A stretch of 64,000 bases of DNA, taken from contig NZ_JAFEUU010000016.1 of the NCBI RefSeq assembly GCF_017355885.1, positions 1-64,000 on the forward strand, given 5' to 3'. Positions 1 to 64,000 of this stretch are shown piece by piece. Below the pieces are notes generated by a model. That model was not told the origin of the DNA and ran no database searches. It saw nothing but the letters and a program-made list of their open reading frames with translations. How positions within the stretch are numbered: the first letter of the stretch is position 1; each line of letters begins with the position of its first letter. The stretch is from Sabulicella rubraurantiaca (GTDB taxonomy: Bacteria > Pseudomonadota > Alphaproteobacteria > Acetobacterales > Acetobacteraceae). Made by a program: the position numbers and the translations under genes.

Positions 1-329
1 CGCGCCGCCTGCGTGGGCGGCGAAGGTGCGGCGGCCGGGGCCGGTGGCGGAGGCGGCGGGGGTGGCGGCGGCGTGGGCGGCGCGTTGCGCGGGGGTTCCG
101 GCGTCGGCGGCTCGGGCGAGGGCGGGGCCGGAACCGGGCTCGGCGCCGGGCGCGGGGCAAGCTCCTCGCCCTGGGCCATCTCGGACGGAGCAACGAGCTC
201 CACCGCGATCGCCTGCTCCATCGGCTCCTCGATCTTACGCCGGTCGAGTTCGAGCAGCATCAGCACCAGCACGACGACGTGCAGGCCAAGGCTGATGCCG
301 ACGAACAGGCGGAACCGCCCCTCCTCCAT
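1..329 (-). CDS. tolA: TolA-like protein, N-terminal part (cut by window edge)
   Basis: Reading leftward from an ATG at 329, the protein begins MEEGRFRLFVGISLGLHVVV. This is a short cytoplasmic tail followed by one membrane anchor (about residues 7-24). An acidic/alanine stretch and a long proline-rich segment follow and run off the window edge. In the Tol-Pal system TolA is the inner-membrane protein that spans the periplasm and couples TolQR to TolB and Pal. The start lies 2 nt after the tolR stop, the normal tolQRA order. A TonB-like protein would look similar at this end; the ybgC-tolQ-tolR context favours TolA. The C-terminal domain is outside the window. Confidence 0.8.
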   Translation of the reverse strand, partial: MEEGRFRLFVGISLGLHVVVLVLMLLELDRRKIEEPMEQAIAVELVAPSEMAQGEELAPRPAPSPVPAPPSPEPPTPEPPRNAPPTPPPPPPPPPPAPAAAPSPPTQAA

Positions 330-331
330 GG

Positions 332-829
332 TCAGCGCGGCGCGTTCGTCCTGGGGGCAGTCGCAGCCGGGCGCTGTGCGGGGGCGCCCTGCTGGTTCGC
401 CTGCTCGGCGAGCAGGGCGACGCGGGTGAAGCCGCCGGCGCTGATCGTGCCCATCACCTCCATGACGCGGCCGTAGGAGATGCCGCGGTCGCCGCGGACG
501 AAGATGCGGCGCTCCGGCTGGCCCTGGGGCTGGTTGCGGGCGATGGCCTGAAGCTGCTCCACCAGACCCTCCAGCGGCACCTCCGTCTCCTGCAGGAAGA
601 TGCGGCCCTGCGGGTCCACGGTGATGGTCAGCGGCTCCTGCTCCTGGTTCAGGGGCTGGGCGGTGGTGCGCGGCAAATCCACCGGCACGCCGGAAGTCAT
701 CATCGGGGCCGCCACCATGAAGATGATCAGCAGCACGAGCATCACGTCCACCATGGGCGTGACGTTGATCTCCGCCATGGGCTTGTAGCGGCGCCCCCCG
801 CCGCCACGCCCGAGCATCGGACCAGCCAT
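332..829 (-). CDS. tolR: Tol-Pal system protein TolR (ExbD family)
   Basis: This 165-residue protein has the ExbD/TolR layout. A short basic cytoplasmic tail is followed by one transmembrane helix (about 24-45) in the sequence INVTPMVDVMLVLLIIFMVA, with the family's membrane aspartate at D28. A periplasmic domain ends around residue 150. TolR works with TolQ to use the proton gradient to energise TolA during envelope constriction. The gene sits 4 nt after the tolQ stop and 2 nt before tolA, so it is the middle gene of a tight operon. A glutamine/proline-rich tail extends past the usual family end. Confidence 0.95.
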   Translation of the reverse strand: MAGPMLGRGGGGRRYKPMAEINVTPMVDVMLVLLIIFMVAAPMMTSGVPVDLPRTTAQPLNQEQEPLTITVDPQGRIFLQETEVPLEGLVEQLQAIARNQPQGQPERRIFVRGDRGISYGRVMEVMGTISAGGFTRVALLAEQANQQGAPAQRPAATAPRTNAPR

Positions 830-833
830 GGGC

Positions 834-1589
834 TTACTCCGCCACCGGGGTGGGCGCGGGGGCGGAACGGCCCGGGGCGGCAGCCGCCTCGGTCTGCCGG
901 GCCAGGATGGCGCCGAACTCCGCCGCGAAGCCTTCCATCCGCGCCGCGAACTTGGCGAGGTTGGAGGTGAGCATGTTGTAGATCAGCACCGCCGGGATGG
1001 CGGCGACGAGGCCGATCGCCGTGGCGAAGAGCGCCTCCGCGATGCCCGGCGCCACCACGGCGAGATTGGTGTTCTGCATGGAGGCGATGGCGGTGAAGCT
1101 GTTCATGATGCCCCATACCGTGCCGAACAGCCCGATGAAGGGCGCAGCGGAGCCGGTATTGGCCAGGAAGGTCATACGCTTCTCGAGCCGCTCCATCTCG
1201 CGCTGGATCGTCACCGCCATGGCGCGCTCCACGCGCTCCTTCGTGCCGGCCACCATCATCGAGCCGGCCCCGGCCTGGGTGGAGCGGCGCCATTCGCGCA
1301 TGCCGGCGCTGAACACGGCGGCGAAGGGGTGGTTCGGCTGCTCACCCTCGCGGCGGAACAGCTCGTCCAGCGAGCCGCCGGACCAGAACCGATCCTCGAA
1401 GGCGTCGGCCTCGCTGCGCGCCTTGCGCAGCGAGGTGAATTTCTCGAAGGCGATGGCCCAGACATAGACGCTGGCGAGCAGCAGCAGGACCATGACGGTC
1501 TTCACCACCCAGTCGGCCTGCATGAACAGGCCCCACAGGGTCATGTCGTGCGCGGCGGCGGCGAGCGGCGCGGAGGTGACGGGATTCAC
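834..1589 (-). CDS. tolQ: Tol-Pal system protein TolQ (MotA/TolQ/ExbB proton channel)
   Basis: TolQ forms the inner-membrane proton channel with TolR. The protein has a first transmembrane helix near residues 22-42, a cytoplasmic domain, and two helices near 140-165 and 180-205. The second helix carries FLANTGSAAPFIGLFGTVWG, the family signature. The start is taken as GTG at 1589: it has a GGAGG ribosome site 9 nt upstream and overlaps the ybgC stop as GTGA, so translation is coupled. A longer frame reaches 1682, but that extension is arginine/alanine-rich read-through of ybgC. The resulting 251 residues match the usual TolQ size. Confidence 0.95.
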   Translation of the reverse strand: MNPVTSAPLAAAAHDMTLWGLFMQADWVVKTVMVLLLLASVYVWAIAFEKFTSLRKARSEADAFEDRFWSGGSLDELFRREGEQPNHPFAAVFSAGMREWRRSTQAGAGSMMVAGTKERVERAMAVTIQREMERLEKRMTFLANTGSAAPFIGLFGTVWGIMNSFTAIASMQNTNLAVVAPGIAEALFATAIGLVAAIPAVLIYNMLTSNLAKFAARMEGFAAEFGAILARQTEAAAAPGRSAPAPTPVAE

Positions 1590-2008
1590 TGCGAAGAGCC
1601 TCCATGATCCACCAGGGCGCGCAGGGCGCCCAGCCAGGGTTCGGGCAGCCGCCGGGGCTGGAGACTCGCCGCGTCCACGCAAGCGAGGGTCACATCCAGC
1701 ACGGCCAGCCTCTCCTCCCCCCGCCGCACCTGCTGTTCCAGGACAACCGATGCGGAAACGCGACGGATCAGGGTGCGGACCTGCACCAGGTCATCCAGCC
1801 GCGCCGGGCGTGCATACTCCACCGCGAGGCGCTTCACCACCAGGAAGCAGCCATGAATTCGCTGCATGTCGGAATGCGGCATTCCCATGTCGCGGAGGGA
1901 TTCCGTCCGTGCCCGCTCTGCCCACCGCAGATAGGAGGCGTGGTAGGCCACGCCGCCGGCGTCGGTGTCCTCGAAATAGACGCGGATGGGAAAGTCGTGG
2001 CCGGGCAT
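1586..2008 (-). CDS. ybgC: Tol-Pal-associated acyl-CoA thioesterase YbgC
   Basis: A hot-dog fold thioesterase of about 140 residues, first gene of the Tol-Pal operon. The segment YFEDTDAGGVAYHASYLRWA near the N-terminus contains the 4-hydroxybenzoyl-CoA thioesterase active-site aspartate and the conserved tyrosine/histidine. The family hydrolyses short or medium acyl-CoA in the cytoplasm and has been linked to phospholipid metabolism. The start at 2008 (MPGHDFP) fits the family length. An upstream in-frame ATG at 2113 would add 35 residues unlike the family and would overlap the divergent peptidase gene. Its stop overlaps the tolQ GTG start. Confidence 0.92.
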   Translation of the reverse strand: MPGHDFPIRVYFEDTDAGGVAYHASYLRWAERARTESLRDMGMPHSDMQRIHGCFLVVKRLAVEYARPARLDDLVQVRTLIRRVSASVVLEQQVRRGEERLAVLDVTLACVDAASLQPRRLPEPWLGALRALVDHGGSSQ

Positions 2009-2112
2009 GCACGGCGCATAGCGCCGTTGCCGGCGCCCGTCGAACCTTCCAGCCTTGCTACCCAAGCCAGGGCATGGTCCGCTGACGGCGAGGGGCGGAC
2101 AGGGGACAACCA

Positions 2113-3570
2113 ATGACGCCGCGACTGGCCGTTGCCATGTTCAAGCACGAGACCAACACCTTCTCGCCCGTGCCCACGCGGTGGGAGGATTTCGGCGCGC
2201 TGGAGGGGGAGGCCGCGCACCGGGCCTATCGCCACTCCGGCTATGCCATGGCCGGGCTGCTGGACGGGGCGGAGGCAATGGGCGCGGCGATCACCATCCC
2301 GCTGGCCGCCCGCGCCCTCCCCAGCGCCCCCGTGGCGCGCGACGCGTTCGAGCGCCTGTCCGAGATTCTTTGCGCCGCCGCGCGCGATTGCGACGCGATG
2401 CTGCTGGACCTCCATGGGGCCATGGTCGCGGAGCACCACGAGGACGGAGAGGGCGAGCTGCTGGCCCGGCTGCGCCATGTGCGCCCAGGCCTGCCGATCG
2501 GCGCGGCGCTGGACAGCCACGGCAACGTGACCGACCGCTTCGTGGCGAACTGCACGGTGATGCCGGGATACCGCACCTATCCGCACACCGACATGGTGGA
2601 GACCGGCCGGATGGCCGCGCGCCTGCTGCGCGACGTGCTGGAAGGGCGGCTGGAGCCGGTGACGGTGCGCCACGCCGTGCCCATGCTACCCGACATGGTG
2701 CGCGGCCAGACCGACCGGGAGCCGATGTCGCGGCTGATCGCCGCCGCCGCTTCCGAGGAGGCGGCCGGCCTGCCCTGCGTCACCGTCTTCACCGGCTTCC
2801 CGCTCGCCGACACGGCCGACACCTCGCTCTGCGTGCTGGCCACCGCCCACCGCGACCGCGCGGCGGCCGAGGCAGCGGCCCGGCGCGTGGGCGACTTGGC
2901 CTGGTCGCTGCGCGAGGAGTTCACCCAGCGCCTGGAGCCGCTGGTGGAGGCAGTGGCCCGCGCGGCCACGATGTCGGAAGGGCCGGTGATCCTCTCCGAC
3001 CAGTCGGATAACTGCCACTCGGGCGGCGCCATGGACGACGTGACGGTGATCGCGTCCGCGCTGGAAGCCGGGATCAGCGGAATCCTGGCCGGGCCGGTGC
3101 GCGACCCGGCGGCGGTGGCGCGCTGCTGCGAGGCCGGGATCGGCGCGACCGTGACGCTTGACGTGGGCGCCTGGGCGGACACGCCCTTCCCCCGCGCGCC
3201 CCTGCGCGTGACGGGCACGGTGCAGACCCTCGCCATGGGGCGGTTCACGGTCGAGGGACCGGTCTTCACGGGGATGCCCGTGGATCTCGGGCGCTGCGCG
3301 GTGGTCCGGAATGACCGGCTGACGCTGCTGCTGAGCGAGGGCCGGGTCGAGGCGCTGGACCCCCTGCAATACCGAATCTTCGGGGTTGAGCCGACGCGGT
3401 TCCAGGCGATCATTCTGAAGAGCAAGACCAACCACCGCCCCGCCTTCGGCCCCCTGGCCCGCGCGGAGGTGGCCTGCCACGCCCCCGGCGTGGCGGGGCT
3501 GGACCTGGCCGCCCTGCCCTGGCGCCGCGTGCGCCGGCCGATCTTCCCGCTGGACAGGAGCAACGCATGA
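2113..3570 (+). CDS. M81 family metallopeptidase (MlrC / microcystinase C-like)
   Basis: This 485-residue protein starts with the family signature AVAMFKHETNTFSPV and has the expected two-domain layout. The likely zinc ligands are D134, H136 (in ALDSHGN) and H158 (in YPHTD). Family members are metal-dependent hydrolases that cleave linear microcystin fragments or unrelated small peptides or amides, so the substrate here is unknown. The stop overlaps the next start as ATGA, coupling it to a peptide-binding receptor and suggesting uptake followed by hydrolysis. The pair runs opposite to its ruv and tol neighbours and separates them. Confidence 0.9.
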   Translation: MTPRLAVAMFKHETNTFSPVPTRWEDFGALEGEAAHRAYRHSGYAMAGLLDGAEAMGAAITIPLAARALPSAPVARDAFERLSEILCAAARDCDAMLLDLHGAMVAEHHEDGEGELLARLRHVRPGLPIGAALDSHGNVTDRFVANCTVMPGYRTYPHTDMVETGRMAARLLRDVLEGRLEPVTVRHAVPMLPDMVRGQTDREPMSRLIAAAASEEAAGLPCVTVFTGFPLADTADTSLCVLATAHRDRAAAEAAARRVGDLAWSLREEFTQRLEPLVEAVARAATMSEGPVILSDQSDNCHSGGAMDDVTVIASALEAGISGILAGPVRDPAAVARCCEAGIGATVTLDVGAWADTPFPRAPLRVTGTVQTLAMGRFTVEGPVFTGMPVDLGRCAVVRNDRLTLLLSEGRVEALDPLQYRIFGVEPTRFQAIILKSKTNHRPAFGPLARAEVACHAPGVAGLDLAALPWRRVRRPIFPLDRSNA

Positions 3571-5129
3571 TCCGCCGCCTCGCAGCCCTTGCGCTGCTTC
3601 TCGCCGTTGCCCTGCCCGCCTCGGCCCAGACCGTGCGCTGGGGCAATAATGGCGAGGTCTCGACCATGGACCCGCACGGGGCCTTCAGCACGGCCAATGC
3701 GGCGCTGCTGGGCAACATCTATGAGGGGCTGGTCCGCCACGACCGCGAGCTGCGCTTCGAGCCCGCCCTGGCCACGGGGTGGGAGGTGCTGGCCCCCGAC
3801 CACTGGCGCTTCACCATCCGCCAAGGCGTGCGCTTTCACGATGGCTCGCCGCTGACGCCCGCGGATGTCGTGGCCTCGCTGCGCCGGGCCTCGCTGCCCA
3901 ACTCGCCCTATGCCTCCGTCACCCACATGATCCAGTCAGTGGAGCAGAGCGGCGACTGGACGGTGGATATCTGCCTGCGCGGCCCCTACCCGGTGCTGAT
4001 CAACGACCTGGCCGGCATCTCCATCCTCTCCGAGGCGTGGATGCAGCGGCACGACGCGCTACAGCCGGCCGATCCCGCCCGCGGGCGCACCGCCTACACG
4101 AGCATGAACACGAACGGCACCGGCCCCTACCGGCTGGTCTCGCGCGAGCCCGACGCGCAGACCGTGCTGGAACGCTTCGACGGCTGGTGGGACCGCTCGC
4201 CCGTGCCGGTGCAGCGCGTGGTCTTCACCCCCGTGGCCAATGATGCGACGCGGGTGGCGGGGCTTCTGGGCGGGCAGCTGGACGTCATCACCCCCACGCC
4301 GCTCCAGGATCTCGACCGGCTGCGCGCCGCGAACGGGCTGCGCGTGGTGGAGGCCCAGGACCTGCGCGTGATGTTCCTGGTGTTCAACGTGGCCGCGGAC
4401 CACCCGGTGGAAGGCCAGCCGCGCAACCCTCTCGCCGATGCGCGCGTGCGCCAAGCCCTCAGCATGGGCGTGGATGTTGGCGCGGTGACGCAAAGCGTCA
4501 TGCGCGGCCTGACGCAACCCATCCACACGCTAATCGCGCCCGAGATCGGCGGCTACGACGCCGCGCTGGCCACGCCGCGCGTGGCGCACGACACGGCCGC
4601 GGCGCGCCGCCTCCTGGCCGAGGCCGGCTATCCGGAGGGCTTTGGCATCGGCTTCGACTGCCCGAATGACCGCTTCGTGAATGGCGAGCGTGTGTGCCGC
4701 GCCATCGCCTCCATGTGGGCGCGGATCGGCGTGCGGGCGAATTTGAACGTGATGCGCTACCCGCCCTACATGGCGCGGTTCCTGAACCACCAGAGCGACA
4801 TCTTCCTGCTGGGCTGGGCCAATACGCCGCAGCTGGACGGGTTCTCCCTGCTCAACAACGTGCTCCATACCAAGAACCAGCGCAGCGGCAGCTGGAATGC
4901 GGGCCGCGTCAGCGACCCCGCCTTCGACGCGATCGTGGCGCGCGCGGCGGTGGAGATGGACCCGGCCCGGCGCACCGCCCTGATGACCGAGGCCTTCACG
5001 ATGGAGCGGCGCGCCTTCTGGACGCTGCCGCTCTATCGCGAGCCGATGGTGGTGGCGATGCGCCGGCCGCTGGACATGCCGGCCTCGGCCGACGGGCGGA
5101 TGCGCTTCTGGATGGCGCGGCTCGACTGA
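3567..5129 (+). CDS. ABC transporter substrate-binding protein, family 5 (peptide/nickel type)
   Basis: A 520-residue periplasmic receptor with a clear Sec signal peptide (MIRRLAALALLLAVALPASA, cleavage near residue 20). The SBP_bac_5 fold follows, including TMDPHGAFST near the N-terminus, HDGSPLTPADVVASLRRA in the middle and DRFVNGERVCRAIASMWARI in lobe II. Such receptors deliver peptides, glutathione or similar amides to Dpp/Opp-type ABC importers. No permease or ATPase gene is next to it, so it must borrow membrane parts encoded elsewhere or be an orphan. Its ATGA overlap with the M81 peptidase gene suggests joint expression. Confidence 0.93.
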   Translation: MIRRLAALALLLAVALPASAQTVRWGNNGEVSTMDPHGAFSTANAALLGNIYEGLVRHDRELRFEPALATGWEVLAPDHWRFTIRQGVRFHDGSPLTPADVVASLRRASLPNSPYASVTHMIQSVEQSGDWTVDICLRGPYPVLINDLAGISILSEAWMQRHDALQPADPARGRTAYTSMNTNGTGPYRLVSREPDAQTVLERFDGWWDRSPVPVQRVVFTPVANDATRVAGLLGGQLDVITPTPLQDLDRLRAANGLRVVEAQDLRVMFLVFNVAADHPVEGQPRNPLADARVRQALSMGVDVGAVTQSVMRGLTQPIHTLIAPEIGGYDAALATPRVAHDTAAARRLLAEAGYPEGFGIGFDCPNDRFVNGERVCRAIASMWARIGVRANLNVMRYPPYMARFLNHQSDIFLLGWANTPQLDGFSLLNNVLHTKNQRSGSWNAGRVSDPAFDAIVARAAVEMDPARRTALMTEAFTMERRAFWTLPLYREPMVVAMRRPLDMPASADGRMRFWMARLD

Positions 5130-5139
5130 GCCGCGCCGC

Positions 5140-6183
5140 TTACTTCCCGTCCGGCAGACCGTCGAACAGGTCGGAGGTCTGGGGCGCGGGTGGTGTCAGA
5201 CCGAGGTGACGCCAGCCCATCTCGGCCAGGACGCGGCCGCGTGGGGTGCGCAGGACGAAGCCTTCCTGGATCAGGAAGGGCTCCACCACGTCTTCCAGCG
5301 TGTCGCGGCTCTCCGACAGGGCGGCGGCCATGGTCTCGACCCCGACGGGGCCGCCCTTGTGGTGCTCGGCGATGCGCCGGAGGTAGCGGCGGTCCATCGC
5401 GTCCAGCCCCTTGGCATCCACCTCCAGGCGCTGGAGCGCCGCGTCCACCATGGCACGGTCGGCCACCTTGCCGGCGACCGCCGCGAAGTCGCGCACGCGC
5501 CGCAGGAGACGGCCCGCGATGCGCGGCGTGCCGCGGGACCGGGTGGCGATCTCCCACGCGCCCTCTTCGCTCAGCGCGAAGCCCAGCTTGCCGGCGCCGC
5601 GCGCGACGATCTTGTGCAGCTCCTCCGGCGTATAGAGCATCAGCCGCAGCGGGATGCCGAAGCGGTCGCGCAGCGGGGTGGAAAGCAGGCCCGATCGCGT
5701 CGTCGCCCCCACCAGGGTGAAGGGCGGCAGGTCGATGCGGACGGTGCGGGCCGCCGGTCCCTCGCCGATGATGAGGTCCAGCTGGAAATCCTCCATCGCC
5801 GGGTAGAGGGTTTCCTCGATGGCAGGCTGGAGGCGGTGGATCTCGTCCACGAACAGGACGTCGCGCGGCTGGAGGTTGGTCAGGATGGCCGCGAGGTCAC
5901 CGGCGCGCTGCAGCACGGGGCCAGTGGTGGCGCGGAATCCCACCCCCAGCTCGCGCGCGATGATCTGGGCCAGCGTCGTCTTGCCCAGGCCCGGCGGACC
6001 ATGCAGCAGCACGTGGTCGAGCGCCTCGCCGCGCGCCCCGGCGGCCTGGATGAAGACCTCCAGGTTCTCGCGGCTGCGCTGCTGGCCCGTGAAGTCGGCG
6101 AGGCGCTGCGGGCGCAGGCTCCCCTCGCCCGTGTCCTCCTCCTGCCGCTGGGCGGAGGCGATGCGGTTGGTGGCTTCACTCAT
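5140..6183 (-). CDS. ruvB: Holliday junction DNA helicase RuvB
   Basis: This 347-residue AAA+ ATPase drives branch migration of Holliday junctions together with RuvA. Walker A is GPPGLGKTT (residues 62-70), Walker B is DEIH (113-116), and GATTRSG provides sensor I. The C-terminal winged-helix domain includes [15 protein letters not shown]. The length is normal. It is the last gene of a ruvC-ruvA-ruvB run; a 66-nt gap separates it from ruvA. It ends 10 nt from the convergent receptor gene. Confidence 0.98.
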
Positions 6184-6249
6184 GATGAGAACATATAGGG
6201 CACATCGAGGGAAAAGTCCCGCTTTCCCTGCGAGGCTGCGGCGCCAGGA

Positions 6250-6861
6250 TCAGCGCGCCGACTCGCGCAGCGCGGCGGTGATGAGGGCGTTCAGGTCGAC
6301 CTCCTCGCCCAGCGCCTTCATGGCCTTGGCCACGGCCTTCTCGGCCTCGGGCCGCTTGAGGCCGAGGTTGAGCAGGGCCGAGACGGCATCCTGCGCTGAG
6401 CCGGCCGAGGGAAGCTCCACGCCCCCCACCCCGTCCGCGTCGGGCGTCGCCTTGCCCACAGCCCATTTCTGCATCGCCGGCTCATCCACGATACGGGTCG
6501 CGGTGGCCGCGCCCACCCCCTTCACCTCGCCCAGGCGCTTGCGCTCCTTGCCGGCGATGGCGCGCGCGAGGTCGGCGGGGGACAGGCCAGACAAGACGAG
6601 CAGCGCCTTCTGCGGCCCCACCGTCTTAACCTGGGTGAGCGCCCGGAACGCGTCGCGCTCGGCGGCGTCGAGGAAGCCGTAGAGGGTGATGCTGTCCTGG
6701 GCCACTCGCGTCTCGACCAGGAGGCGCTGCACCCCCTCCTTCGCCGTCAGCCGGTCCAGCGTCTTGCGGGAACAGGAAACGAGGTAGCCGACACCGTTCA
6801 CGTCGAGGACGCAGGCGCCGTCGCCGGTGGACTGCACGAGGCCGGTCAGGGAGGCGAACAT
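6250..6861 (-). CDS. ruvA: Holliday junction branch migration protein RuvA
   Basis: RuvA binds the four-way junction and loads RuvB. The 203-residue protein starts with the OB-fold segment MFASLTGLVQ and DVNGVGYLV. Helix-hairpin-helix motifs follow, visible as LTQVKTVGPQKALLVLSGL and LGEVKGVGAATATRIV. A C-terminal RuvB-binding three-helix domain (ALLNLGLKRPEAEKAVAKA) completes it. It lies 3 nt downstream of ruvC. Confidence 0.97.
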   Translation of the reverse strand: MFASLTGLVQSTGDGACVLDVNGVGYLVSCSRKTLDRLTAKEGVQRLLVETRVAQDSITLYGFLDAAERDAFRALTQVKTVGPQKALLVLSGLSPADLARAIAGKERKRLGEVKGVGAATATRIVDEPAMQKWAVGKATPDADGVGGVELPSAGSAQDAVSALLNLGLKRPEAEKAVAKAMKALGEEVDLNALITAALRESAR

Positions 6862-6864
6862 GAT

Positions 6865-7377
6865 TTAGGCCCGGGCGAGCTGCGCCAGGAGCGCGCGCGT
6901 GCCGCGGTGGTGGGCGTGGCAGATGGCGATGGCCAGCGCGTCCGCCGCGTCGGCGCGCCGCAGCGCCGCGCCGGGCAGCAGGCGCTTCACCATGTCCTGC
7001 ACCTGGATCTTGTCGGCGTGGCCGGTCCCGACCACGGCGCGCTTCACTTCCATCGCCTGGTACTCGGCGACGCGCAGCCCGGCGGAGGCAGGGGCGAGCA
7101 GCGCGATGCCGCGTGCCTGGCCGAGCTTGAGCGCGGCCTGCGGATTCTTGTTCACGTAGGTGTGCTCCACCGCGGCCTCATCCGGCGTCCATTCGGCGAT
7201 CAGCGCCATCAGTGCGGAATGGATGCGGCACAGGCGCTCCGGCAGATCCTCGGCCGTGGTGGTGGAAATGGCTCCGGCTGCGAGGAAGCGCAGATGCGAG
7301 CCGGCGGATTCGATCAGGCCCCAGCCCGTATGTGTCAGCCCAGGATCGAGGCCGAGGATGCGGACGCATCCGTTCAC
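6865..7377 (-). CDS. ruvC: Crossover junction endodeoxyribonuclease RuvC
   Basis: RuvC resolves Holliday junctions by symmetric nicking. The RNase H-like fold starts with VRILGLDPGLTHTGWG, which carries the first catalytic aspartate. The glutamate is in AAVEHTYVN, and the C-terminal acidic residues are in RRADAADALAIAICHAHH. The start is set at GTG 7377, which has a GGAGGGG ribosome site 7 nt upstream and gives the normal length of 170 residues. A frame open to 7440 would add a proline-rich leader not typical of the family. Confidence 0.95.
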   Translation of the reverse strand: MNGCVRILGLDPGLTHTGWGLIESAGSHLRFLAAGAISTTTAEDLPERLCRIHSALMALIAEWTPDEAAVEHTYVNKNPQAALKLGQARGIALLAPASAGLRVAEYQAMEVKRAVVGTGHADKIQVQDMVKRLLPGAALRRADAADALAIAICHAHHRGTRALLAQLARA

Positions 7378-7445
7378 GTTTTGTCCCCTCCGCTCCCGCG
7401 GCGCCAGGGTTGGCGGCGGGGGCGGAAGGTGCGTGCTCATCCGGT

Positions 7446-8192
7446 CTAGGCGGCCGAGAGCTTGGCCAGCACGGCTTCGCTCACCTCGAAATTGGTAAAG
7501 ACGTTCTGCACGTCGTCATGGTCCTCCAGCAGGTCCACGAACTTCAGCACGGATTGCGCCGATTCTTCATCAAGTTCGACCGAAAGATTCGGGCGCCATT
7601 CCAGCTTGCTCTCCGAGGCCTCGCCGAACCGCGCCTCCAGCGCCTCGCGCACCGCGTTCAGATCGTCCGGGGCGGTGAGGATCTCGTGCCCCTCCTCGCC
7701 GCTCGCCACGTCCTGCGCGCCCGCCTCGATCGCCGCTTCCAGCACCGAATCGGCATCGGCCACAGCGGCGGGGAAGCGCAGCACCCCCAGGCGGTCGAAC
7801 TGGAACGCCACCGTCTCGCCTAGCGATCCGCCAGCCTTGGAGAACATGGAGCGGAGGTCGGAGGCGGTGCGGTTGCGGTTGTCGGTCAGCGCCTCGACGA
7901 TCACGGCGACACCCGACGGGCCCCGCCCCTCGTAGCGGACCTCGACGTAATCCTCGCCGCTGCCCGCGCCCTGCGCCTTCTTGATGGCGCGGTCCACCGC
8001 GTCCTTGGTCATGTTCGCCTGGCGGGCGGCGATCAGCGCGGCGCGGAGGCGCGGGTTGAAGGCGGGGTCGGGTTGGCCCTGCTTGGCGGCGACGGTGATC
8101 TCGCGCCCCAACTTGGCGAAGATCCGGGCGCGCTTCGCGTCCTGCGCGCCCTTGCGGTGCATGATGTTCTTGAACTGCGAATGGCCGGCCAT
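7446..8192 (-). CDS. yebC: YebC/PmpR family protein
   Basis: A 248-residue cytoplasmic protein with the family opening [20 protein letters not shown] and the conserved central segment [20 protein letters not shown]. Family members have been described as DNA-binding regulators and, more recently, as factors easing ribosome stalling; the sequence does not distinguish the two. It precedes ruvC by 68 nt on the same strand, the common yebC-ruvC arrangement, and is probably the first gene of the ruv operon here. Confidence 0.95.
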
Positions 8193-8260
8193 GGTTCTGC
8201 GGATGTTCGGTTGCGAAGCGCCCTATAGCGAAGGGGCCGCGCTTCCGCCACCATCCGGAC

Positions 8261-8890
8261 ATGGACGCGCCCCTCCCCACCGACCCTCACGCCATCACGA
8301 GCCTCGCGGCGCTGAACGCGCTGTACGCCGAGCCGTCGGAGGTGGCGCGGAACAAGGTGGCGTCGCTCCTAGACGCGCCGACCCGCGCCTTCATCGCGGC
8401 CTCACCCTTTGTCCTGCTGGGCACCACGGGCCCGGACGGGCCGCACGTGACGCCGCGCGGCGACGCGCCCGGCTTCGTGGAAGCCGCGGATGACGAGACG
8501 CTGATCCTGCCCGACCGGCGCGGCAACAACCGGCTGGACGCGCTGCGCGATATCGTCGGCGATGACCGCGTCGCGCTGCTCTTCCTGGTGCCCGGCGCGG
8601 CGGAGGCGCTGCGGGTGCACGGCCGCGCCACCATCACCGCCGACCCCGCCCTGCGCGCCCGCCACGTCGCGCAGGGCAAGGAGCCGACGACGGTGCTACG
8701 CGTGCGCGTCACCTCGCTCTACATGCAATGCGCCAAGTCGGTGATCCGCTCGCGCCTCTGGGCCGGCACGCCGCGTCCCGCCGGGCTACCCAGCATGGGC
8801 GCGCTGATGCAGGCGCACATGAAGGGCGCCGTGAAGAGCGAGGAGGTGGATGCCCGCCTGACCGTCGCCTACACACAGACGCTCTACTGA
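8261..8890 (+). CDS. FMN-dependent PPOX-type flavoprotein (pyridoxamine 5'-phosphate oxidase-like)
   Basis: This 209-residue split-barrel flavoprotein contains SPFVLLGTTGPDGPHVTPRG, then LPDRRGNNRLDALRDI, the usual FMN-contacting regions of the PNPOx-like fold. Its overall length and N-terminal extension resemble the MSMEG_1061 subfamily; this is from memory of the family. The substrate is unknown. It is divergent from yebC (68 nt apart), and its stop directly abuts the stop of the convergent MFS gene. Confidence 0.85.
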   Translation: MDAPLPTDPHAITSLAALNALYAEPSEVARNKVASLLDAPTRAFIAASPFVLLGTTGPDGPHVTPRGDAPGFVEAADDETLILPDRRGNNRLDALRDIVGDDRVALLFLVPGAAEALRVHGRATITADPALRARHVAQGKEPTTVLRVRVTSLYMQCAKSVIRSRLWAGTPRPAGLPSMGALMQAHMKGAVKSEEVDARLTVAYTQTLY

Positions 8891-10060
8891 TTACCGCTTC
8901 CCCAGCCGGTATCCCGCAAGGCCCAGCAGCAGCGACGCCGCCAGGGCCAGGAACCCGGCGGGGTAGCCCGAGGCGCCGACCGCCCATCCCATCACCGCCG
9001 GCAGCGCGGCCGACCCCAGCACCTGGGCAAGGTTCACCGTGGTCACGCCACGCCCCACCAGATGCTCCGGGAACAGCATCCGGCCCTGCGTGACCAGCAG
9101 GATGGAATAGGCCGACCCGGCGCAGACGAGGCAGAGCAGCGGCACCGCCACGGGCAGGGCGGGCCCCGCCGCCAGGGCCAGCAGCGCCAAGATGACCGTG
9201 CCGCACATCAGCGCCACCGTCCGGTCCCGCCCCAGGCGCCGCTCCAGCGGCGGCACCAGGAGCTGGCCGAGCGGCACGCAGATCCCCATGGCCAGCAGCA
9301 CCGTCCCGCGCGCGGCCGGCGTCAGCCCATGCACGTCATGGAGGAAGGGCCCCGCCCAGAGGGCGAGCAGCGTCGCCATGGCGGCATAGGCAAAGGTGTG
9401 CAGCGACAGGATGCGCAGCAGGCCTGGCGTGCGCCACACGGAGAACTGCCCGGCGAGGATCTCGCCCAGCGTTTCCCGTCGGATGACGCGCGGCGGCGCG
9501 TCTGGCGGGTCATCCGCCGCCAGCCACCACCAGGCGAGGCCCAGCAGCGCCGTCACCCCCGCCGAAAGGAGAAAGGCGCCGCGCCACCCCGTCAGCCCGG
9601 CCAGCACGGCAAGCGGCGCCCCCGCGGCGAGGATCCCCGCCTGGCTCCAGGCGAAGGTCGTGCTGATGGCGCGGGTCAGGGCGGTGCCCCGATGCCAGCG
9701 CCCGGACAGCACCACCGCCGCCATGAAGGACGCCGCGCAGCCCAGCCCCAGAAGGAAGCGCGCGACGATGAACTCCGTCCCCGTCCGCGCCACGGATTGC
9801 CACGCCGCGCCCAGCACCGCCAGCGCGGTCAGCAGGAGGACGAGGCGCTTCGGCCCGATGCGGTCCAGCGCCACGCCAACAGGAATCTGCGCCGCCAGCA
9901 ACGCGCCGAAGAAGGCGGAATTGGCCGCGCCCAAGGCGCCCGGCCCCATGTCGAGATCCGCGGCAAGCTCCGGCGCGATCACCCCCACCGCCGCGCGATG
10001 GAAGTTCGAGATTCCGGTCATCCCGACCAGGGCGATGATCAGCCTCGACCCGGGTGTCAT
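8891..10060 (-). CDS. MFS transporter
   Basis: A 389-residue major facilitator with about twelve hydrophobic helices. It opens with MTPGSRLIIALVGMTGISNF. The loop 2-3 segment is IPVGVALDRIGPKRL, the usual GxLaDrxGrkr-like motif. No substrate can be named; the layout is close to the CynX/NimT or sugar-phosphate antiporter branches of MFS. The ATG at 10060 overlaps the stop of the upstream ArsR-type regulator as ATGA, so the regulator probably controls this exporter or importer. A longer open frame to 10426 is a shadow of the regulator gene. Confidence 0.9.
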   Translation of the reverse strand: MTPGSRLIIALVGMTGISNFHRAAVGVIAPELAADLDMGPGALGAANSAFFGALLAAQIPVGVALDRIGPKRLVLLLTALAVLGAAWQSVARTGTEFIVARFLLGLGCAASFMAAVVLSGRWHRGTALTRAISTTFAWSQAGILAAGAPLAVLAGLTGWRGAFLLSAGVTALLGLAWWWLAADDPPDAPPRVIRRETLGEILAGQFSVWRTPGLLRILSLHTFAYAAMATLLALWAGPFLHDVHGLTPAARGTVLLAMGICVPLGQLLVPPLERRLGRDRTVALMCGTVILALLALAAGPALPVAVPLLCLVCAGSAYSILLVTQGRMLFPEHLVGRGVTTVNLAQVLGSAALPAVMGWAVGASGYPAGFLALAASLLLGLAGYRLGKR

Positions 10061-10743
10061 GCGGCGAGGCCGAACTCCGCCTCCAGCGCGCGCAGCCCCT
10101 CGGGCGTGGGATGTAGGCGGCGGCGACGCAGCGTGTCGGTCGCCGCCGGCTCGATGCGCACCAGCCACTTCCGGCGCAGCAGCAGCGTCGCCAATTCGCG
10201 CCCCAGCCCACCCGCAAGGTGGGGCCGGCGCTCCGACCAGTCCATGCAGTCGCAGGCGAAGCGCGGAGCGCGGCGCGCCGCAGCGAGGTCCACGTCCAGG
10301 GCCACCAGCCGCGCCTCGCCACGCGGCGTGACGACCCAGCCGCCGCCCTCCGGTTCCAGCCAGCCCTGGCCGGTCAGGCGTTCGTGCAGCCCGACGCCGA
10401 TGCGCCCGGCGACGTGATGCCAGCACAAACGTCCGCGCCGCAGCGCTTCGTCATGCGGCCAGGGGCGGCGCGCCGGGCGCGCCGCGAGGCCGAGCAGCGT
10501 CTCGATCGCCTGCGCCACCTCCTCGCCGCCCAGGCGGAACCAGCGGTGGCGGCCCTGGGCATGCACGGCCACCAACCCGCCCTCGGCCAGCGCCTTGAGC
10601 TGCGCCGAGGCGGCAGGCGCGCCGATCCCGGCGATGCGCGCCAGCTCGCCCGCCGTCAGCGCCTCGCCGGGCAAAAGGGCCTGCAGCATGGCGGCACGGG
10701 AGGGATCGCCGATCAGGGCGGCGGTGGCGGCGAGGCTGGTCAT
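10057..10743 (-). CDS. ArsR-type winged-helix transcriptional regulator
   Basis: A 228-residue regulator. Its N-terminal winged helix reads AALIGDPSRAAMLQALLPGE, then ELARIAGIGAPAASAQLKAL as the recognition region and a wing ending in GRHRWFRLGG. The C-terminal half (about residues 110-228) is longer than in classical ArsR metal sensors and contains a second basic segment. No CxC metal site is visible in the usual position, so a metal ligand is not supported. It is coupled by ATGA overlap to the MFS gene. A perfect 8-bp inverted repeat lies 32 nt upstream and could be its operator. Confidence 0.88.
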   Translation of the reverse strand: MTSLAATAALIGDPSRAAMLQALLPGEALTAGELARIAGIGAPAASAQLKALAEGGLVAVHAQGRHRWFRLGGEEVAQAIETLLGLAARPARRPWPHDEALRRGRLCWHHVAGRIGVGLHERLTGQGWLEPEGGGWVVTPRGEARLVALDVDLAAARRAPRFACDCMDWSERRPHLAGGLGRELATLLLRRKWLVRIEPAATDTLRRRRLHPTPEGLRALEAEFGLAA

Positions 10744-10774
10744 GGCACGAGGCTAAGGCCAGCACGTCCCGCCA

Positions 10775-10796
10775 CGCTTCGGAAGCGGCCGAAGCG
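10775..10796. promoter_or_regulatory. 8-bp inverted repeat upstream of the ArsR-type gene
   Basis: CGCTTCGG at 10775-10782 and CCGAAGCG at 10789-10796 form perfect arms around six bases. The repeat sits 32 nt upstream of the ArsR-type start and 4 nt beyond the stop of the DJ-1-like gene, both on the minus strand. It could be an autoregulatory operator or the transcription stop of the DJ-1-like gene. No T-run follows, which slightly favours an operator. Confidence 0.45.
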
Positions 10797-10800
10797 CCGA

Positions 10801-11412
10801 TCAGCCGAGCGCCGCGCGATTGGCGACAAAGGCGCGGTCATACTCGATCAGCCGCGCCACGGCGTCGCGCGTCGCCACGCCGTGCAGCCGGCCGATCAGA
10901 TGCAGCGTCAGGTCATGCGCGAGGCTGACGCCGCCCCCGGTCGCCGGGCCGCCCGGTGGATCCACGATCTGCGCCGGCCGTGCTTCCGCCCCCATCCGCG
11001 ACAGCAGCGCAACCGGGGCCTCGGCCTCGCCGGGGCTGGCGTTGCGGCGCGTGGTCGCGGGGCGGCCCTCCAGCAGCCCCGCCGCGCCCAGGATCAGTGC
11101 CCCGGTGCAGACGCTGGCGAGCCGAGCGGGGTCGAGGCGCCGCAGGAAGCCGAGCATCGCCTCGTCCTCGGTCTGGACGCGCCAGCCTGGCCCGCCGGTG
11201 ACGATCCAGGCATCGCAATCCGGCGCGTCGTCGAAGCCGTGCGTGGCCAACACCGTCAGCCCCCCGGCGCAGCGCACCGGTCCGGCCTCCTTCGCCACCG
11301 TCACGGCAGCAATACCCGGCACCAGCCGCGAAGCCATGGAGATCACCCCCACCGTGCCACCGATGTCGATCGGCTCCACCCCGTCGTAAAGGATCACCCC
11401 GATTTGGCTCAT
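10801..11412 (-). CDS. DJ-1/PfpI family protein (class I glutamine amidotransferase-like)
   Basis: This 203-residue protein has the DJ-1/ThiJ fold: IGVILYDGVEPIDIGGT at the start and the nucleophile elbow ASVCTGALILGAAGLL with C102. It resembles the N-terminal ligand domain of GlxA-type AraC regulators and isonitrile hydratase-like enzymes, but has no DNA-binding domain. The reaction is unknown. It is divergent from an XRE-cupin regulator with only 14 nt between starts, so the two share a control region. Confidence 0.88.
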   Translation of the reverse strand: MSQIGVILYDGVEPIDIGGTVGVISMASRLVPGIAAVTVAKEAGPVRCAGGLTVLATHGFDDAPDCDAWIVTGGPGWRVQTEDEAMLGFLRRLDPARLASVCTGALILGAAGLLEGRPATTRRNASPGEAEAPVALLSRMGAEARPAQIVDPPGGPATGGGVSLAHDLTLHLIGRLHGVATRDAVARLIEYDRAFVANRAALG

Positions 11413-11426
11413 GCCGCTCCCCGTGT

Positions 11427-12020
11427 ATGTGGGGGCGCATGTCCGCCACCCCCGAAGCCGAGCAGATGGAAGCTCTCGCCGCCGAGTTGCGCGCGCAGCG
11501 CCAGCGCCAGGGGCTGACGCTGGAGCAGCTGGCCGCGCGCTCGGGCGTGTCGCGCTCCATGATCTCCAAGATCGAACGGGCCGGGGCCGTCCCCTCCACC
11601 GTCATCCTCTCGCGCCTCGCCGAGGCGCTGGGCGTCACCTTCGCGCAGCTGATGCTGCCGGCGGCGGAGCGGGAGATGATCGTCATCCCCGCGCAGCACC
11701 AGCCCGTGCTGCGCGACGCCGAGACGGGCTTCACCCGCCGCGTCCTGTCCCCCGTCCTGCCGGGGCGCGGCGTGGACTTCGTGCTGAACACCCTGCCGCC
11801 CGGCGCCGGCACGGGCGAGTTCACCGCCCATCGCCGCGGCGTCGAGGAATACATCTTCGTCCTCGCCGGCACGCTGCTCGCCCGCCTCGGCGGGCGGGAG
11901 GTGCGTCTCGTCGAAGGGGACAGCCTGTTCTTCGAGGCGGATGGACCGCATGGCTTCTCCAACCCGGGCGCGGCGGAATGCCGCTACCTGCTGGTGATCG
12001 ACAGCTCCCGGGGACGGTAG
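11427..12020 (+). CDS. XRE family regulator with cupin domain
   Basis: This 197-residue regulator has a helix-turn-helix of the Cro/C1 type at about residues 18-75 (GLTLEQLAARSGVSRSMISK). A C-terminal cupin domain (about 105-190) contains HRRGVEEYIFVLAGTL and EGDSLFFEADGPHGFSNPG. In this common architecture the cupin senses a small molecule. Targets are likely the divergent DJ-1-like gene and perhaps the MOSC/reductase pair 85 nt downstream. A second ATG at 11439 is an alternative start. Confidence 0.9.
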   Translation: MWGRMSATPEAEQMEALAAELRAQRQRQGLTLEQLAARSGVSRSMISKIERAGAVPSTVILSRLAEALGVTFAQLMLPAAEREMIVIPAQHQPVLRDAETGFTRRVLSPVLPGRGVDFVLNTLPPGAGTGEFTAHRRGVEEYIFVLAGTLLARLGGREVRLVEGDSLFFEADGPHGFSNPGAAECRYLLVIDSSRGR

Positions 12021-12105
12021 CGCCAGATTCCACTTCAAGGGAATCCCTTCCATCATCGCGCCACCACCCCTATGACGAGGGAGCGAGACCAGAGGAGCCG
12101 CGACG

Positions 12106-12672
12106 ATGGACCTTCCCGCCACGCCCATCCACAAGGACGGGTTCGAGCACCCGGCCGGCCGCGCGGCGACCGAGGTCGCGGGCGGAGCGGAGAACTGGCG
12201 CGGCACGCTGCTGCACATCCACATCGCCGAGGCCGCCTCATTCGAGATGACGGAGCTGACTGAAGCTCGCCTCGTCGCCGGGCGCGGCATCGAGGGCGAC
12301 CGCTACTTCCTCGGCACCGGTACCTACTCGCCCAAGCCGGATGTGCGCGAGGTGACGCTGATCGAGCAGGAGGCGCTGGACGCCCTGTCCCGCAACGACC
12401 CGCCTTTGCAGAATGGCCCGCTGGTGCTGACGCCCGAGATGCATCGCCGCAACCTCACGGTGCGCGGCGTGCCGCTGAACCACCTTGTCGGCCGGCGCTT
12501 CCGCGTGGGCGAGACGATCCTCCGCGGCGGGCGGCTGAACTTCCCCTGCAAGTATCTGGAGGAGCTGCTGGGGATGTCGGTCTATCTGCCGCTCTACAAC
12601 CGCTCCGGCCTCAACTGCTCCATCGAGCAGGGCGGCATCATCCGTCCGGGCGACGTGCTGGAGCCGTTGTGA
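12106..12672 (+). CDS. MOSC domain-containing protein
   Basis: A 188-residue MOSC (molybdenum cofactor sulfurase C-terminal) protein. After a 30-residue lead it shows EARLVAGRGIEGDRYFLGTG. The family cysteine that ligates molybdenum in related proteins is probably C148 in LNFPCKYLEELLG. MOSC proteins bind Moco and, in the mARC, YcbX and YiiM families, reduce N-hydroxylated compounds. The reductase they need is probably the next gene, which starts inside the MOSC stop (GTGA overlap). An AGAGGAG ribosome site lies upstream of the ATG. Confidence 0.88.
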   Translation: MDLPATPIHKDGFEHPAGRAATEVAGGAENWRGTLLHIHIAEAASFEMTELTEARLVAGRGIEGDRYFLGTGTYSPKPDVREVTLIEQEALDALSRNDPPLQNGPLVLTPEMHRRNLTVRGVPLNHLVGRRFRVGETILRGGRLNFPCKYLEELLGMSVYLPLYNRSGLNCSIEQGGIIRPGDVLEPL

Positions 12673-13604
12673 CCGCGCGCATCGTCATGCGGCTGCGCGT
12701 GGAGGAGGCGCGGCCCACCACGCCGGAGGTGCTGCTGCTGACGCTGCGCCACGCCACCAAACCGGAACTTCCGGCCTGGGCGCCCGGCGCACATGTGGAT
12801 CTCCGCCTGCCCGATGGGCGGGTGCGGCAATACTCCCTTTGCGGCGACCCGGCGGAGCGCGGGGAATGGCGCCTCGCCGTGAAGCGGGAGGAAGCCGGGC
12901 GCGGCGGGTCGCGCTGGGTGCACGAGACGCTGCGCGCGGGCGAGACGGTGATGGTCACCGCGCCGCGCAACAACTTCCCTCTGGCCGAGGACGCGGCGCG
13001 CCACGTGCTGATCGCGGGCGGCATCGGCATCACGCCGCTCCTGCCCATGGCGCGGGAACTGGCGCGGCGCGGCGCCGACTTCACCCTGCATTTCCTGGCC
13101 CGCTCCCGCGCCCTGGTGCCGCTGCTGGAGGAAACCGAGGCGGCCTGCGGCGGCCACCTCGTGACATGGTTCGGCGATGAGGGGCGACGCTTCGACCCCT
13201 CCGTGCTGCGCCCACCCGGCCCGGCGGACCACCTCTATGCCTGCGGGCCGCAGCGCCTGCTGGATGCGCTGAAGGAGACGGTCTGGCCGGAGGAGCGCTT
13301 CCACCACGAGGTCTTCCAGGCGACGCTGGACGAGAACTTCAAGCCCGAACCCTTCACCGCCCGCATCGCCTCCACCGGCGAGGAGATCCTGGTGCCTGCG
13401 GATCTGTCGCTGCTGGAAGCGCTGCGCCGCGCCGGGCATGCCGCCCCCTCCTCCTGTGAATCCGGCGTGTGCGGCGCCTGCATCTGCCGCTATCGCGACG
13501 GCGTCGTGATCCATCGCGACCAGGTGCTGAAACTTGCCGAGCGGCAGGACCGCATGACACCCTGCGTCAGCCGGGCGCGGGTGAGCGTCACGCTCGATCT
13601 GTAG
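12669..13604 (+). CDS. PDR/VanB-type flavin and 2Fe-2S oxidoreductase
   Basis: A 311-residue electron-transfer flavoprotein of the phthalate dioxygenase reductase type. A flavin domain (GAHVDLRLPDGRVRQYSLCG) is followed by an NAD(P)H domain (LIAGGIGITPLLPMARELA, YACGPQRLLDAL). A C-terminal plant-type ferredoxin has cysteines C263, C268, C271 and C299. Such reductases pass electrons from NAD(P)H to an oxygenase; here the partner is inferred to be the coupled MOSC protein. The GTG start overlaps the MOSC stop, and the gene ends directly against the convergent DUF1232 gene. Confidence 0.92.
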   Translation: MTARIVMRLRVEEARPTTPEVLLLTLRHATKPELPAWAPGAHVDLRLPDGRVRQYSLCGDPAERGEWRLAVKREEAGRGGSRWVHETLRAGETVMVTAPRNNFPLAEDAARHVLIAGGIGITPLLPMARELARRGADFTLHFLARSRALVPLLEETEAACGGHLVTWFGDEGRRFDPSVLRPPGPADHLYACGPQRLLDALKETVWPEERFHHEVFQATLDENFKPEPFTARIASTGEEILVPADLSLLEALRRAGHAAPSSCESGVCGACICRYRDGVVIHRDQVLKLAERQDRMTPCVSRARVSVTLDL

Positions 13605-13988
13605 TCACTGCAGCCGCGCTGGCCAGAAGGCCCAGAGCAGCAACGCCGCCCCCGCCACCCAGATCAGCATGATGGCCACCGCGCCGGCCCGGCTGACGGG
13701 CCGCGCGGCGCGACGCTCGGCCTCCGCCCGGAACTCGGCCATCAGCGCGCGCGGGACAAGGCGCACGGCCAGGAGGATGCCAAGCGGCACGAGGATCACG
13801 TCATCCAGGTAGCCCAGCACCGGGATGAAGTCGGGGATCAGGTCGATCGGCGAGAGTGCATAGGCCGCAACCAGCCCCGCGACGAGCTTGGCAGCGAAGG
13901 GCACGCGCGGGTCGCGCGCCGCCAGCCACAGCGCCACCACGTCGCGCTTCACCCGTCGCGCCCAATCGCGCAAACCGCCCATCGCCAT
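13605..13988 (-). CDS. YkvA family protein (DUF1232)
   Basis: A 127-residue protein with the DUF1232 core YALSPIDLIPDFIPVLGYLD at about residues 43-62. A second hydrophobic helix follows (LVPLGILLAVRLVP region), then a C-terminal membrane helix (about 103-122). The function of the family is unknown. It is encoded on the minus strand, with its stop abutting that of the convergent reductase gene. Confidence 0.88.
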   Translation of the reverse strand: MAMGGLRDWARRVKRDVVALWLAARDPRVPFAAKLVAGLVAAYALSPIDLIPDFIPVLGYLDDVILVPLGILLAVRLVPRALMAEFRAEAERRAARPVSRAGAVAIMLIWVAGAALLLWAFWPARLQ

Positions 13989-14056
13989 GGCCCTGCCTCT
14001 CCGCGCCCGGCGACACTCCAGCAGCGCCGCGCCAAGTCGCCAAGCGCGGGCGGCGG

Positions 14057-15136
14057 TTAGCGCCGCCGCAGCCGCAGCATCATCGCGTCGAACTGGAAAT
14101 CCGCCACCTGATGGTACTGGAAGTTCCGGTCGCGGAAGGCGACCTGGCTGTCGAGGATTTCCTTGAAGGCCGCGTTCTGCGCCGAGGTCTCGGCGTAGAA
14201 TTCCTGCGCCGAGCGGTAGAGCGTGTCCACCAGCTCGGTCGAGAAGCCGCGAAGCTGCGTGCCATTGGCGACGAGGCGCATGATCGCTTCCGGGTTCCGG
14301 GCGTCATAGGCGGCCATCATGTTCAGCGTCGCCGCCTGGCTCGCCACCTCGATCGCCGCCTTGTAGGCGCGCGGCAGGGCGTTCCAGTGATCGAGGTTGA
14401 AGAAAGCGTGGAACACCGTCCCGCCCTCGCCCCAGCCCGGATAGTAGTAGTAGCGGGCGACGCGGTTCAGCCCGAGCTTCTCGTCGTCATAGGGGCCGAT
14501 GTATTCGACGGCGTCGATCACGCCGCGCTCCAGCGCCGGGTAGATGTCGCCGGGCGGGATCTGCTGCGGCACGACGCCCACGCGCTGCATCACGTTTCCC
14601 GCCACCCCAGCGACGCGCATCTTCAGGCCGCGAAGGTCGTCGGCGGTGCGGATCTCGCGCCTGAACCAGCCGCCCCACTGGTTGCCGGTCTGGCCGCAGG
14701 GCACGGCATGAACGTTGAAGCGCTTGAAGAACTCGTTGAGCATGGCGCTGCCGCCGCCCTGCCACATCCAGGCATGCTGCTGGCGCGGGTTCATCATGAA
14801 AGGCACCGCCGCAGAAAGCGCGAAGGCGGGATCCTTGCCGACATAGAACAGACCGCCCGAATAGGCCGCCTCGACCGATCCCTGCTGCACGGCGTCCATC
14901 GCCTGAAAGGCGCCGACGATCTCACCGGCCGGAAACTGGGTGATGGTGAAGCGGCCCTCAGTGATCTCACTCACCGCCCGGCAGAAGAACTCGCCCGCGC
15001 CGTAGGTGAGGTCGAGGTTGCGCGGGAAAGCGCTGGTCATGCGCCAGCGCAGGGCGGGCAGCGACTGCGCGACGGCCGGTGCGGCCAGGGCAGCGGTCGC
15101 AATGGGGGCGGTGGTCAGCATGGCGCGGCGTTGCAT
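14057..15136 (-). CDS. TRAP transporter substrate-binding protein (DctP family)
   Basis: A 359-residue periplasmic receptor. The signal peptide MQRRAMLTTAPIATAALAAP is followed by the DctP fold. The residues GLKMRVAGVAGNVMQRVGV contain the arginine that normally clamps the substrate carboxylate, and VIDAVEYIGPYDD and YYYPGWGEGG resemble the alpha-keto-acid receptor TakP. The start at 15136 has an AAGGAGG site; an open frame extends to 15235 but looks non-coding. No DctQ or DctM membrane subunits are adjacent, so it is an orphan receptor in this window. Two inverted repeats lie upstream. Confidence 0.92.
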   Translation of the reverse strand: MQRRAMLTTAPIATAALAAPAVAQSLPALRWRMTSAFPRNLDLTYGAGEFFCRAVSEITEGRFTITQFPAGEIVGAFQAMDAVQQGSVEAAYSGGLFYVGKDPAFALSAAVPFMMNPRQQHAWMWQGGGSAMLNEFFKRFNVHAVPCGQTGNQWGGWFRREIRTADDLRGLKMRVAGVAGNVMQRVGVVPQQIPPGDIYPALERGVIDAVEYIGPYDDEKLGLNRVARYYYYPGWGEGGTVFHAFFNLDHWNALPRAYKAAIEVASQAATLNMMAAYDARNPEAIMRLVANGTQLRGFSTELVDTLYRSAQEFYAETSAQNAAFKEILDSQVAFRDRNFQYHQVADFQFDAMMLRLRRR

Positions 15137-15157
15137 GGGGCCTCCTTGGGGCGCGCG

Positions 15158-15175
15158 CTTCCACTCTTGTGGAAG
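15158..15175. promoter_or_regulatory. 7-bp inverted repeat in the leader of the TRAP receptor gene
   Basis: Perfect arms CTTCCAC and GTGGAAG around TCTT, 22 nt upstream of the receptor ATG. It may be an operator or a leader hairpin just before the ribosome site. Confidence 0.4.
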
Positions 15176-15218
15176 CCTCTCCACCAGCGAGGATGGCTCG
15201 GATGTGCCGGCCGTTGCC

Positions 15219-15233
15219 GCCGAATCTTTCGGC
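15219..15233. promoter_or_regulatory. 6-bp inverted repeat upstream of the TRAP receptor gene
   Basis: Perfect arms GCCGAA and TTCGGC with a 3-nt centre, followed on the plus strand by a short AT-rich patch (AATTAGG). It is a plausible protein-binding palindrome; the regulator is unknown. Confidence 0.35.
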
Positions 15234-15512
15234 AATTAGGGTCATGGAGGCCTGGAATGACGCGTGGCGCAGCATGCACGCCTATCGCTGCCCTGATTTC
15301 AGGCTTTCAAATGCTGGCACCGCTTAGCACTATCGGGCTGGCATCGCTGGTTCCCGCGCAACGCCATCAATACGCAGCAGGACGGCGGCATGGCCGGAGC
15401 CCGCTGGGCCTGGGGCCCTGACCAGGCGTGGCGGTGGCGGCATGGCTCGTCACGGGTGCAGGTTAGCAAAGCCGGCGCGCGAAGCTTCGCCGCCCGGCAA
15501 AGGGAGGAGACG

Positions 15513-15980
15513 ATGGCGGACACCGTCCGGGGGACGCCGCGCCGGGGCTCGCCGCTGCGGGGCCTGTTTGGTCTCGTGATGGCGGGCACGGCGGGGCTGG
15601 CGCTCGGCTTCCTTGCCTACCTCCTCGCCCGGGAGTTCGCCCTGCCCACCTCGCTCTGGGGCTCGGACGGGGTGATGTGGACCATCATCCTCGCCGTCGC
15701 CCTGCCCTGCGCGGCGCTCGGCGCGGCGCAAGGTGTGGCACCGAATCGCGCCGGCAGAGCGCTCGTCGCCGGCCTCGGCGGCTTCGTGTTGGGCGCGGTG
15801 GCCGGGGCGATGGCGGGGCTGTTTCTCGGAGGCGTGCTCGGAGCGCTGCTCGGCGCGGACCAGCGCGAGGGCTCGTTTGCCATGGGGCTGGTCTTCGGCC
15901 TCGCGCCGGTGGCCGCGCTGCTCGGCGGCGTCGCCGGCGCCGCCGCCATGGCGCGTCGGGCCTGGAGCCGCGGCGCGTAG
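15513..15980 (+). CDS. Hypothetical integral membrane protein
   Basis: This 155-residue protein has about four hydrophobic helices, the later ones very rich in glycine and alanine (VAGAMAGLFLGGVLGALLG). The start at 15513 has a GGGAGGAG ribosome site; the open frame extends upstream to 15390 but that part is not hydrophobic or conserved-looking. I do not recognise a family. It is convergent with the GNAT gene and ends 5 nt from it. Confidence 0.6.
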   Translation: MADTVRGTPRRGSPLRGLFGLVMAGTAGLALGFLAYLLAREFALPTSLWGSDGVMWTIILAVALPCAALGAAQGVAPNRAGRALVAGLGGFVLGAVAGAMAGLFLGGVLGALLGADQREGSFAMGLVFGLAPVAALLGGVAGAAAMARRAWSRGA

Positions 15981-15985
15981 CGCGG

Positions 15986-16513
15986 TCAGCCCGCGCGCAC
16001 GCTCTCGTGCACCACCATCATGTGGCCGCGGTGCTCGTAGCGGTCGCATTCGCGCATGCCGATGTCGGTCAGCACGGCCCGGCTCGCGTGGTTCGTCTCG
16101 CGCGCGATGCCTATAATTCGCGAAAGGCGCGCCGTATCGTGCCCGAAATCGAGCGCGGCCCGCGCCGCTTCCCGCGCATAGCCGCGACCGCGGCATTCGG
16201 GCCAGAGGGCGAAGCGCACCGCGATGCCGCGTCCGTCCGGCCGTTCCATCAGCCCGGCAATGCCCAGGAAGTTCCCGGTCTCGCGTTCGAAGACGCTCCA
16301 GGTGCCGTAGCCGCGCACCTGCCAGAAATCCATGTCGTCCTCGAGTTCCTCGCGCGTCCGCTCCGGTGTGCGGGTGCCGTGCAGCATGTAGCCGAACACG
16401 GCCTCGTCGGCCTTGAGGCGGATGAGGTCCGGCAGATGCTCCAGCCCTGGCGGGAGGAGGGAAAGGCGCGCCGTGGTGATGATGCGCGGTGCGCGCAGGA
16501 CGGGGTGGTTCAC
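15986..16513 (-). CDS. GNAT family N-acetyltransferase (RimJ/RimL-like)
   Basis: A 175-residue acyl-CoA N-acyltransferase. The start IITTARLSLLPPGLEHLPDL and the acetyl-CoA loop ECRGRGYAREAARAALDFG are typical of the Acetyltransf_3 (RimJ/RimL-like) group, with LSRIIGIARETNHASRAVLT as the last core element. The substrate is unknown. The start codon is GTG at 16513 with only a weak GGAAG upstream. Confidence 0.88.
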   Translation of the reverse strand: MNHPVLRAPRIITTARLSLLPPGLEHLPDLIRLKADEAVFGYMLHGTRTPERTREELEDDMDFWQVRGYGTWSVFERETGNFLGIAGLMERPDGRGIAVRFALWPECRGRGYAREAARAALDFGHDTARLSRIIGIARETNHASRAVLTDIGMRECDRYEHRGHMMVVHESVRAG

Positions 16514-16634
16514 TGGGAAGAGCTTCCGTCGCCAACGGCCGCAAGGCGGCCGGCGCGCGGCTCGGAACCGCTGGACCAGCGCGCCTTGTCTGAGGCGCGC
16601 AAGCCAAGCGGCCAGAGGCCGCGCCCGGCGTTTG

Positions 16635-16655
16635 AGGGCTTGGCAAACAAGCCCT
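16635..16655 (-). terminator. Putative terminator after ettA
   Basis: AGGGCTTG (16635-16642) and CAAGCCCT (16648-16655) form a perfect 8-bp stem with a 5-nt loop, 9 nt downstream of the ettA stop. There is no clear T-run after the stem, so termination strength is uncertain. Confidence 0.5.
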
Positions 16656-16664
16656 AGGCCCGCA

Positions 16665-18344
<1,680 letters not shown>

Positions 18345-18405
18345 GGGGGAACTCCTGTCTTGCGGGGGTTCTAGCGGCGCGGCGGCGCGGGGTTAAGCCC
18401 CGGCC

Positions 18406-18717
18406 TCACCGGCGGAATCGGCCGCGCCGTCCGCCCTTCAGCCGGGTCGGCGCGTGGAAATCCGCGGGCTTGTTGGCGATCCAGGCGAGGAACTCCGCCA
18501 TCTCCGGCGCGGCGCGGATCGCCTCGGGCTCGGCCAGGCGCCGCGCCAACTCGGCCTCGGTGAAGCGGGCGTGGATCGCCTGGTGGCAGATGTGGTGGAC
18601 CAGCACCGTTCCCTTGTGCATCCCACCCTTGAGGCGCGGGACGAGGTGGTGCCGGCTGGCCTTCGCGCCCAGCGGGATAGGGCGCAGGCAGATCGGGCAG
18701 GTCGGACTCTCATCCAT
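18406..18717 (-). CDS. Small HNH-like protein
   Basis: A 103-residue protein. The N-terminal MDESPTCPICLRP carries a CPxC pair. SRHHLVPRLKGG and LVHHICHQAIHARF follow, matching a zinc-stabilised HNH motif (HH...H-x-x-CH). HNH proteins of this size are usually uncharacterised nucleases or degenerate relatives. The start at 18717 is chosen because the longer frame to 18762 would run into the tRNA gene. It lies 18 nt beyond the 3' end of the tRNA on the same strand. Confidence 0.75.
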   Translation of the reverse strand: MDESPTCPICLRPIPLGAKASRHHLVPRLKGGMHKGTVLVHHICHQAIHARFTEAELARRLAEPEAIRAAPEMAEFLAWIANKPADFHAPTRLKGGRRGRFRR

Positions 18718-18735
18718 CGCGGGCCTGAACGCCCC

Positions 18736-18808
18736 TGCGCCCGGCAGGACTTGAACCCGCAACCAAGCCGTTATGAGCGGCCCGCTCTAACCATTGAGCT
18801 ACGGGCGC
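18736..18808 (-). tRNA. tRNA-Ile2 (anticodon CAU, lysidine type)
   Basis: The minus strand gives a 73-nt cloverleaf. The acceptor stem is GCGCCCG/CGGGCGC with discriminator A, the D arm is AGCTCAATGGTTAGAGC, the anticodon loop is CTCATAA, and the T arm is GCGGGTTCAAGTCCTGC. The anticodon stem and the TTGGTTGC variable/T region resemble the AUA-decoding tRNA-Ile2, not elongator or initiator tRNA-Met. It would need TilS to convert C34 to lysidine. CCA is not encoded. Confidence 0.85.
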
Positions 18809-18862
18809 GAGGGACGGAGGGTTTGTGCCAAGCCCCCCGCGCTCCGTCCAGGGGCCGTGCCG

Positions 18863-19810
18863 TCAGGCCGCGGCCGGTACGGCCGCCTCGCAGATCGCCG
18901 CGACGTGGCGGTGATCCGTGCCGCAGCACCCGCCCAGGATGCGCAGCGTCGGCAGGCGCTTGCGCAGGCCGACATAGCGCTGCCCCAGATCCAGCGGGTC
19001 GCCCTCGTCCAGCGTCTCGCTCTCATCCAACTCCGCGTGGGACTTGGTCGAGGCATTGGCCCGCAGCCCCAGGATGCGCGAGGTCCAGTCGCCCCTCTCT
19101 TCGAAGCTGGTGGCGAGGTGCTGGGGATGGACGCAGTTCAGCATGAAATAGGCCGGCGACCGGTCTGTCGCCGCGTCCACGGCCTCGATCGCCTCGCGCA
19201 GCGTCTCCCCGCCCAGCATCCGGCCATCGGTCTCCAGGGTGAAGGAGATGGCGCAAGGCATGGCGAGGCGCCGCGCGGCGCGGGCGATCCCGATCGCCTC
19301 CTCGATCCCGGTCAGGGTGAAGCCGGCGACCATGTCGGCCCCTGCCGCGGCGAAGCTTGCGATCTGCGGGGCGTGGTAATCCTCGGCCTCGCTGCGATCC
19401 ATGAACCCCTGCTTGTAGCCATCGCCGCGCGGCCCGATGGCGCCGCTGACCACATGGGGCGTGGCCGGCGTCTCGTATTCCTCGCGCAGGGCCAGCACCT
19501 CGGCCACGGCGAGGCGGTTGATCCGGTCCAGCCCCGCCGCATCGTAGCCGAGCTTCGCGCCCCAATCCGGATTGGCACGCCACGTCGCCGTGTCGAGGAT
19601 GAAGCCCAGCCCTCGGCTTCGTGCCACTTCCAGGAAGGGGCGGTAATAGGCACGAAGCTGCTCCCTCCCCTCCTCCGTCTCCAGCAGGACGAAGCTCGCG
19701 AAGCAGGGAAGCTCCGCCCCTTGATGAAAGATCAGCGTCGTCTCCATCCCGCCATCGGTCAGGAAATTCGCGCCCTTGAGCTGCGGCAGCGCCGCCCGGT
19801 ACTTTGCCAT
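18863..19810 (-). CDS. Homocysteine S-methyltransferase family protein
   Basis: This 315-residue TIM-barrel enzyme transfers a methyl group to homocysteine or a related thiol. FLTDGGMETTLIFHQGAELP opens the barrel. The three zinc cysteines are the one in FMLNCVHPQ and C295-C296 in ILGGCCGTDHRH. The methyl donor (S-methylmethionine, betaine or another) cannot be told. The ATG at 19810 is preceded by GAGGAG; an ATG 39 nt upstream lacks one. It runs divergently from the TetR gene. Confidence 0.92.
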   Translation of the reverse strand: MAKYRAALPQLKGANFLTDGGMETTLIFHQGAELPCFASFVLLETEEGREQLRAYYRPFLEVARSRGLGFILDTATWRANPDWGAKLGYDAAGLDRINRLAVAEVLALREEYETPATPHVVSGAIGPRGDGYKQGFMDRSEAEDYHAPQIASFAAAGADMVAGFTLTGIEEAIGIARAARRLAMPCAISFTLETDGRMLGGETLREAIEAVDAATDRSPAYFMLNCVHPQHLATSFEERGDWTSRILGLRANASTKSHAELDESETLDEGDPLDLGQRYVGLRKRLPTLRILGGCCGTDHRHVAAICEAAVPAAA

Positions 19811-20019
19811 TTGCCTGCTCCTCGCCCGGGCGGTCGCACATGCCGCCACCTGGGTTGGGATGTGCCGAAGGAAGCGTCCCGACTCTACTCGACTGGTGGT
19901 GCAGTCGGCGCAGAAAGATTATTGGAAGAAATTCAACAGCTTACGTCGAAGTACTTGCGGCATCACGATGATTCAGGCTTTGTCAGGCCCAGCGAACCAG
20001 ACCAGCGGTACGGAAAACC

Positions 20020-20652
20020 ATGGGCAAGGGGCAGGATACGCGCAGCCGGATCCTCGACGCCGCCGAGGATGCCGTGCTCGCCAAGGGCTTCGGCGGCACC
20101 TCGATCGACGAGATCATCGCTGCCACCGGCCTGACCAAGAGCGGCTTCTTCTACCATTTCCGCGACAAGAACGCCCTCGCGCGCGCCCTGCTCGAACGCT
20201 ACATCGCGCGTGAAGAGGAGCTGTTCGAGACCATCTTCGGACGCGCCCGCGAATTGGCGGAGGAACCGCTGCCGACGCTGCTGCTGGGGCTGAAGCTCCT
20301 GGCCGAACAGGTGCGGGACCTGCCCGCCGGGCATCCAGGCTGCCTCGTCGCCGTCTCGGTCTATGGGGAGCGCCTCTTCGACCGCGAGGTGCGGGAGCTG
20401 AACCGGCAGGCCGCCCTGATGTGGCGCGGCCGCTTCCGCGCCATGTTCGAGGAGGTGCTCCGCGACCACGCCCCGCGCCAGCCGCTTTCCGTGGACCAGC
20501 TGGCGGATTTCGTCGGGACGGTGCTGGAGGGCTCGATCGTCATGTCCAAGGCCCTGCGGGAGCCCGAGGCGATGGCGGAGCAGATCCTCCTGCTCCGCAA
20601 CATCCTCAAGACGCTCTTCGTGCCGGTCCGCGCGCCGGAACCCGCTTCCTGA
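20020..20652 (+). CDS. TetR/AcrR family transcriptional regulator
   Basis: A 210-residue regulator with the TetR N-terminal helix-turn-helix (SRILDAAEDAVLAKGFGGTS, then DEIIAATGLTKSGFFYHFRD). A helical ligand domain carries a TetR_C-like LxGCLVAVSVYGERLFD region. It is divergent from the homocysteine methyltransferase gene across 209 nt, the only AT-richer patch nearby, and may control it. Confidence 0.92.
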   Translation: MGKGQDTRSRILDAAEDAVLAKGFGGTSIDEIIAATGLTKSGFFYHFRDKNALARALLERYIAREEELFETIFGRARELAEEPLPTLLLGLKLLAEQVRDLPAGHPGCLVAVSVYGERLFDREVRELNRQAALMWRGRFRAMFEEVLRDHAPRQPLSVDQLADFVGTVLEGSIVMSKALREPEAMAEQILLLRNILKTLFVPVRAPEPAS

Positions 20653-20679
20653 TGCCGCGGGGCCGGTCCACGCCCCTGG

Positions 20680-21213
20680 TCAGCCCTTCGTCTTGGCCCG
20701 CTCCACGGCCTCCTGGATGAGGCGGCGCGCCATGGCGGCGTCGCCCCAGCCCTTCACCTTCACCCACTTGCCCGGCTCCAGATCCTTGTAGTGCTCGAAG
20801 AAGTGACGGATCTGGTCGAGGGTGATCTGCGGGATGTCGCCCACGTCCTTCACCCCCTCATAGCGCTTGGTCAGCTTGGAGGAGGGAACGGCGATGATCT
20901 TCTCGTCCGTGCCGCCATCATCCTCCATCAGCAGCACGCCGACGGGGCGGCAGTTCATCACCGCGCCGGGGGCGATGGGACGGGTATTGGCGATCAGCAC
21001 GTCGATCGGGTCGCCGTCGTCGCTCAACGTGTGCGGGACGAAGCCGTAATTCCCGGGGTAGCGCATGGGCGTGTAGAGGAAGCGGTCCACGAACAGGACG
21101 CCCGCGTCCTTGTCCATCTCGTACTTGATGGGCTCGCCGCCGATGGCGACCTCGATGATGACGTTCACGTCCTCCGGCGGGTTCTTGCCGGTTGGGATGG
21201 CGGAAAGGTTCAT
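20680..21213 (-). CDS. ppa: Soluble inorganic pyrophosphatase (family I)
   Basis: A 177-residue family I pyrophosphatase. The active-site segments are [32 protein letters not shown] and [16 protein letters not shown] (the DxDxxD-type metal site), plus [23 protein letters not shown] split across two elements. It hydrolyses PPi in the cytoplasm. The start at 21213 has GGAGA upstream. It is divergent from hppA, the membrane-bound enzyme using the same substrate. Confidence 0.96.
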
Positions 21214-21337
21214 GCCTGCTCTCCGGGAATGGGCTGGCCGGGCTTGAACCACGAAACCGGCCGGGCCGGGAGGGGGGCCGCTTTTCCCCTTCCCCGCGCC
21301 GGAGTCCCCTGCCTAACCTTCTGGGATCGCGGCGGGA

Positions 21338-23500
21338 ATGGGCCGCGCAACCAACAGGGACGGAAAGGACACCAGGACCTTGATCACAGCAACCTTGCTG
21401 CTGGTCATCCTGCTGGGCGGGGCTTCGCTCGCCTATGGCTGGGTGACCACGAAGGAAATTCTGGCCAGGCCCGCGGGCAATCCGCGCATGCGGGAGATCG
21501 CCCAGGCCATCCAGGAGGGCGCCAGCGCCTATCTGCGCCGGCAATACACCACCATCGCCATCGTCGGCGCCGTGCTCTTCGTGCTCGTCTTCGCCTTCCT
21601 CGGCGCGGCGGTGGCCATCGGCTTCCTGCTGGGCGCCGTGCTGTCAGGGCTGGCCGGGTTCATCGGCATGAACGTCTCCGTGCGCGCCAATGTCCGCACG
21701 GCGGAGGCCAGCACACATGGCCTCGCTGCCGGGCTGGATGTCGCCTTCAAGTCGGGGGCGATCACCGGCATGCTGGTTGCCGGCCTCGCGCTGCTGGGGG
21801 TGGCCTTCTACTTCTTCATCCTGGTGGTGATCGGCGGCCTGCCGATGAACTCCCGCACCGTGATCGACAGCCTGGTGGCGCTGGGCTTCGGCGCCTCGCT
21901 CATTTCCATCTTCGCCCGACTGGGCGGCGGCATCTTCACCAAGGGCGCCGACGTGGGCGGCGACATGGTCGGCAAGGTCGAGGCCGGCATCCCCGAGGAT
22001 GACCCCCGCAACCCCGCCACCATCGCCGACAACGTGGGCGACAACGTGGGCGACTGCGCCGGCATGGCGGCCGACCTGTTCGAGACCTATGCCGTCACCG
22101 CCGTCGCCACCATGGTGCTGGCCGCGATCACCTTCGGCGACGAGATCCGTGCGGCCGGCATGCTGCTGCCGCTGGCGATCGGCGCGGTCTGCGTCATCAC
22201 CTCCATCGCCGGCACGTATTTCGTGAAGCTCCCGGCCAACAACAGCATCATGGGGGCGATGTATCGCGGCCTCGTGGTGACGGGCGTCCTGTCGCTGGTG
22301 GTGCTGCTGCCGCTCACCTACCTGATCTTCGGCAGCGGCACGGTGGTGGTGGGCACCCATGCGTTCGGCGCCTTCTCGCTCTTCCTATGCGGCGCGGTCG
22401 GGCTGGTGGTCACGGCGGCGATCGTCTGGATCACCGAATACTACACTGGTACCGGCTTCCGCCCGGTGAAGGCCATTGCCGAAGCCTCTCAGACCGGTCA
22501 CGGCACCAACGTGATCCGCGGCCTCGCCGTGTCCATGGAAAGCACGGCGCTGCCTGCCTTCATCATCATCGCGGGCATCCTCTGCTCCTATGGCCTCGCG
22601 GGGCTCTATGGCGTGGCCATCGCCACCACGACCATGCTCTCCCTCGCGGGGATGATCGTGGCGCTCGATGCCTTCGGGCCGGTGACGGACAATGCCGGCG
22701 GCATAGCGGAGATGGCGGGGCTGCCGCCGGAGATCCGCGTGACCACCGACGCGCTGGACGCGGTGGGCAACACCACCAAGGCGGTGACCAAGGGCTACGC
22801 CATCGGCTCTGCTGCGCTGGGCGCCGTGGTGCTCTTCGCCGCCTACACGCAGGACCTCAACTACTTCACCGCCAACAGCACCGAATACCCCTACTTCGCC
22901 AATATGGGGCCGGTCGATTTCTCCTTGGCCAACCCCTACGTCGTCGTCGGCCTGCTCTTCGGCGGCATGCTGCCCTACTTGTTCGGCGGCATGAGCATGA
23001 CGGCGGTGGGCCGCGCGGCGCAGAGCGTGGTGGAGGAGGTCCGGCGCCAGTTCCGCGAGAAGCCGGGCATCATGGAGGGCACGGACAAGCCGGATTATGG
23101 ACGGGCGGTGGACATGCTCACCCGCGCCGCGATCCGGGAGATGATCATCCCCTCGCTGCTGCCGGTGCTCTCGCCCATCGTGTGCTTCTTCGTGGTGCTG
23201 GCCATCGGCGGCAAGGCTGCGGCCTTCTCGGCGGTGGGGGCGATGCTGCTGGGCGTCATCGTCACAGGCTTCTACGTCGCCGTCTCCATGACCACGGGCG
23301 GCGGCGCCTGGGACAATGCGAAGAAGTACATCGAGGAAGGGCATTACGGCGGCAAGGGCAGCGACGCCCACAAGGCCGCCGTGACCGGCGACACGGTGGG
23401 CGATCCCTACAAGGACACCTCCGGCCCCGCCGTGAACCCGATGATCAAGATCACCAACATCGTAGCGCTGCTGCTGCTGGCAGTTCTGGCGCACAGCTGA
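21338..23500 (+). CDS. hppA: K+-independent proton-pumping membrane pyrophosphatase
   Basis: This protein of up to 720 residues has about 16 transmembrane helices and pumps protons at the cost of PPi. The catalytic loop contains [20 protein letters not shown] and [19 protein letters not shown]. The segment [19 protein letters not shown] has lysine where K+-dependent enzymes have alanine, so it belongs to the K+-independent class. The ATG at 21338 has little ribosome site; TTG at 21380, preceded by AAAGGA, is a good alternative. Its neighbour on the other strand is ppa. Confidence 0.96.
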
Positions 23501-23507
23501 ACGGGAT

Positions 23508-23532
23508 GGGGCGGCGCGCTTACCGCCGCCCC
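23508..23532. terminator. Bidirectional hairpin between hppA and the globin gene
   Basis: GGGGCGGC (23508-23515) and GCCGCCCC (23525-23532) form a perfect 8-bp stem in the 36 nt between two convergent stops. It could end transcription from both sides, though no T-run is present. Confidence 0.5.
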
Positions 23533-23536
23533 TCCC

Positions 23537-23974
23537 TCAGGCCGCCGGTCGCCGTGGCGGGAATTCCATCGGCACCAACCCCATCTCCAGAGAACGGGCG
23601 ATGCGCTGGGCGCGCTCCAGCAGATGCTCGACCGCTGCCTCCGGCAGGGTGCGTCGTGCCACCTCCTCGAACAGGGCAAGCCAGCGGGCGAAATGTGCGG
23701 AGGTCAGGCCCAGATGCGCATGGGCCCGCATGGGCTGGCCGTGATACTCGCCGGTCATCAGCGCCACGGATCCCCAGAACTGGCCGATCCGCGCCAGATG
23801 CGCCTCCCAATCCGCCACCCCGGCAAAGGCGGGGGCAAGCAGCTTGTCGGCGCGGGCGGTGTCGTAGAACTCACGCAGGAAGGCGGCGATGACCGCCTCG
23901 TCCAACCCGGTCCGCTCCCGGATCTCGCGCGCCAGGGCGGCGCGGCGTTCGGCATTCTCGGGGATGGCGTTCAT
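23537..23974 (-). CDS. Group III truncated haemoglobin
   Basis: A 145-residue globin. FLREFYDTARADKLLAPAFAG forms helix B to E, IGQFWGSVALMTGEYHGQPM is typical of group III, and the proximal histidine is in HAHLGLTSAHFARWLALFEE. Group III truncated globins (Campylobacter Ctb type) bind haem and O2 or NO; their role is often unknown. The gene is convergent with hppA and lies in the same direction as, and downstream of, the nitronate monooxygenase gene. Confidence 0.92.
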   Translation of the reverse strand: MNAIPENAERRAALAREIRERTGLDEAVIAAFLREFYDTARADKLLAPAFAGVADWEAHLARIGQFWGSVALMTGEYHGQPMRAHAHLGLTSAHFARWLALFEEVARRTLPEAAVEHLLERAQRIARSLEMGLVPMEFPPRRPAA

Positions 23975-24054
23975 GCGCCGAATCTGACCCCTGTCGGCGG
24001 GCGGGGCAACGCGCCGGGCCGGATGGCTGCCCCTCCGGCCCGGCAAGGCTGCGG

Positions 24055-25056
24055 TCAGGCGGGTTCCGGCGTCCGTTCCCAGGCGCGGTTCAGCATCGGG
24101 CTGCCGGCGCCGAGGGCGCGCCGCGCCTCCAGGTATTCCGCATGCAGCCGGTCCACCAGCCGTGAGGCCGGCACCACCGCGCCGATCCCCGAGACGGACT
24201 GACCCGCGCCCCAGATATCCTTCCAGCGCTTCTTGCGGTCGGAGGCGAAGCTCATCTGCGACTTGTCGCCCGTCTCCAGATTCTCCGGATCCAGCCCGGC
24301 CTTGCTGATGGAGGGCTTCAGGTAGTTGCCGTGCACGCCGGTGATGAGGTTCGTGTAGACGATGTCCGACGCCCCGCTTTCGACGATCATGCGCTTGTAG
24401 TCCTCGACCGCGCGCGCCTCCTCCGTCGCGATGAAGGCGGTGCCCATATAGGCGAAGTCGGCGCCCATCGCCTCGGCAGCCAGGATGGAGCGCCCATGCG
24501 CGATGGAGCCGGACAGGGCGATTGGCCCGTCGAACCACATCCGCGTTTCCTGCAGCAGGGCAAAGGGCGATTGCGAGCCGGCATGGCCCCCTGCCCCGGC
24601 CGCCACCAGCACGAGCCCGTCCGCCCCCTTCTCGATCGCCTTGTGGGCGAAGTTCTGGTTGATCACGTCGTGCAGCACATGCCCGCCATAGGAGTGGATG
24701 GCCTCGTTCACCTCCACCCGCGCGCCAAGGCTGGTGATGATGAGCGGCACGCGATGCTTCACGCAGAGCGCGAGGTCCTGCTCCAGCCGGTCATTCGACT
24801 TGTGGACGATCAGGTTGATGGCGAAGGGCGCGCTAGGCCGGTCAGGATGGCGCGCGTCATGCGCCGCGAGCCTCTCCTTGATCTCGTGCAGCCATTCGTC
24901 CAGCTGCTCCAGCGGCCGCGCGTTCAGCGAGGGCATGGCACCGATGACGCCCGAGGTGCACTGCGCCACCACGAGGTCCGGCACCGAGATGATGAAGAGC
25001 GGCGAGCCGATCAGCGGCAGCCGCAGCCGCCCCTTCAAAGTGTCGCGCAGGTCCAT
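24055..25056 (-). CDS. Nitronate monooxygenase family flavoprotein
   Basis: A 333-residue FMN TIM-barrel of the 2-nitropropane dioxygenase type. The start LRLPLIGSPLFIISVPDLVV, LVAAGAGGHAGSQSPFALL and PIALSGSIAHGRSILAAEAM (FMN phosphate loop) followed by GADFAYMGTAFIATEEA are characteristic. Some relatives are enoyl reductases (FabK) or act on nitronates; the sequence does not settle this. A truncated globin gene follows on the same strand after 80 nt. Confidence 0.92.
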   Translation of the reverse strand: MDLRDTLKGRLRLPLIGSPLFIISVPDLVVAQCTSGVIGAMPSLNARPLEQLDEWLHEIKERLAAHDARHPDRPSAPFAINLIVHKSNDRLEQDLALCVKHRVPLIITSLGARVEVNEAIHSYGGHVLHDVINQNFAHKAIEKGADGLVLVAAGAGGHAGSQSPFALLQETRMWFDGPIALSGSIAHGRSILAAEAMGADFAYMGTAFIATEEARAVEDYKRMIVESGASDIVYTNLITGVHGNYLKPSISKAGLDPENLETGDKSQMSFASDRKKRWKDIWGAGQSVSGIGAVVPASRLVDRLHAEYLEARRALGAGSPMLNRAWERTPEPA

Positions 25057-25089
25057 GGCGTCATTTCCCCAGTCGTCTGGGAAAAGACG

Positions 25090-26160
<1,071 letters not shown>

Positions 26161-26430
26161 TCACTCCGCCGCGGTCTTGAGCGGCTCGACGGAGACGTGA
26201 ACGCGGCCTTCGGCCTTGCGCTCGAACTTCACGTGACCCTCGACCAGGGCGAAGATCGTGTGGTCGCGGCCGAGGCCGACATGGTGCCCAGGCTTCATCT
26301 TGGTGCCGCGCTGCTTCACCAGGATGTTGCCGGCCAGCACGTGCTCGCCGCCGAACTTCTTGACGCCGAGCCGCTGCCCGGGAGAGTCGCGGCCGTTGCG
26401 AGACGAGCCGCCTGCCTTCTTGTGTGCCAT
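26161..26430 (-). CDS. rpmA: 50S ribosomal protein L27
   Basis: An 89-residue L27 beginning [20 protein letters not shown], with the invariant N-terminal tail that reaches the peptidyl transferase centre. [19 protein letters not shown] follows. It is encoded 17 nt after rplU. Confidence 0.99.
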
Positions 26431-26447
26431 CTCTTGCTACTCCGTCC

Positions 26448-26762
26448 TCAGGCCGCGATCTCGGCGATCCGCAGCACGGTCTGGTGCTGACGGTGGCCCT
26501 GCTTGCGGCGGCTGTTCTTGCGGCGGCGCTTCTTCAGGATCAGCACCTTGTCGCCGCGGCTCTGCTCCAGCACGGTGGCGGTGACCTTGGCGCCCGGCAC
26601 GATGGGGGCACCGATCTGCAGGCCGGCCTCACCGCCCAGCGCCAGCACCTCGTGGAAGGTGACGGTGCTGCCGGCCTCGGCCTCCAGCTTCTCGACGGTG
26701 AGCACCGCATTCGGCGTCACCCTGTACTGCTTCCCGCCGGTGCGGATCACTGCGAAGGTCAT
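26448..26762 (-). CDS. rplU: 50S ribosomal protein L21
   Basis: A 104-residue L21 that starts [20 protein letters not shown] and ends in the basic tail [19 protein letters not shown]. The ATG at 26762 gives the family length; an open frame to 26792 adds ten residues. First gene of rplU-rpmA(-obgE). Confidence 0.98.
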
Positions 26763-26968
26763 CACTCGTGCCCTTTGGGCTTGCCGCCACACGCGGCGCT
26801 GCCCGAGAAACCATGGATTTCGGCTGCCCGGGACAGGAACCCAAAAACAGCCGCGGGCGACACGCTGAGGCGCCGCCCGGGAGGGGGTGATTAGGGCCGG
26901 TGGGGGCTGGAAGTCAACCCGTCCCGTTGCCAGCCCGGGGCTTTGCCCCTATACCCCGCCCGCGGCAA

Positions 26969-27058
26969 GGACAGGTGGCGGAGTGGTCGATCGCGCCGGT
27001 CTCGAAAACCGGAGTACCTGCAAGGGTACCGTGGGTTCGAATCCCACCCTGTCCGCCA
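26969..27058 (+). tRNA. tRNA-Ser (anticodon CGA)
   Basis: A class II tRNA of 90 nt. The acceptor is GGACAGG/CCTGTCC with discriminator G and encoded CCA (27056-27058). The anticodon loop is CTCGAAA on the stem CCGGT/ACCGG. A long variable arm (AGTACCTGCAAGGGTACC) precedes the T arm GTGGGTTCGAATCCCAC. It reads UCG codons, which suits the high-GC genome. Confidence 0.95.
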
Positions 27059-27243
27059 GATGACGGCCTCAACTCCTGGATTTTCCTCAGTTTAGCATAT
27101 CCAAGGGCTGCTGTCCCAACGCGATATGCAGGCCTGAGGTCGGGAGGCAGACCCGTCACGTAGGCGCAGGCACGCGAGCGACCGACAGCAATGAGCATCC
27201 AACGCCCTCGTCTTGCAGCACCGGATTGCCCATCTCTCAGCCC

Positions 27244-27522
27244 ATGCCCCGCAAGACACTCAATCCCTTCGCCCCCTATGCCTGGCTCGCCGAGGCGGGG
27301 TGGGTCTTCATGATGCACAGCGCCCAGCTTTGGGCCGACCCCAAGGCCAGCGCACGCTTGGCTGCCTTGGGCGCTGAAAAGCAGAAGGCCTTCGCCCAGG
27401 GCGCCATCAGGGCCAGCGCCGCCGCCTTGCGCGGGTCGAGCCCGGAGGTGATCGCGAAGGCCGCCATGGCTCCCGCCCGCCGCCGCGTGCGGGCGAATGC
27501 GAGGAAGCTTCAGAAGGGATAG
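27244..27522 (+). CDS. Small alanine-rich protein of unknown function
   Basis: A 92-residue protein (ATG 27244; an in-frame ATG at 27226 would add six residues). It consists of NPFAPYAWLAEAGWVFMMHS, a helical alanine-rich middle and a basic C-terminus (AMAPARRRVRANARKLQKG). It resembles small alphaproteobacterial proteins sometimes labelled 'antifreeze protein', a label with no support here. The helical, basic tail recalls phasin-like or DNA-associated proteins, but no function can be assigned. Confidence 0.65.
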   Translation: MPRKTLNPFAPYAWLAEAGWVFMMHSAQLWADPKASARLAALGAEKQKAFAQGAIRASAAALRGSSPEVIAKAAMAPARRRVRANARKLQKG

Positions 27523-27601
27523 CGCGGCGAGGCCCGTGCCACGGCTGCGCTTGACTTGGCACATCCCAGGGACCGACGCTGGCACGGGAGAAACCGCCGC
27601 C

Positions 27602-28714
27602 ATGCACCGTCTCGCCAGTGCCCTGCGCGCTGCTGCCGTCACCCTGGCCCTCTCCTTGACAGCGGCGGCACAGCAGCCTTCGCAGCCGGTGCCGCAGTAT
27701 CAAGTGGACCCCTTCTGGCCGAAGCCGCTGCCGAATCGCTGGGAAATCGGCCAAGCGGCCGGGGTCGCCACCGATGCGCGCGACCACGTCTGGGTGATCC
27801 ACCGTCCGCGCAGCATGACCGAGGACGAGCGGGGCGCGACGCTGAACCCGCCGCGCTCGGATTGTTGCGTCCCGGCCCCCTCGGTCCTTGAGTTCGATCC
27901 GGACGGCAATCTGGTCCAGGCCTGGGGCGGGCCCGGCCATCACCCGAACTGGCCGGAGAACGAGCACGGCATCTTCGTGGACCACCAGGACAATGTCTGG
28001 ATCGCCGGTAATGGCGCCAACGACCACGTCCTGCTGAAGTTCACCCGCGACGGACGCTTCCTGATGCAGATCGGCCGGCACCGCGAAACCGGCGGCAGCA
28101 ACGATCCCGAGCGCTTGGGCCGGCCGGCGGACATGGACGTGGACCCCGCTACTGGCGAGATCTACGTCGCCGATGGCTACGGTAACCGCCGCATCATCGT
28201 CTTCGACGCGAACGGGGCCTATCGCCGTCATTGGGGCGCCTATGGCGATCGTCCGAACGACGACCAGCTTCCAGCCTACCAGCCGGGGCAGCCGCCGATG
28301 CGGGGCTTCCGGAACCCGGTGCATTGCGTCCGCCTGGCGCGTGACGGCCTGGTCTATGTCTGCGATCGCGCCAATGACCGCATCCAGGTCTTCCGCAGGG
28401 ATGGAAGCTTCGTCAGGGAGTTCGTCCTCGCGCCGGAAACGCGCGGCAGCGGGTCGGTTTGGGATCTCGATTTCTTCCCCGACGCGCAGCAATCCGTGCT
28501 GCTGACGGCGGATGGCAGCAATAACCACGTCTGGCTGGTGGCCCGCGATGACGGGGCGGTGCTGGGGCTATTTGGTCGCCACGGCCGGAATGCCGGCCAT
28601 TTCCACTGGGTCCACAACCTTGCCGTGGACAGCCGCGGCAACATCTTCACCACCGAGGTGGATACCGGCAAGCGTGCGCAGCGCTTCCGGCTGGTGACGC
28701 CACTGCCGCGCTAG
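27602..28714 (+). CDS. Secreted NHL-repeat beta-propeller protein
   Basis: A 370-residue protein with a signal peptide (MHRLASALRAAAVTLALSLT, cleavage near residue 24). NHL-type blades follow: VLEFDPDGNLVQAWGG, LKFTRDGRFLMQIGR, IYVADGYGNRRIIVFDANG, VYVCDRANDRIQVFRRDG and the final NLAVDSRGNIFTTEV. Such propellers act as peptidyl-alpha-hydroxyglycine lyases, lactonase-like enzymes or scaffolds; the function is open. A CC pair lies in PPRSDCCVPAPS. The start at 27602 has GGGAGAAA upstream; the frame is open to 27497. Confidence 0.85.
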   Translation: MHRLASALRAAAVTLALSLTAAAQQPSQPVPQYQVDPFWPKPLPNRWEIGQAAGVATDARDHVWVIHRPRSMTEDERGATLNPPRSDCCVPAPSVLEFDPDGNLVQAWGGPGHHPNWPENEHGIFVDHQDNVWIAGNGANDHVLLKFTRDGRFLMQIGRHRETGGSNDPERLGRPADMDVDPATGEIYVADGYGNRRIIVFDANGAYRRHWGAYGDRPNDDQLPAYQPGQPPMRGFRNPVHCVRLARDGLVYVCDRANDRIQVFRRDGSFVREFVLAPETRGSGSVWDLDFFPDAQQSVLLTADGSNNHVWLVARDDGAVLGLFGRHGRNAGHFHWVHNLAVDSRGNIFTTEVDTGKRAQRFRLVTPLPR

Positions 28715-28811
28715 GCGGTGTCGAGAGCCGTTCTCGGGTCTGGGATGGCCGCTAACGGTCAAGCACGAGGTGACCGAAGCGGTAGCCCTGCTGCCGCGCC
28801 CTCAGCGGCCC

Positions 28812-29324
28812 TCACCGCCCGCCATCGGACAGGCGGTCCATCCAAGCAAGCAGCACCCCAGTGATGCAGAAGCCGAGATGGACAAGGAGCTGGAGCAGCA
28901 CTTCCTCGCGCGGCGTCTCGTGGATCGCAAGGAATGTCTTCAGCAGATGAATGCCGGAGATCGCAACGATGGAGGCGATCAGCTTCAGCTTGAGCGCGGA
29001 GAAATCCACATGGCCGAGCCATTGCGGCCTGTCCTCGTGTCCCTCGACCTCCAGACGCGAAACGAAGTTCTCGTATCCGGACATCACCACGATCACCAGC
29101 AAATTGGCCGCGAGCGTCAGGTCGATCAGCGTCAGGATCAGTATCACGAGATCGTCGATGCCCATCCCCGGCACCCTGCCGACCGCCGAAATGAGCTCCA
29201 GGAAAAACCGATAGGCGAGGAGCAGGAGCACCGCCATCAAGGCCAGATAGACAGGCGCCATGACCCAGCGCATGCCGAAAATCGCGGATTCCACGACCCG
29301 CTCGATACGCTTGCCCTTCGCCAT
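28812..29324 (-). CDS. UPF0114 / YqhA family membrane protein
   Basis: A 170-residue protein with three to four transmembrane helices. The family's segments are visible as ESAIFGMRWVMAPVYLAL, IDDLVILILTLIDLTLAANL and LKLKLIASIVAISGIHLLKT. Molecular function is unknown. It is convergent with the NHL-protein gene. Confidence 0.9.
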   Translation of the reverse strand: MAKGKRIERVVESAIFGMRWVMAPVYLALMAVLLLLAYRFFLELISAVGRVPGMGIDDLVILILTLIDLTLAANLLVIVVMSGYENFVSRLEVEGHEDRPQWLGHVDFSALKLKLIASIVAISGIHLLKTFLAIHETPREEVLLQLLVHLGFCITGVLLAWMDRLSDGGR

Positions 29325-29653
29325 CCTTTACTGCCCCCGATCCGCTTGGTTTCGAAACGGGCCAAGCATCATGGAGCCTTTGCCGTCAAGTCGCCCCCGA
29401 TAGGGAAAGGCCACGTCTGAAGGATGCAGGAAGTTTTTCTCGGGGCGCGGGGAATGGGGAGGCAATGTCTCGTCGCCATTCGGTCAAGACCGATCGCGGG
29501 CCGAGGCTTGGGCTCGTGACGGCCGCATGATGAAGCGGTGATCAGCCGCCGTCGATGATCTCATAGAAGATTGGCAGTGGTCGAGAATCCAGGAACATTC
29601 TTCTCAACACGTGCAGCCACCCAAGCCGCCGCAGCGGGATCCGGAGACGCGAG
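29325..29653. other. Intergenic region with no recognised feature
   Basis: These 329 nt lie between divergent genes (YqhA-like, minus; hydratase, plus). I found no gene, RNA or clear repeat. It presumably holds both promoters, but no convincing -35/-10 pair was identified. Confidence 0.5.
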
Positions 29654-30442
29654 ATGGACAGAGGCTTACAGGAGCTCGCGCAGCATCTCTGGGAGGCCCG
29701 GCGCAACGGCCGCACGATTGACCGCACCCAGCACCGGTTGCCGGCCTCGAGGGAGGAAGCCTATGCCATCCAGCACGAGATCATCGCGCTAAGCGGGTCA
29801 CGGCAGTGCGGCCACAAGATCGGCTCCACCAGCAAGGAAGCGCAGGCGATCCTGGGCACCAGCGAGCCGGGGGCTGGGGCCCTGCTGAGCTCATTCCTCT
29901 ACGAAAGCCCCTTACGACTCTCCGTTGTCCAGGACCAATCTCCAGCGGTCGAAGCCGAGTTTGCCTTCCGGATCGGCGCTGACCTTCCGCCGCGGGGCGC
30001 CCCCTATACGCGGGAAGAGATCTCCGCAGCGATCGAAAGCGTGGCCGGCTCGATTGAAGTGGTAGGTTCGCGGTTTGCCGGCGGTCTTGCGCAGCAGGGC
30101 CGCTTTCTCACGACCGCCGATGGCAGTGCGAACATCGCCCTGGTGGTCGGCCGTTGGCATCCCTGGAAAGGTCAGGACTTGCGGCAGCACACCGTGACGA
30201 TGACTGTGGATGGCGTTCCACGAGGAACCGGGACCGGTGAACGCGTCCTGGGCAATCCGCTCCACGCGCTTTCCTGGCTCGCGGGAATGCTGTCCGACAC
30301 CGGACGGGGCCTGAAGGCCGACGACATCGTCGCGACCGGGACATGCACGGGCCTGGACCCGGTCAGCCCAGGCGTCACGGCCATCGCCGATTTCGGAAGT
30401 CTCGGAAGCGTCGAGATCGAGTTTGTGAGCCCGACAAGCTGA
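29654..30442 (+). CDS. 2-keto-4-pentenoate hydratase family protein
   Basis: A 262-residue protein of the MhpD/HpaH/DmpE fold. GHKIGSTSKEAQAILGTSEP is the active-site loop, VEAEFAFRIGADLPPRGAPY carries the metal-binding ExE-like pair, and NPLHALSWLAGML and IVATGTCTGLDPVSPG are near the C-terminus. These enzymes hydrate 2-oxopent-4-enoate to 4-hydroxy-2-oxovalerate, or decarboxylate related oxoacids. The gene is convergent with, and 88 nt from, the end of the catabolic operon carrying an RraA-type aldolase, a possible next step. Confidence 0.9.
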   Translation: MDRGLQELAQHLWEARRNGRTIDRTQHRLPASREEAYAIQHEIIALSGSRQCGHKIGSTSKEAQAILGTSEPGAGALLSSFLYESPLRLSVVQDQSPAVEAEFAFRIGADLPPRGAPYTREEISAAIESVAGSIEVVGSRFAGGLAQQGRFLTTADGSANIALVVGRWHPWKGQDLRQHTVTMTVDGVPRGTGTGERVLGNPLHALSWLAGMLSDTGRGLKADDIVATGTCTGLDPVSPGVTAIADFGSLGSVEIEFVSPTS

Positions 30443-30530
30443 GGCCCTCGCTCTGGAGCCCCGCTTCCCCTCTCCCTTGCGGCTGAACAAGGAATCGGGC
30501 CGCGCCACAGGTAAGCGCGGCGCGGTGCCG

Positions 30531-31658
30531 TCATTCGCCTTGCAGCACGTAGGCAGCGCCAGACCGCGCGCAGATCTCCCGTACATGCCCATCGAGCGTC
30601 AGCGGGATCGGGACGCCATCACGCAGCCTCTCGGCGCGGGCGAGATCCTCCGGCTCGCCCGGGACAAGGACTGGGCGCTCCGGGTCGGCCGGCGGCGTGG
30701 CGTGCAGCACGTCGATCATCGCGTCCATGTCCTCCTCGAACGCGCCGGGCGGCCGGAAGGCGCGCGGGTCGATCGCCATGAAGAAGTGGCCGACATTGTC
30801 CGGCTCATCCGCTCGCGTCCGCCGGCCCTCCCGCAACGGAGAGAAGGAGCCGCCCGTCAGCGTGGCACCAAGGATCTGCGCCATCAGGCCCAAGCCATAG
30901 CCCTTGTGGCTTCCCATCTCCGCGGTGCCGCCCAACGGCGTCAGCCCACCCTCGGGCCGCCGGTAGAGATAGTCCATCGCCATGGCCGCATCGGTCACGG
31001 ACCGGCCGGCCTCGTCCGCGACCCAGCCCTCGGGCAGCGTCTTGTCATTGAGGCCGTAGACCTTGACCTTGTTCGCGGCGACGGTGCTGGTTGCGATGTC
31101 CAGCACGAAGGGCCGGTTCCGCTTCGCGGGTGCGGCGAAGGCGATCGGATTGGTCCCAAGGACCGGGACCGCGCCACGCGTCGGCACCACCACCACGGTG
31201 CGCGCGGAACTGGTGATCATCGCCAGCAGCCCACGCTCAGTGGCAAGGCGCGCATAGTAGCCAGCCGCCCCGAAATGGTGGGAGTTGAACACCCCCACCG
31301 CCCCGATGCCTGCCGCCAGCGCCTTCTCCACCGCGAGGCGCATCCCCATGACGCCGACGGGATGACCCAGGCCAGCCCCGCCATCCACGAGCGCGGTGCA
31401 GGCATTCTCGCGCACCACCTGTGGCCGCGCCTGCAGCTGAAGCTGACCAGCGGTGCGCATCCGCTCGTAGAGCATCAGCATGGAGATGCCGTGTGAATCG
31501 ACCCCTATCAGGTCGGTCTCGGTCATCACCTCCGCCGTCGTCTCCGCCAGATCCTCCAGCATGCCCCAGGCGAGGAGGATGGCGATGATCTGCGCGCGGA
31601 TGCGATCAGCTTGGACACGCAGGATTCCAGGGCCCGTGTCCCCCATCGCGTCCGTCAC
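30531..31658 (-). CDS. Ldh family oxidoreductase (malate/L-lactate/sulfolactate dehydrogenase type 2)
   Basis: A 375-residue NAD(P)H-dependent dehydrogenase of the Ldh_2 superfamily. VDSHGISMLMLYERMRTAGQ carries the catalytic SHG segment, GAVGVFNSHHFGAAGYYARL the second histidine pair, and PVLGTNPIAFAAPA and GSHKGYGLGLMAQIL the cofactor and substrate regions. Possible substrates include malate, 2,3-diketogulonate, ureidoglycolate or sulfolactate. GTG 31658 overlaps the upstream receptor stop as GTGA; ATG 31646 is an alternative. Last gene of the minus-strand catabolic operon. Confidence 0.9.
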   Translation of the reverse strand: MTDAMGDTGPGILRVQADRIRAQIIAILLAWGMLEDLAETTAEVMTETDLIGVDSHGISMLMLYERMRTAGQLQLQARPQVVRENACTALVDGGAGLGHPVGVMGMRLAVEKALAAGIGAVGVFNSHHFGAAGYYARLATERGLLAMITSSARTVVVVPTRGAVPVLGTNPIAFAAPAKRNRPFVLDIATSTVAANKVKVYGLNDKTLPEGWVADEAGRSVTDAAMAMDYLYRRPEGGLTPLGGTAEMGSHKGYGLGLMAQILGATLTGGSFSPLREGRRTRADEPDNVGHFFMAIDPRAFRPPGAFEEDMDAMIDVLHATPPADPERPVLVPGEPEDLARAERLRDGVPIPLTLDGHVREICARSGAAYVLQGE

Positions 31659-32632
31659 TGCCAAGGCGTCCGTGCCCAGATCTGCTGGAAGCGCGCGAGC
31701 TGTGCAGGCAGGCGCGCTTCCCACTCCGCACCCCGCAGGAAGTCCATCGCCAGTTCGAGCTGCCGGGCCTTCTCGGCCCATTCGGGGGTGGCGATCACCT
31801 TGGCGATCGCATCCTCCATCCGCCGCGCGATCTCGTCGGGGACGCCGCGCGGCGCGCCGAGGCCGCGCTCGCTGCTCATCAGCACGTCGAAGCCTTCCTC
31901 GCGGAAGGTGGGCACGTCGGGCATCAGCTCCCATCGCCGCTCGCCCATGCCGGCCAGGGCACGCAGTGCCGGGTTCTCCTGCCCCAGCATGCCGATCTCG
32001 CCCAGGTTCAACCCGGCGACGTCGATCTGCTTGCCCAGCACGGCATTCCGCGAGGGTCCCGCGCCTGCAAAGGGAACATGGATGAACTCGGTGCCCGACG
32101 CAGCCTCGAACAGCGTCAGGCCGAGATGGTCGTCGGTGCCGATGCCCGAGGAGCCGACGCTGATCGTCCCGGGCCGGCGCTTCGCGGCATCGACGAGATC
32201 GCGCAGCGACCGGAAAGGCGAGTCCCGATGCACCACGAAGGCACTCGGGTCGTCCACGAGGCGGGCAATCAGGCGGATCTGCGCGCGGTCGTAGCGCACG
32301 CGGCGCTGCACGGCGAGGGAGATGTAGCCCGGCGTGTTGATGGTGCCGAAGGTGTAGCCGTCCGGCCGCGCGGCCTGCAGGGCGACATAGGCGGTCTCGC
32401 CACCCGCGCCGGGGCGGTTGTTCACGACGAAATTGGCGCCGGGCAATTCAGCCATCAGCGCCTGCGTGAGGGCGCGAACCATCACGTCGGTTCCGCCGCC
32501 CGGCGCGAAGCCGACGATCACCTCGATAGGCCGAGCCGCAGGCCAGGCCGCCTGCGCCAGGGCGGGAACCGCCAGGGACGCGATGCCGGCGGTGATTAGG
32601 CCGCGGCGGGCGATTGCGAACTGTGTTCTCAT
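31655..32632 (-). CDS. Bug family tripartite tricarboxylate receptor (operon copy 2)
   Basis: A 325-residue periplasmic receptor. Signal peptide MRTQFAIARRGLITAGIASL is followed by the Bug hallmark PIEVIVGFAPGGGTDVMVRA and NNRPGAGGETAYVALQAARP in lobe I; FIHVPFAGAGPSRNAVLG is in lobe II. These receptors bind carboxylates (citrate, tartrate, aromatic acids) and feed TctAB-type permeases. No tctA or tctB is in the window. The start at 32632 has GGGAGGAA upstream; the stop overlaps the Ldh-type gene. Confidence 0.93.
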   Translation of the reverse strand: MRTQFAIARRGLITAGIASLAVPALAQAAWPAARPIEVIVGFAPGGGTDVMVRALTQALMAELPGANFVVNNRPGAGGETAYVALQAARPDGYTFGTINTPGYISLAVQRRVRYDRAQIRLIARLVDDPSAFVVHRDSPFRSLRDLVDAAKRRPGTISVGSSGIGTDDHLGLTLFEAASGTEFIHVPFAGAGPSRNAVLGKQIDVAGLNLGEIGMLGQENPALRALAGMGERRWELMPDVPTFREEGFDVLMSSERGLGAPRGVPDEIARRMEDAIAKVIATPEWAEKARQLELAMDFLRGAEWEARLPAQLARFQQIWARTPWQ

Positions 32633-32704
32633 AGGTTCCTCCCTTCCTGAATTCGTTCCAGCCGCTTCGCGCACGGCAAATCCCGGCCGGCGCCCTGCCC
32701 TTCT

Positions 32705-33724
32705 TCAGGCGGCCGAGGCGTGGGATGCGCTGAGACCGCCAGGGACCACCACCGCGCCCGGCAGCGCGGGAAGGCGGCCGGCCAGCACCGCGACGATGCT
32801 CTCCGCCGCGCCCGTGGACATGCCAACGGCGCCGCGCGGGGTGTTGGCCGCCAGATGGGGCGTCGGCAGCACCCGGGGATGGGCGCGCAGCGGGCTGTCG
32901 GCGTCCAGGGGCTCCTTCTCGAACACGTCCACCCCGGCCCAGGCGATTTGGCCGGACTCCAGGGCAGCCAGCAGCGCGGCCTCGTCTACGATGCCGCCGC
33001 GGGCCGTGTGGACCAGGATGGCACCGCGCGGCAGCAGGGCAAGTTCCGCCGCGCCAATCATCCCGCGCGTCGTCGCGTCCAGCGGGCAGTGGAGCGACAG
33101 CACTTCGGAGCGGACCAGCAGGTCACGCAGGGTGGCGACGCGCTCTCCAGGCCCTGGCAGCGCGCCCTCGGGCAGCAACGGGTCATAGACCACGACCCGC
33201 ATGCCGAAGGCGTCCGCGTAGCGCGCGACCTTGGAGCCGATCGCGCCGTAGCCGACGATGCCGAGCGAAACCCCCTCCACGTCGCGCGTCATGCGGGAGG
33301 TCTTCTCCCAAAGGCCTTCGCGCATGCCGGAGGCAACCGACGGCAGGTCCTTCAGCAGGGCGAGCATCAGCGCCATGGCGTGCTCAGCGACGGAGCGGGA
33401 ATTGGCGCCCGCGGCCCGTGTGACGGTCAGGCCGCGCGCCTCGGCCGCCGGGAGGTCGATGCCATCCACCCCGGCGCCGTGACGCGCGATGACGCGCAGC
33501 GCGGGCGCCGCCGCATCCATGACCGTACCGTTGATCAGCCCCTGGCGGTGCAGCAGCGCGACAGGCCGGTGCTCGGCGATGGCGGCAAGCAGCTCCGCCT
33601 CCGATGGGTAGGCGGTGGTGCAGGGCACCGCGTAGCCAGCCTCCTCGAGGATGGCGACCGCTTCCGGTGCGAGCTTCGCGGCCGTGACGAGGACGGCGGG
33701 CTGGGTGGCAGGGGGCTGAGGCAT
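32705..33724 (-). CDS. D-2-hydroxyacid dehydrogenase (phosphoglycerate dehydrogenase-like)
   Basis: A 339-residue NAD-dependent dehydrogenase. GIVGYGAIGSKVARYADAFG is the Rossmann GxGxxG loop followed by VVVYDP. The catalytic arginine is in LVHTARGGIVDEAAL, the glutamate in WAGVDVFEKEPLD and the histidine in RVLPTPHLAANT. It interconverts a 2-oxoacid and a D-2-hydroxyacid. Residues 1-100 form the substrate domain. The substrate is unknown; the operon suggests a hydroxylated organic acid. It is 38 nt from the RraA-type gene. Confidence 0.92.
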   Translation of the reverse strand: MPQPPATQPAVLVTAAKLAPEAVAILEEAGYAVPCTTAYPSEAELLAAIAEHRPVALLHRQGLINGTVMDAAAPALRVIARHGAGVDGIDLPAAEARGLTVTRAAGANSRSVAEHAMALMLALLKDLPSVASGMREGLWEKTSRMTRDVEGVSLGIVGYGAIGSKVARYADAFGMRVVVYDPLLPEGALPGPGERVATLRDLLVRSEVLSLHCPLDATTRGMIGAAELALLPRGAILVHTARGGIVDEAALLAALESGQIAWAGVDVFEKEPLDADSPLRAHPRVLPTPHLAANTPRGAVGMSTGAAESIVAVLAGRLPALPGAVVVPGGLSASHASAA

Positions 33725-33762
33725 GGGGGGATCTCTTTCGGGGGGTTCGGATCGGGACGTCT

Positions 33763-34440
33763 TCAGCCGAGGCCTTCGCAGCCCAGGCGCCGGAGCGTGG
33801 CATCCACCCAGGAGGGGTCGTGCTTGCCGGCCACGATATTGGCCATCTGCTTCTCCTCCGCTTCCTGCTTGGCGGTCGCGGCGGCATGGATCGCTTCCGC
33901 CTCGCCAAGTGGAACGCAGAGCAGCCCGTCATCGTCGCCGAGCACGAGGTCGCCCGGCTCGATCACCATGCCATCCAGGGCGATGGGAACGTTGATCTCG
34001 CCCGGACCGTCCTTGTAGGGGCCGCGATGGGTGACGCCGGCGGCGAAGACCGGGAAGCCCTGCGCCCGGATCGCCGCGCTGTCGCGGATGGCGCCGTTGA
34101 TGACGATGCCGGCCAGGCCGCGCTTCACCATCTGCGCGAGCATGAGTTCGCCGATGATGGCGTTGCTCAGGTCGCCGCCCGCATCCACCACGATGACGTC
34201 GCCCGGCTCGGCGAGGCCGATGGCCTTGTGGACCATCAGATTGTCGCCGGGGCGCGTCTTCACCGTCAGGGCCGGGCCGGCCAGCACGCCGCCCGCATGC
34301 ATGGGGCGCAGCCGCGCCCCGCCTGCCGTCATGCGCGACATCACGTCGCTGACATTGGCGACCGGGAGGCCGCTGAAGCGTGCGATCAGCTCGGGCTCGG
34401 CCTTGCGCGAGCGTGCCAGGATCCTGAAGCCAGTGGCCAT
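33763..34440 (-). CDS. RraA family protein (4-hydroxy-4-methyl-2-oxoglutarate aldolase-like)
   Basis: A 225-residue protein of the RraA/dimethylmenaquinone methyltransferase-like fold. NVSDVMSRMTAGGARLRPMH, VIVVDAGGDLSNAIIGELM and GIVINGAIRDSAAI supply the aldolase metal and arginine positions. In catabolic operons this family cleaves 4-hydroxy-4-methyl-2-oxoglutarate or 4-carboxy-4-hydroxy-2-oxoadipate to pyruvate products. The start at 34440 has GGGAGA upstream. A longer frame to 34524 crosses a likely promoter. Confidence 0.9.
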   Translation of the reverse strand: MATGFRILARSRKAEPELIARFSGLPVANVSDVMSRMTAGGARLRPMHAGGVLAGPALTVKTRPGDNLMVHKAIGLAEPGDVIVVDAGGDLSNAIIGELMLAQMVKRGLAGIVINGAIRDSAAIRAQGFPVFAAGVTHRGPYKDGPGEINVPIALDGMVIEPGDLVLGDDDGLLCVPLGEAEAIHAAATAKQEAEEKQMANIVAGKHDPSWVDATLRRLGCEGLG

Positions 34441-34473
34441 GCCGAAACTCTCCCAGGGGTCGTGTGGGGGCTG

Positions 34474-34501
34474 ATTATCCCCCCCATGCGCCAAAATGCA
34501 A
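34474..34501 (-). promoter_or_regulatory. Possible internal promoter before the RraA-type gene
   Basis: On the minus strand TTGCAT (34496-34501) and GATAAT (34474-34479) are separated by 16 nt. They lie in the only AT-rich patch of the operon, 34 nt upstream of the RraA-family start. The adjacent CGAT...CGATC stretch (34502-34523) might bind a regulator. Confidence 0.4.
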
Positions 34502-34520
34502 CGATGTTTTATTTTGTCGA

Positions 34521-35498
34521 TCACTCTTTCCAGGGACGGCGGGACCAGAGGGCGCGGAGCGCCGCCTCCCCTCCCAGCGCCGCCTCGCGATAGGCCGCGC
34601 CGACCAGCGGCTTCAGCGGCAAGCCCGCGCGCGCCGCAGCCTCGGGCCAGGCCGGATCGGCGAAAATCGCCGTGAAGGCGGCCTCGATCGCCGCGCGGAT
34701 CGGGTCCGAGAGCCGAGGAGGACCGAAGATTCCCCTTCCGGCGGCGAACACCACGTCCACGCCACCCTCGCGATAGGTCGGGATGTCCGGCGCGGTCGGG
34801 TCGCGCGCTTCGCTGGCCAACGCCAAGCCGCGGATGACGCGGTCGCGCAGCAGGGGCAGGGCCTCGCTGATGTTGAAGGCGCCGACCTCCAGCTGCCCGC
34901 CCAGGAGCGGGACGAGCAGTTGCGAGGTGCCATTGAACGGCACATGGCTGAGCCGGACATTGGCCGCCTCCTCCAGCAGCAGTGTGGCGATGTGGTCGTC
35001 CCCGCCGATGCCGGCCGTTCCGTAGGACAAATCGCCTGGGCGGGCCCGCGCCGCCGCGAGGAAGTCGGGCAGGCCCTGCAACGGGCTGTCGGCCCGGACG
35101 AAGAGGCCGCAGGGATCCTCGACCACCTGCGCAAGGAAGGTGAGTTCCGCGGGGCGCCAGCGGACCGGACGCTCGATGGGCTGGCTGAGGATGGTCGGCG
35201 TGGCGCAGGCGCCCAGGATGAAGCCGTCAGGCGCTGCATTCGCCACCGCCTCCGTGCCGAGCTGGCCGCCGGCCCCGGGGCGATTATTCACAACGATGCG
35301 TGCGCCGGGCAGCCGCTCGGCGAGAAAGGGCGCGACCGTGCGCGCCATCAGATCCATGCCGCCACCGGGTGCGAAGGGCACGACGATTTCGATCGGGCGA
35401 CCTGCTGGCCAAGCGCGAGACTGCGCAAGGGCCGGGCTCGTCAGGGCCACCGCCCCGCCGAGAAGGGCCGTGCGCCGGCTGAAACGGGATGCTGGCAT
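34521..35498 (-). CDS. Bug family tripartite tricarboxylate receptor (operon copy 1)
   Basis: A 325-residue receptor with a twin-arginine-like or Sec signal (FSRRTALLGGAVALTSPALA). PIEIVVPFAPGGGMDLMART and NNRPGAGGQLGTEAVANAAP follow, then LSHVPFNGTSQLLVPLLGGQ in lobe II. It is the first gene of the minus-strand catabolic operon. The ATG at 35498 gives the usual Bug length; the frame is open to 35933, which is antisense to the third receptor gene. Confidence 0.92.
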   Translation of the reverse strand: MPASRFSRRTALLGGAVALTSPALAQSRAWPAGRPIEIVVPFAPGGGMDLMARTVAPFLAERLPGARIVVNNRPGAGGQLGTEAVANAAPDGFILGACATPTILSQPIERPVRWRPAELTFLAQVVEDPCGLFVRADSPLQGLPDFLAAARARPGDLSYGTAGIGGDDHIATLLLEEAANVRLSHVPFNGTSQLLVPLLGGQLEVGAFNISEALPLLRDRVIRGLALASEARDPTAPDIPTYREGGVDVVFAAGRGIFGPPRLSDPIRAAIEAAFTAIFADPAWPEAAARAGLPLKPLVGAAYREAALGGEAALRALWSRRPWKE

Positions 35499-35531
35499 TC
35501 TGGAGGTTTCCTTCCCTGACTCCGGCTTCGC

Positions 35532-35562
35532 TTGACAGGCGCAGCCGGTTTTCGCGTATAAC
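35532..35562 (+). promoter_or_regulatory. Candidate sigma-70 promoter of the plus-strand receptor operon
   Basis: TTGACA (35532-35537) is a perfect -35. TATAAC (35557-35562) is a good -10 at a long 19-nt spacing, which hints at activator- or repressor-dependence. It lies in the 130-nt divergent region between two Bug genes. The palindrome described next overlaps the -10. Confidence 0.5.
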
Positions 35563-35576
35563 GAAATAAAGTTTCG
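35562..35576. promoter_or_regulatory. Candidate IclR-type operator palindrome
   Basis: CGAAA-TAAAG-TTTCG is a perfect 5-bp inverted repeat with a 5-nt AT-rich centre, the general shape of IclR-family sites. It overlaps the -10 of the plus promoter and sits between the two divergent operons, one of which ends in an IclR-family gene. Confidence 0.5.
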
Positions 35577-35628
35577 AAAATCAAGGCCGCACGAAATGAC
35601 GCGGCACGCCAGGCAAGGGAACCCCGTC

Positions 35629-36633
35629 ATGCTCTCTCGTCGCCAGATCCTCCGCTCCGCCCTTCCCGCGCTGCCGCTCATGCTGGGCGGGGCGCCCCGT
35701 GCCGGCCTTGCGCAGGGCGATGCATGGCCCACGCGCCCGGTCCGGATCGTCGTCGCCTGGGCACCCGGTGGGGCCGTAGACACGATCGCGCGGCGCCTTG
35801 CCCCCAAGCTCTCGGAAGCTCTCGGCCAGCCGGTGGTGGTGGAAAACAAGTCGGGCGCGACGGGCACCATCGGCGCTGCGGATGTGGCCCGCGCCGCGCC
35901 GGACGGGCACACGCTGCTGGCGATGGACAACACCTACGCCATGCTTCCCTACCTGTTCCAGCGCCTGCCCTTCGATCACGCAACAGCCTTCCGCCCCGTG
36001 ACGGTCAGCGCCTTCTCGCCGGTCATGCTGGCCGTCCACCGCGACGCACCGTGGCGAGACCTCGCCTCGCTGATGGAGGCGGCGAAGCGCGAGCCGGAGA
36101 AGATTACCTTCGGCACGGGCGGCATCGGCAGCGCGCCGCATTTCTCCACCGCCGCCTTCGCACAGGCGGCCGGAGTCAGGCTTTTTCACGTGCCCTTCCG
36201 CGGCGCCGGCGATGCGGTGACGGCCGTGCTGGCGCGGCAGGTGGACATGGTGATGGTCTCGCTGGGCTCGGCGCTGGGTCACGTGCAGGGCGGGATGCTT
36301 CGCGTCCTCGCGATCAGCGGCACGCGGCGCACTTCTGCCCTGCCGGACGTCCCGACCTTCCGGGAAGCCGGGATGGCGAATTTCGGCCCCAATGGAGAGG
36401 GCGTGGTGAACTGGTCCGGCCTTGCCGCACCAGCCCGCACGCCGGAGGCCATCGTGACGCGCCTCCAGGGCGAGGTCGCGAAGGCATTGCAGGCGCAGGA
36501 AGTCCGGGACTTCCTCGCCTCGATCGCCTCCGAGCCCGGCGGCATGCCGCCCGCCGCCTTCGCCGCCCTCCTTGCCGAGGAGACCGCCCGCTGGAGCGAC
36601 GTCGCCCGCACCAGCGGCATCGAAAAGCAGTAA
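35629..36633 (+). CDS. Bug family tripartite tricarboxylate receptor (plus-strand copy)
   Basis: A 334-residue receptor. The signal region MLSRRQILRSALPALPLMLG is followed by PVRIVVAWAPGGAVDTIARR and ENKSGATGTIGAADVARAAP in lobe I; LFHVPFRGAGDAVTAVLARQ is in lobe II. The AWAPGG loop and ENKSGA differ from the FAPGGG and NNRPGAGG of the two minus-strand copies, so it probably binds a different acid. The ATG at 35629 has AAGGGA upstream; ATG 35596 lacks a ribosome site. Confidence 0.92.
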   Translation: MLSRRQILRSALPALPLMLGGAPRAGLAQGDAWPTRPVRIVVAWAPGGAVDTIARRLAPKLSEALGQPVVVENKSGATGTIGAADVARAAPDGHTLLAMDNTYAMLPYLFQRLPFDHATAFRPVTVSAFSPVMLAVHRDAPWRDLASLMEAAKREPEKITFGTGGIGSAPHFSTAAFAQAAGVRLFHVPFRGAGDAVTAVLARQVDMVMVSLGSALGHVQGGMLRVLAISGTRRTSALPDVPTFREAGMANFGPNGEGVVNWSGLAAPARTPEAIVTRLQGEVAKALQAQEVRDFLASIASEPGGMPPAAFAALLAEETARWSDVARTSGIEKQ

Positions 36634-36638
36634 GGCCG

Positions 36639-37547
36639 ATGCCCTTCTTCGCCCCGCCTCCGCGCATCGGCACCGAGGTCTTCACGCGCCTGCCGGACCG
36701 GTTCCGCCGCCCCCGCGCCACGGAATGGGCGCGCTGGAATCGCGGCGGCCGCGACGTGGACAGCTTCCTCGAAGGACCCTGCTTCGACGCGGCAGGCCGC
36801 CTCTATGTCACCGACATCCCCTATGGGCGCATCTTCCGCATCGGGCCGGATGGCGACTGGGACCAGGTGGCTGAGTATGATGGCTGGCCAAACGGGCTGA
36901 AGGTCGCCGCCGACGGCACGCTGCTCGTCACCGACTACAAGCGCGGGCTGATCCGCGTGGATCCGGGGACGGGCGCCATCTCACCCATTCTGGAGACTGC
37001 GCGTAGCGAAGGCTTCAAGGGGCTGAACGACCTCGCCCTCGGCGCCGATGGCAGCATCTTCTTCACCGACCAGGGCCAGACCGGGCTGCACGACCCCACG
37101 GGGCGCGTGTACCGGCTGCGCCCCGATGGCAGGCTGGACCTGCTGATCGGCACGGTGCCCAGCCCGAACGGCATCGTCGTCGCGCCGGACCTGTCGCATT
37201 GCCTCGTCGCCGTGACGCGCGCGAACCAGATCTGGCGCCTGCCGCTGCACGGCGACGGCGCGGTCACCAAGGCGGGCGTCTTCCTGCATCTGCATGGCGG
37301 GCCGAGCGGCCCCGACGGGCTGGCCTGGGACCCGGACGGGAACCTGCTCGTCGCGCATACGGGCATCGGTACCATCTGGCGCATCAATGCGCGGGCGGAG
37401 CCGATCCTCGCGATCACCTCCTGCGCCGGCGCCTCGACCACCAATCTCTGCCTCGGCGGACGCGACGGGCGCGACCTGTTCATCACCGACAGCGAGACAG
37501 GCAGCATCCTGCGCGCCCGGGTGGAGCCGCCGGGGGAGAGAGCCTAG
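36639..37547 (+). CDS. SMP-30/gluconolactonase/LRE family protein
   Basis: A 302-residue six-bladed propeller. FLEGPCFDAAGRLYVTDIPY holds the metal-binding glutamate. GWPNGLKVAADGTLLVTD, GLNDLALGADGSIFFTDQ and PSPNGIVVAPD carry the asparagine and aspartate ligands. Relatives open sugar or aromatic lactones. It follows the receptor by 5 nt and precedes the IclR gene by 24 nt, so all three form one unit. The same frame is open from 35724, but that part is a shadow of the receptor gene. Confidence 0.9.
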   Translation: MPFFAPPPRIGTEVFTRLPDRFRRPRATEWARWNRGGRDVDSFLEGPCFDAAGRLYVTDIPYGRIFRIGPDGDWDQVAEYDGWPNGLKVAADGTLLVTDYKRGLIRVDPGTGAISPILETARSEGFKGLNDLALGADGSIFFTDQGQTGLHDPTGRVYRLRPDGRLDLLIGTVPSPNGIVVAPDLSHCLVAVTRANQIWRLPLHGDGAVTKAGVFLHLHGGPSGPDGLAWDPDGNLLVAHTGIGTIWRINARAEPILAITSCAGASTTNLCLGGRDGRDLFITDSETGSILRARVEPPGERA

Positions 37548-37571
37548 CTTGGACCGAGGCTGGAGGTAGGG

Positions 37572-38306
37572 ATGGCGGAGAAGGCAAAGCGGCGCCCGGC
37601 GCTGGAAGGAGTCGCCGCGGCGGACCGGGCGCTGACCGTGCTCTCGGCCTTCCGGAAGGGCGACCGCTCCGTGTCCCTTGCGGAACTCGCGGCCCGGACC
37701 GGGCTGGTGAAGAGCACGATCATGCGCCTCGCCATCTCGTTGGAGGACCACGGCTATCTGGCGCGCGAGGAGGATGGCTCCTACCGGCTGGATGCGGAGG
37801 TGCTGCGACTCGGCACGATCTACACCCAGTCCTTCCGGATGGAGGCGCATGTCGTCCCGGTGCTGGAGGAACTCGTCGCCCGCACCGGAGAGACGGCGGC
37901 TTTCTACGTCCGGCGCGGCGAGCAGCGCCTCTGCCTGTTCCGCGTGGACAGCCCCCACCTCCTGCGCATGCATGTCCGGGTGGGTGACGCACTGCCGCTC
38001 GACAGTTCCGCCATCGCGCAGGTGCTGCGCGCCTTCACGCCGCGGCCCCTGCCCGCCTATGCCGCGGCGCTCGAACTGCCGATCGTGACCATGGGCGCGA
38101 CCGACCCGCATACCGGGGCGATGGCCATGCCTGTCTTCGGGCCGAATGGCGCCCTCGCCGGGGCGCTCGTCCTGTCTGCGCCGGTCATTCGCTGGACGCC
38201 GGAGGCGCAGGCTGCCGCAAGGTCGCTGTTGAGCGAGGCGGCCGTCACGCTGACCCGCCGCCTCGGCGGCGAGATGCCGGAGTGGCCCCGCAACGCCGCG
38301 GAGTGA
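37572..38306 (+). CDS. IclR family transcriptional regulator
   Basis: A 244-residue regulator. The N-terminal winged helix is VAAADRALTVLSAFRKGDRS, then SLAELAARTGLVKSTIMRLA as the helix-turn-helix. The C-terminal IclR effector domain includes ARTGETAAFYVRRGEQRLCL and GALAGALVLSAPVIRWTPE. As last gene of the receptor-lactonase operon it most likely controls this operon and the divergent one through the palindrome at 35562-35576. Convergent with the DUF2189 gene. Confidence 0.93.
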   Translation: MAEKAKRRPALEGVAAADRALTVLSAFRKGDRSVSLAELAARTGLVKSTIMRLAISLEDHGYLAREEDGSYRLDAEVLRLGTIYTQSFRMEAHVVPVLEELVARTGETAAFYVRRGEQRLCLFRVDSPHLLRMHVRVGDALPLDSSAIAQVLRAFTPRPLPAYAAALELPIVTMGATDPHTGAMAMPVFGPNGALAGALVLSAPVIRWTPEAQAAARSLLSEAAVTLTRRLGGEMPEWPRNAAE

Positions 38307-38318
38307 CGAGGCCCCGCC

Positions 38319-39179
38319 TCAGGGCGGGAGCTGACCGGACCCGGCGGGCTCATCCACGGTCCCGACAAGTTCCGCATAGGCATGCCACGTCGCATGGCCG
38401 ATCACGGGCACGACCAGCATCAGCCCGAACAGCCCCGCGCCGATCCCGATCAGTGTCAGGATCGCGATGACGAAAGCCCACAGCGCCATGGTGAGCGGGT
38501 TGGTGAGGCAGGCGCGCAGGCTCGTCATCGCGGCGGTCATCGCATCCACCTGCCGATCCACCAGCATCGGCAGGCTGACGGCGCTGAGCGCGAAGACGAG
38601 GGCAGAGAGCACGGCGCCCACCCCGAAGGAGGTGATGACGAAGCTGTAATCCGCCAGGGCCGTGGCGAGGAAGGTGTCGATCGGCGGCAGGTCGAGGCCG
38701 AAGAACAGGAACCAGATCATCGTCGCCACGCGCATCCAGCCATAGAAGAACAGCATGAGCAGCGCGCTCATCAGGCCGATGCCCCAGCGATTGCGGGAGA
38801 AGCCGGCGAAGAGCGCCCCACCGCCCGGCGCCTTGCTCCGCATCTGGCGCCGGCTGGCCTCGTAGAGGGGCACGGCCAGGATCGGCGCCGCCAGCATGAA
38901 GCCGGTGATGAGCGGCAGGATCAGCACCGCGCTCTGAGCATTCCACATCGCCGCGACGATGGCCCAGCCGACCAGCGCGCAGAACAGGCCCACGCCGAGC
39001 CCGGTTGCGGGTTTCCGCTGAAAGTCGCGCCACCCCGCGCCCATCCATCGCGCCACCGCTTCGGGCGGAGCGCGCCGCACTGGGATGCCGGCCGCCACCA
39101 GCTCGCCACTGGCGCTGACGGGATCGACCGCCGCGCCGACGGGCGGGTCCTCGAAACGGCCGGGAACCGGGGCGTTCAT
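38319..39179 (-). CDS. DUF2189 integral membrane protein
   Basis: A 286-residue protein with six hydrophobic helices. The DUF2189 opening is WMGAGWRDFQRKPATGLGVG. Paired helices follow, such as LILPLITGFMLAAPILAVPL, and the end is LVVPVIGHATWHAYAELVG. The function is unknown. It overlaps the next upstream small membrane gene as ATGA and is divergent from ccoN. Confidence 0.88.
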   Translation of the reverse strand: MNAPVPGRFEDPPVGAAVDPVSASGELVAAGIPVRRAPPEAVARWMGAGWRDFQRKPATGLGVGLFCALVGWAIVAAMWNAQSAVLILPLITGFMLAAPILAVPLYEASRRQMRSKAPGGGALFAGFSRNRWGIGLMSALLMLFFYGWMRVATMIWFLFFGLDLPPIDTFLATALADYSFVITSFGVGAVLSALVFALSAVSLPMLVDRQVDAMTAAMTSLRACLTNPLTMALWAFVIAILTLIGIGAGLFGLMLVVPVIGHATWHAYAELVGTVDEPAGSGQLPP

Positions 39180-39388
39180 GGCAGCGACCGATGCAGCAGC
39201 CGATAGCCAAGGAACACCCCGAACCCCGCGAAGAGCATGCCACTCGCCGCCATGTAGTCATCCCCCGCGCGGGCCGACAGCAAGAGCCCGCCGATCACCA
39301 GCAGGGCGACGAGAAGCGCCCAGCCGCCGGTGGCCAGCCCGTAGCCATCGGTGCCCGATGAACCGCGCTGCTCGGAATTCTCTTCCAT
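39176..39388 (-). CDS. Small membrane protein next to the cbb3 locus
   Basis: A 70-residue protein starting [15 protein letters not shown], with two transmembrane helices (about 19-36 and 45-62) in [20 protein letters not shown] and [18 protein letters not shown]. Its stop overlaps the DUF2189 start as ATGA, so the two are coupled. I do not recognise a named family. Its divergent start lies 127 nt from ccoN, suggesting a shared control region and perhaps an accessory role. Confidence 0.65.
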
Positions 39389-39515
39389 CGGGAAATCCTT
39401 CCACATCAAGCGCGCGGTTGGAAAGCGTAAAACTTGCGGTTGCATGCGAACGCGGGTTGCACGGCGCGGCCACCATGCTGTTTCATCATATGCCTGTTCT
39501 GCGGAGGAACCGCGA

Positions 39516-40976
39516 ATGAGCGAGGCTATGACGGGCGTAGCCGGGCGCGCAGCGGTGGATGAGGTTCCCGACTACGACGATCACGTCGTCCGCCTCTTCA
39601 TCGTCGCCTCCGTCTTCTGGGCCCTCGTCGGCATGGGGATGGGCGTGCTCATCGCCGCGCAAATGGTTTGGCCGCAGCTGAACGTCGAACCCTGGTTCAC
39701 CTTCGGCCGACTGCGCCCCGTTCACACGAGTGGCGTGGTCTTTGCCTTCGGCGGCAACGCCGTGATCGGCACCAGCCTCTACTGCGTCCAGCGGACCTGC
39801 CGGGCCCGGCTCCCCGGCCGCTTCGCGGCGGAGTTCGTTTTCTGGGGCTATCAGCTCTTCATCGTGCTCGCCGCGCTCGGCTACGTCATGGGCGTGACGC
39901 AAAGCCGCGAATATGCGGAGCCGGAATGGCTCACTGACCTCTGGCTCGCGATCGTCTGGCTGACCTATCTCGGCCTGTTCGTCGGGACGCTGCTGAAGCG
40001 GCGCGAGGCCCATATCTACGTGGCGAACTGGTACTACCTCGCCTTCATCGTCGCGGTGACCGTGCTCCACGTGGTCAACAACCTTGCCGTGCCCGTGGCA
40101 TGGAACGAGTCGGACAGCGTCTCCCTGTTCAGCGGCGTGCAGGATGCAATGACGCAGTGGTGGTACGGCCACAACGCGGTGGGCTTCTTCCTGACCGCAG
40201 GCTTCCTCGGCGTCATGTACTACTACCTGCCCAAGCAGGCCGATGCGCCGATCTGGTCCTACCGGCTCTCCATCATCTCCTTCTGGTCGCTGGTCTTCAT
40301 GTACATGTGGGCCGGCCCGCACCACCTGCATTACACCAGCCTGCCCGACTGGGTTCAGACGCTGGGCATGACCTTCACGATCATGCTCTGGATGCCCTCC
40401 TGGGCATCGGCGCTGAACGGCTTCATGACCGCCTCCGGCCGCTGGGACAGGCTGCGCACCGATCCGGTGCTGCGCTTCATGATCGTGGCGGTGGTGTTCT
40501 ACGCGGTGGCCACCTTCGAAGGTCCCTTCATGGGCGTGCGCACGGTGAACGGCCTGTCGCACTACACCGAATGGACCATCAGCCACGTCCACTCCGGCGC
40601 CCTCGGCTGGAACGGCTTCATCGTCTTCGGCGCCATCTACTACCTCGTCCCGCGCATCTGGGGCCGCGAGGGCATGCACTCCCGCGCCGCCCTGGAATGG
40701 CATTTCTGGCTCGGGCTGACCGGCATCATGCTCTACGTCACCGCCATGTGGGGCGCGGGCGTCATGCAGGGGCTAATGTGGCGCGCCTACACTTCGCTCG
40801 GCTTCCTCCAATACTCCTTCCTCGACACGGTCATCGCCGCGAAGCCCTACTACGCCATGCGCCTGATGGGGGGCGTGCTCTACCTCTCGGGCGCGGGCGT
40901 CATGGCGTGGAACGTGTGGCACACCATTCAGGAGCCGCGCCCGGTGCAGGCGCCAGCCCCGGTGCCAGCGGAGTAG
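39516..40976 (+). CDS. ccoN: cbb3-type cytochrome c oxidase subunit I (CcoN)
   Basis: A 486-residue catalytic subunit with twelve helices. Haem and copper ligands are seen in [35 protein letters not shown], the HHLHYTS segment and [16 protein letters not shown]. It reduces O2 at high affinity in the inner membrane. The ATG at 39516 is preceded by GGAGGA 9 nt upstream. The ccoO start lies 7 nt after its stop. No FNR/Anr box (TTGAT-N4-ATCAA) is visible in the 127 nt upstream. Confidence 0.97.
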
Positions 40977-40983
40977 CGCGGCC

Positions 40984-41736
40984 ATGGCAACCGACGAGAA
41001 ATCCCCCCGCTTCGCCCGGCTGCACGGCCGCTTCGAACGCCGCGCGGTGCGCTTCGCCCTCGCCATCCTGGTCGTGCTCTCGGTGGGCGGTATTGTCGAG
41101 GTGGCGCCCCTCTTCGCCCTCGAGAACACGGTGGAGAAGGTGGAGGGGATGCGGCCCTACACGCCGCTCGAACTCGCCGGCCGCGCCGTCTACATCCGCG
41201 AGGGCTGCTATGTCTACCACAGCCAGCAGATCCGCCCCTTCCGCGACGAGGTGGAGCGCTATGGCCCCTACTCCCTCGCCGCCGAGAGCATGTATGACCA
41301 CCCCTTCCAATGGGGCTCGAAGCGCACGGGACCGGACCTCGCCCGGGTCGGGAACAAGTACTCCGATGACTGGCACGTGCGGCACCTGCTCAACCCGCGC
41401 GATGTCGTGCCCGCTTCCATCATGCCCTCCTATGCCTTCCTCGCGACGACGCCGCTGCGGGTGGAGCGCATCGACCGCCTGATGCGCACGCACCAGCGCG
41501 TCGGCGTCCCCTACACCGAGGAGCAGCTTGCGAATGCGCGTGCCGATCTGGTCGCCCAGGCCGGCTCTGCCGACGACGCGACCGAGATGCTCGGGCGCTA
41601 CCCCAAGGCACAGGCGCGCAACTTCGATGGGCAGCCCGGCCTGACGGAGATGGACGCGCTGGTCGCCTATCTGCAGATGCTTGGCACGCTGGTGGAGTTC
41701 GACTGGCGCAGGCCGCGCCCGGACATGGTCCGTTGA
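40984..41736 (+). CDS. ccoO: cbb3-type cytochrome c oxidase subunit II (CcoO) with altered haem c motif
   Basis: A 250-residue membrane-anchored cytochrome c subunit: one N-terminal helix (about 22-46), then the haem domain. The expected CxxCH motif reads CYVYH (residues 75-79): C75 and H79 are present but the second cysteine is tyrosine (codon TAC, 41215-41217; one base from TGC). The next residues are HSQQIRPFRDE where most homologues have HSQMIRP. The distal methionine region SIMPSYAFL and YDHPFQWGSKRTGPDLARVG are intact, so the protein otherwise looks functional. Haem would have at most one thioether bond. A sequencing error must be excluded. Confidence 0.95.
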   Translation: MATDEKSPRFARLHGRFERRAVRFALAILVVLSVGGIVEVAPLFALENTVEKVEGMRPYTPLELAGRAVYIREGCYVYHSQQIRPFRDEVERYGPYSLAAESMYDHPFQWGSKRTGPDLARVGNKYSDDWHVRHLLNPRDVVPASIMPSYAFLATTPLRVERIDRLMRTHQRVGVPYTEEQLANARADLVAQAGSADDATEMLGRYPKAQARNFDGQPGLTEMDALVAYLQMLGTLVEFDWRRPRPDMVR

Positions 41737-41785
41737 TGGCGCTGGCCATGCCCGGCCCCGTCCGGTCCGGCCTGGAGGTCCGCGC

Positions 41786-42721
41786 ATGAACACGCCCCCG
41801 GACCGCGAGGAACGCATCGGCGACTGGGTGCCGCCCAGGCCGCAAGTGGCGCCCGGAGCGCCGGATCCGGAGCGGGATCCGAACTCCCCTTTGCGCCACA
41901 CCCTGCCAACCTTCGATGGCATCCGCGAGCTGGACAGCAGCCCGCCCAAGGTCTGGACCTACATCTATCTCCTCACCTTCTTCGCCTCGATTTGGATCTG
42001 GGTCGCCTATCCGGCCTGGCCGTGGTTCGGCGGCGCCACGCCGGGAATCCTGGGCTGGAACTCGCGCGGCGACTTGCCGCGCGCCGCCGAGATCGCCGAG
42101 GCCAATGCGCCCAGCGTCGCCCGCCGCTTCGCCGCAGCAAGATGGGAGGAGATCGAGGCAAGCCCCGAGCTCCGCGCCTATGGCGCCGCAGCGGGGCGCG
42201 GTCTGTTCGGCGAGAATTGCGCGCCGTGCCACGGCAAGGACGGGCGCGGCACCCGTGGCTTCCCCAACCTCGCCGATGGCGACTGGCTGTGGGGCGGCGA
42301 GGTGGATGCCATCGAGCAGACGCTGCGCGTCGGCATACGCTGGCATGGCTCCGACGAAACCCGCACCAGCCAGATGCCGGGCTTCGGCGCGCAGGGCATG
42401 ATGGACCGTCGGCAGGTGCTCGACATGGTCGAGTGGCTGCGTGGCTCCGGCGGGCTCGAGCACGATGCGGCGGCCGCGCAGCGCTCCGGCCCCGTCTTCG
42501 CGGAGAACTGCGCCTCCTGCCACGGCGAGGATGGAAAGGGGAACCAGGAACTAGGCGCGCCGAACCTGACCGATCAGGTTTGGCTTTACGGCAGCGACCG
42601 GAACTCCCTGTTCCAGACGCTCTGGAGCGGGCGCAATGGCGTCATGCCGGCCTTCGGTGGCCGGCTTTCGGACGACATGATCCGCAAGCTGGTCCTGCAC
42701 GTCCGGGGCCTCGGTGAATAG
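41786..42721 (+). CDS. ccoP: cbb3-type cytochrome c oxidase subunit III (CcoP)
   Basis: A 311-residue dihaem cytochrome. It has an N-terminal FDGIRELDSSPPKVWTYIYL segment and one membrane helix (about 57-77). CAPCH (145-149) and CASCH (242-246) are the two haem sites, each followed by a methionine-containing loop. It receives electrons from soluble cytochrome c. The ATG at 41786 has GGAGG 7 nt upstream. The 49 nt before it hold no ccoQ. Confidence 0.96.
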   Translation: MNTPPDREERIGDWVPPRPQVAPGAPDPERDPNSPLRHTLPTFDGIRELDSSPPKVWTYIYLLTFFASIWIWVAYPAWPWFGGATPGILGWNSRGDLPRAAEIAEANAPSVARRFAAARWEEIEASPELRAYGAAAGRGLFGENCAPCHGKDGRGTRGFPNLADGDWLWGGEVDAIEQTLRVGIRWHGSDETRTSQMPGFGAQGMMDRRQVLDMVEWLRGSGGLEHDAAAAQRSGPVFAENCASCHGEDGKGNQELGAPNLTDQVWLYGSDRNSLFQTLWSGRNGVMPAFGGRLSDDMIRKLVLHVRGLGE

Positions 42722-43169
42722 GCGTGCCGCCCCGCGCTGGATCCCGCTGCTGGCGCTGCTGCCGCTGCTGGCCCTGATGGCGGCCGATGCGGTCATGGCG
42801 GTGCTGGCCGCCCGCACCGACCCCGGGATGGTGGCCGATGCGCCCCGGCGCGTGGGCATGGCACGACTCAGCCCCACGGCGGAACTCCGGCTGGATGCGT
42901 CCGTGTCGCAGGCGGGCCGGGATGGCTACGACCTGGTCCTGCGGCTGCGGGATGCGGCGGGCGCCCAGGTGCCCGCTTCCCTTGCCGAGGCTCGGCTCGA
43001 GCGCACGACTCACGCCGCCTCCGATAGCTCCATCCAGGCCATCCCGCGCGCCGATGGAAGCTGGTCGGCCCGGGTCACGCTGCCGGATGCCGGCAACTGG
43101 CAGGTGACGGCGGTGGCGCGGGACGAGGAAGGGCGCTCAGCCCTCGTGGTGGTCCGGCTCGCGCCGTGA
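42714..43169 (+). CDS. ccoH: FixH/CcoH family protein
   Basis: A 151-residue protein with one N-terminal membrane helix (about 10-33) and a periplasmic Ig-like domain ending DGSWSARVTLPDAGNWQVTA. FixH/CcoH assists cbb3 assembly and stability. The GTG start at 42714 lies inside the ccoP end (8-nt overlap). Its last 33 nt overlap the convergent ccoS gene. Confidence 0.88.
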   Translation: MNRRAAPRWIPLLALLPLLALMAADAVMAVLAARTDPGMVADAPRRVGMARLSPTAELRLDASVSQAGRDGYDLVLRLRDAAGAQVPASLAEARLERTTHAASDSSIQAIPRADGSWSARVTLPDAGNWQVTAVARDEEGRSALVVVRLAP

Positions 43170-43319
43170 GGGGCGATGCGGCTTGTCATCCTGCAGGATG
43201 CGCCACGCGGCTCCCTCAAGGTCCTCGAACTGGCCTGAGCGCGTGCACCACAGGAAAAGCGCCAGCCCGCCTCCGGCCATTGCGAGCGTGATCGGCAGAA
43301 GCCACATCAGAGCGTACAT
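43137..43319 (-). CDS. ccoS: cbb3-type oxidase assembly protein CcoS
   Basis: A 60-residue protein. One membrane helix (about 3-24) is followed by the family motif LWCTRSGQFEDLEGAAWRIL and a short basic tail. CcoS is needed for cofactor insertion into cbb3 oxidase. Unusually it is convergent to ccoNOPH and overlaps the end of ccoH by 33 nt. The copper ATPase ccoI, which usually precedes it, is not present. Confidence 0.88.
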   Translation of the reverse strand: MYALMWLLPITLAMAGGGLALFLWCTRSGQFEDLEGAAWRILQDDKPHRPSRREPDHHEG

Positions 43320-43431
43320 CGCAGGTTCCAACCGCCCTTCGTCGCGGCAGGATTGTGCGCCTTCCCAGCGCGCGGGCCAAGAAATGAAGGCGGCCTGCAA
43401 GGCGGCATCCCGGAGGCACCGGGATGGACCC

Positions 43432-44043
43432 TCAGAACCAGCGCTCGAAGACGTTGATGACATCCCCAGGGCGCACCAGCGCCTGGGGTCCGGCGCGATA
43501 CTCGCGGGCTACACCGTCTTCGCCGATACGAGTGATGCTGACGTGGTCACGGACGGCTCGGTAGTTGAAGCCGCCGAACACGGCGATCGCTGAAAGCACC
43601 GTCATTCCCGGCTGGTACGGGGCCTGCCCACCGCGCTCCACCATCCCCAGCACGTAGACGGGCCGGTATTCCGTGACCTCCACGGCAACGGAGGGCTGCT
43701 GAAAGAGGCCCTTCTCTTTCAGGATACCCTCGATCGCGCGCTCTACCTCGCCAGTGGTGAGGCCATTCGCCGAGACGGAACCCGCCAGCGGCAAGGCGAT
43801 CGCCCCGGCGTCGGAGACCCGGAAATCCCCAGTCAACTGAGGATCGTCGAACACCGTGACGCGCACGCGGTCACCGGGGCCGAGGCGATACGGTTCCGCG
43901 GAGGCCGGCGGAAGCGGAGGAAGCTTAGCACCGGGCGTCGAGCAGCCGGCGACGCCGGTGGCCAGGACCGCCAGCACCGGTGCCTGGCGCAAGAGGAATT
44001 GGCGCCGGTCCGGGACCGGAAGGCATCTTGGCTTGCCGCTCAT
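43432..44043 (-). CDS. Polysaccharide export lipoprotein (Wza/GumB-like)
   Basis: A 203-residue protein with a lipoprotein signal (VLAVLATGVAGC, lipobox cysteine at about 34). The Poly_export domain YRLGPGDRVRVTVFDDPQLT is followed by an SLBB-like segment PVYVLGMVERGGQAPYQPGM. It forms the periplasmic/outer-membrane part of a polysaccharide exporter. It is short, lacking the C-terminal helix of Wza, as in GumB/ExoF-like proteins. The outer-membrane barrel gene precedes it on the same strand. Confidence 0.9.
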   Translation of the reverse strand: MSGKPRCLPVPDRRQFLLRQAPVLAVLATGVAGCSTPGAKLPPLPPASAEPYRLGPGDRVRVTVFDDPQLTGDFRVSDAGAIALPLAGSVSANGLTTGEVERAIEGILKEKGLFQQPSVAVEVTEYRPVYVLGMVERGGQAPYQPGMTVLSAIAVFGGFNYRAVRDHVSITRIGEDGVAREYRAGPQALVRPGDVINVFERWF

Positions 44044-44085
44044 GTCCGCAGTTTAAGGGTCGGTCACCCTCCGGTCGAGGGACGA

Positions 44086-45360
44086 TCAGAGCGAAAGCCG
44101 AAGGCGCAGCGAGAGCAGATTCCGGCCATATTCGCGGAAGCCGCTCGGCGCCTCGAAGCGGCGCGTGTGCTCATAGTTGAAGAGCAGCGTGGCACGTCGG
44201 TTCAGCAACATGGTGACGCCGAGCGTGGCGACGCCATCCAGCACGCGCTCTCGCGGCCTTTCGTACTCCCTCATCTCCGCTCCGAGCGTCGCGGTGGCGA
44301 TGATGTTGCGTCGCACTTCATAGTCCAGCGTCGTGCGCAACGCGGTGCGGGTATAGGCGACACTGCCGGGCCGGATGGATTCCTCGATGGTCCGCTGCGT
44401 CAACAGACCGAGCGTGGCCACTTGCGAGGGCATCCACGTCACCTGCGCGTCGAAGGCCGGGCCGGAAAGGGCGCGCAGATTGGGATCCTCGTACTCGCGG
44501 CGGCGATAGCCAAGACTGAAGCGAACGCCCCAGACGCCGTTGAAGTCGTAGCGCAGCCCCGCCAGCGCTTCCCAGGTCAAAGAATCGCGGCCGCGCTGCC
44601 CCGGCTGCAGGTAGGAGATGCGGGTCAGCCGAGTCACGGCATCGAGGCCGCGCCCCGGCTGGAAGAGATAGGCAGCTCCCGCCTCTGCCGTCAGGTGGTC
44701 GCGATCGCTGCCGACCGCGGCGCCCGTGCGCTCGTAGCGGAAGGTGCGATGTTCGAGGCCGCCGACGAAGTTCAGCCGGTTCAGCGCGCCAATGCCCCGC
44801 AGCTGAAACACGTCGGAGTCGAACTGGACCGGACGCCTCACCCCCGCGCGCTGGACGTCGAAATTGCCCAGGTCATAGTGATTGCGCTGGCGGCTGTAGA
44901 GCATCCCGAGGGAGGAGGCCCGGCCGATATCCAACCGCCCCCCAAGATCGAAGGCGAAGTCGTTCCAGCTCAGGCTGGGATCTGAAAGGTAGCGGCGCGT
45001 CTCCTGCGTCAGCGCGGCCGTGACGGAATGCCGGGTCCAACCACTCGCCAGCCTGAGCGAGAGCGCCTCCTCCAGTGTCGCCTGGCCGCGGCTGCGGCGC
45101 TGGTTGGGCGCGGGGTTGTCGTCGAGTCCAGGCCCCGCCTCGAGCGAGCCATCGAGCCGGAATGCGCCGAGCCGCACGCCGACCGGGTCGTATTCCGGCC
45201 GCGGCCGCGTTTGGACAGTCACGCCTTGGGCGGTGGATGCCGAATCCGATGGGCGGCCCTGCCCGTGCAGCTCGGCAGGCGTTGCCAGCAGCACCAGCGC
45301 GAGTGCCGCGCCGACGGACCAGCGAAGGGCCGGCGCGCCCGCAGGTTGGAAAGCGACCAA
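44086..45360 (-). CDS. Outer-membrane beta-barrel protein of the exopolysaccharide locus
   Basis: A 424-residue protein with a signal peptide (cleavage near residue 33, AELHGQG). Alternating amphipathic strands follow, many ending in aromatic residues (WGVRFSLGYRRREYED, ATLLFNYEHTRRFEAP), and the sequence closes RNLLSLRLRLSL. It looks like the outer-membrane barrel proteins found beside polysaccharide export lipoproteins. A role in secretion of the polymer is inferred from position. Confidence 0.8.
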   Translation of the reverse strand: MVAFQPAGAPALRWSVGAALALVLLATPAELHGQGRPSDSASTAQGVTVQTRPRPEYDPVGVRLGAFRLDGSLEAGPGLDDNPAPNQRRSRGQATLEEALSLRLASGWTRHSVTAALTQETRRYLSDPSLSWNDFAFDLGGRLDIGRASSLGMLYSRQRNHYDLGNFDVQRAGVRRPVQFDSDVFQLRGIGALNRLNFVGGLEHRTFRYERTGAAVGSDRDHLTAEAGAAYLFQPGRGLDAVTRLTRISYLQPGQRGRDSLTWEALAGLRYDFNGVWGVRFSLGYRRREYEDPNLRALSGPAFDAQVTWMPSQVATLGLLTQRTIEESIRPGSVAYTRTALRTTLDYEVRRNIIATATLGAEMREYERPRERVLDGVATLGVTMLLNRRATLLFNYEHTRRFEAPSGFREYGRNLLSLRLRLSL

Positions 45361-45505
45361 TGCTTGCCTTTCAGCCTCCCCGGCACTTCATATACGGCGT
45401 CGCGCCCTGGCCAGCGAGGCCGTTCGGGCGGCCCCGACGTCTTACCGGCCAGCAGCAACGCGAGGTGCAGTCATCGCTTCTCCCGACCAACATCTCCCAC
45501 CCGTC

Positions 45506-46423
45506 GTGAGCGTCGTGATGCCCGTTTTCAACCGTGCAGGCATCGTGGCGCCCGCGATTCGTTCCGTCCTGTCCCAGACGCTCAAGGAGACCGAACTTCT
45601 CATCGTGGACGACGCCTCATCGGACGATCTCGGCGGTGCGTTGGCTCCTTTTCGCTACGACCCGCGTCTCCACCTGCTCCGGCACGAGCGGAATCGTGGG
45701 GTGTCGGCGGCGCGGAATACGGGGATGGATGCGGCGCGTGGCCGCTTCGTCGCCTTTCTCGATTCCGATGACCTTTGGCATCCTGCGAAGCTGGAACGGC
45801 AAGTTGCCGCCATCGCGGGCGCGGATGAAGCGAAAATCTTCTGCGTGACACAGACCGAGGTCATCATGCCCGGCGGCTGGACGCGGGTGCGTCCCGAGCA
45901 TGGACCACATCCCGGGCAGAGCTTCGCCGAGTATCTCTACGTTGACGGCGGCTTCGCGCAGACCAGTTCCTTTCTCCTGACCCGCTCCCTCGTCGATGCC
46001 GTCCGCTTCCGCGAAGGGCTGCGCCAGTACGAGGACCACCTCTTCTTCATCGAGTGCGGTGCGGCGGGGGCGGAATACCGGCTCGTGCGCGAGCCGCTTG
46101 TCACCTGGCATAACGATGAGCGGCCGGACCGGCTGAGCGCCGAGGTCAGCGAGCGCCGCGCGCGGCAATTCCTGGATGCGGCGGGCGACACCATGTCCGA
46201 GCGCGCCCGCATCGCCTTCGAGGCGAACGAGCTTGGCCCTTGGCTCTGGCGCGAGCGCAAGCGCGACGCGCTGGCCCTGCTGCTGCGGGCCGTGACGACG
46301 CGAGCCATCTCCCTGCCCGGCGCCATCAAGCTGGCCGCGCGCTCCACCCTGCCTGAGGGGCTCTACCAGGGGGTCCGCTCCCGCCTCACGCGCAGTCGTG
46401 CCGCCGCACCCGAAGAGCCCTGA
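45506..46423 (+). CDS. Glycosyltransferase family 2
   Basis: A GT-A fold transferase of about 305 residues. VSVVMPVFNRAGIVAPAIRS is the nucleotide-sugar binding start, ELLIVDDASSDD the first acidic site, RGVSAARNTGMDAARGRFVA typical, and FLDSDDLW the DxD motif. It adds a sugar to the lipid-linked repeat unit. The start is uncertain: the first GTG in the conserved region is 45506, but a few more N-terminal residues would be expected and no ATG/GTG/TTG with a ribosome site is obvious just upstream. It is the only plus-strand gene within the minus-strand cluster. Confidence 0.88.
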   Translation: MSVVMPVFNRAGIVAPAIRSVLSQTLKETELLIVDDASSDDLGGALAPFRYDPRLHLLRHERNRGVSAARNTGMDAARGRFVAFLDSDDLWHPAKLERQVAAIAGADEAKIFCVTQTEVIMPGGWTRVRPEHGPHPGQSFAEYLYVDGGFAQTSSFLLTRSLVDAVRFREGLRQYEDHLFFIECGAAGAEYRLVREPLVTWHNDERPDRLSAEVSERRARQFLDAAGDTMSERARIAFEANELGPWLWRERKRDALALLLRAVTTRAISLPGAIKLAARSTLPEGLYQGVRSRLTRSRAAAPEEP

Positions 46424-46432
46424 CGAGACCCG

Positions 46433-47122
46433 TCACACTTGGGAGGATTCGGTCCAACGACCGGCAAAGAGCCGCTTGGAGGTGATGTCCTCCTCGATGT
46501 CGCGCAACTCCTTGGCGGGCACGCCGCCCAGCAGCCGATAGGGCGTCGAGAAGCTGCGCGTCACCACGCTTCCAAGCGAGACGATGGTGTTATCCGCCAC
46601 CGCCGAGCCAGGGGCGAAGCGGCAGGCGGAACCGATGAAGCAATCGGCGCCGATATGGACGGTAGAGCGTGGCGTGCTGGCGCCGTGCGTCCAGAACTGG
46701 CTGCCGCGGCCGGCGATCCAGCACCGGTCGCCGATCAGGATCTCACCATTCGCATCAAAGAAATGGCCGGGTGAGATGCGGCAGCCATCGCCCACCACCA
46801 TGCGCTGCTGATACCGCGCGCCGTGATCGGAGGGCGCGGAAGTCCCTGTCCATCGGCCGCAACGGATCTGGTTCGATGAACCGATGGAGGAACGCGCGCC
46901 CACCGTGAGCGAGAGAGGGCCGGAGAAGAGATTGAAGCGCTCCAGATGCGCGCCGGGGCCGAGGACCAGCCGCGCCACGTTGATGAAGCTCAGCCCATCC
47001 ACGCGCGCCGTGGGGTGGATCTCGTAGCCTAGAGCCAGCCGGTAGGCGGCGCGCCGCAACCCGTTCGTCGGGAGAAAAGCGATGAGCAGTGCTGCGAGGC
47101 GTCGAAGCCTGCGAGATGTCAC
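46433..47122 (-). CDS. Acyltransferase with left-handed beta-helix (hexapeptide repeats)
   Basis: A 229-residue protein with hexapeptide-repeat turns (ILIGDRCWIAGRGSQFWTHG, VHIGADCFIGSACRFAPGSA, NTIVSLGSVVTRSF, then LLGGVPAKELRDI). This is the WcaF/LpxA-like O-acetyltransferase layout. It probably decorates the exopolysaccharide with acetyl or another acyl group. Its ATG overlaps the flippase stop (ATGA). Confidence 0.88.
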   Translation of the reverse strand: MTSRRLRRLAALLIAFLPTNGLRRAAYRLALGYEIHPTARVDGLSFINVARLVLGPGAHLERFNLFSGPLSLTVGARSSIGSSNQIRCGRWTGTSAPSDHGARYQQRMVVGDGCRISPGHFFDANGEILIGDRCWIAGRGSQFWTHGASTPRSTVHIGADCFIGSACRFAPGSAVADNTIVSLGSVVTRSFSTPYRLLGGVPAKELRDIEEDITSKRLFAGRWTESSQV

Positions 47123-48594
47123 GTCGTGCCCCCCTTGTCGCGTTTACGAGAAGAAAGCCGATTCCTAACGCTCCAAGTTAGTTCGGAGACGATCTCGGCT
47201 CGCAGCAGGAGTGCGATGGTCAAGAAGACCGCCCCGCCCAGCGTCGTCTTGAGTGCCAGGGCCAGGACCGGTGCATCGGGCCAGATGGGCAGGGCCAGGA
47301 CAGCGCCCATCACCGCAGTTGCGGCGGCGATCTTGGCGAGGCCACGCCAGGGATACGGCAGGCGGAAGGCGGAACGTCCCATGGACCAGGCCAGGAACAC
47401 CGCAATGAGGAAGGCGGCCAGGTTGGCGTAGGCCGCGCCCAGCAAGCCGAAGGACGGGATCAACAGGATGTTGAGGCTGATGTTGAAGGTGGCCGTTGTG
47501 CCCGTCACCAGCAGCAACGGCAGGGGCCGCCGTGCCAAGTGGAAGGCATGGTCCAGGTAACTCGACCGGATGCAGGCCAGAAAGGTGGCCACCGCCACCA
47601 GCGGGATCAGGATTTTGGTGACCTCGCGGAACTCCGACCCCACGAGGATGGAAAGCTCGGAAGCTGTGAGGCAGAGCCCCACCGTCGCCGGCAGGCCAAA
47701 GCTCGCGAGGGTGAGGAGGTTTTGCGCAAGCTGGCGTCGCGCGGCCTCCTCGCCTTCGCTCTCCAGGGCTTGGACCGCCGCAGGCAGGGACGCCGAGCCG
47801 ATCGAGTACATCAGCGCCTTGAGCGTACGGTCGGCGAGGTCGTAGCCCACGGCGTAGAGACCGACCGCCTGCGCATTGATCAGCCAGCCCAAGATCAGCC
47901 GGTCGGCGTAGAAGATGACGTTGTCGAGGACGAAGCTGGGGGCGAGGGGCAGGCCGAAGCGGGCGATGCGCTTTATGTCCGCTGCCTCCGTCTCCCACAG
48001 CCGGACCTCGCGCCACAGGCTGAAGGTCAGCCAGAGCGCAGGTCCGAGCATGGCAAGCGCGGTGGCGACCAGCACGCTCGCCGCGCCGCCGCCCAGCGCC
48101 GCGGCAAGGATCGCGAGGACGGTGACTGCGAGCGAGCGGACGAGCGTGACGAGGACATAGCGCCCAGCCTCACTCCGGCTGATGAGGAAATGCAGGTTGA
48201 TCTCAAGCCAGCCCTGCACGACGAAAAGCGCCGCCGCCGCCCCCCACAATGAGGCTTCGCCCCAGGGGGAAAAGGCGGCGACATAGAGGGCGCCAAACGA
48301 CAGGACGAGCGCCACGCAGACCAGATAGAGAATGAGTATAGCAGCCTGGAAGGGCTTGGCCGCATCCGCCTCCATGGGCCGGAGCCGCACGATCGAGACG
48401 TAGAGCCAGTTATACGCCGCCATCGAGAAGAGCGAGATCATCGACAGTGCGATGGCATAGGTTCCGTACTCCTCCGGGGAAAGGAAGCGCGTAAGCACCC
48501 CGATGGAGATAAAGGTCACCGCTGCGGGAACGATGCGCCCGACGAGGTAAAGCAACGCGCGGCCGGCAACGGCGGGCGAGGAGGGTTCCGACAT
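47119..48594 (-). CDS. Lipopolysaccharide/exopolysaccharide flippase (Wzx-like, MATE/MOP superfamily)
   Basis: A 491-residue protein with about fourteen transmembrane helices. The N-terminal segment FISIGVLTRFLSPEEYGTYA is typical of polysaccharide flippases, as is LDNVIFYADRLILGWLINAQ mid-protein. It would flip the undecaprenyl-linked repeat unit to the periplasm. The start at 48594 is 9 nt after the polymerase stop. Confidence 0.9.
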   Translation of the reverse strand: MSEPSSPAVAGRALLYLVGRIVPAAVTFISIGVLTRFLSPEEYGTYAIALSMISLFSMAAYNWLYVSIVRLRPMEADAAKPFQAAILILYLVCVALVLSFGALYVAAFSPWGEASLWGAAAALFVVQGWLEINLHFLISRSEAGRYVLVTLVRSLAVTVLAILAAALGGGAASVLVATALAMLGPALWLTFSLWREVRLWETEAADIKRIARFGLPLAPSFVLDNVIFYADRLILGWLINAQAVGLYAVGYDLADRTLKALMYSIGSASLPAAVQALESEGEEAARRQLAQNLLTLASFGLPATVGLCLTASELSILVGSEFREVTKILIPLVAVATFLACIRSSYLDHAFHLARRPLPLLLVTGTTATFNISLNILLIPSFGLLGAAYANLAAFLIAVFLAWSMGRSAFRLPYPWRGLAKIAAATAVMGAVLALPIWPDAPVLALALKTTLGGAVFLTIALLLRAEIVSELTWSVRNRLSSRKRDKGGTT

Positions 48595-48602
48595 GCTTCG
48601 CT

Positions 48603-49997
48603 TCAGCCCGGCTTGCGCGGTGGGAAAGTTGCCTGCCTCGCTTCCGCAGCCCCAAAGGATGTGGGGCGGCGGGCTGCCCACTGGAAGCGCGGCACCGTGA
48701 CGGCACGGCCCCGCGCGACCGCGCGCGGCTTTCCGGCATAGGCCGTCAGCGCGATCAGCAGCACCCAGGCAAAGGTGTTCTGCACCATGATCGCGCTCTC
48801 CGCGAAGCCATAGATCATCAGAAGCGTCACCGAGGCGAGCGACCAGGTGGCGCCCCAGGACCCGGTGTCGCGGATCTCCTGCACGTTGGCGCGAATGACC
48901 CGGACCACGAGCATAAGGAAAAGAAGCAGCCCGACGACGCCGAAGGCCAGCAACAGGTCCAGGAAGCCATTATGGGCGTTCGGCACGTCCCACCCGATGA
49001 TGAAGCGGATATCGAGTACGGGGCCCAGCGGCGCGGTCCAGAACCCGCCATAGCCCCAGCCGATCAGCGGCTTCTCCGCAACTGCGGCCAGCGAGAGGCC
49101 CCAGATATCCGTGCGGCCCGTGAGCGTCAGGTCGCGCCCCAACAAGGCGAGCACGGGTTCGAGCACGACGAAGACAAAGAAAGGTGCGCAGAGTACCAGG
49201 ACGACGACCAGCGCGCCCAGGAAACCCGCGCGCCCAGGACGTCGCCGCAGCAGCTGCGACACGCCCACAAGCATCGTCAGCACGGCGGCGACCGCGATGG
49301 GTGTCTTGGCCGTGGAAAGAAGCAGGAGGAGCCCGCACAGCCCCGCCAGGACAAAGGCCCAGCGTCTGCGGCGGCTCACCGCCGCGAGGCCGAGTGCCGT
49401 CACAATTCCCATCAGCATGGTCTGTCCCAGCACGTTCTTGTGCGGAAAGACCCCGCGCCATGCGCCGGGATGCGGTGGGCCGGAAATGCCGACGCCCGGC
49501 CGCGTCGCCACGAAGACGATGCTGAGCACGGCGGCCAGGGCGAAGGCCCAGCCGAGCAGGCGCATCAGCTCCTCCCGCTCGAAACGCGCAACAAGATAGA
49601 AGCCGAGCAGCGTCGTTCCTGCGAGGCCGACCGTGCGGCGCAGCGTATCCGCCGGTGAGGTGGACCACGCCGTAGAAACCAGGGCGAGCGCGACGAGCAA
49701 TACGCCAAAGGGGCTTCGCGCCGCGGCACGGATCACCTTCGGCAGGTGCGGCAGCGCCAGGATGAAGGTCAGCCCGTAGACCGGGATCCAGGACAGGCGC
49801 AGGAAGGCCTGCTCCACGAAGACGCCGTGCTTCGCATCCTCGGAGACAAAGGCCTCCGCCGGCAGGAAGGGCGCCGTCGGACCGAGATACCAGACGAGCA
49901 GGAGCACCACCGCGGCGCGGACCGCACCGTCCTGCGTGATGGCGAGCCGCGGCGCGGAGGCGGCGCGACGCTCGGGGAAGCGGGCCGAGACGCTCAC
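48603..49997 (-). CDS. O-antigen ligase/polymerase family protein (Wzy-like)
   Basis: About 464 residues with ten or more helices. The Wzy_C/RfaL signature region HPGAWRGVFPHKNVLGQTML is followed by LTLTGRTDIWGLSLAAVAEK and NAHNGFLDLLLAFGVVGLLL. In this locus it is the candidate repeat-unit polymerase. GTG 49997 overlaps the preceding glycosyltransferase stop as GTGA; GTG 50006 is an alternative. Confidence 0.9.
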   Translation of the reverse strand: MSVSARFPERRAASAPRLAITQDGAVRAAVVLLLVWYLGPTAPFLPAEAFVSEDAKHGVFVEQAFLRLSWIPVYGLTFILALPHLPKVIRAAARSPFGVLLVALALVSTAWSTSPADTLRRTVGLAGTTLLGFYLVARFEREELMRLLGWAFALAAVLSIVFVATRPGVGISGPPHPGAWRGVFPHKNVLGQTMLMGIVTALGLAAVSRRRRWAFVLAGLCGLLLLLSTAKTPIAVAAVLTMLVGVSQLLRRRPGRAGFLGALVVVLVLCAPFFVFVVLEPVLALLGRDLTLTGRTDIWGLSLAAVAEKPLIGWGYGGFWTAPLGPVLDIRFIIGWDVPNAHNGFLDLLLAFGVVGLLLFLMLVVRVIRANVQEIRDTGSWGATWSLASVTLLMIYGFAESAIMVQNTFAWVLLIALTAYAGKPRAVARGRAVTVPRFQWAARRPTSFGAAEARQATFPPRKPG

Positions 49998-51073
49998 GTG
50001 GGCCACCGCGCCGCGTTGCGGCGGTAAATCTCCAGCAGCCGGTCGCAGAAGCCGCGAATGTCGAAGTCGCGCTCGAACCGCGCACGGGCATTCGACGCGA
50101 GTTCGCGCCGCAGCGCCGGTTCGCCGAGAAGCCGCGCGAGCGCGGCCGCGAGGGCGGGGGCGTCCCCAGGCGGGACGAGGATGCCGGTCCTGCCATCCTC
50201 GACCGCCGTTGGAACGGAGCCGACGGGTGTCGCGACGATCGCCAACCCGTAGGCCATGGCCTCCACGATGGCGACCGGCAGCCCTTCGTTGCGGGAGGGC
50301 AGCACGAAGAGGTGCGAGCGGGCAAGCAGCTCACGGCTTCGCGTTTCCTCCGTCCAGCCGAGGAAACTCACCCGTCCGGCGAGGCCGAGCGTCCCCGCCT
50401 TCGCACGATAGGTCTCCACCTCGCCATCGCCGGCGACGTTGGCCACCCAGTCGAAAGGCTGGCATTCCGGCGAGGCCAGGGCTTCCAGGAACTCGCCCGC
50501 GCCCTTCCGCTCGCCAACCCGCCCGAGGAAGAGGAGCTGAAGGGGCGGCGCTTCCGGCCGCTTCGGCACCGATGCCGGCCCCTCGACGGCGTTCACCAGG
50601 ATGGTCACGCGTGGGCCACCGGGTCCGAGGAACTCCGAAACGAAGTCGCGCCAATAGGCGCCGAGCACGACCACCTCGGCCACCGATCGCAGCACTCGCC
50701 GGATCAGGCGGCGCTCCATGGGGCCGGCGCGCTCGCAATGGTCGCGGAAATTCGCTCCATGCAGGTGCAGAACGACCGGCACGCGCAGCGCCCGCGCCAT
50801 CAAGGTAATGATCCCCTTGCGCAGGACACTGCCGTATTCGGCCATGTGGACGTGCAGGAGGCTCGCACGGCGCGTGAGGCAAGCGAAGAACAGGCGCAGC
50901 AGGGCGGCGGCGAAGAAGAGCGGCATCAGCACGGCCCGGCCAGGCCCGTATGTGTCCACAATGATGAGGCGTGGCGCGTCCGGACGCCGCTCAATCTCCC
51001 GCACGAAGTAGGAAACGATCCGGCCGATGCCGCCCTTGGCCTCGAGGCCGCCCGGGGTCGCGATGTAGATCAC
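49994..51073 (-). CDS. Glycosyltransferase family 4
   Basis: A 359-residue GT-B enzyme. VIYIATPGGLEAKGGIGRIV is the acceptor-side start, VPVVLHLHGANFRDHCE lies in the first domain, and PSRNEGLPVAIVEAMAYGLA with ATPVGSVPTAVEDGRTGILV forms the nucleotide-sugar site with the EX7E pair. GTG 51073 is preceded by AAAGGAG. It is 15 nt from the GH10 gene stop. Confidence 0.93.
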   Translation of the reverse strand: MIYIATPGGLEAKGGIGRIVSYFVREIERRPDAPRLIIVDTYGPGRAVLMPLFFAAALLRLFFACLTRRASLLHVHMAEYGSVLRKGIITLMARALRVPVVLHLHGANFRDHCERAGPMERRLIRRVLRSVAEVVVLGAYWRDFVSEFLGPGGPRVTILVNAVEGPASVPKRPEAPPLQLLFLGRVGERKGAGEFLEALASPECQPFDWVANVAGDGEVETYRAKAGTLGLAGRVSFLGWTEETRSRELLARSHLFVLPSRNEGLPVAIVEAMAYGLAIVATPVGSVPTAVEDGRTGILVPPGDAPALAAALARLLGEPALRRELASNARARFERDFDIRGFCDRLLEIYRRNAARWPT

Positions 51074-51087
51074 CCGTGGCTCCTTTC

Positions 51088-52200
51088 TCACCCGCCCCGG
51101 GGATCTGCGCCGTCGAGGGCGCGGGCAATGGCCGTCCAGAAGGGCTTCGGCTGCAAATCCTGGTCGAGCGGCAATCCGCGCGAGGGAAGCCCGTCGCGGC
51201 GGCGGCTCCAATCCACCTCGTTGCGCCAGTTGTAGCGGTCGCTGAGGCCCCAGGTGAACACCGCCTTCACCCGCGGCTCGGAAAGCGCCGCTTCCAGCCA
51301 GGCCTGGGCGTGCTCGGCCACGATCCGGTCGCGCCGGGCGCCATCGGCCGGGAGGTCGCGGTCGTGCACGTCAAGTTCGGTAATGTAGATGTCGAGGCCC
51401 ATCTCGGCCGCCGTGCGCAGGAAGCCGCGCAGGGCAGCGGGGTCGAAGGGCCGCGCCGGGTTCAGATGCGCCTGCACGCCGAAGATGTCGACCGGTGCGC
51501 CCTGCTGCTTCAGTGTTTCCAGCAGGCGCAGCACCGCCACGCGCTTCGCGCGGCTGTCGCGGTCCTCGTACTCGATGCCGTAATCATTGTAGGCGAGCAG
51601 CGTGTGAGGATCCGCCACGCGCGCCAGGACGAAGGCGTCGCGCACATAAGAGGGCCCGAGGGCACGGAGCCAGACGGTCTGGCGCAGCCCGTCGGCACGG
51701 CCATCCTTCACGTCGATGGCCTCGTTCACCACGTCCCAGGACTGCGCGCGGCGATAGTGGCCAAGAACCCGGCGGATATGCTCCTCCAGGATGCCCCGCG
51801 CGGCGCGGTTCTCCATGCCGGCGATCCAGCGCGGCATGTGCTCATGCCAGACCAGGGCGTGGCCACGGAAGCCGAGGCCGTTGCGCCGCGCGAACTGCCA
51901 GAGTGCGTCCACGGCACCGAAGCTGAATTCCTCACGCGCGGGACGCAGGGGGCCCCACTTTGCCTCCCATTCCGTCACCAGCACCCCACATTCGCGGGCG
52001 AAGGCAGCAGCATAGGCGGGGTCGTCGCGCAGGTTGAAGGAGCGGGCAGCGGCGCCGAACAGAAGGCCTTTGCGCCGCGCGCGCTCTCGCAGCGGAAGCT
52101 CCGTTGCGGCGCCTTCTCGGGGCAGTCCCGGGACCGCCAGCGCCACGCCGGCACTCAGGGCGGCGCGCCGCCCAATGCCACCAGTCACGCCGGCCTTCAC
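51088..52200 (-). CDS. Glycoside hydrolase family 10 (xylanase-like), secreted
   Basis: A 370-residue GH10 enzyme with an N-terminal export signal (RRAALSAGVALAVPGLP). GH10 hallmarks are GHALVWHEHMPRW, acid/base E160 in WDVVNEAI and nucleophile E275 in YITELDVHD. GH10 enzymes cleave beta-1,4 xylan and related glycans. Its ATG overlaps the stop of the Wzc-like kinase gene (ATGA), inside the polymer operon, so it probably trims this organism's own polysaccharide rather than plant xylan. Confidence 0.93.
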   Translation of the reverse strand: MKAGVTGGIGRRAALSAGVALAVPGLPREGAATELPLRERARRKGLLFGAAARSFNLRDDPAYAAAFARECGVLVTEWEAKWGPLRPAREEFSFGAVDALWQFARRNGLGFRGHALVWHEHMPRWIAGMENRAARGILEEHIRRVLGHYRRAQSWDVVNEAIDVKDGRADGLRQTVWLRALGPSYVRDAFVLARVADPHTLLAYNDYGIEYEDRDSRAKRVAVLRLLETLKQQGAPVDIFGVQAHLNPARPFDPAALRGFLRTAAEMGLDIYITELDVHDRDLPADGARRDRIVAEHAQAWLEAALSEPRVKAVFTWGLSDRYNWRNEVDWSRRRDGLPSRGLPLDQDLQPKPFWTAIARALDGADPRGG

Positions 52201-54491
52201 GGGGATGTTTCCTCGCGCGTCGGGCGGTGGGTCAATTCCGCCGCGCGCCGGCGTCCTTCCTCCCGTGCCGGGCGCTGCGGCACCGGCAGGGAGTCGTAGT
52301 AGCTCTTGGCCTGGCGGCGGTACGTCTCCAGCTCGCCGGCCTGGAAGAGTGGGCTGTCAGACTTCGCGAGGGTCAGCACCGCCCCCACGACCGGCAATCC
52401 GGCCTTGGCGAGTTCCGCCGCGGCCGAAGCGGCCGCATCCCTCGGCGTGCGCCGCCAGCGCGCAACCAGGATCGTTGCCTCGGCCAGCGCGCCCAGCACG
52501 AGCGCATCGGATGCCGCCACGAGCGGCGGCGAGTCCAACAGAACAACGTCGAAATCGTGCGCCGCCCGCTTGAGCGCGCGCAGCATCGCGGGCGAGCCCA
52601 GCACGTCCTGCGGTGCACGGTCGCTTGCACGGCTCGGGACATAGGCGAGGCCGGTCTCCGGATCAGGCAGGACGGGCCATAACTCGTCGCCGCCGGGCTT
52701 GAGTAGATCGTTCAGCCAGACCCGCCGTGCACCCGCTTCGCCGCGCGGCGCGGGTGAGTTGCGGCGCAGGTCGGCGTCGATCAGCAGGACGCGGTGGCCG
52801 GCGTCCACCAAGCTTTGGGCCAGCGCAAATGCCAGGGTGGTCTTGCCCTCGCCCGGCAGGGCCGAGGTGACGAGCAGCGTGGCCGGCGGCCGTCGCTCGG
52901 AGAATTGCGACAGCAGCGCGACCCGCAGCGACCGCACCGCATCGGCGAAGCGGGACAGCGGCTCGCGCACCATGATCTCCGAAGCCCCGCGCTTCGCGAT
53001 CTCGCGGCGGCGCAGGGCGGGGATCGTGCCGAGGCAGGGCAGCCCCGTCGCACGCTCGAGATCCGCCACGCCACGAATGCCGCCGTGCAGGAACTCCCGC
53101 ACGAAAGCCACTCCCATCAGCAGCATCCCGGCCAGCGCGGCGCCCATCAGAGTGAAGCGGAGGACGTTAGGCGAGCTTGGCTTCGCCGGCGGGCTGGCCT
53201 CCGACACGATGCGGACATCGGGAAGCTGCAGTCCCTGCTGCACCGCAATCTGCTGTCGCTGCAGCAAAAGGTTTTCGTAGAGGCTGCGGCTCGCGGCCGC
53301 CTCGCGCTCCAGCTCACGCAGGGTGATCTCCGCCTGCTCGGTGGTGGCGACGCGCCGCTCAAGCGAGGAAACCTGGGCGCGCAAATCGGCCTCGCGGGCC
53401 TGCGCCACCGCCACCTCGCTCTCGAGCGAGGAGATGGCGCGGCGGATCTCCTGGCCGATGGCGCTGCGAAGGTCGCGCAACTCGGCCCGGATCCGCAGGA
53501 TCTCGGGATGGCGGGGACCGAAGCGGCTGGACTGCTCGGCCTCGCGGCGAATCACCGTGGCCTCCTGCTCGCGGAGGCGCTGGATGACGGGGGAGCCGCC
53601 GACCTCGGTGATCCGGTCGGCCTCGCCACGGCGCACCTGCTCCCGCGCCTGGGCCAGCCGCGCCTCGCGCGCGCTGCGCTCCGAGACGGCGGAGGTGAGC
53701 TGGTTGTTCACCTCTGCAATGCGCTGGGCCAGCAAGGTGTCGCCGCGCGCCTCGACGATCTCGTTCTCCTCACGGAAGCGCTGCACGGCCTGCTCGGCGC
53801 TGCGCACGCGCGCCTGAAGCTCCTCCAGCTCGCTGTTGAGCCAGGCCGAGGCGCTGCGCCCGACTTCCCGCTTCAGCTCGGTCTGCAGGCGCAAATAGGC
53901 GGCGACATGCGCGTTGGCGATCCGCGCCGAGAGAGCCGGATCCTCCGACCGGAAGGAGACGCGGATCATGTAGGAGCGGCCGTCATTGATGATGGCCAAC
54001 CGATCGTCGTACTGGGAGATCGCCCAGTCCAAGGGGTCGTTCCCCAGGGGCTCGGGCTCCGGCCGGCCCAGTATTTCCCTCAACCGCGCCTTGAGCTCGT
54101 CCAGGGAGAAGCCCATCGCCTCGGCGAGCCGGCTCGCGAGGCCCGGCTTTTGGAATTCCGGCAACTCGACCAGGTTGAGGCGCTCGACTACCTCCCGGAT
54201 GACGGGACGGCTTCCGAGCATGTCCACCTCGCTTCGGAGGATGGCGGGATCAGGCGAGACAGGGGGTGGCGGGGCGCCGTTGGGCAGGCCCGGAATCCCC
54301 GGGCGACGCAGGTCGAGGACGAGCGTCGCCTGGGCAGTGAAGACGGGCGTCGCCTGCGTAAGCGCCGCGCCGATCAGCATGGCCAGGAAGATCGTAGCCA
54401 GCAGGACAGGGCGCCAATAGGCGCGAAGGACCCCAAGCACGTCGCGGAGGGTCACGAAAGGCTCAGTCGGGGCACTTCCGGCGTCGCTCAT
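52197..54491 (-). CDS. Polysaccharide co-polymerase with tyrosine autokinase domain (Wzc-like)
   Basis: A 764-residue fusion. An N-terminal Wzz domain has a first helix near 30-48. Long periplasmic coiled coils (about 180-420) lead to a GNVR-type segment and second helix near 455-475. The C-terminal BY-kinase has Walker A ALPGEGKTT (544-552), Walker A' LLIDADLRR and Walker B VVLLDSPP. The C-terminal tail has few tyrosines (in TYRRQAKSYYDSL) compared with the tyrosine cluster of E. coli Wzc. It controls chain length with the export lipoprotein. The ATG at 54491 follows GAAGG. Confidence 0.93.
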   Translation of the reverse strand: MSDAGSAPTEPFVTLRDVLGVLRAYWRPVLLATIFLAMLIGAALTQATPVFTAQATLVLDLRRPGIPGLPNGAPPPPVSPDPAILRSEVDMLGSRPVIREVVERLNLVELPEFQKPGLASRLAEAMGFSLDELKARLREILGRPEPEPLGNDPLDWAISQYDDRLAIINDGRSYMIRVSFRSEDPALSARIANAHVAAYLRLQTELKREVGRSASAWLNSELEELQARVRSAEQAVQRFREENEIVEARGDTLLAQRIAEVNNQLTSAVSERSAREARLAQAREQVRRGEADRITEVGGSPVIQRLREQEATVIRREAEQSSRFGPRHPEILRIRAELRDLRSAIGQEIRRAISSLESEVAVAQAREADLRAQVSSLERRVATTEQAEITLRELEREAAASRSLYENLLLQRQQIAVQQGLQLPDVRIVSEASPPAKPSSPNVLRFTLMGAALAGMLLMGVAFVREFLHGGIRGVADLERATGLPCLGTIPALRRREIAKRGASEIMVREPLSRFADAVRSLRVALLSQFSERRPPATLLVTSALPGEGKTTLAFALAQSLVDAGHRVLLIDADLRRNSPAPRGEAGARRVWLNDLLKPGGDELWPVLPDPETGLAYVPSRASDRAPQDVLGSPAMLRALKRAAHDFDVVLLDSPPLVAASDALVLGALAEATILVARWRRTPRDAAASAAAELAKAGLPVVGAVLTLAKSDSPLFQAGELETYRRQAKSYYDSLPVPQRPAREEGRRRAAELTHRPTREETSP

Positions 54492-54657
54492 CGGGCGGCC
54501 TTCGGGTAGCGGGCTGCAGGACAAATCGGGAGCGGGAAAAACCCCACCCAAGGCTTCAACTGTCGCCAGACGGGCGCGTTTGGCCGCAGCCTGCGCCGCT
54601 GCGCGGTCTTGCCCGCACCCGGCGTCGCTGGCAGCGCGCGCTCCCGGTGATCAGCCA

Positions 54658-55545
54658 TCAAGCGTCGGGCCGGGGCGTTCGAGCCGCCGTCGCATGTTCA
54701 GTGTTCCTGTCGGCATGCTCGGCCGCCGAACGCCGAGAGTCGGCAAGGTGACGAAACGCCAGCCGCGGGAGCTTGGCCATGATGCCAAGATAGCGGCCGC
54801 CGAGGCGGCGCGGTTCCGACGCGGCGCGCCACAGCCATTCCAGCCCGAGGCGGCGGAAGGGCGTGGGCGCGCGCGCAACGGCGCCGGCCACGAAATCGAG
54901 CCCCGCCCCGATGCAGAGGATCGCCTTCGCACCCGTGGCATCGAAATTCTCGGTCGCCCAGACTTCCTGCTTGGGCGCACCGAGCGCGACGAAAACGATG
55001 TCGGGATTGGCGTTGCGCACGGCTTCCAGCGCCTTGCGCTGCTCCTCCTCGGAAGTCTCGAACCCCATGGGTGGAGCGTAGAGCCCGGCGACACGAAGCC
55101 CGGGATGCCGCTGCGCGAGGGTCGCGGCTGCTTTCTCCAGCACCTCGTGACGCGAGCCGAACAGGAAGATGGACCGGCCCTCGCGCGCCGCGGCAGCGCA
55201 GACCGGCTCCACCAGGTCGGAGCCGGTGACGAGGTTGAGCCTTGGCCCGCCATCCAGCCGTGCCATCCAGATGAGGGGCCAGCCATCCGCCAGGACGAGG
55301 CGCGCCTTCTCATAGGCACTGCGTAGCGGCTCGCTGGTTTCCAGCTTCACGACATGGTCGAGGTTGGGCGTGACGACGACGCCGCCGCTGCCCGTCCGAC
55401 ACCACTGCATCACTTGCCGGACGACTTCGGCTTGGTCTGCGAGGTCCACGTCGATGCCAAAGACGCGACGGCGGACGCGCTTCTCCTGCAGCCGGCCGGC
55501 CGCCTGGGCCTCTCCGGACGGCTCTTGCCCTGCCGCGGTGTCCAT
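54658..55545 (-). CDS. WecG/TagA/CpsF family glycosyltransferase
   Basis: A 295-residue GT26 enzyme. VVVTPNLDHVVKLETSEPLR, LADGWPLIWMARLDGGPRLN, the SDLVEPVCAAAA region and FVALGAPKQEVWATEN are the family's conserved stretches. It transfers a sugar, often ManNAc or ManNAcA, to a lipid-linked acceptor on the cytoplasmic face. The start at 55545 has GGAGG upstream. A GCCGGA-N4-TCCGGC palindrome lies just before it. Confidence 0.92.
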   Translation of the reverse strand: MDTAAGQEPSGEAQAAGRLQEKRVRRRVFGIDVDLADQAEVVRQVMQWCRTGSGGVVVTPNLDHVVKLETSEPLRSAYEKARLVLADGWPLIWMARLDGGPRLNLVTGSDLVEPVCAAAAREGRSIFLFGSRHEVLEKAAATLAQRHPGLRVAGLYAPPMGFETSEEEQRKALEAVRNANPDIVFVALGAPKQEVWATENFDATGAKAILCIGAGLDFVAGAVARAPTPFRRLGLEWLWRAASEPRRLGGRYLGIMAKLPRLAFRHLADSRRSAAEHADRNTEHATAARTPRPDA

Positions 55546-55563
55546 GGCGCCTCCATGTAATCT

Positions 55564-55579
55564 GCCGGAAATCTCCGGC
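55564..55579. promoter_or_regulatory. 6-bp palindrome before the WecG-type gene
   Basis: GCCGGA-AATC-TCCGGC, 18 nt upstream of the start codon. It could be an operator or a leader hairpin. The rest of the 225-nt gap (55546-55770) shows no gene. Confidence 0.35.
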
Positions 55580-55770
55580 TTGTTGCGCGCTAAACTCGTT
55601 TTCGCTGTACGGGTTCCGCCCAGGGCCGGGGAGTGCGGCCCCCAGGCCAGCCGCTCGTGGTCACGCATGGCGCATCTCTCGCCCCTCATGGCCTGTCAAT
55701 TGAGGCGTGCCGCGATGACGACCGAGGGCAAGCGGCCGTCATTCCCCGTGCGGCCTTGGCTATCCTCACC

Positions 55771-57276
55771 TCAGTAGGCCCCTGCACCGGTCAGCACGAC
55801 GCGCACCGTACGCAACACGATCCAGCCATCCAGCCAGACGGACCAGTTGTTCACGTAGTACGAGTCCGCCACCTCCCAGATCTGGAGGTCGCTGTTGTTG
55901 CGGTACATCACTTGCCAGAACCCGGTGAGCCCGGGCGGCACGTCTCGTCGCAGCTGGCGCGCCTTCTCGCTGAAGCGCTCCACCTCGTGCCCCAGCATCA
56001 CGCGCGGGCCGACGAGGCTCATGTCGCCTCGGATCACGCTCCAAAGCTGCGGGAGTTCGTCCACGCTGTAGCGGCGGAGATACTTGCCGACCTTCGGGAT
56101 GATGCGCGGGTCGTTGCGGAGCTTCAGCGTACGCTCGTACTCGAAGCGCGCCGCAGGGTTGCTGGCCAAATATTCGGCGAGGCGCCGCTCGGCACCGGTC
56201 ACCATGGTCCGGATCTTCCAGATGCGGATGGGCTGCCCCTCTGCCCCTTCGCGGGTCTGGGAAAAGAAGATCGGTCCGGACGGGTCGAAGATCTTCACGA
56301 GAAGAGCGGCAACGCCGATGAACGGCAGGAAGGCGATAAAGGCGGGACCCGCGATCGCGAGATCGAAGATCCTTTTCAGGATCCGTTGCTTGCGCGAGAA
56401 GCGTTGGTGCTGGATCTCCATCGAAAGATAGGGCCCGATGGGCCGCGGCATCACGAGGAGGTTGGTCGGACTGGCCAAATCGGCCACGACCTGTACGGTC
56501 GAATAAGGCCGTGCAAGGCCTTCCATCAACGCGATCAGGCGCTGGGCGTCCGCCTCCTGCCGCGAAAGGGCGACGAGGGCGCGGCCGACCTGAAAGGGAA
56601 ACTCGCAGGAGATCGCGGCCTCGACCGGGCCGAGGATCGGGATACCCTCGATCTCGGGACTGTCCCCCGTCACCTCGCCGAACGCCGCTACCGGGACCAG
56701 CCCCAGTTCCGGGTTGGCCTTGATCTCTCGGATGGTCCTCCTCGCCTTCTCGCCGGTCCCGACCACGATGCAGGCTTCGCCATACAGGCGACGCCGGATC
56801 AGGAAGCCCGTCATGAGGCTTCGCGCCATGTAGGCCGTCGGCACCAGCATGACCCAGGTGATCAGGCCGGTGAAGGGCCAGAAATCTTCCTCGCCCGTCG
56901 CGATGAGCATAGCGAGGTGAACGAGCGCCGCACCGGCAGCCGTGTAAGAGGAAAGCCGGAGTTCCTCGGGCTGTGACAAGCCGGTTGGGGGATAAAGCCC
57001 GCTTCCGAAGCGGAACAGGATCCAGGAGATGATGGCCGTCGAGAATGGCCAGACGAGGAGCAGTTCACCCCAAATGGCGGACCTGAAGAGCACCACAACC
57101 GCTATGCACAACAAGCACGCGGCAAGATCCGCAATCAGCAGACCGAAGATGGACGTCGCAGGCGAAGGGGACGAGTTCGGAAGAGGGCCAGTTGAAAAGG
57201 CAGGGGCATGAGTGCGAGCAAATTGGCCGCTTGTCGAGTGGCTGACTTCCACTTCCGCGCCCACCCCTTGCTGCAT
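55771..57276 (-). CDS. Exopolysaccharide polyprenyl glycosylphosphotransferase (WbaP-like initiating enzyme)
   Basis: A 501-residue protein. The N-terminal half has four to five transmembrane helices and a CoA-binding-like domain (IVVGTGEKARRTIREIKANP). The C-terminal catalytic part begins KRIFDLAIAGPAFIAFLPF and contains FFSQTREGAEGQPIRIWKIR, YSVDELPQLWSVIRGDMSLV and GPRV. It loads the first sugar phosphate onto undecaprenyl phosphate. It is the first gene of the minus-strand cluster, with AGGGAG before its ATG. Confidence 0.94.
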   Translation of the reverse strand: MQQGVGAEVEVSHSTSGQFARTHAPAFSTGPLPNSSPSPATSIFGLLIADLAACLLCIAVVVLFRSAIWGELLLVWPFSTAIISWILFRFGSGLYPPTGLSQPEELRLSSYTAAGAALVHLAMLIATGEEDFWPFTGLITWVMLVPTAYMARSLMTGFLIRRRLYGEACIVVGTGEKARRTIREIKANPELGLVPVAAFGEVTGDSPEIEGIPILGPVEAAISCEFPFQVGRALVALSRQEADAQRLIALMEGLARPYSTVQVVADLASPTNLLVMPRPIGPYLSMEIQHQRFSRKQRILKRIFDLAIAGPAFIAFLPFIGVAALLVKIFDPSGPIFFSQTREGAEGQPIRIWKIRTMVTGAERRLAEYLASNPAARFEYERTLKLRNDPRIIPKVGKYLRRYSVDELPQLWSVIRGDMSLVGPRVMLGHEVERFSEKARQLRRDVPPGLTGFWQVMYRNNSDLQIWEVADSYYVNNWSVWLDGWIVLRTVRVVLTGAGAY

Positions 57277-57431
57277 CGCAAAACTCCCTGGAAACCGAAA
57301 GAAAAGAGCAATCTCTTAACGCGAGAACAAGAAAGCTATGTGATGGAAAGCTGAATGAGCAATCGCACAGTGACCCTAGCGCCTCCAGTTTAGTTCAGCC
57401 GGGAAGGCGGTCAGAGGCTTCGGGTTTCCGA

Positions 57432-58385
57432 TCAGGCGGATCTGAGTCTCTGGTCGCGTGCAGCGGCCCTCAGCGCCTGCTCAAGCTGAATCGTGAGGGC
57501 ACCGACGCGCTCGACTTGATCGAGCGGCGCTTCGCCCTTCTGGAAGCGGGCCATCAACTCCGCCTGCTGCAGCTTCGCAGACAGGAATTCCTGGCACGCC
57601 GTCGCCAAGCCCGACGACGCTTCGGGGGTGCCTTCCCGCAGGTGCCGCTCGGCCGCCGAGGCCAAGTCCCCTTCGGCGGAAAGCACGCGCTGGCGCAACT
57701 GAGCTTCCTTCGCGAACAGGTCGGGGTCGTCCGCGCGCTCGGTGGTGCTGCGGTAATCATCCAGGCACGCCAGATAGGCCTCCACGGACTGGGCGAGATT
57801 CGGGAGGGCCGACTTTCTCCGGTCGCTACCCTTGCGCCGCTCTACGAGGGGACCGCCATTAGGCGCCTGCAACTTGGGCAGGGCGAGTGTGCGGTATTCG
57901 ATGGTCCGGGAAGCCACGGCCGCGAGTTCCGCCAAGCCCCGCCGTGCCGTCTCGCTCCAGGCTCTCGGATGACTGTCGAGCACGCAGAGCGTCCCGAGCA
58001 CATGACCTGTCGGCGTCACGAGCGGAAACCCGGCATAGGCCGCGACGCTGTTCTCCGTCACCGCGGGATTGTTCTGTGTCAGCGGGTCGTTGCGCGTGTC
58101 CTCGACCACCAGTTCGCGCCCGGTTTCGACAACGTGCCGGCAGATCGAGTGGGAGAGCGGCGTTTCGCGCACGTCCGCGGCCGCCCCGGGCAGGGTGCCG
58201 TTGAAGCTCTTGAAGAACTGTCGGTCCTGATCGACCAGCGAGACCACGGCAACGGGCGCATCAGCGAGTATGCTGGCCAGGCGACTCAGCTGATCGAAGG
58301 TTTCTTCGGGCGAGGTATCCAGCAGGCCTGTCTCCCTGAGGGCGGCGAGGCGCTCCGGATCGAGGATCGGATCGTTCACGGACAC
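57432..58385 (-). CDS. GAF domain protein
   Basis: About 317 residues. The N-terminal GAF domain (about 15-175) shows ERLAALRETGLLDTSPEETF, VAVVSLVDQDRQFFKSFNG and TGHVLGTLCVLDSHPRAWSE, the form often seen in light- or small-molecule-sensing histidine kinases. No kinase, cyclase or HTH domain follows; the C-terminal half is helical and charged. GTG 58385 has AGGA 8 nt upstream. It lies between the initiating transferase gene and the divergent RTX glycosidase and may regulate either. Confidence 0.85.
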   Translation of the reverse strand: MSVNDPILDPERLAALRETGLLDTSPEETFDQLSRLASILADAPVAVVSLVDQDRQFFKSFNGTLPGAAADVRETPLSHSICRHVVETGRELVVEDTRNDPLTQNNPAVTENSVAAYAGFPLVTPTGHVLGTLCVLDSHPRAWSETARRGLAELAAVASRTIEYRTLALPKLQAPNGGPLVERRKGSDRRKSALPNLAQSVEAYLACLDDYRSTTERADDPDLFAKEAQLRQRVLSAEGDLASAAERHLREGTPEASSGLATACQEFLSAKLQQAELMARFQKGEAPLDQVERVGALTIQLEQALRAAARDQRLRSA

Positions 58386-58760
58386 AATAGGATTCCTGTG
58401 TTCAGGCTCCGGCCAAGCGATTGATTTCGCGCCTAGCACCGACCCTGGTGGATTCAAAACGAAACCGCATCAGCATGCTCACCCGCCTGATTGAGCGGCT
58501 GCTGAGCGCGGGCCCCACAGGGCAGCCGGTTTGAGGACCGGTTATCATTCTCGCGCCATCAATGATCAATTCGGTCATCCTACTTAAGTTCCGTTAAGGT
58601 TCCACGTTTAGGCAAAATTCCGTCGCCTTTGGCCCGAATTAAGTATTACACCCATCCTCTATACACCTATAAGTTGTGCTTCCTTGCATCGAGAAACTTC
58701 ATGCGTGCGCAGGTAGCGTGGACCACGCCCTGCCGCGAGATGCAAGCAAGGATCTTCACG
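58386..58760. other. AT-richer intergenic region upstream of the RTX glycosidase
   Basis: These 375 nt are noticeably richer in A and T than the surroundings. They separate the GAF gene (minus) and the RTX gene (plus). They hold TTAA-N6-TTAA at 58584-58597 and short TATA-like stretches near 58660-58675, but no clear -35/-10 pair. A frame open from 58629 continues into the RTX gene, but its first 44 residues do not look like protein. Confidence 0.5.
58584..58597. promoter_or_regulatory. TTAA-N6-TTAA repeat
   Basis: TTAA at 58584-58587 and 58594-58597, as part of a near-tandem TTAAGTTCCGTTAAGGTTCC. It resembles a CtrA box but with 6 rather than the usual 7 nt between halves. Confidence 0.25.
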
Positions 58761-61760
58761 ATGAGCAGTGGCCTCTTCGAGTATGCGGGCTTCGCCTTTC
58801 CCTCCTGGTGGAATGGCAGCTTCGGCACCGCTGCCTCGCTCACTTCGATCACGGCGCTGGCGTCCACGGGGTCGAACAGCGTCAGCATCGTTCCGACCAG
58901 CTACATTTCGACGGTCACCAGCTCGGATTTCCATGCCTCTAGCCAGACCGAGTCGGACGCCAATGTCCGCGCCCAGATCCTGCAGGCACATTCGCTGGGC
59001 CTGGATGTCATTCTGAAGCCGCATGTCGATGCAGAGGACGGCTCTCCCTTCCGCGGCGATTTCGCGCCCAGCGACGTGGATGCTTGGTTCGCCGGCTACA
59101 AGGTGCTCATCCTGCGCTACGCCCAGATCGCGGCGGAGACGGGCGTCAAGACGCTCTGCATCGGCTGCGAGTATGACAGCCTCGTCGGGGCGGCTTATCG
59201 CTCCCAATGGGTGGACATCATCGCGAGCGTCCGCGCCGTCTATGACGGAGTCATCACCTACGCCGCGACCGCCACGTCGGCGAAGGACGTGTCCTTCTGG
59301 GACCAGGTCGACCTGATCGGCGTAAACTCCTACTACCGGATGAGCGGGAGCACGACCGCCAGCGTGCAGGACTACAAGAACAGTTGGACGTCCATGCCCA
59401 CGAACTCTTGGGAATTCTCCATTACCGAAGGCAAGTCGCCGATCGACTTCCTGCGTGACCTCGCGCTGAAATACGACAAGCCGCTTTTCCTCGCCGAGGT
59501 CGGCTACCGCAGCATGGACGGGGCCGCGCTCGACCCCGGGATCTGGACCACCAGCGGCGCCGTGGACCTCCAGGAGCAGGCGAATCTTTATCAGGCACTG
59601 CTCGAGACCTTCACGACCTATGGCGGCGACTGGTTCGCCGGGATGCAACTGTGGAACTGGGACATTACCTCCAAGGGTGCCAACAACACGAACTACTCGC
59701 CGCAGGACAAGCCGGCGCTGCAGGTCGTGACCAATTGGTTCACCGGCCAGGCGGCCATCCAAGGGCTGTCGCTCAGCGGCTCCATCGTCGCGGATGCGCT
59801 GCATGGCGGCCTCGGCGCCGACATGCTGAACGCAGGCATGGGCAACGACACCCTATTCGGCGGCGGTGGCGATGACATCCTCGTCGGCGGGCCGGCCAGC
59901 CTCGCCTCGGCGGCGCCCCTTGCCTCGACGACGCTCGTCATCTCCGCCCGGGCCGACGTGCTGAACGCGGTGGGCGCGAAATTCGTCATCCTGGTCAATG
60001 GCACGCAGGTCGGCGGCACTTTCGAAGCCAAGGCGCAGGCAGGCCAGTTTTCCGTGACCTTCGCCAACGGCGCGGTCGTCAACTCCGTGGGCGTCAAGTT
60101 CATCAATGACGAACTGGTCCAGGGGGTGGGGGACCGGAACCTCTACGTCCTCGGCATCGAGGTGAACGGCAAGAGCCTGCCCATCAGCGAGGCGGTGAAC
60201 CCGACCGGCAACGGCCAGGGCGCCATGTGGTTCAACAGCACCCTGTCCATCGACACGCGCAGTCGCCAGGAATGGTTCACCGGCGCCACCACCGATCACG
60301 ACACGCTCGTCGGCGGCGCGGGCGACGACACGCTGATCGGTGGCGTCGGGGACGACGATCTCAGTGGCGGTGGGGGCCATGATGTCGCGCTGTATTCCGG
60401 TCTTCATTCGGAATACACGATCACGGACCTCTCCGACGGCTTCTTCCAGGTGAGCGACCGGCGGACCGGATCGCCGGAGGGAACGGACCGGCTGAAGGAC
60501 GTCGAGTTCCTGCGCTTCGCGGACGGCACCTTTTCCCTGCCGCAACTCTCGGGCGGAGGTGGAACCCCAACTCCAGTCGTCACGCCGAAGATCCTCGCCT
60601 TCTTCTCCGATACCGACGCCACGGCCTCGGACCGGGTCACGAGCGACAACTCCCTCGTCTTCCTCGGCACGACGGAAGCCGGCCGGGGCGTGCAGCTCCT
60701 CCTGGGTAACCAAGTGATCGGCACCACGACGGCCGATGCGGCGGGCCAATGGAGCTTCGATCACTCGGGCACCCCCCTGGCCGACGGCGATCACGTCCTG
60801 ACCGCCGTCGATCTCGACCCGGCTGGCGCCGCCGGCGGCGCATCCGGGGGCTTCTCCTTTACCGTCGACACGCGTGCCCCCGGCGCCCCAGTGATCACGC
60901 AGGTTACTCCCGATACGGGCACCTCCGCGGCGGATGGCGTCACCAGCAGCAAAATCCTCACCCTCCTCGGCACCGCTGAGGCCGGTGCCAGCCTTGCCAT
61001 CCACCTGGGCGCGGCTCTGATCGGCCAAGTAACCGCGGATGCGGAGGGCAACTGGAGCTTCACGACCAGCAGCCTTGCGGATGGTGCTCATCGCTTCACT
61101 GCCCAGGCCACCGACCTTGCCGGCAACAAGGGCGCTCTCTCATCCGTGGCGCAGGTCACCGTCGACACGGTCGCGCCGGCAGCGCGGTTCACGGGCCTGG
61201 ATACGACAAAGAGCACGGCCACGCTCAAGGGCATCGGCGAGGCAGGCAGCAAGGTCCAGGTCTTTGGTGCAGCGGACAAGCTGATAGGAACTACCACCGC
61301 CTCAGCGGACGGACAGTGGAGCCTTGTCGTTGGAAGCCTGGGCAACGGCGCACAGACCTTCCGCATCAGCGCAGCCGATGCCGCGGGCAATGCCGGAGCT
61401 GGGGAGGGGCAGCTGCTTTACGGCTCCAGCAAGGCCGATACCTTGCTGGGCACCAGCGGGCGTGACCTGCTGGTCGGAGGCTCCGGCAATGACGTGCTGA
61501 CCGGTGGACAGGGAAGCGACATCTTCGGCTTCGCCAGCGGCTTCGGCCGCGATCGCATCACCGATTTCACCGCAGGGGCCGGCGCGGGACGCGACCAGAT
61601 CCAGTTCGCACAATCCCTGTTCAAGGATTTCTCCGCCGTCCTGGCCCGGACCACCCAGGCGGGGGCGGACTCCATCATCACTCTCGACTCCAGCAACAGC
61701 GTGGTGCTGGCGGGGGTGTCGAAGACCGCTCTTGTCTCCGACAACTTCCTGTTCGCCTGA
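58761..61760 (+). CDS. Large RTX protein with glycosidase, xylan-type CBM and Ig-like domains
   Basis: About 999 residues. Residues 1-340 form a TIM-barrel glycosidase most like GH113, with candidate catalytic glutamates E137 (CIGCEYDSL) and E246 (FLAEVGYRS). A first RTX block (GMGNDTLFGGGGDDILVGG) follows. Next comes a calcium-type CBM like CBM36/60 (VGDRNLYVLGIEVNG), a second RTX block (GGAGDDTLIGGVGDDDLSGG), and three bacterial Ig-like repeats (each with ADGQWSxx-like turns). A terminal RTX block ends with FLFA. There is no N-terminal signal, so type I secretion is expected. ATG 58761 has AAGGA 9 nt upstream. No transporter genes are adjacent. Confidence 0.88.
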   Translation: MSSGLFEYAGFAFPSWWNGSFGTAASLTSITALASTGSNSVSIVPTSYISTVTSSDFHASSQTESDANVRAQILQAHSLGLDVILKPHVDAEDGSPFRGDFAPSDVDAWFAGYKVLILRYAQIAAETGVKTLCIGCEYDSLVGAAYRSQWVDIIASVRAVYDGVITYAATATSAKDVSFWDQVDLIGVNSYYRMSGSTTASVQDYKNSWTSMPTNSWEFSITEGKSPIDFLRDLALKYDKPLFLAEVGYRSMDGAALDPGIWTTSGAVDLQEQANLYQALLETFTTYGGDWFAGMQLWNWDITSKGANNTNYSPQDKPALQVVTNWFTGQAAIQGLSLSGSIVADALHGGLGADMLNAGMGNDTLFGGGGDDILVGGPASLASAAPLASTTLVISARADVLNAVGAKFVILVNGTQVGGTFEAKAQAGQFSVTFANGAVVNSVGVKFINDELVQGVGDRNLYVLGIEVNGKSLPISEAVNPTGNGQGAMWFNSTLSIDTRSRQEWFTGATTDHDTLVGGAGDDTLIGGVGDDDLSGGGGHDVALYSGLHSEYTITDLSDGFFQVSDRRTGSPEGTDRLKDVEFLRFADGTFSLPQLSGGGGTPTPVVTPKILAFFSDTDATASDRVTSDNSLVFLGTTEAGRGVQLLLGNQVIGTTTADAAGQWSFDHSGTPLADGDHVLTAVDLDPAGAAGGASGGFSFTVDTRAPGAPVITQVTPDTGTSAADGVTSSKILTLLGTAEAGASLAIHLGAALIGQVTADAEGNWSFTTSSLADGAHRFTAQATDLAGNKGALSSVAQVTVDTVAPAARFTGLDTTKSTATLKGIGEAGSKVQVFGAADKLIGTTTASADGQWSLVVGSLGNGAQTFRISAADAAGNAGAGEGQLLYGSSKADTLLGTSGRDLLVGGSGNDVLTGGQGSDIFGFASGFGRDRITDFTAGAGAGRDQIQFAQSLFKDFSAVLARTTQAGADSIITLDSSNSVVLAGVSKTALVSDNFLFA

Positions 61761-61775
61761 GGGGCGCGGGGCTTC

Positions 61776-62600
61776 TCAGCCCTGCGCGCCCGCCATGGTG
61801 GGGCGACGGCTCTCCAGGTCGAAGCGGTCGCCATGGCAGAGCACGTGGAGGCGGACATCGTGGATGGAGAGGGCTTCCTCCTCCGCCCCCTCTGCGATGT
61901 TGGAGTGGGTGACGCCGCCACCGTCCACGATATAGACGCCGCCGCTGCCGATCACCTCGAAGCGCCGGCCGTTCAGGATGATCGCCGTGTCCTCGTCGAT
62001 GCCGATCCCGAGTTCGCGCGGGTTCTGCGCCACGGCCCCCAGCAGCCGCCCGATGCGGCCGCGCTCGGCGAAGTGCTGGTCGATGATGACGTCCCGCACC
62101 AACCCCAGCCCAGCCGCGAGGTGCAGGTCACCGATGCGGTGGGTCTCCTGCCCCTTCCCCTTCACCAGCATCGTGTCGCTCATGGCCGAGGCCCCGGCCG
62201 AGGTGCCGGCGATCACGCCGCCCGCCGCGTGGATCTCGCGCACCCGACGCTCGACCGGCGTGTCGCCCAGCTGGCTGCTGATGCGAAGCTGGTCGCCGCC
62301 GGAGAAGAAAACGCCCGTCGCACCCTCGAAGATGCGCAGCTTCTCCGTATCCTGCGCCTCGGAGCGTTCCTGGACGTAGAGTTCCGCGAGGTCGGTGACG
62401 CCCAGCGCGGCGAAGGCGGCCTGGTAGGCTTCGAAATACCCCTCGGGCTGGTGCGAGGCGACGGTGGCGATGACGAGCCGCCCCTTGCCCGCGTGCTTCG
62501 CCACCTCGCGCAGGATCAGGCGCTCGCCTTCCTTGTCCTCGTGTCCACCGATGATGATGAGCGGCCCCTTCCCCGCTTGGTCCTCCCCAGCTGCTTCCAT
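61776..62600 (-). CDS. cphB: Cyanophycinase
   Basis: A 274-residue serine peptidase of family S51. GPLIIIGGHEDKEGERLILR opens the protein, FFSGGDQLRISSQLGDTPVE binds the substrate, and the nucleophile is S134 in AGTSAGASAMSDTMLVKGKG. It hydrolyses cyanophycin to beta-Asp-Arg dipeptides. It lies 2 nt downstream of the cyanophycin synthetase stop, on the same strand. Confidence 0.95.
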   Translation of the reverse strand: MEAAGEDQAGKGPLIIIGGHEDKEGERLILREVAKHAGKGRLVIATVASHQPEGYFEAYQAAFAALGVTDLAELYVQERSEAQDTEKLRIFEGATGVFFSGGDQLRISSQLGDTPVERRVREIHAAGGVIAGTSAGASAMSDTMLVKGKGQETHRIGDLHLAAGLGLVRDVIIDQHFAERGRIGRLLGAVAQNPRELGIGIDEDTAIILNGRRFEVIGSGGVYIVDGGGVTHSNIAEGAEEEALSIHDVRLHVLCHGDRFDLESRRPTMAGAQG

Positions 62601-62602
62601 GG

Positions 62603-64000
62603 TCAGGCCATCTCGCTTTCACGCACGGGGGCAGGCTGCGGCACGAAGGCGAGCATGCGGGCCCAGACCTTCTCCACCGATGTGGGGGTGAGAACGACAA
62701 GATCGTCCGGCCGGGCGAGGCGCAGGCACAGGTCGGTTGCCTCAAGCTCGTCGGGAACGCGGTGCATGCGTTCCGGCGAGAAGCCGGCTTCCAGCGCCCC
62801 CTCGGCGATCAGGTTCATCACCTCTCCGGGCGCCCTGCCACGTCCGTCGGGGCGCTCACGCAGAACCAGCTCGTCGAAATGCGCGGCGGCGATACGCCCC
62901 ATCTCGCGGATATCCTCGTCGCGCCGGTCGCCGGGAATGCTGATCATGCCGATCGCCCGCCCGTGCCGCGGCCGCAGCTTCACGACAAGGTCGCACAGCG
63001 CCGTCAGGCCGGCGGGGTTGTGGGCATAGTCCAGGATCACCCGGAAGCCGTGCCCATCATGGATGTTCAGCCGGCCCGGGCTTTGCTCGAAGGAGGTCGA
63101 GAAGCTCTGCAGCGCTGCCCGGATCACGGGCGGCGAGACGCCCTGTGCGTAGGTCATCGCGACGGCCGCCAGGGCATTCTGGATGTTGAACCCGGCCATG
63201 CCGCCCAGCGTCGCCGGGATTTCCGCCGCGCCCATCAGCGGCAGGCGGCGGCGGTCGTCATGGACGACGATGTCCCCTCCCCCTGCCCCGTCCTCGTGCA
63301 CCACCGCCAGTCCTCCGGCCTCGACATGTTCGCGCAGCGCGTCGGTCATCTGCGCGCCGCCCTTCATGGAGAAGAAGGCAATGCGGCCGCGTGCGTGGCG
63401 CTCCATTGCCAGGGTCAGGGGATCATCCGCATTGAGCACGCTGCACCCATCGCGCCGGACGGATTCCACGACCACCGACTTCACGGCCGCGAGATCCTCC
63501 AGCGTGTCCACCTCCTTGAGGCCCAGATGGTCGGCAGCGATGTTGAGCACGGCGCCGATATCGGCCTCCTCGAAGCCCAGCCCCTCGCGCAGGATCCCGC
63601 CACGCGCGGTTTCCAGCACAGCCGCTTCCACCGTCGGCTCGCGCAGCACCATACGGGCGCTGCGCGGACCGCTGGCATCGCCCTCCCAAACGAGGTCCCC
63701 GCCGACCCAGACGCCGCTCGTGCTCGTCATGCCCACGCACAGCCCCGAATGGCGCAGGATGTGCGCCACCATCCGCGTCGTCGTGCTCTTCCCGTTGGTG
63801 CCGGTGATGGCGATGATCGGGATGCGGCCCGTCTCGCCATTGGGAAACAACATGTCGATTGCGGGCCGGGCGATGTCCCGTGCCCAGCCCTCGAAGGGCT
63901 CCAGGTGCATGCGGAAGCCGGGTGCCGCATTCACCTCCACGATGCCCCCGCCGGTCTCACGGACGGAGCGGCGGATATCAGGCGCCAGGAAGTCGATCCC
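62603..64000 (-). CDS. cphA: Cyanophycin synthetase, C-terminal part (cut by window edge)
   Basis: At least 465 residues. The end of the ATP-grasp domain is visible (GGGIVEVNAAPGFRMHLEPF). The Mur ligase-like domain follows, with P-loop ITGTNGKSTTTR, NIAADHLGLKEVDTLEDLA and VILDYAHNPAGL. CphA makes the Asp-Arg polymer from aspartate, arginine and ATP. The N-terminal domain and start are beyond position 64000; an internal ATG at 63940 is not the start. Confidence 0.95.
   Translation of the reverse strand, partial: GIDFLAPDIRRSVRETGGGIVEVNAAPGFRMHLEPFEGWARDIARPAIDMLFPNGETGRIPIIAITGTNGKSTTTRMVAHILRHSGLCVGMTSTSGVWVGGDLVWEGDASGPRSARMVLREPTVEAAVLETARGGILREGLGFEEADIGAVLNIAADHLGLKEVDTLEDLAAVKSVVVESVRRDGCSVLNADDPLTLAMERHARGRIAFFSMKGGAQMTDALREHVEAGGLAVVHEDGAGGGDIVVHDDRRRLPLMGAAEIPATLGGMAGFNIQNALAAVAMTYAQGVSPPVIRAALQSFSTSFEQSPGRLNIHDGHGFRVILDYAHNPAGLTALCDLVVKLRPRHGRAIGMISIPGDRRDEDIREMGRIAAAHFDELVLRERPDGRGRAPGEVMNLIAEGALEAGFSPERMHRVPDELEATDLCLRLARPDDLVVLTPTSVEKVWARMLAFVPQPAPVRESEMA

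Follow-up and report, generated by a model that had tools for sequence, protein, structure and literature searches.

The window analysed here, a stretch of 64,000 nucleotides from the genome of Sabulicella rubraurantiaca, carries a cassette for a cbb3-type oxidase in which ccoN, ccoO and ccoP follow one another, the first encoding a COX1-type CcoN and the last a di-haem CcoP, and in which ccoH and a small ccoS-like gene adjoin on one side, and two genes read away from ccoN on the other (Table 1). The product of ccoO matches over its full length the curated models of the CcoO/FixO family, with scores well above the respective cut-offs (343.6 bits vs. 200.65 for TIGR00781 and 304.6 bits vs. 29.6 for PF02433).

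Table 1. Genes of the cbb3 cassette and its immediate neighbours (positions in the window).
Feature	Position	Strand	Family matches	Remarks
DUF2189 membrane protein	38319..39179	-		divergent from ccoN
small protein	39176..39394	-		no Pfam match; accompanies the cassette in three other genomes
ccoN	39516..40976	+	TIGR00780, PF00115	catalytic subunit
ccoO	40984..41736	+	TIGR00781, PF02433	250 aa; one of two in the genome
ccoP	41786..42721	+	TIGR00782, FixP_N	intact haem motifs CAPCH and CASCH
ccoH/fixH	42714..43169	+	PF05751	
ccoS/fixS-like small protein	43137..43319	-	PF03597	opposite strand

At the place where CcoO has its single CxxCH haem c motif, positions 41206-41220 of the forward strand read TGC TAT GTC TAC CAC, i.e., CYVYH, the surrounding protein sequence being YIREGCYVYHSQQIRPFRDEVERYG, with C75, Y78 and H79. 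The A at 41216 makes the codon of residue 78 a TAC, which puts a tyrosine in the place of the second haem-attaching cysteine. A pattern combining the CcoO context with a second-cysteine codon lacking the middle G finds this site and no other in the window, and finds nothing in 100 shuffles. His79 and Met147, the latter of which we take to be the second axial ligand, are invariant across five aligned CcoO sequences. The preliminary description of this DNA had reported a CYVYH in place of CxxCH, a tyrosine codon one base away from TGC and an otherwise intact CcoO, and on all three points it agrees with what is found, the change being a G-to-A difference from the TGC of the three nearest orthologues.

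The 5-kb block comprising the DUF2189 gene, the small protein, ccoN-O-P-H and ccoS (window 38342-43381) recurs with 90% DNA identity in a sister species (G002, locus L055), where the flanks, within 13 kb of that genome, have no match to the window on either side. The block is found with nearly the same ends in two genomes from other genera of the family (G327 and G184), close orthologues of its ccoO occur in 2 of the 21 genomes of the genus, and it may move as a unit. Adjoining the cassette on its left side in G002 (L055, about 4038-4200), a translated frame contains GDSYDNVLAECINGINK, a stretch that in our view resembles the end of an IS3-type transposase. Comparison with plasmid DNA gave matches to 353 of 72,556 records, all at 60–80% identity and without a single place that covered 80% of the query. 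DUF2189 genes stand divergent from ccoN at both cbb3 loci of the genome, the second one at positions 9289-10089 of locus L056, and their presence beside ccoN at both loci hints at a role linked to the cbb3 oxidase.

The alignment with close relatives for which the preliminary description had called shows that the orthologue of the sister species, 95% identical, has CYVCH with the codon TGC, as have the next nearest among the matches listed, those of G327 and G184, both 83% identical. CcoO is present in 19 of the 21 genomes of the genus, that of the window included, the remaining matches being 59–62% identical. When the motif was read at every one of the 21 matches from the genus search and in the best 30 loci (28 of them new) of a further search that matched 173 of 397 genomes, 48 of 49 CcoO loci, those of the window's own genome included, had CxxCH, the window copy being the sole exception. 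A search of the wider phylum (288 of 388 genomes matched at E up to 0.001 and 263 over the curated cut-off) added its best 30 loci and brought the count to 78/78, the 48 included. Because each search contributed its best matches, these samples lean towards typical sequences. The canonical motif in the closest orthologues and in the other relatives indicates that no CcoO lineage keeps the CYVYH state; a variant motif of lineage-wide extent can thus be dismissed and, as far as the sequences compared can tell, the substitution of Cys78 by Tyr is private to this genome and is not shared by its closest relatives.

To gauge how rare such a loss is, 84,980 species genomes (genome_contigs) were scanned with a pattern in which the first cysteine was kept and the codon at the second position lacked the middle G. 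The context used, [DE]GC...H[ST]Q.[IVM]R....E, is present in 78/78 canonical CcoO loci; the scan sees only replacements whose codon lacks that G, and it may have skipped the window's own genome. Five matches were obtained, two of which are CcoO; the other three (L050, L051 and L052) contain stop codons, have no CcoO context and were rejected as chance matches. The two genuine cases come from MAGs: L053, of the Nitrosomonadaceae, has CYNYH at a site some 8 kb inside its contig, with the remainder of the gene upstream, and L054, of the Flavobacteriales, has CNNFH. Each of them is the only CcoO found by family search in its 2.9-Mb assembly (L095 and L096), which indicates that a change of this kind does not always strike a spare copy. 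The residue replacing cysteine is aromatic in all three cases (Tyr, Tyr and Phe). Among their relatives (11 loci read for each case, from one search with 24 of 31 genomes matched, whose 11 loci were new, and another with 17 of 29 matched) all 22 loci have CxxCH, so that, of the 102 CcoO loci other than the window copy whose motif was read, 100 are canonical and the remaining two are the MAG loci themselves. As all the relatives' loci read CxxCH, loss of the second cysteine in CcoO looks sporadic and not like the trait of a lineage, and the finding of the loss type searched for in the CcoO of 2 of 84,980 species genomes, a denominator that counts genomes and not CcoO genes, suggests how strictly CxxCH is kept.

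The state of the rest of the cassette bears on the age of the change. Pairwise dN/dS with respect to the sister species is 0.053 for ccoN, 0.064 for ccoO, 0.120 for ccoP and 0.204 for ccoH; none of the four alignments is truncated, and a gapless DNA match of 5,040 bases covers the cassette. Polarised by the outgroups G327 and G184, the lineage-specific amino acid changes in the four genes number 15 on the branch of the window's genome, C78Y included, and 15 on that of G002, the synonymous ones being 51 and 54, respectively. A rough Poisson model applied to these counts makes it unlikely that more than ~8% of the time on the branch was free of constraint (P = 0.024 at 8% and 0.117 at 5%). Decay into a pseudogene was rejected, there being no stop, no frameshift and no asymmetry in the lineage-specific changes. 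As no decay is seen in ccoNOPH after the divergence from the sister species, C78Y should be recent, tolerated or an error; judged from these comparisons, if it disables the enzyme, it is recent.

An error of base-calling or assembly, with a G at 41216 in the actual genome and a normal CYVCH in the protein, is the main rival of a recent mutation and fits almost as well; we regard it as a serious possibility that falls clearly short of an even chance. Such an error would account for one G-to-A change, relative to the three nearest orthologues, in a cassette in which relaxed selection is not seen, the two other cases of the scan are singletons from MAGs among uniformly canonical relatives, and the assembly (5.02 Mb) is a draft in 64 contigs. 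On the other hand, completeness is 99.16% and contamination 0.27%, no direct sign of error is apparent, and the gapless match and the full-length alignment of the four genes also count against an error.

The genome has a second cbb3 locus, on contig C24, whose ccoO (G000:C24:312921-313607) has a canonical CYACH. A second ccoP is present as well, and the COX1-family genes number seven, both ccoN included. Further frames, read by eye, follow ccoNOP on C24 and presumably represent ccoG, ccoH, ccoI and ccoS. An FNR/FixK-type palindrome, TTGATCCTGATCAA, starts 38 bases before the listed start of the ccoN ORF on C24, and the pattern TTGAYNNNNRTCAA has no match within the window; the comparison of the two cassettes is consistent with a difference in oxygen control, of which it is not proof. 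The second locus with its canonical CcoO, together with the seven COX1-family genes, makes the window copy a spare one, and on the evidence of gene content the ccoNOPH of the window is a redundant, accessory copy. The preliminary description had held that a second normal ccoO elsewhere, with the window copy silent, would speak against an unusual haem site; the former element, the second gene, is what is found. Its suggestion of an unusual haem site finds no backing in a motif that occurs in one genome only, is absent from G002, G327 and G184, and belongs to a spare copy in a genome that also has a canonical CcoO; its alternative, a sequencing error, is the rival weighed above.

The reading that fits these data best, and which the preliminary description did not contain, is that a point mutation, recent, private and probably disabling, has turned Cys78 into Tyr in a ccoNOPH cassette that is redundant and accessory, and we give it a probability of about 0.6. 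Against a disabling mutation counts the fact that, residue 78 apart, the gene bears no mark of death, having neither stop nor frameshift and a low dN/dS; the same data also agree with a miscalled base or with a change that is tolerated.

Whether CYVYH could carry haem depends on the attachment machinery. A match to TIGR00353 (616.6 bits vs. a cut-off of 569.05, printed as nrfE) is present in the genome, in a family that we assume to hold CcmF, the System I synthase. The E. coli Ccm system (System I) is reported by Allen et al. 2002, a study cited in PMC4158909, not to attach haem to single-cysteine apocytochromes, so that the earlier statement that Ccm normally needs both cysteines holds up. 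As for the other systems, haem attachment to CXXAH by HCCS, the mitochondrial synthase, is very slight or nil (PMC4158909), and purified CcsBA, the bacterial System II, accepted a single one of the cysteine variants tested, namely homocysteine at the first position (PMC8112865). Purified eukaryotic HCCS, on the other hand, made one thioether bond when either cysteine of the peptide had been altered, and at least one with every cysteine analogue tested (PMC8112865), which speaks against a general ban on single-thioether attachment.

That the window CcoO works, its haem being held by one thioether (Cys75) together with His79 and the methionine in an unusual haem c site, seems to us decidedly improbable. 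The rest of CcoO is indeed intact and the cassette undecayed, an aromatic residue recurs in all three cases, two of which involve the sole CcoO detected in the respective assembly, and the HCCS products show that the chemistry exists. Yet the variant is common neither to the sister species nor to any relative read and has no support from conservation, the behaviour of Ccm, of HCCS on CXXAH and of CcsBA all weighs against it, and the aromatic residues are what a change in the middle base of TGY yields (TAY and TTY, whereas TCY would give Ser). Even less probable is the fuller proposition that CcoO works through haem on its first cysteine with Tyr at the second, that System I has a CxxYH substrate and that the CYNYH and CNNFH singletons are further, independent examples. 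Among the titles and abstract openings listed by searches of an open literature library for the haem motifs of cbb3 and CcoO and for cytochromes with one cysteine or one thioether, none reports a natural bacterial CcoO lacking the second cysteine.

A normal protein could also result if TadA-type A-to-I editing of the mRNA recoded UAC to a cysteine codon (UIC being read as UGC), a possibility to which we attach the least credit of all. Tyr-to-Cys recoding at UAC is the commonest bacterial A-to-I recoding (255 of 381 mRNA events), and when TadA was overproduced in A. baylyi 29.3% of the edited sites were, like that of the window, one base off TACG (PMC12255301); the A in question is also unpaired in the predicted hairpin loop of all three stretches folded. 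The site itself, however, is CUACCAC, in which C stands where UACG has its G and which departs at two positions from YUACGAA, a motif in which single changes left little or no editing in two transcripts (PMC12255301). The His codon that follows the cysteine cannot supply that G, and TAC occurs at this place in no relative read except the L053 singleton; recoding of the mRNA was judged unlikely on the mismatch of the motif. The best TadA-like match of the genome (G000:C61:200832-201272; L091) is below the family cut-off and has one TAG inside the matched stretch, which may reflect a match running past the end of the gene.

If, as the recent-mutation reading would have it, Cys78-to-Tyr is disabling, its consequences can be sketched from the HCCS, CcsBA and Ccm reports and from the electron path of cbb3 oxidases, which leads from the haems of CcoP through haem c of CcoO to haem b of CcoN and to the active site (PMC7876108). 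We infer from them that the window CcoO would receive little or no covalent haem: System I would attach none or very little of it to CYVYH, CcoO would remain without haem c, the path from CcoP through CcoO to the haem b of CcoN would be cut, and the cbb3 isoform of the window would fail to assemble or be inactive. Respiration would be carried by the cbb3 oxidase of C24 and by the remaining haem-copper oxidases, which would mask the loss. As it stands, the change matters little: it is private, it affects one of the two ccoO genes, and an annotator might misread it as a novel haem chemistry. Were haem in fact attached at the site, the two-cysteine requirement reported for System I would be contradicted.

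Comparison with known systems places the case accordingly. The single-thioether cytochromes c and c1 of Euglenozoa (AAQCH and FAPCH) likewise miss one attaching cysteine, but there it is the first that is replaced and the second that is kept (xxxCH), as the preliminary description had correctly stated and as also counts against a single-thioether site in the window; moreover, their motif is conserved in the lineage and in kinetoplastids a dedicated synthase, KCCS, serves it (PMC8262978). The window CcoO is the opposite, lacking the second cysteine, in one genome only, with CYVCH in G002, G327 and G184 and with a System I gene present. In Neisseria meningitidis, too, cbb3 oxidase has lost a haem c domain through the change of one base, but there a stop codon removes the extra, third haem of CcoP and is described as species-associated (PMC2924362), whereas the change in the window is a missense at the sole haem c of CcoO in one genome. 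The protein is also close to canonical CcoO/FixO: the nearest solved chain, 6xkw_o, named cbb3 subunit II, resembles the window protein with an E-value of 1.6e-98 and is nearly identical to it around the motif, reading CYVCHSQ where the window has CYVYHSQ, so that the difference is Tyr78 in place of the second haem-attaching cysteine, and the protein looks like a regular CcoO whose gene, a spare copy, has recently acquired a substitution of its own, or whose sequence contains a base-call error, and not like a new kind of haem site.
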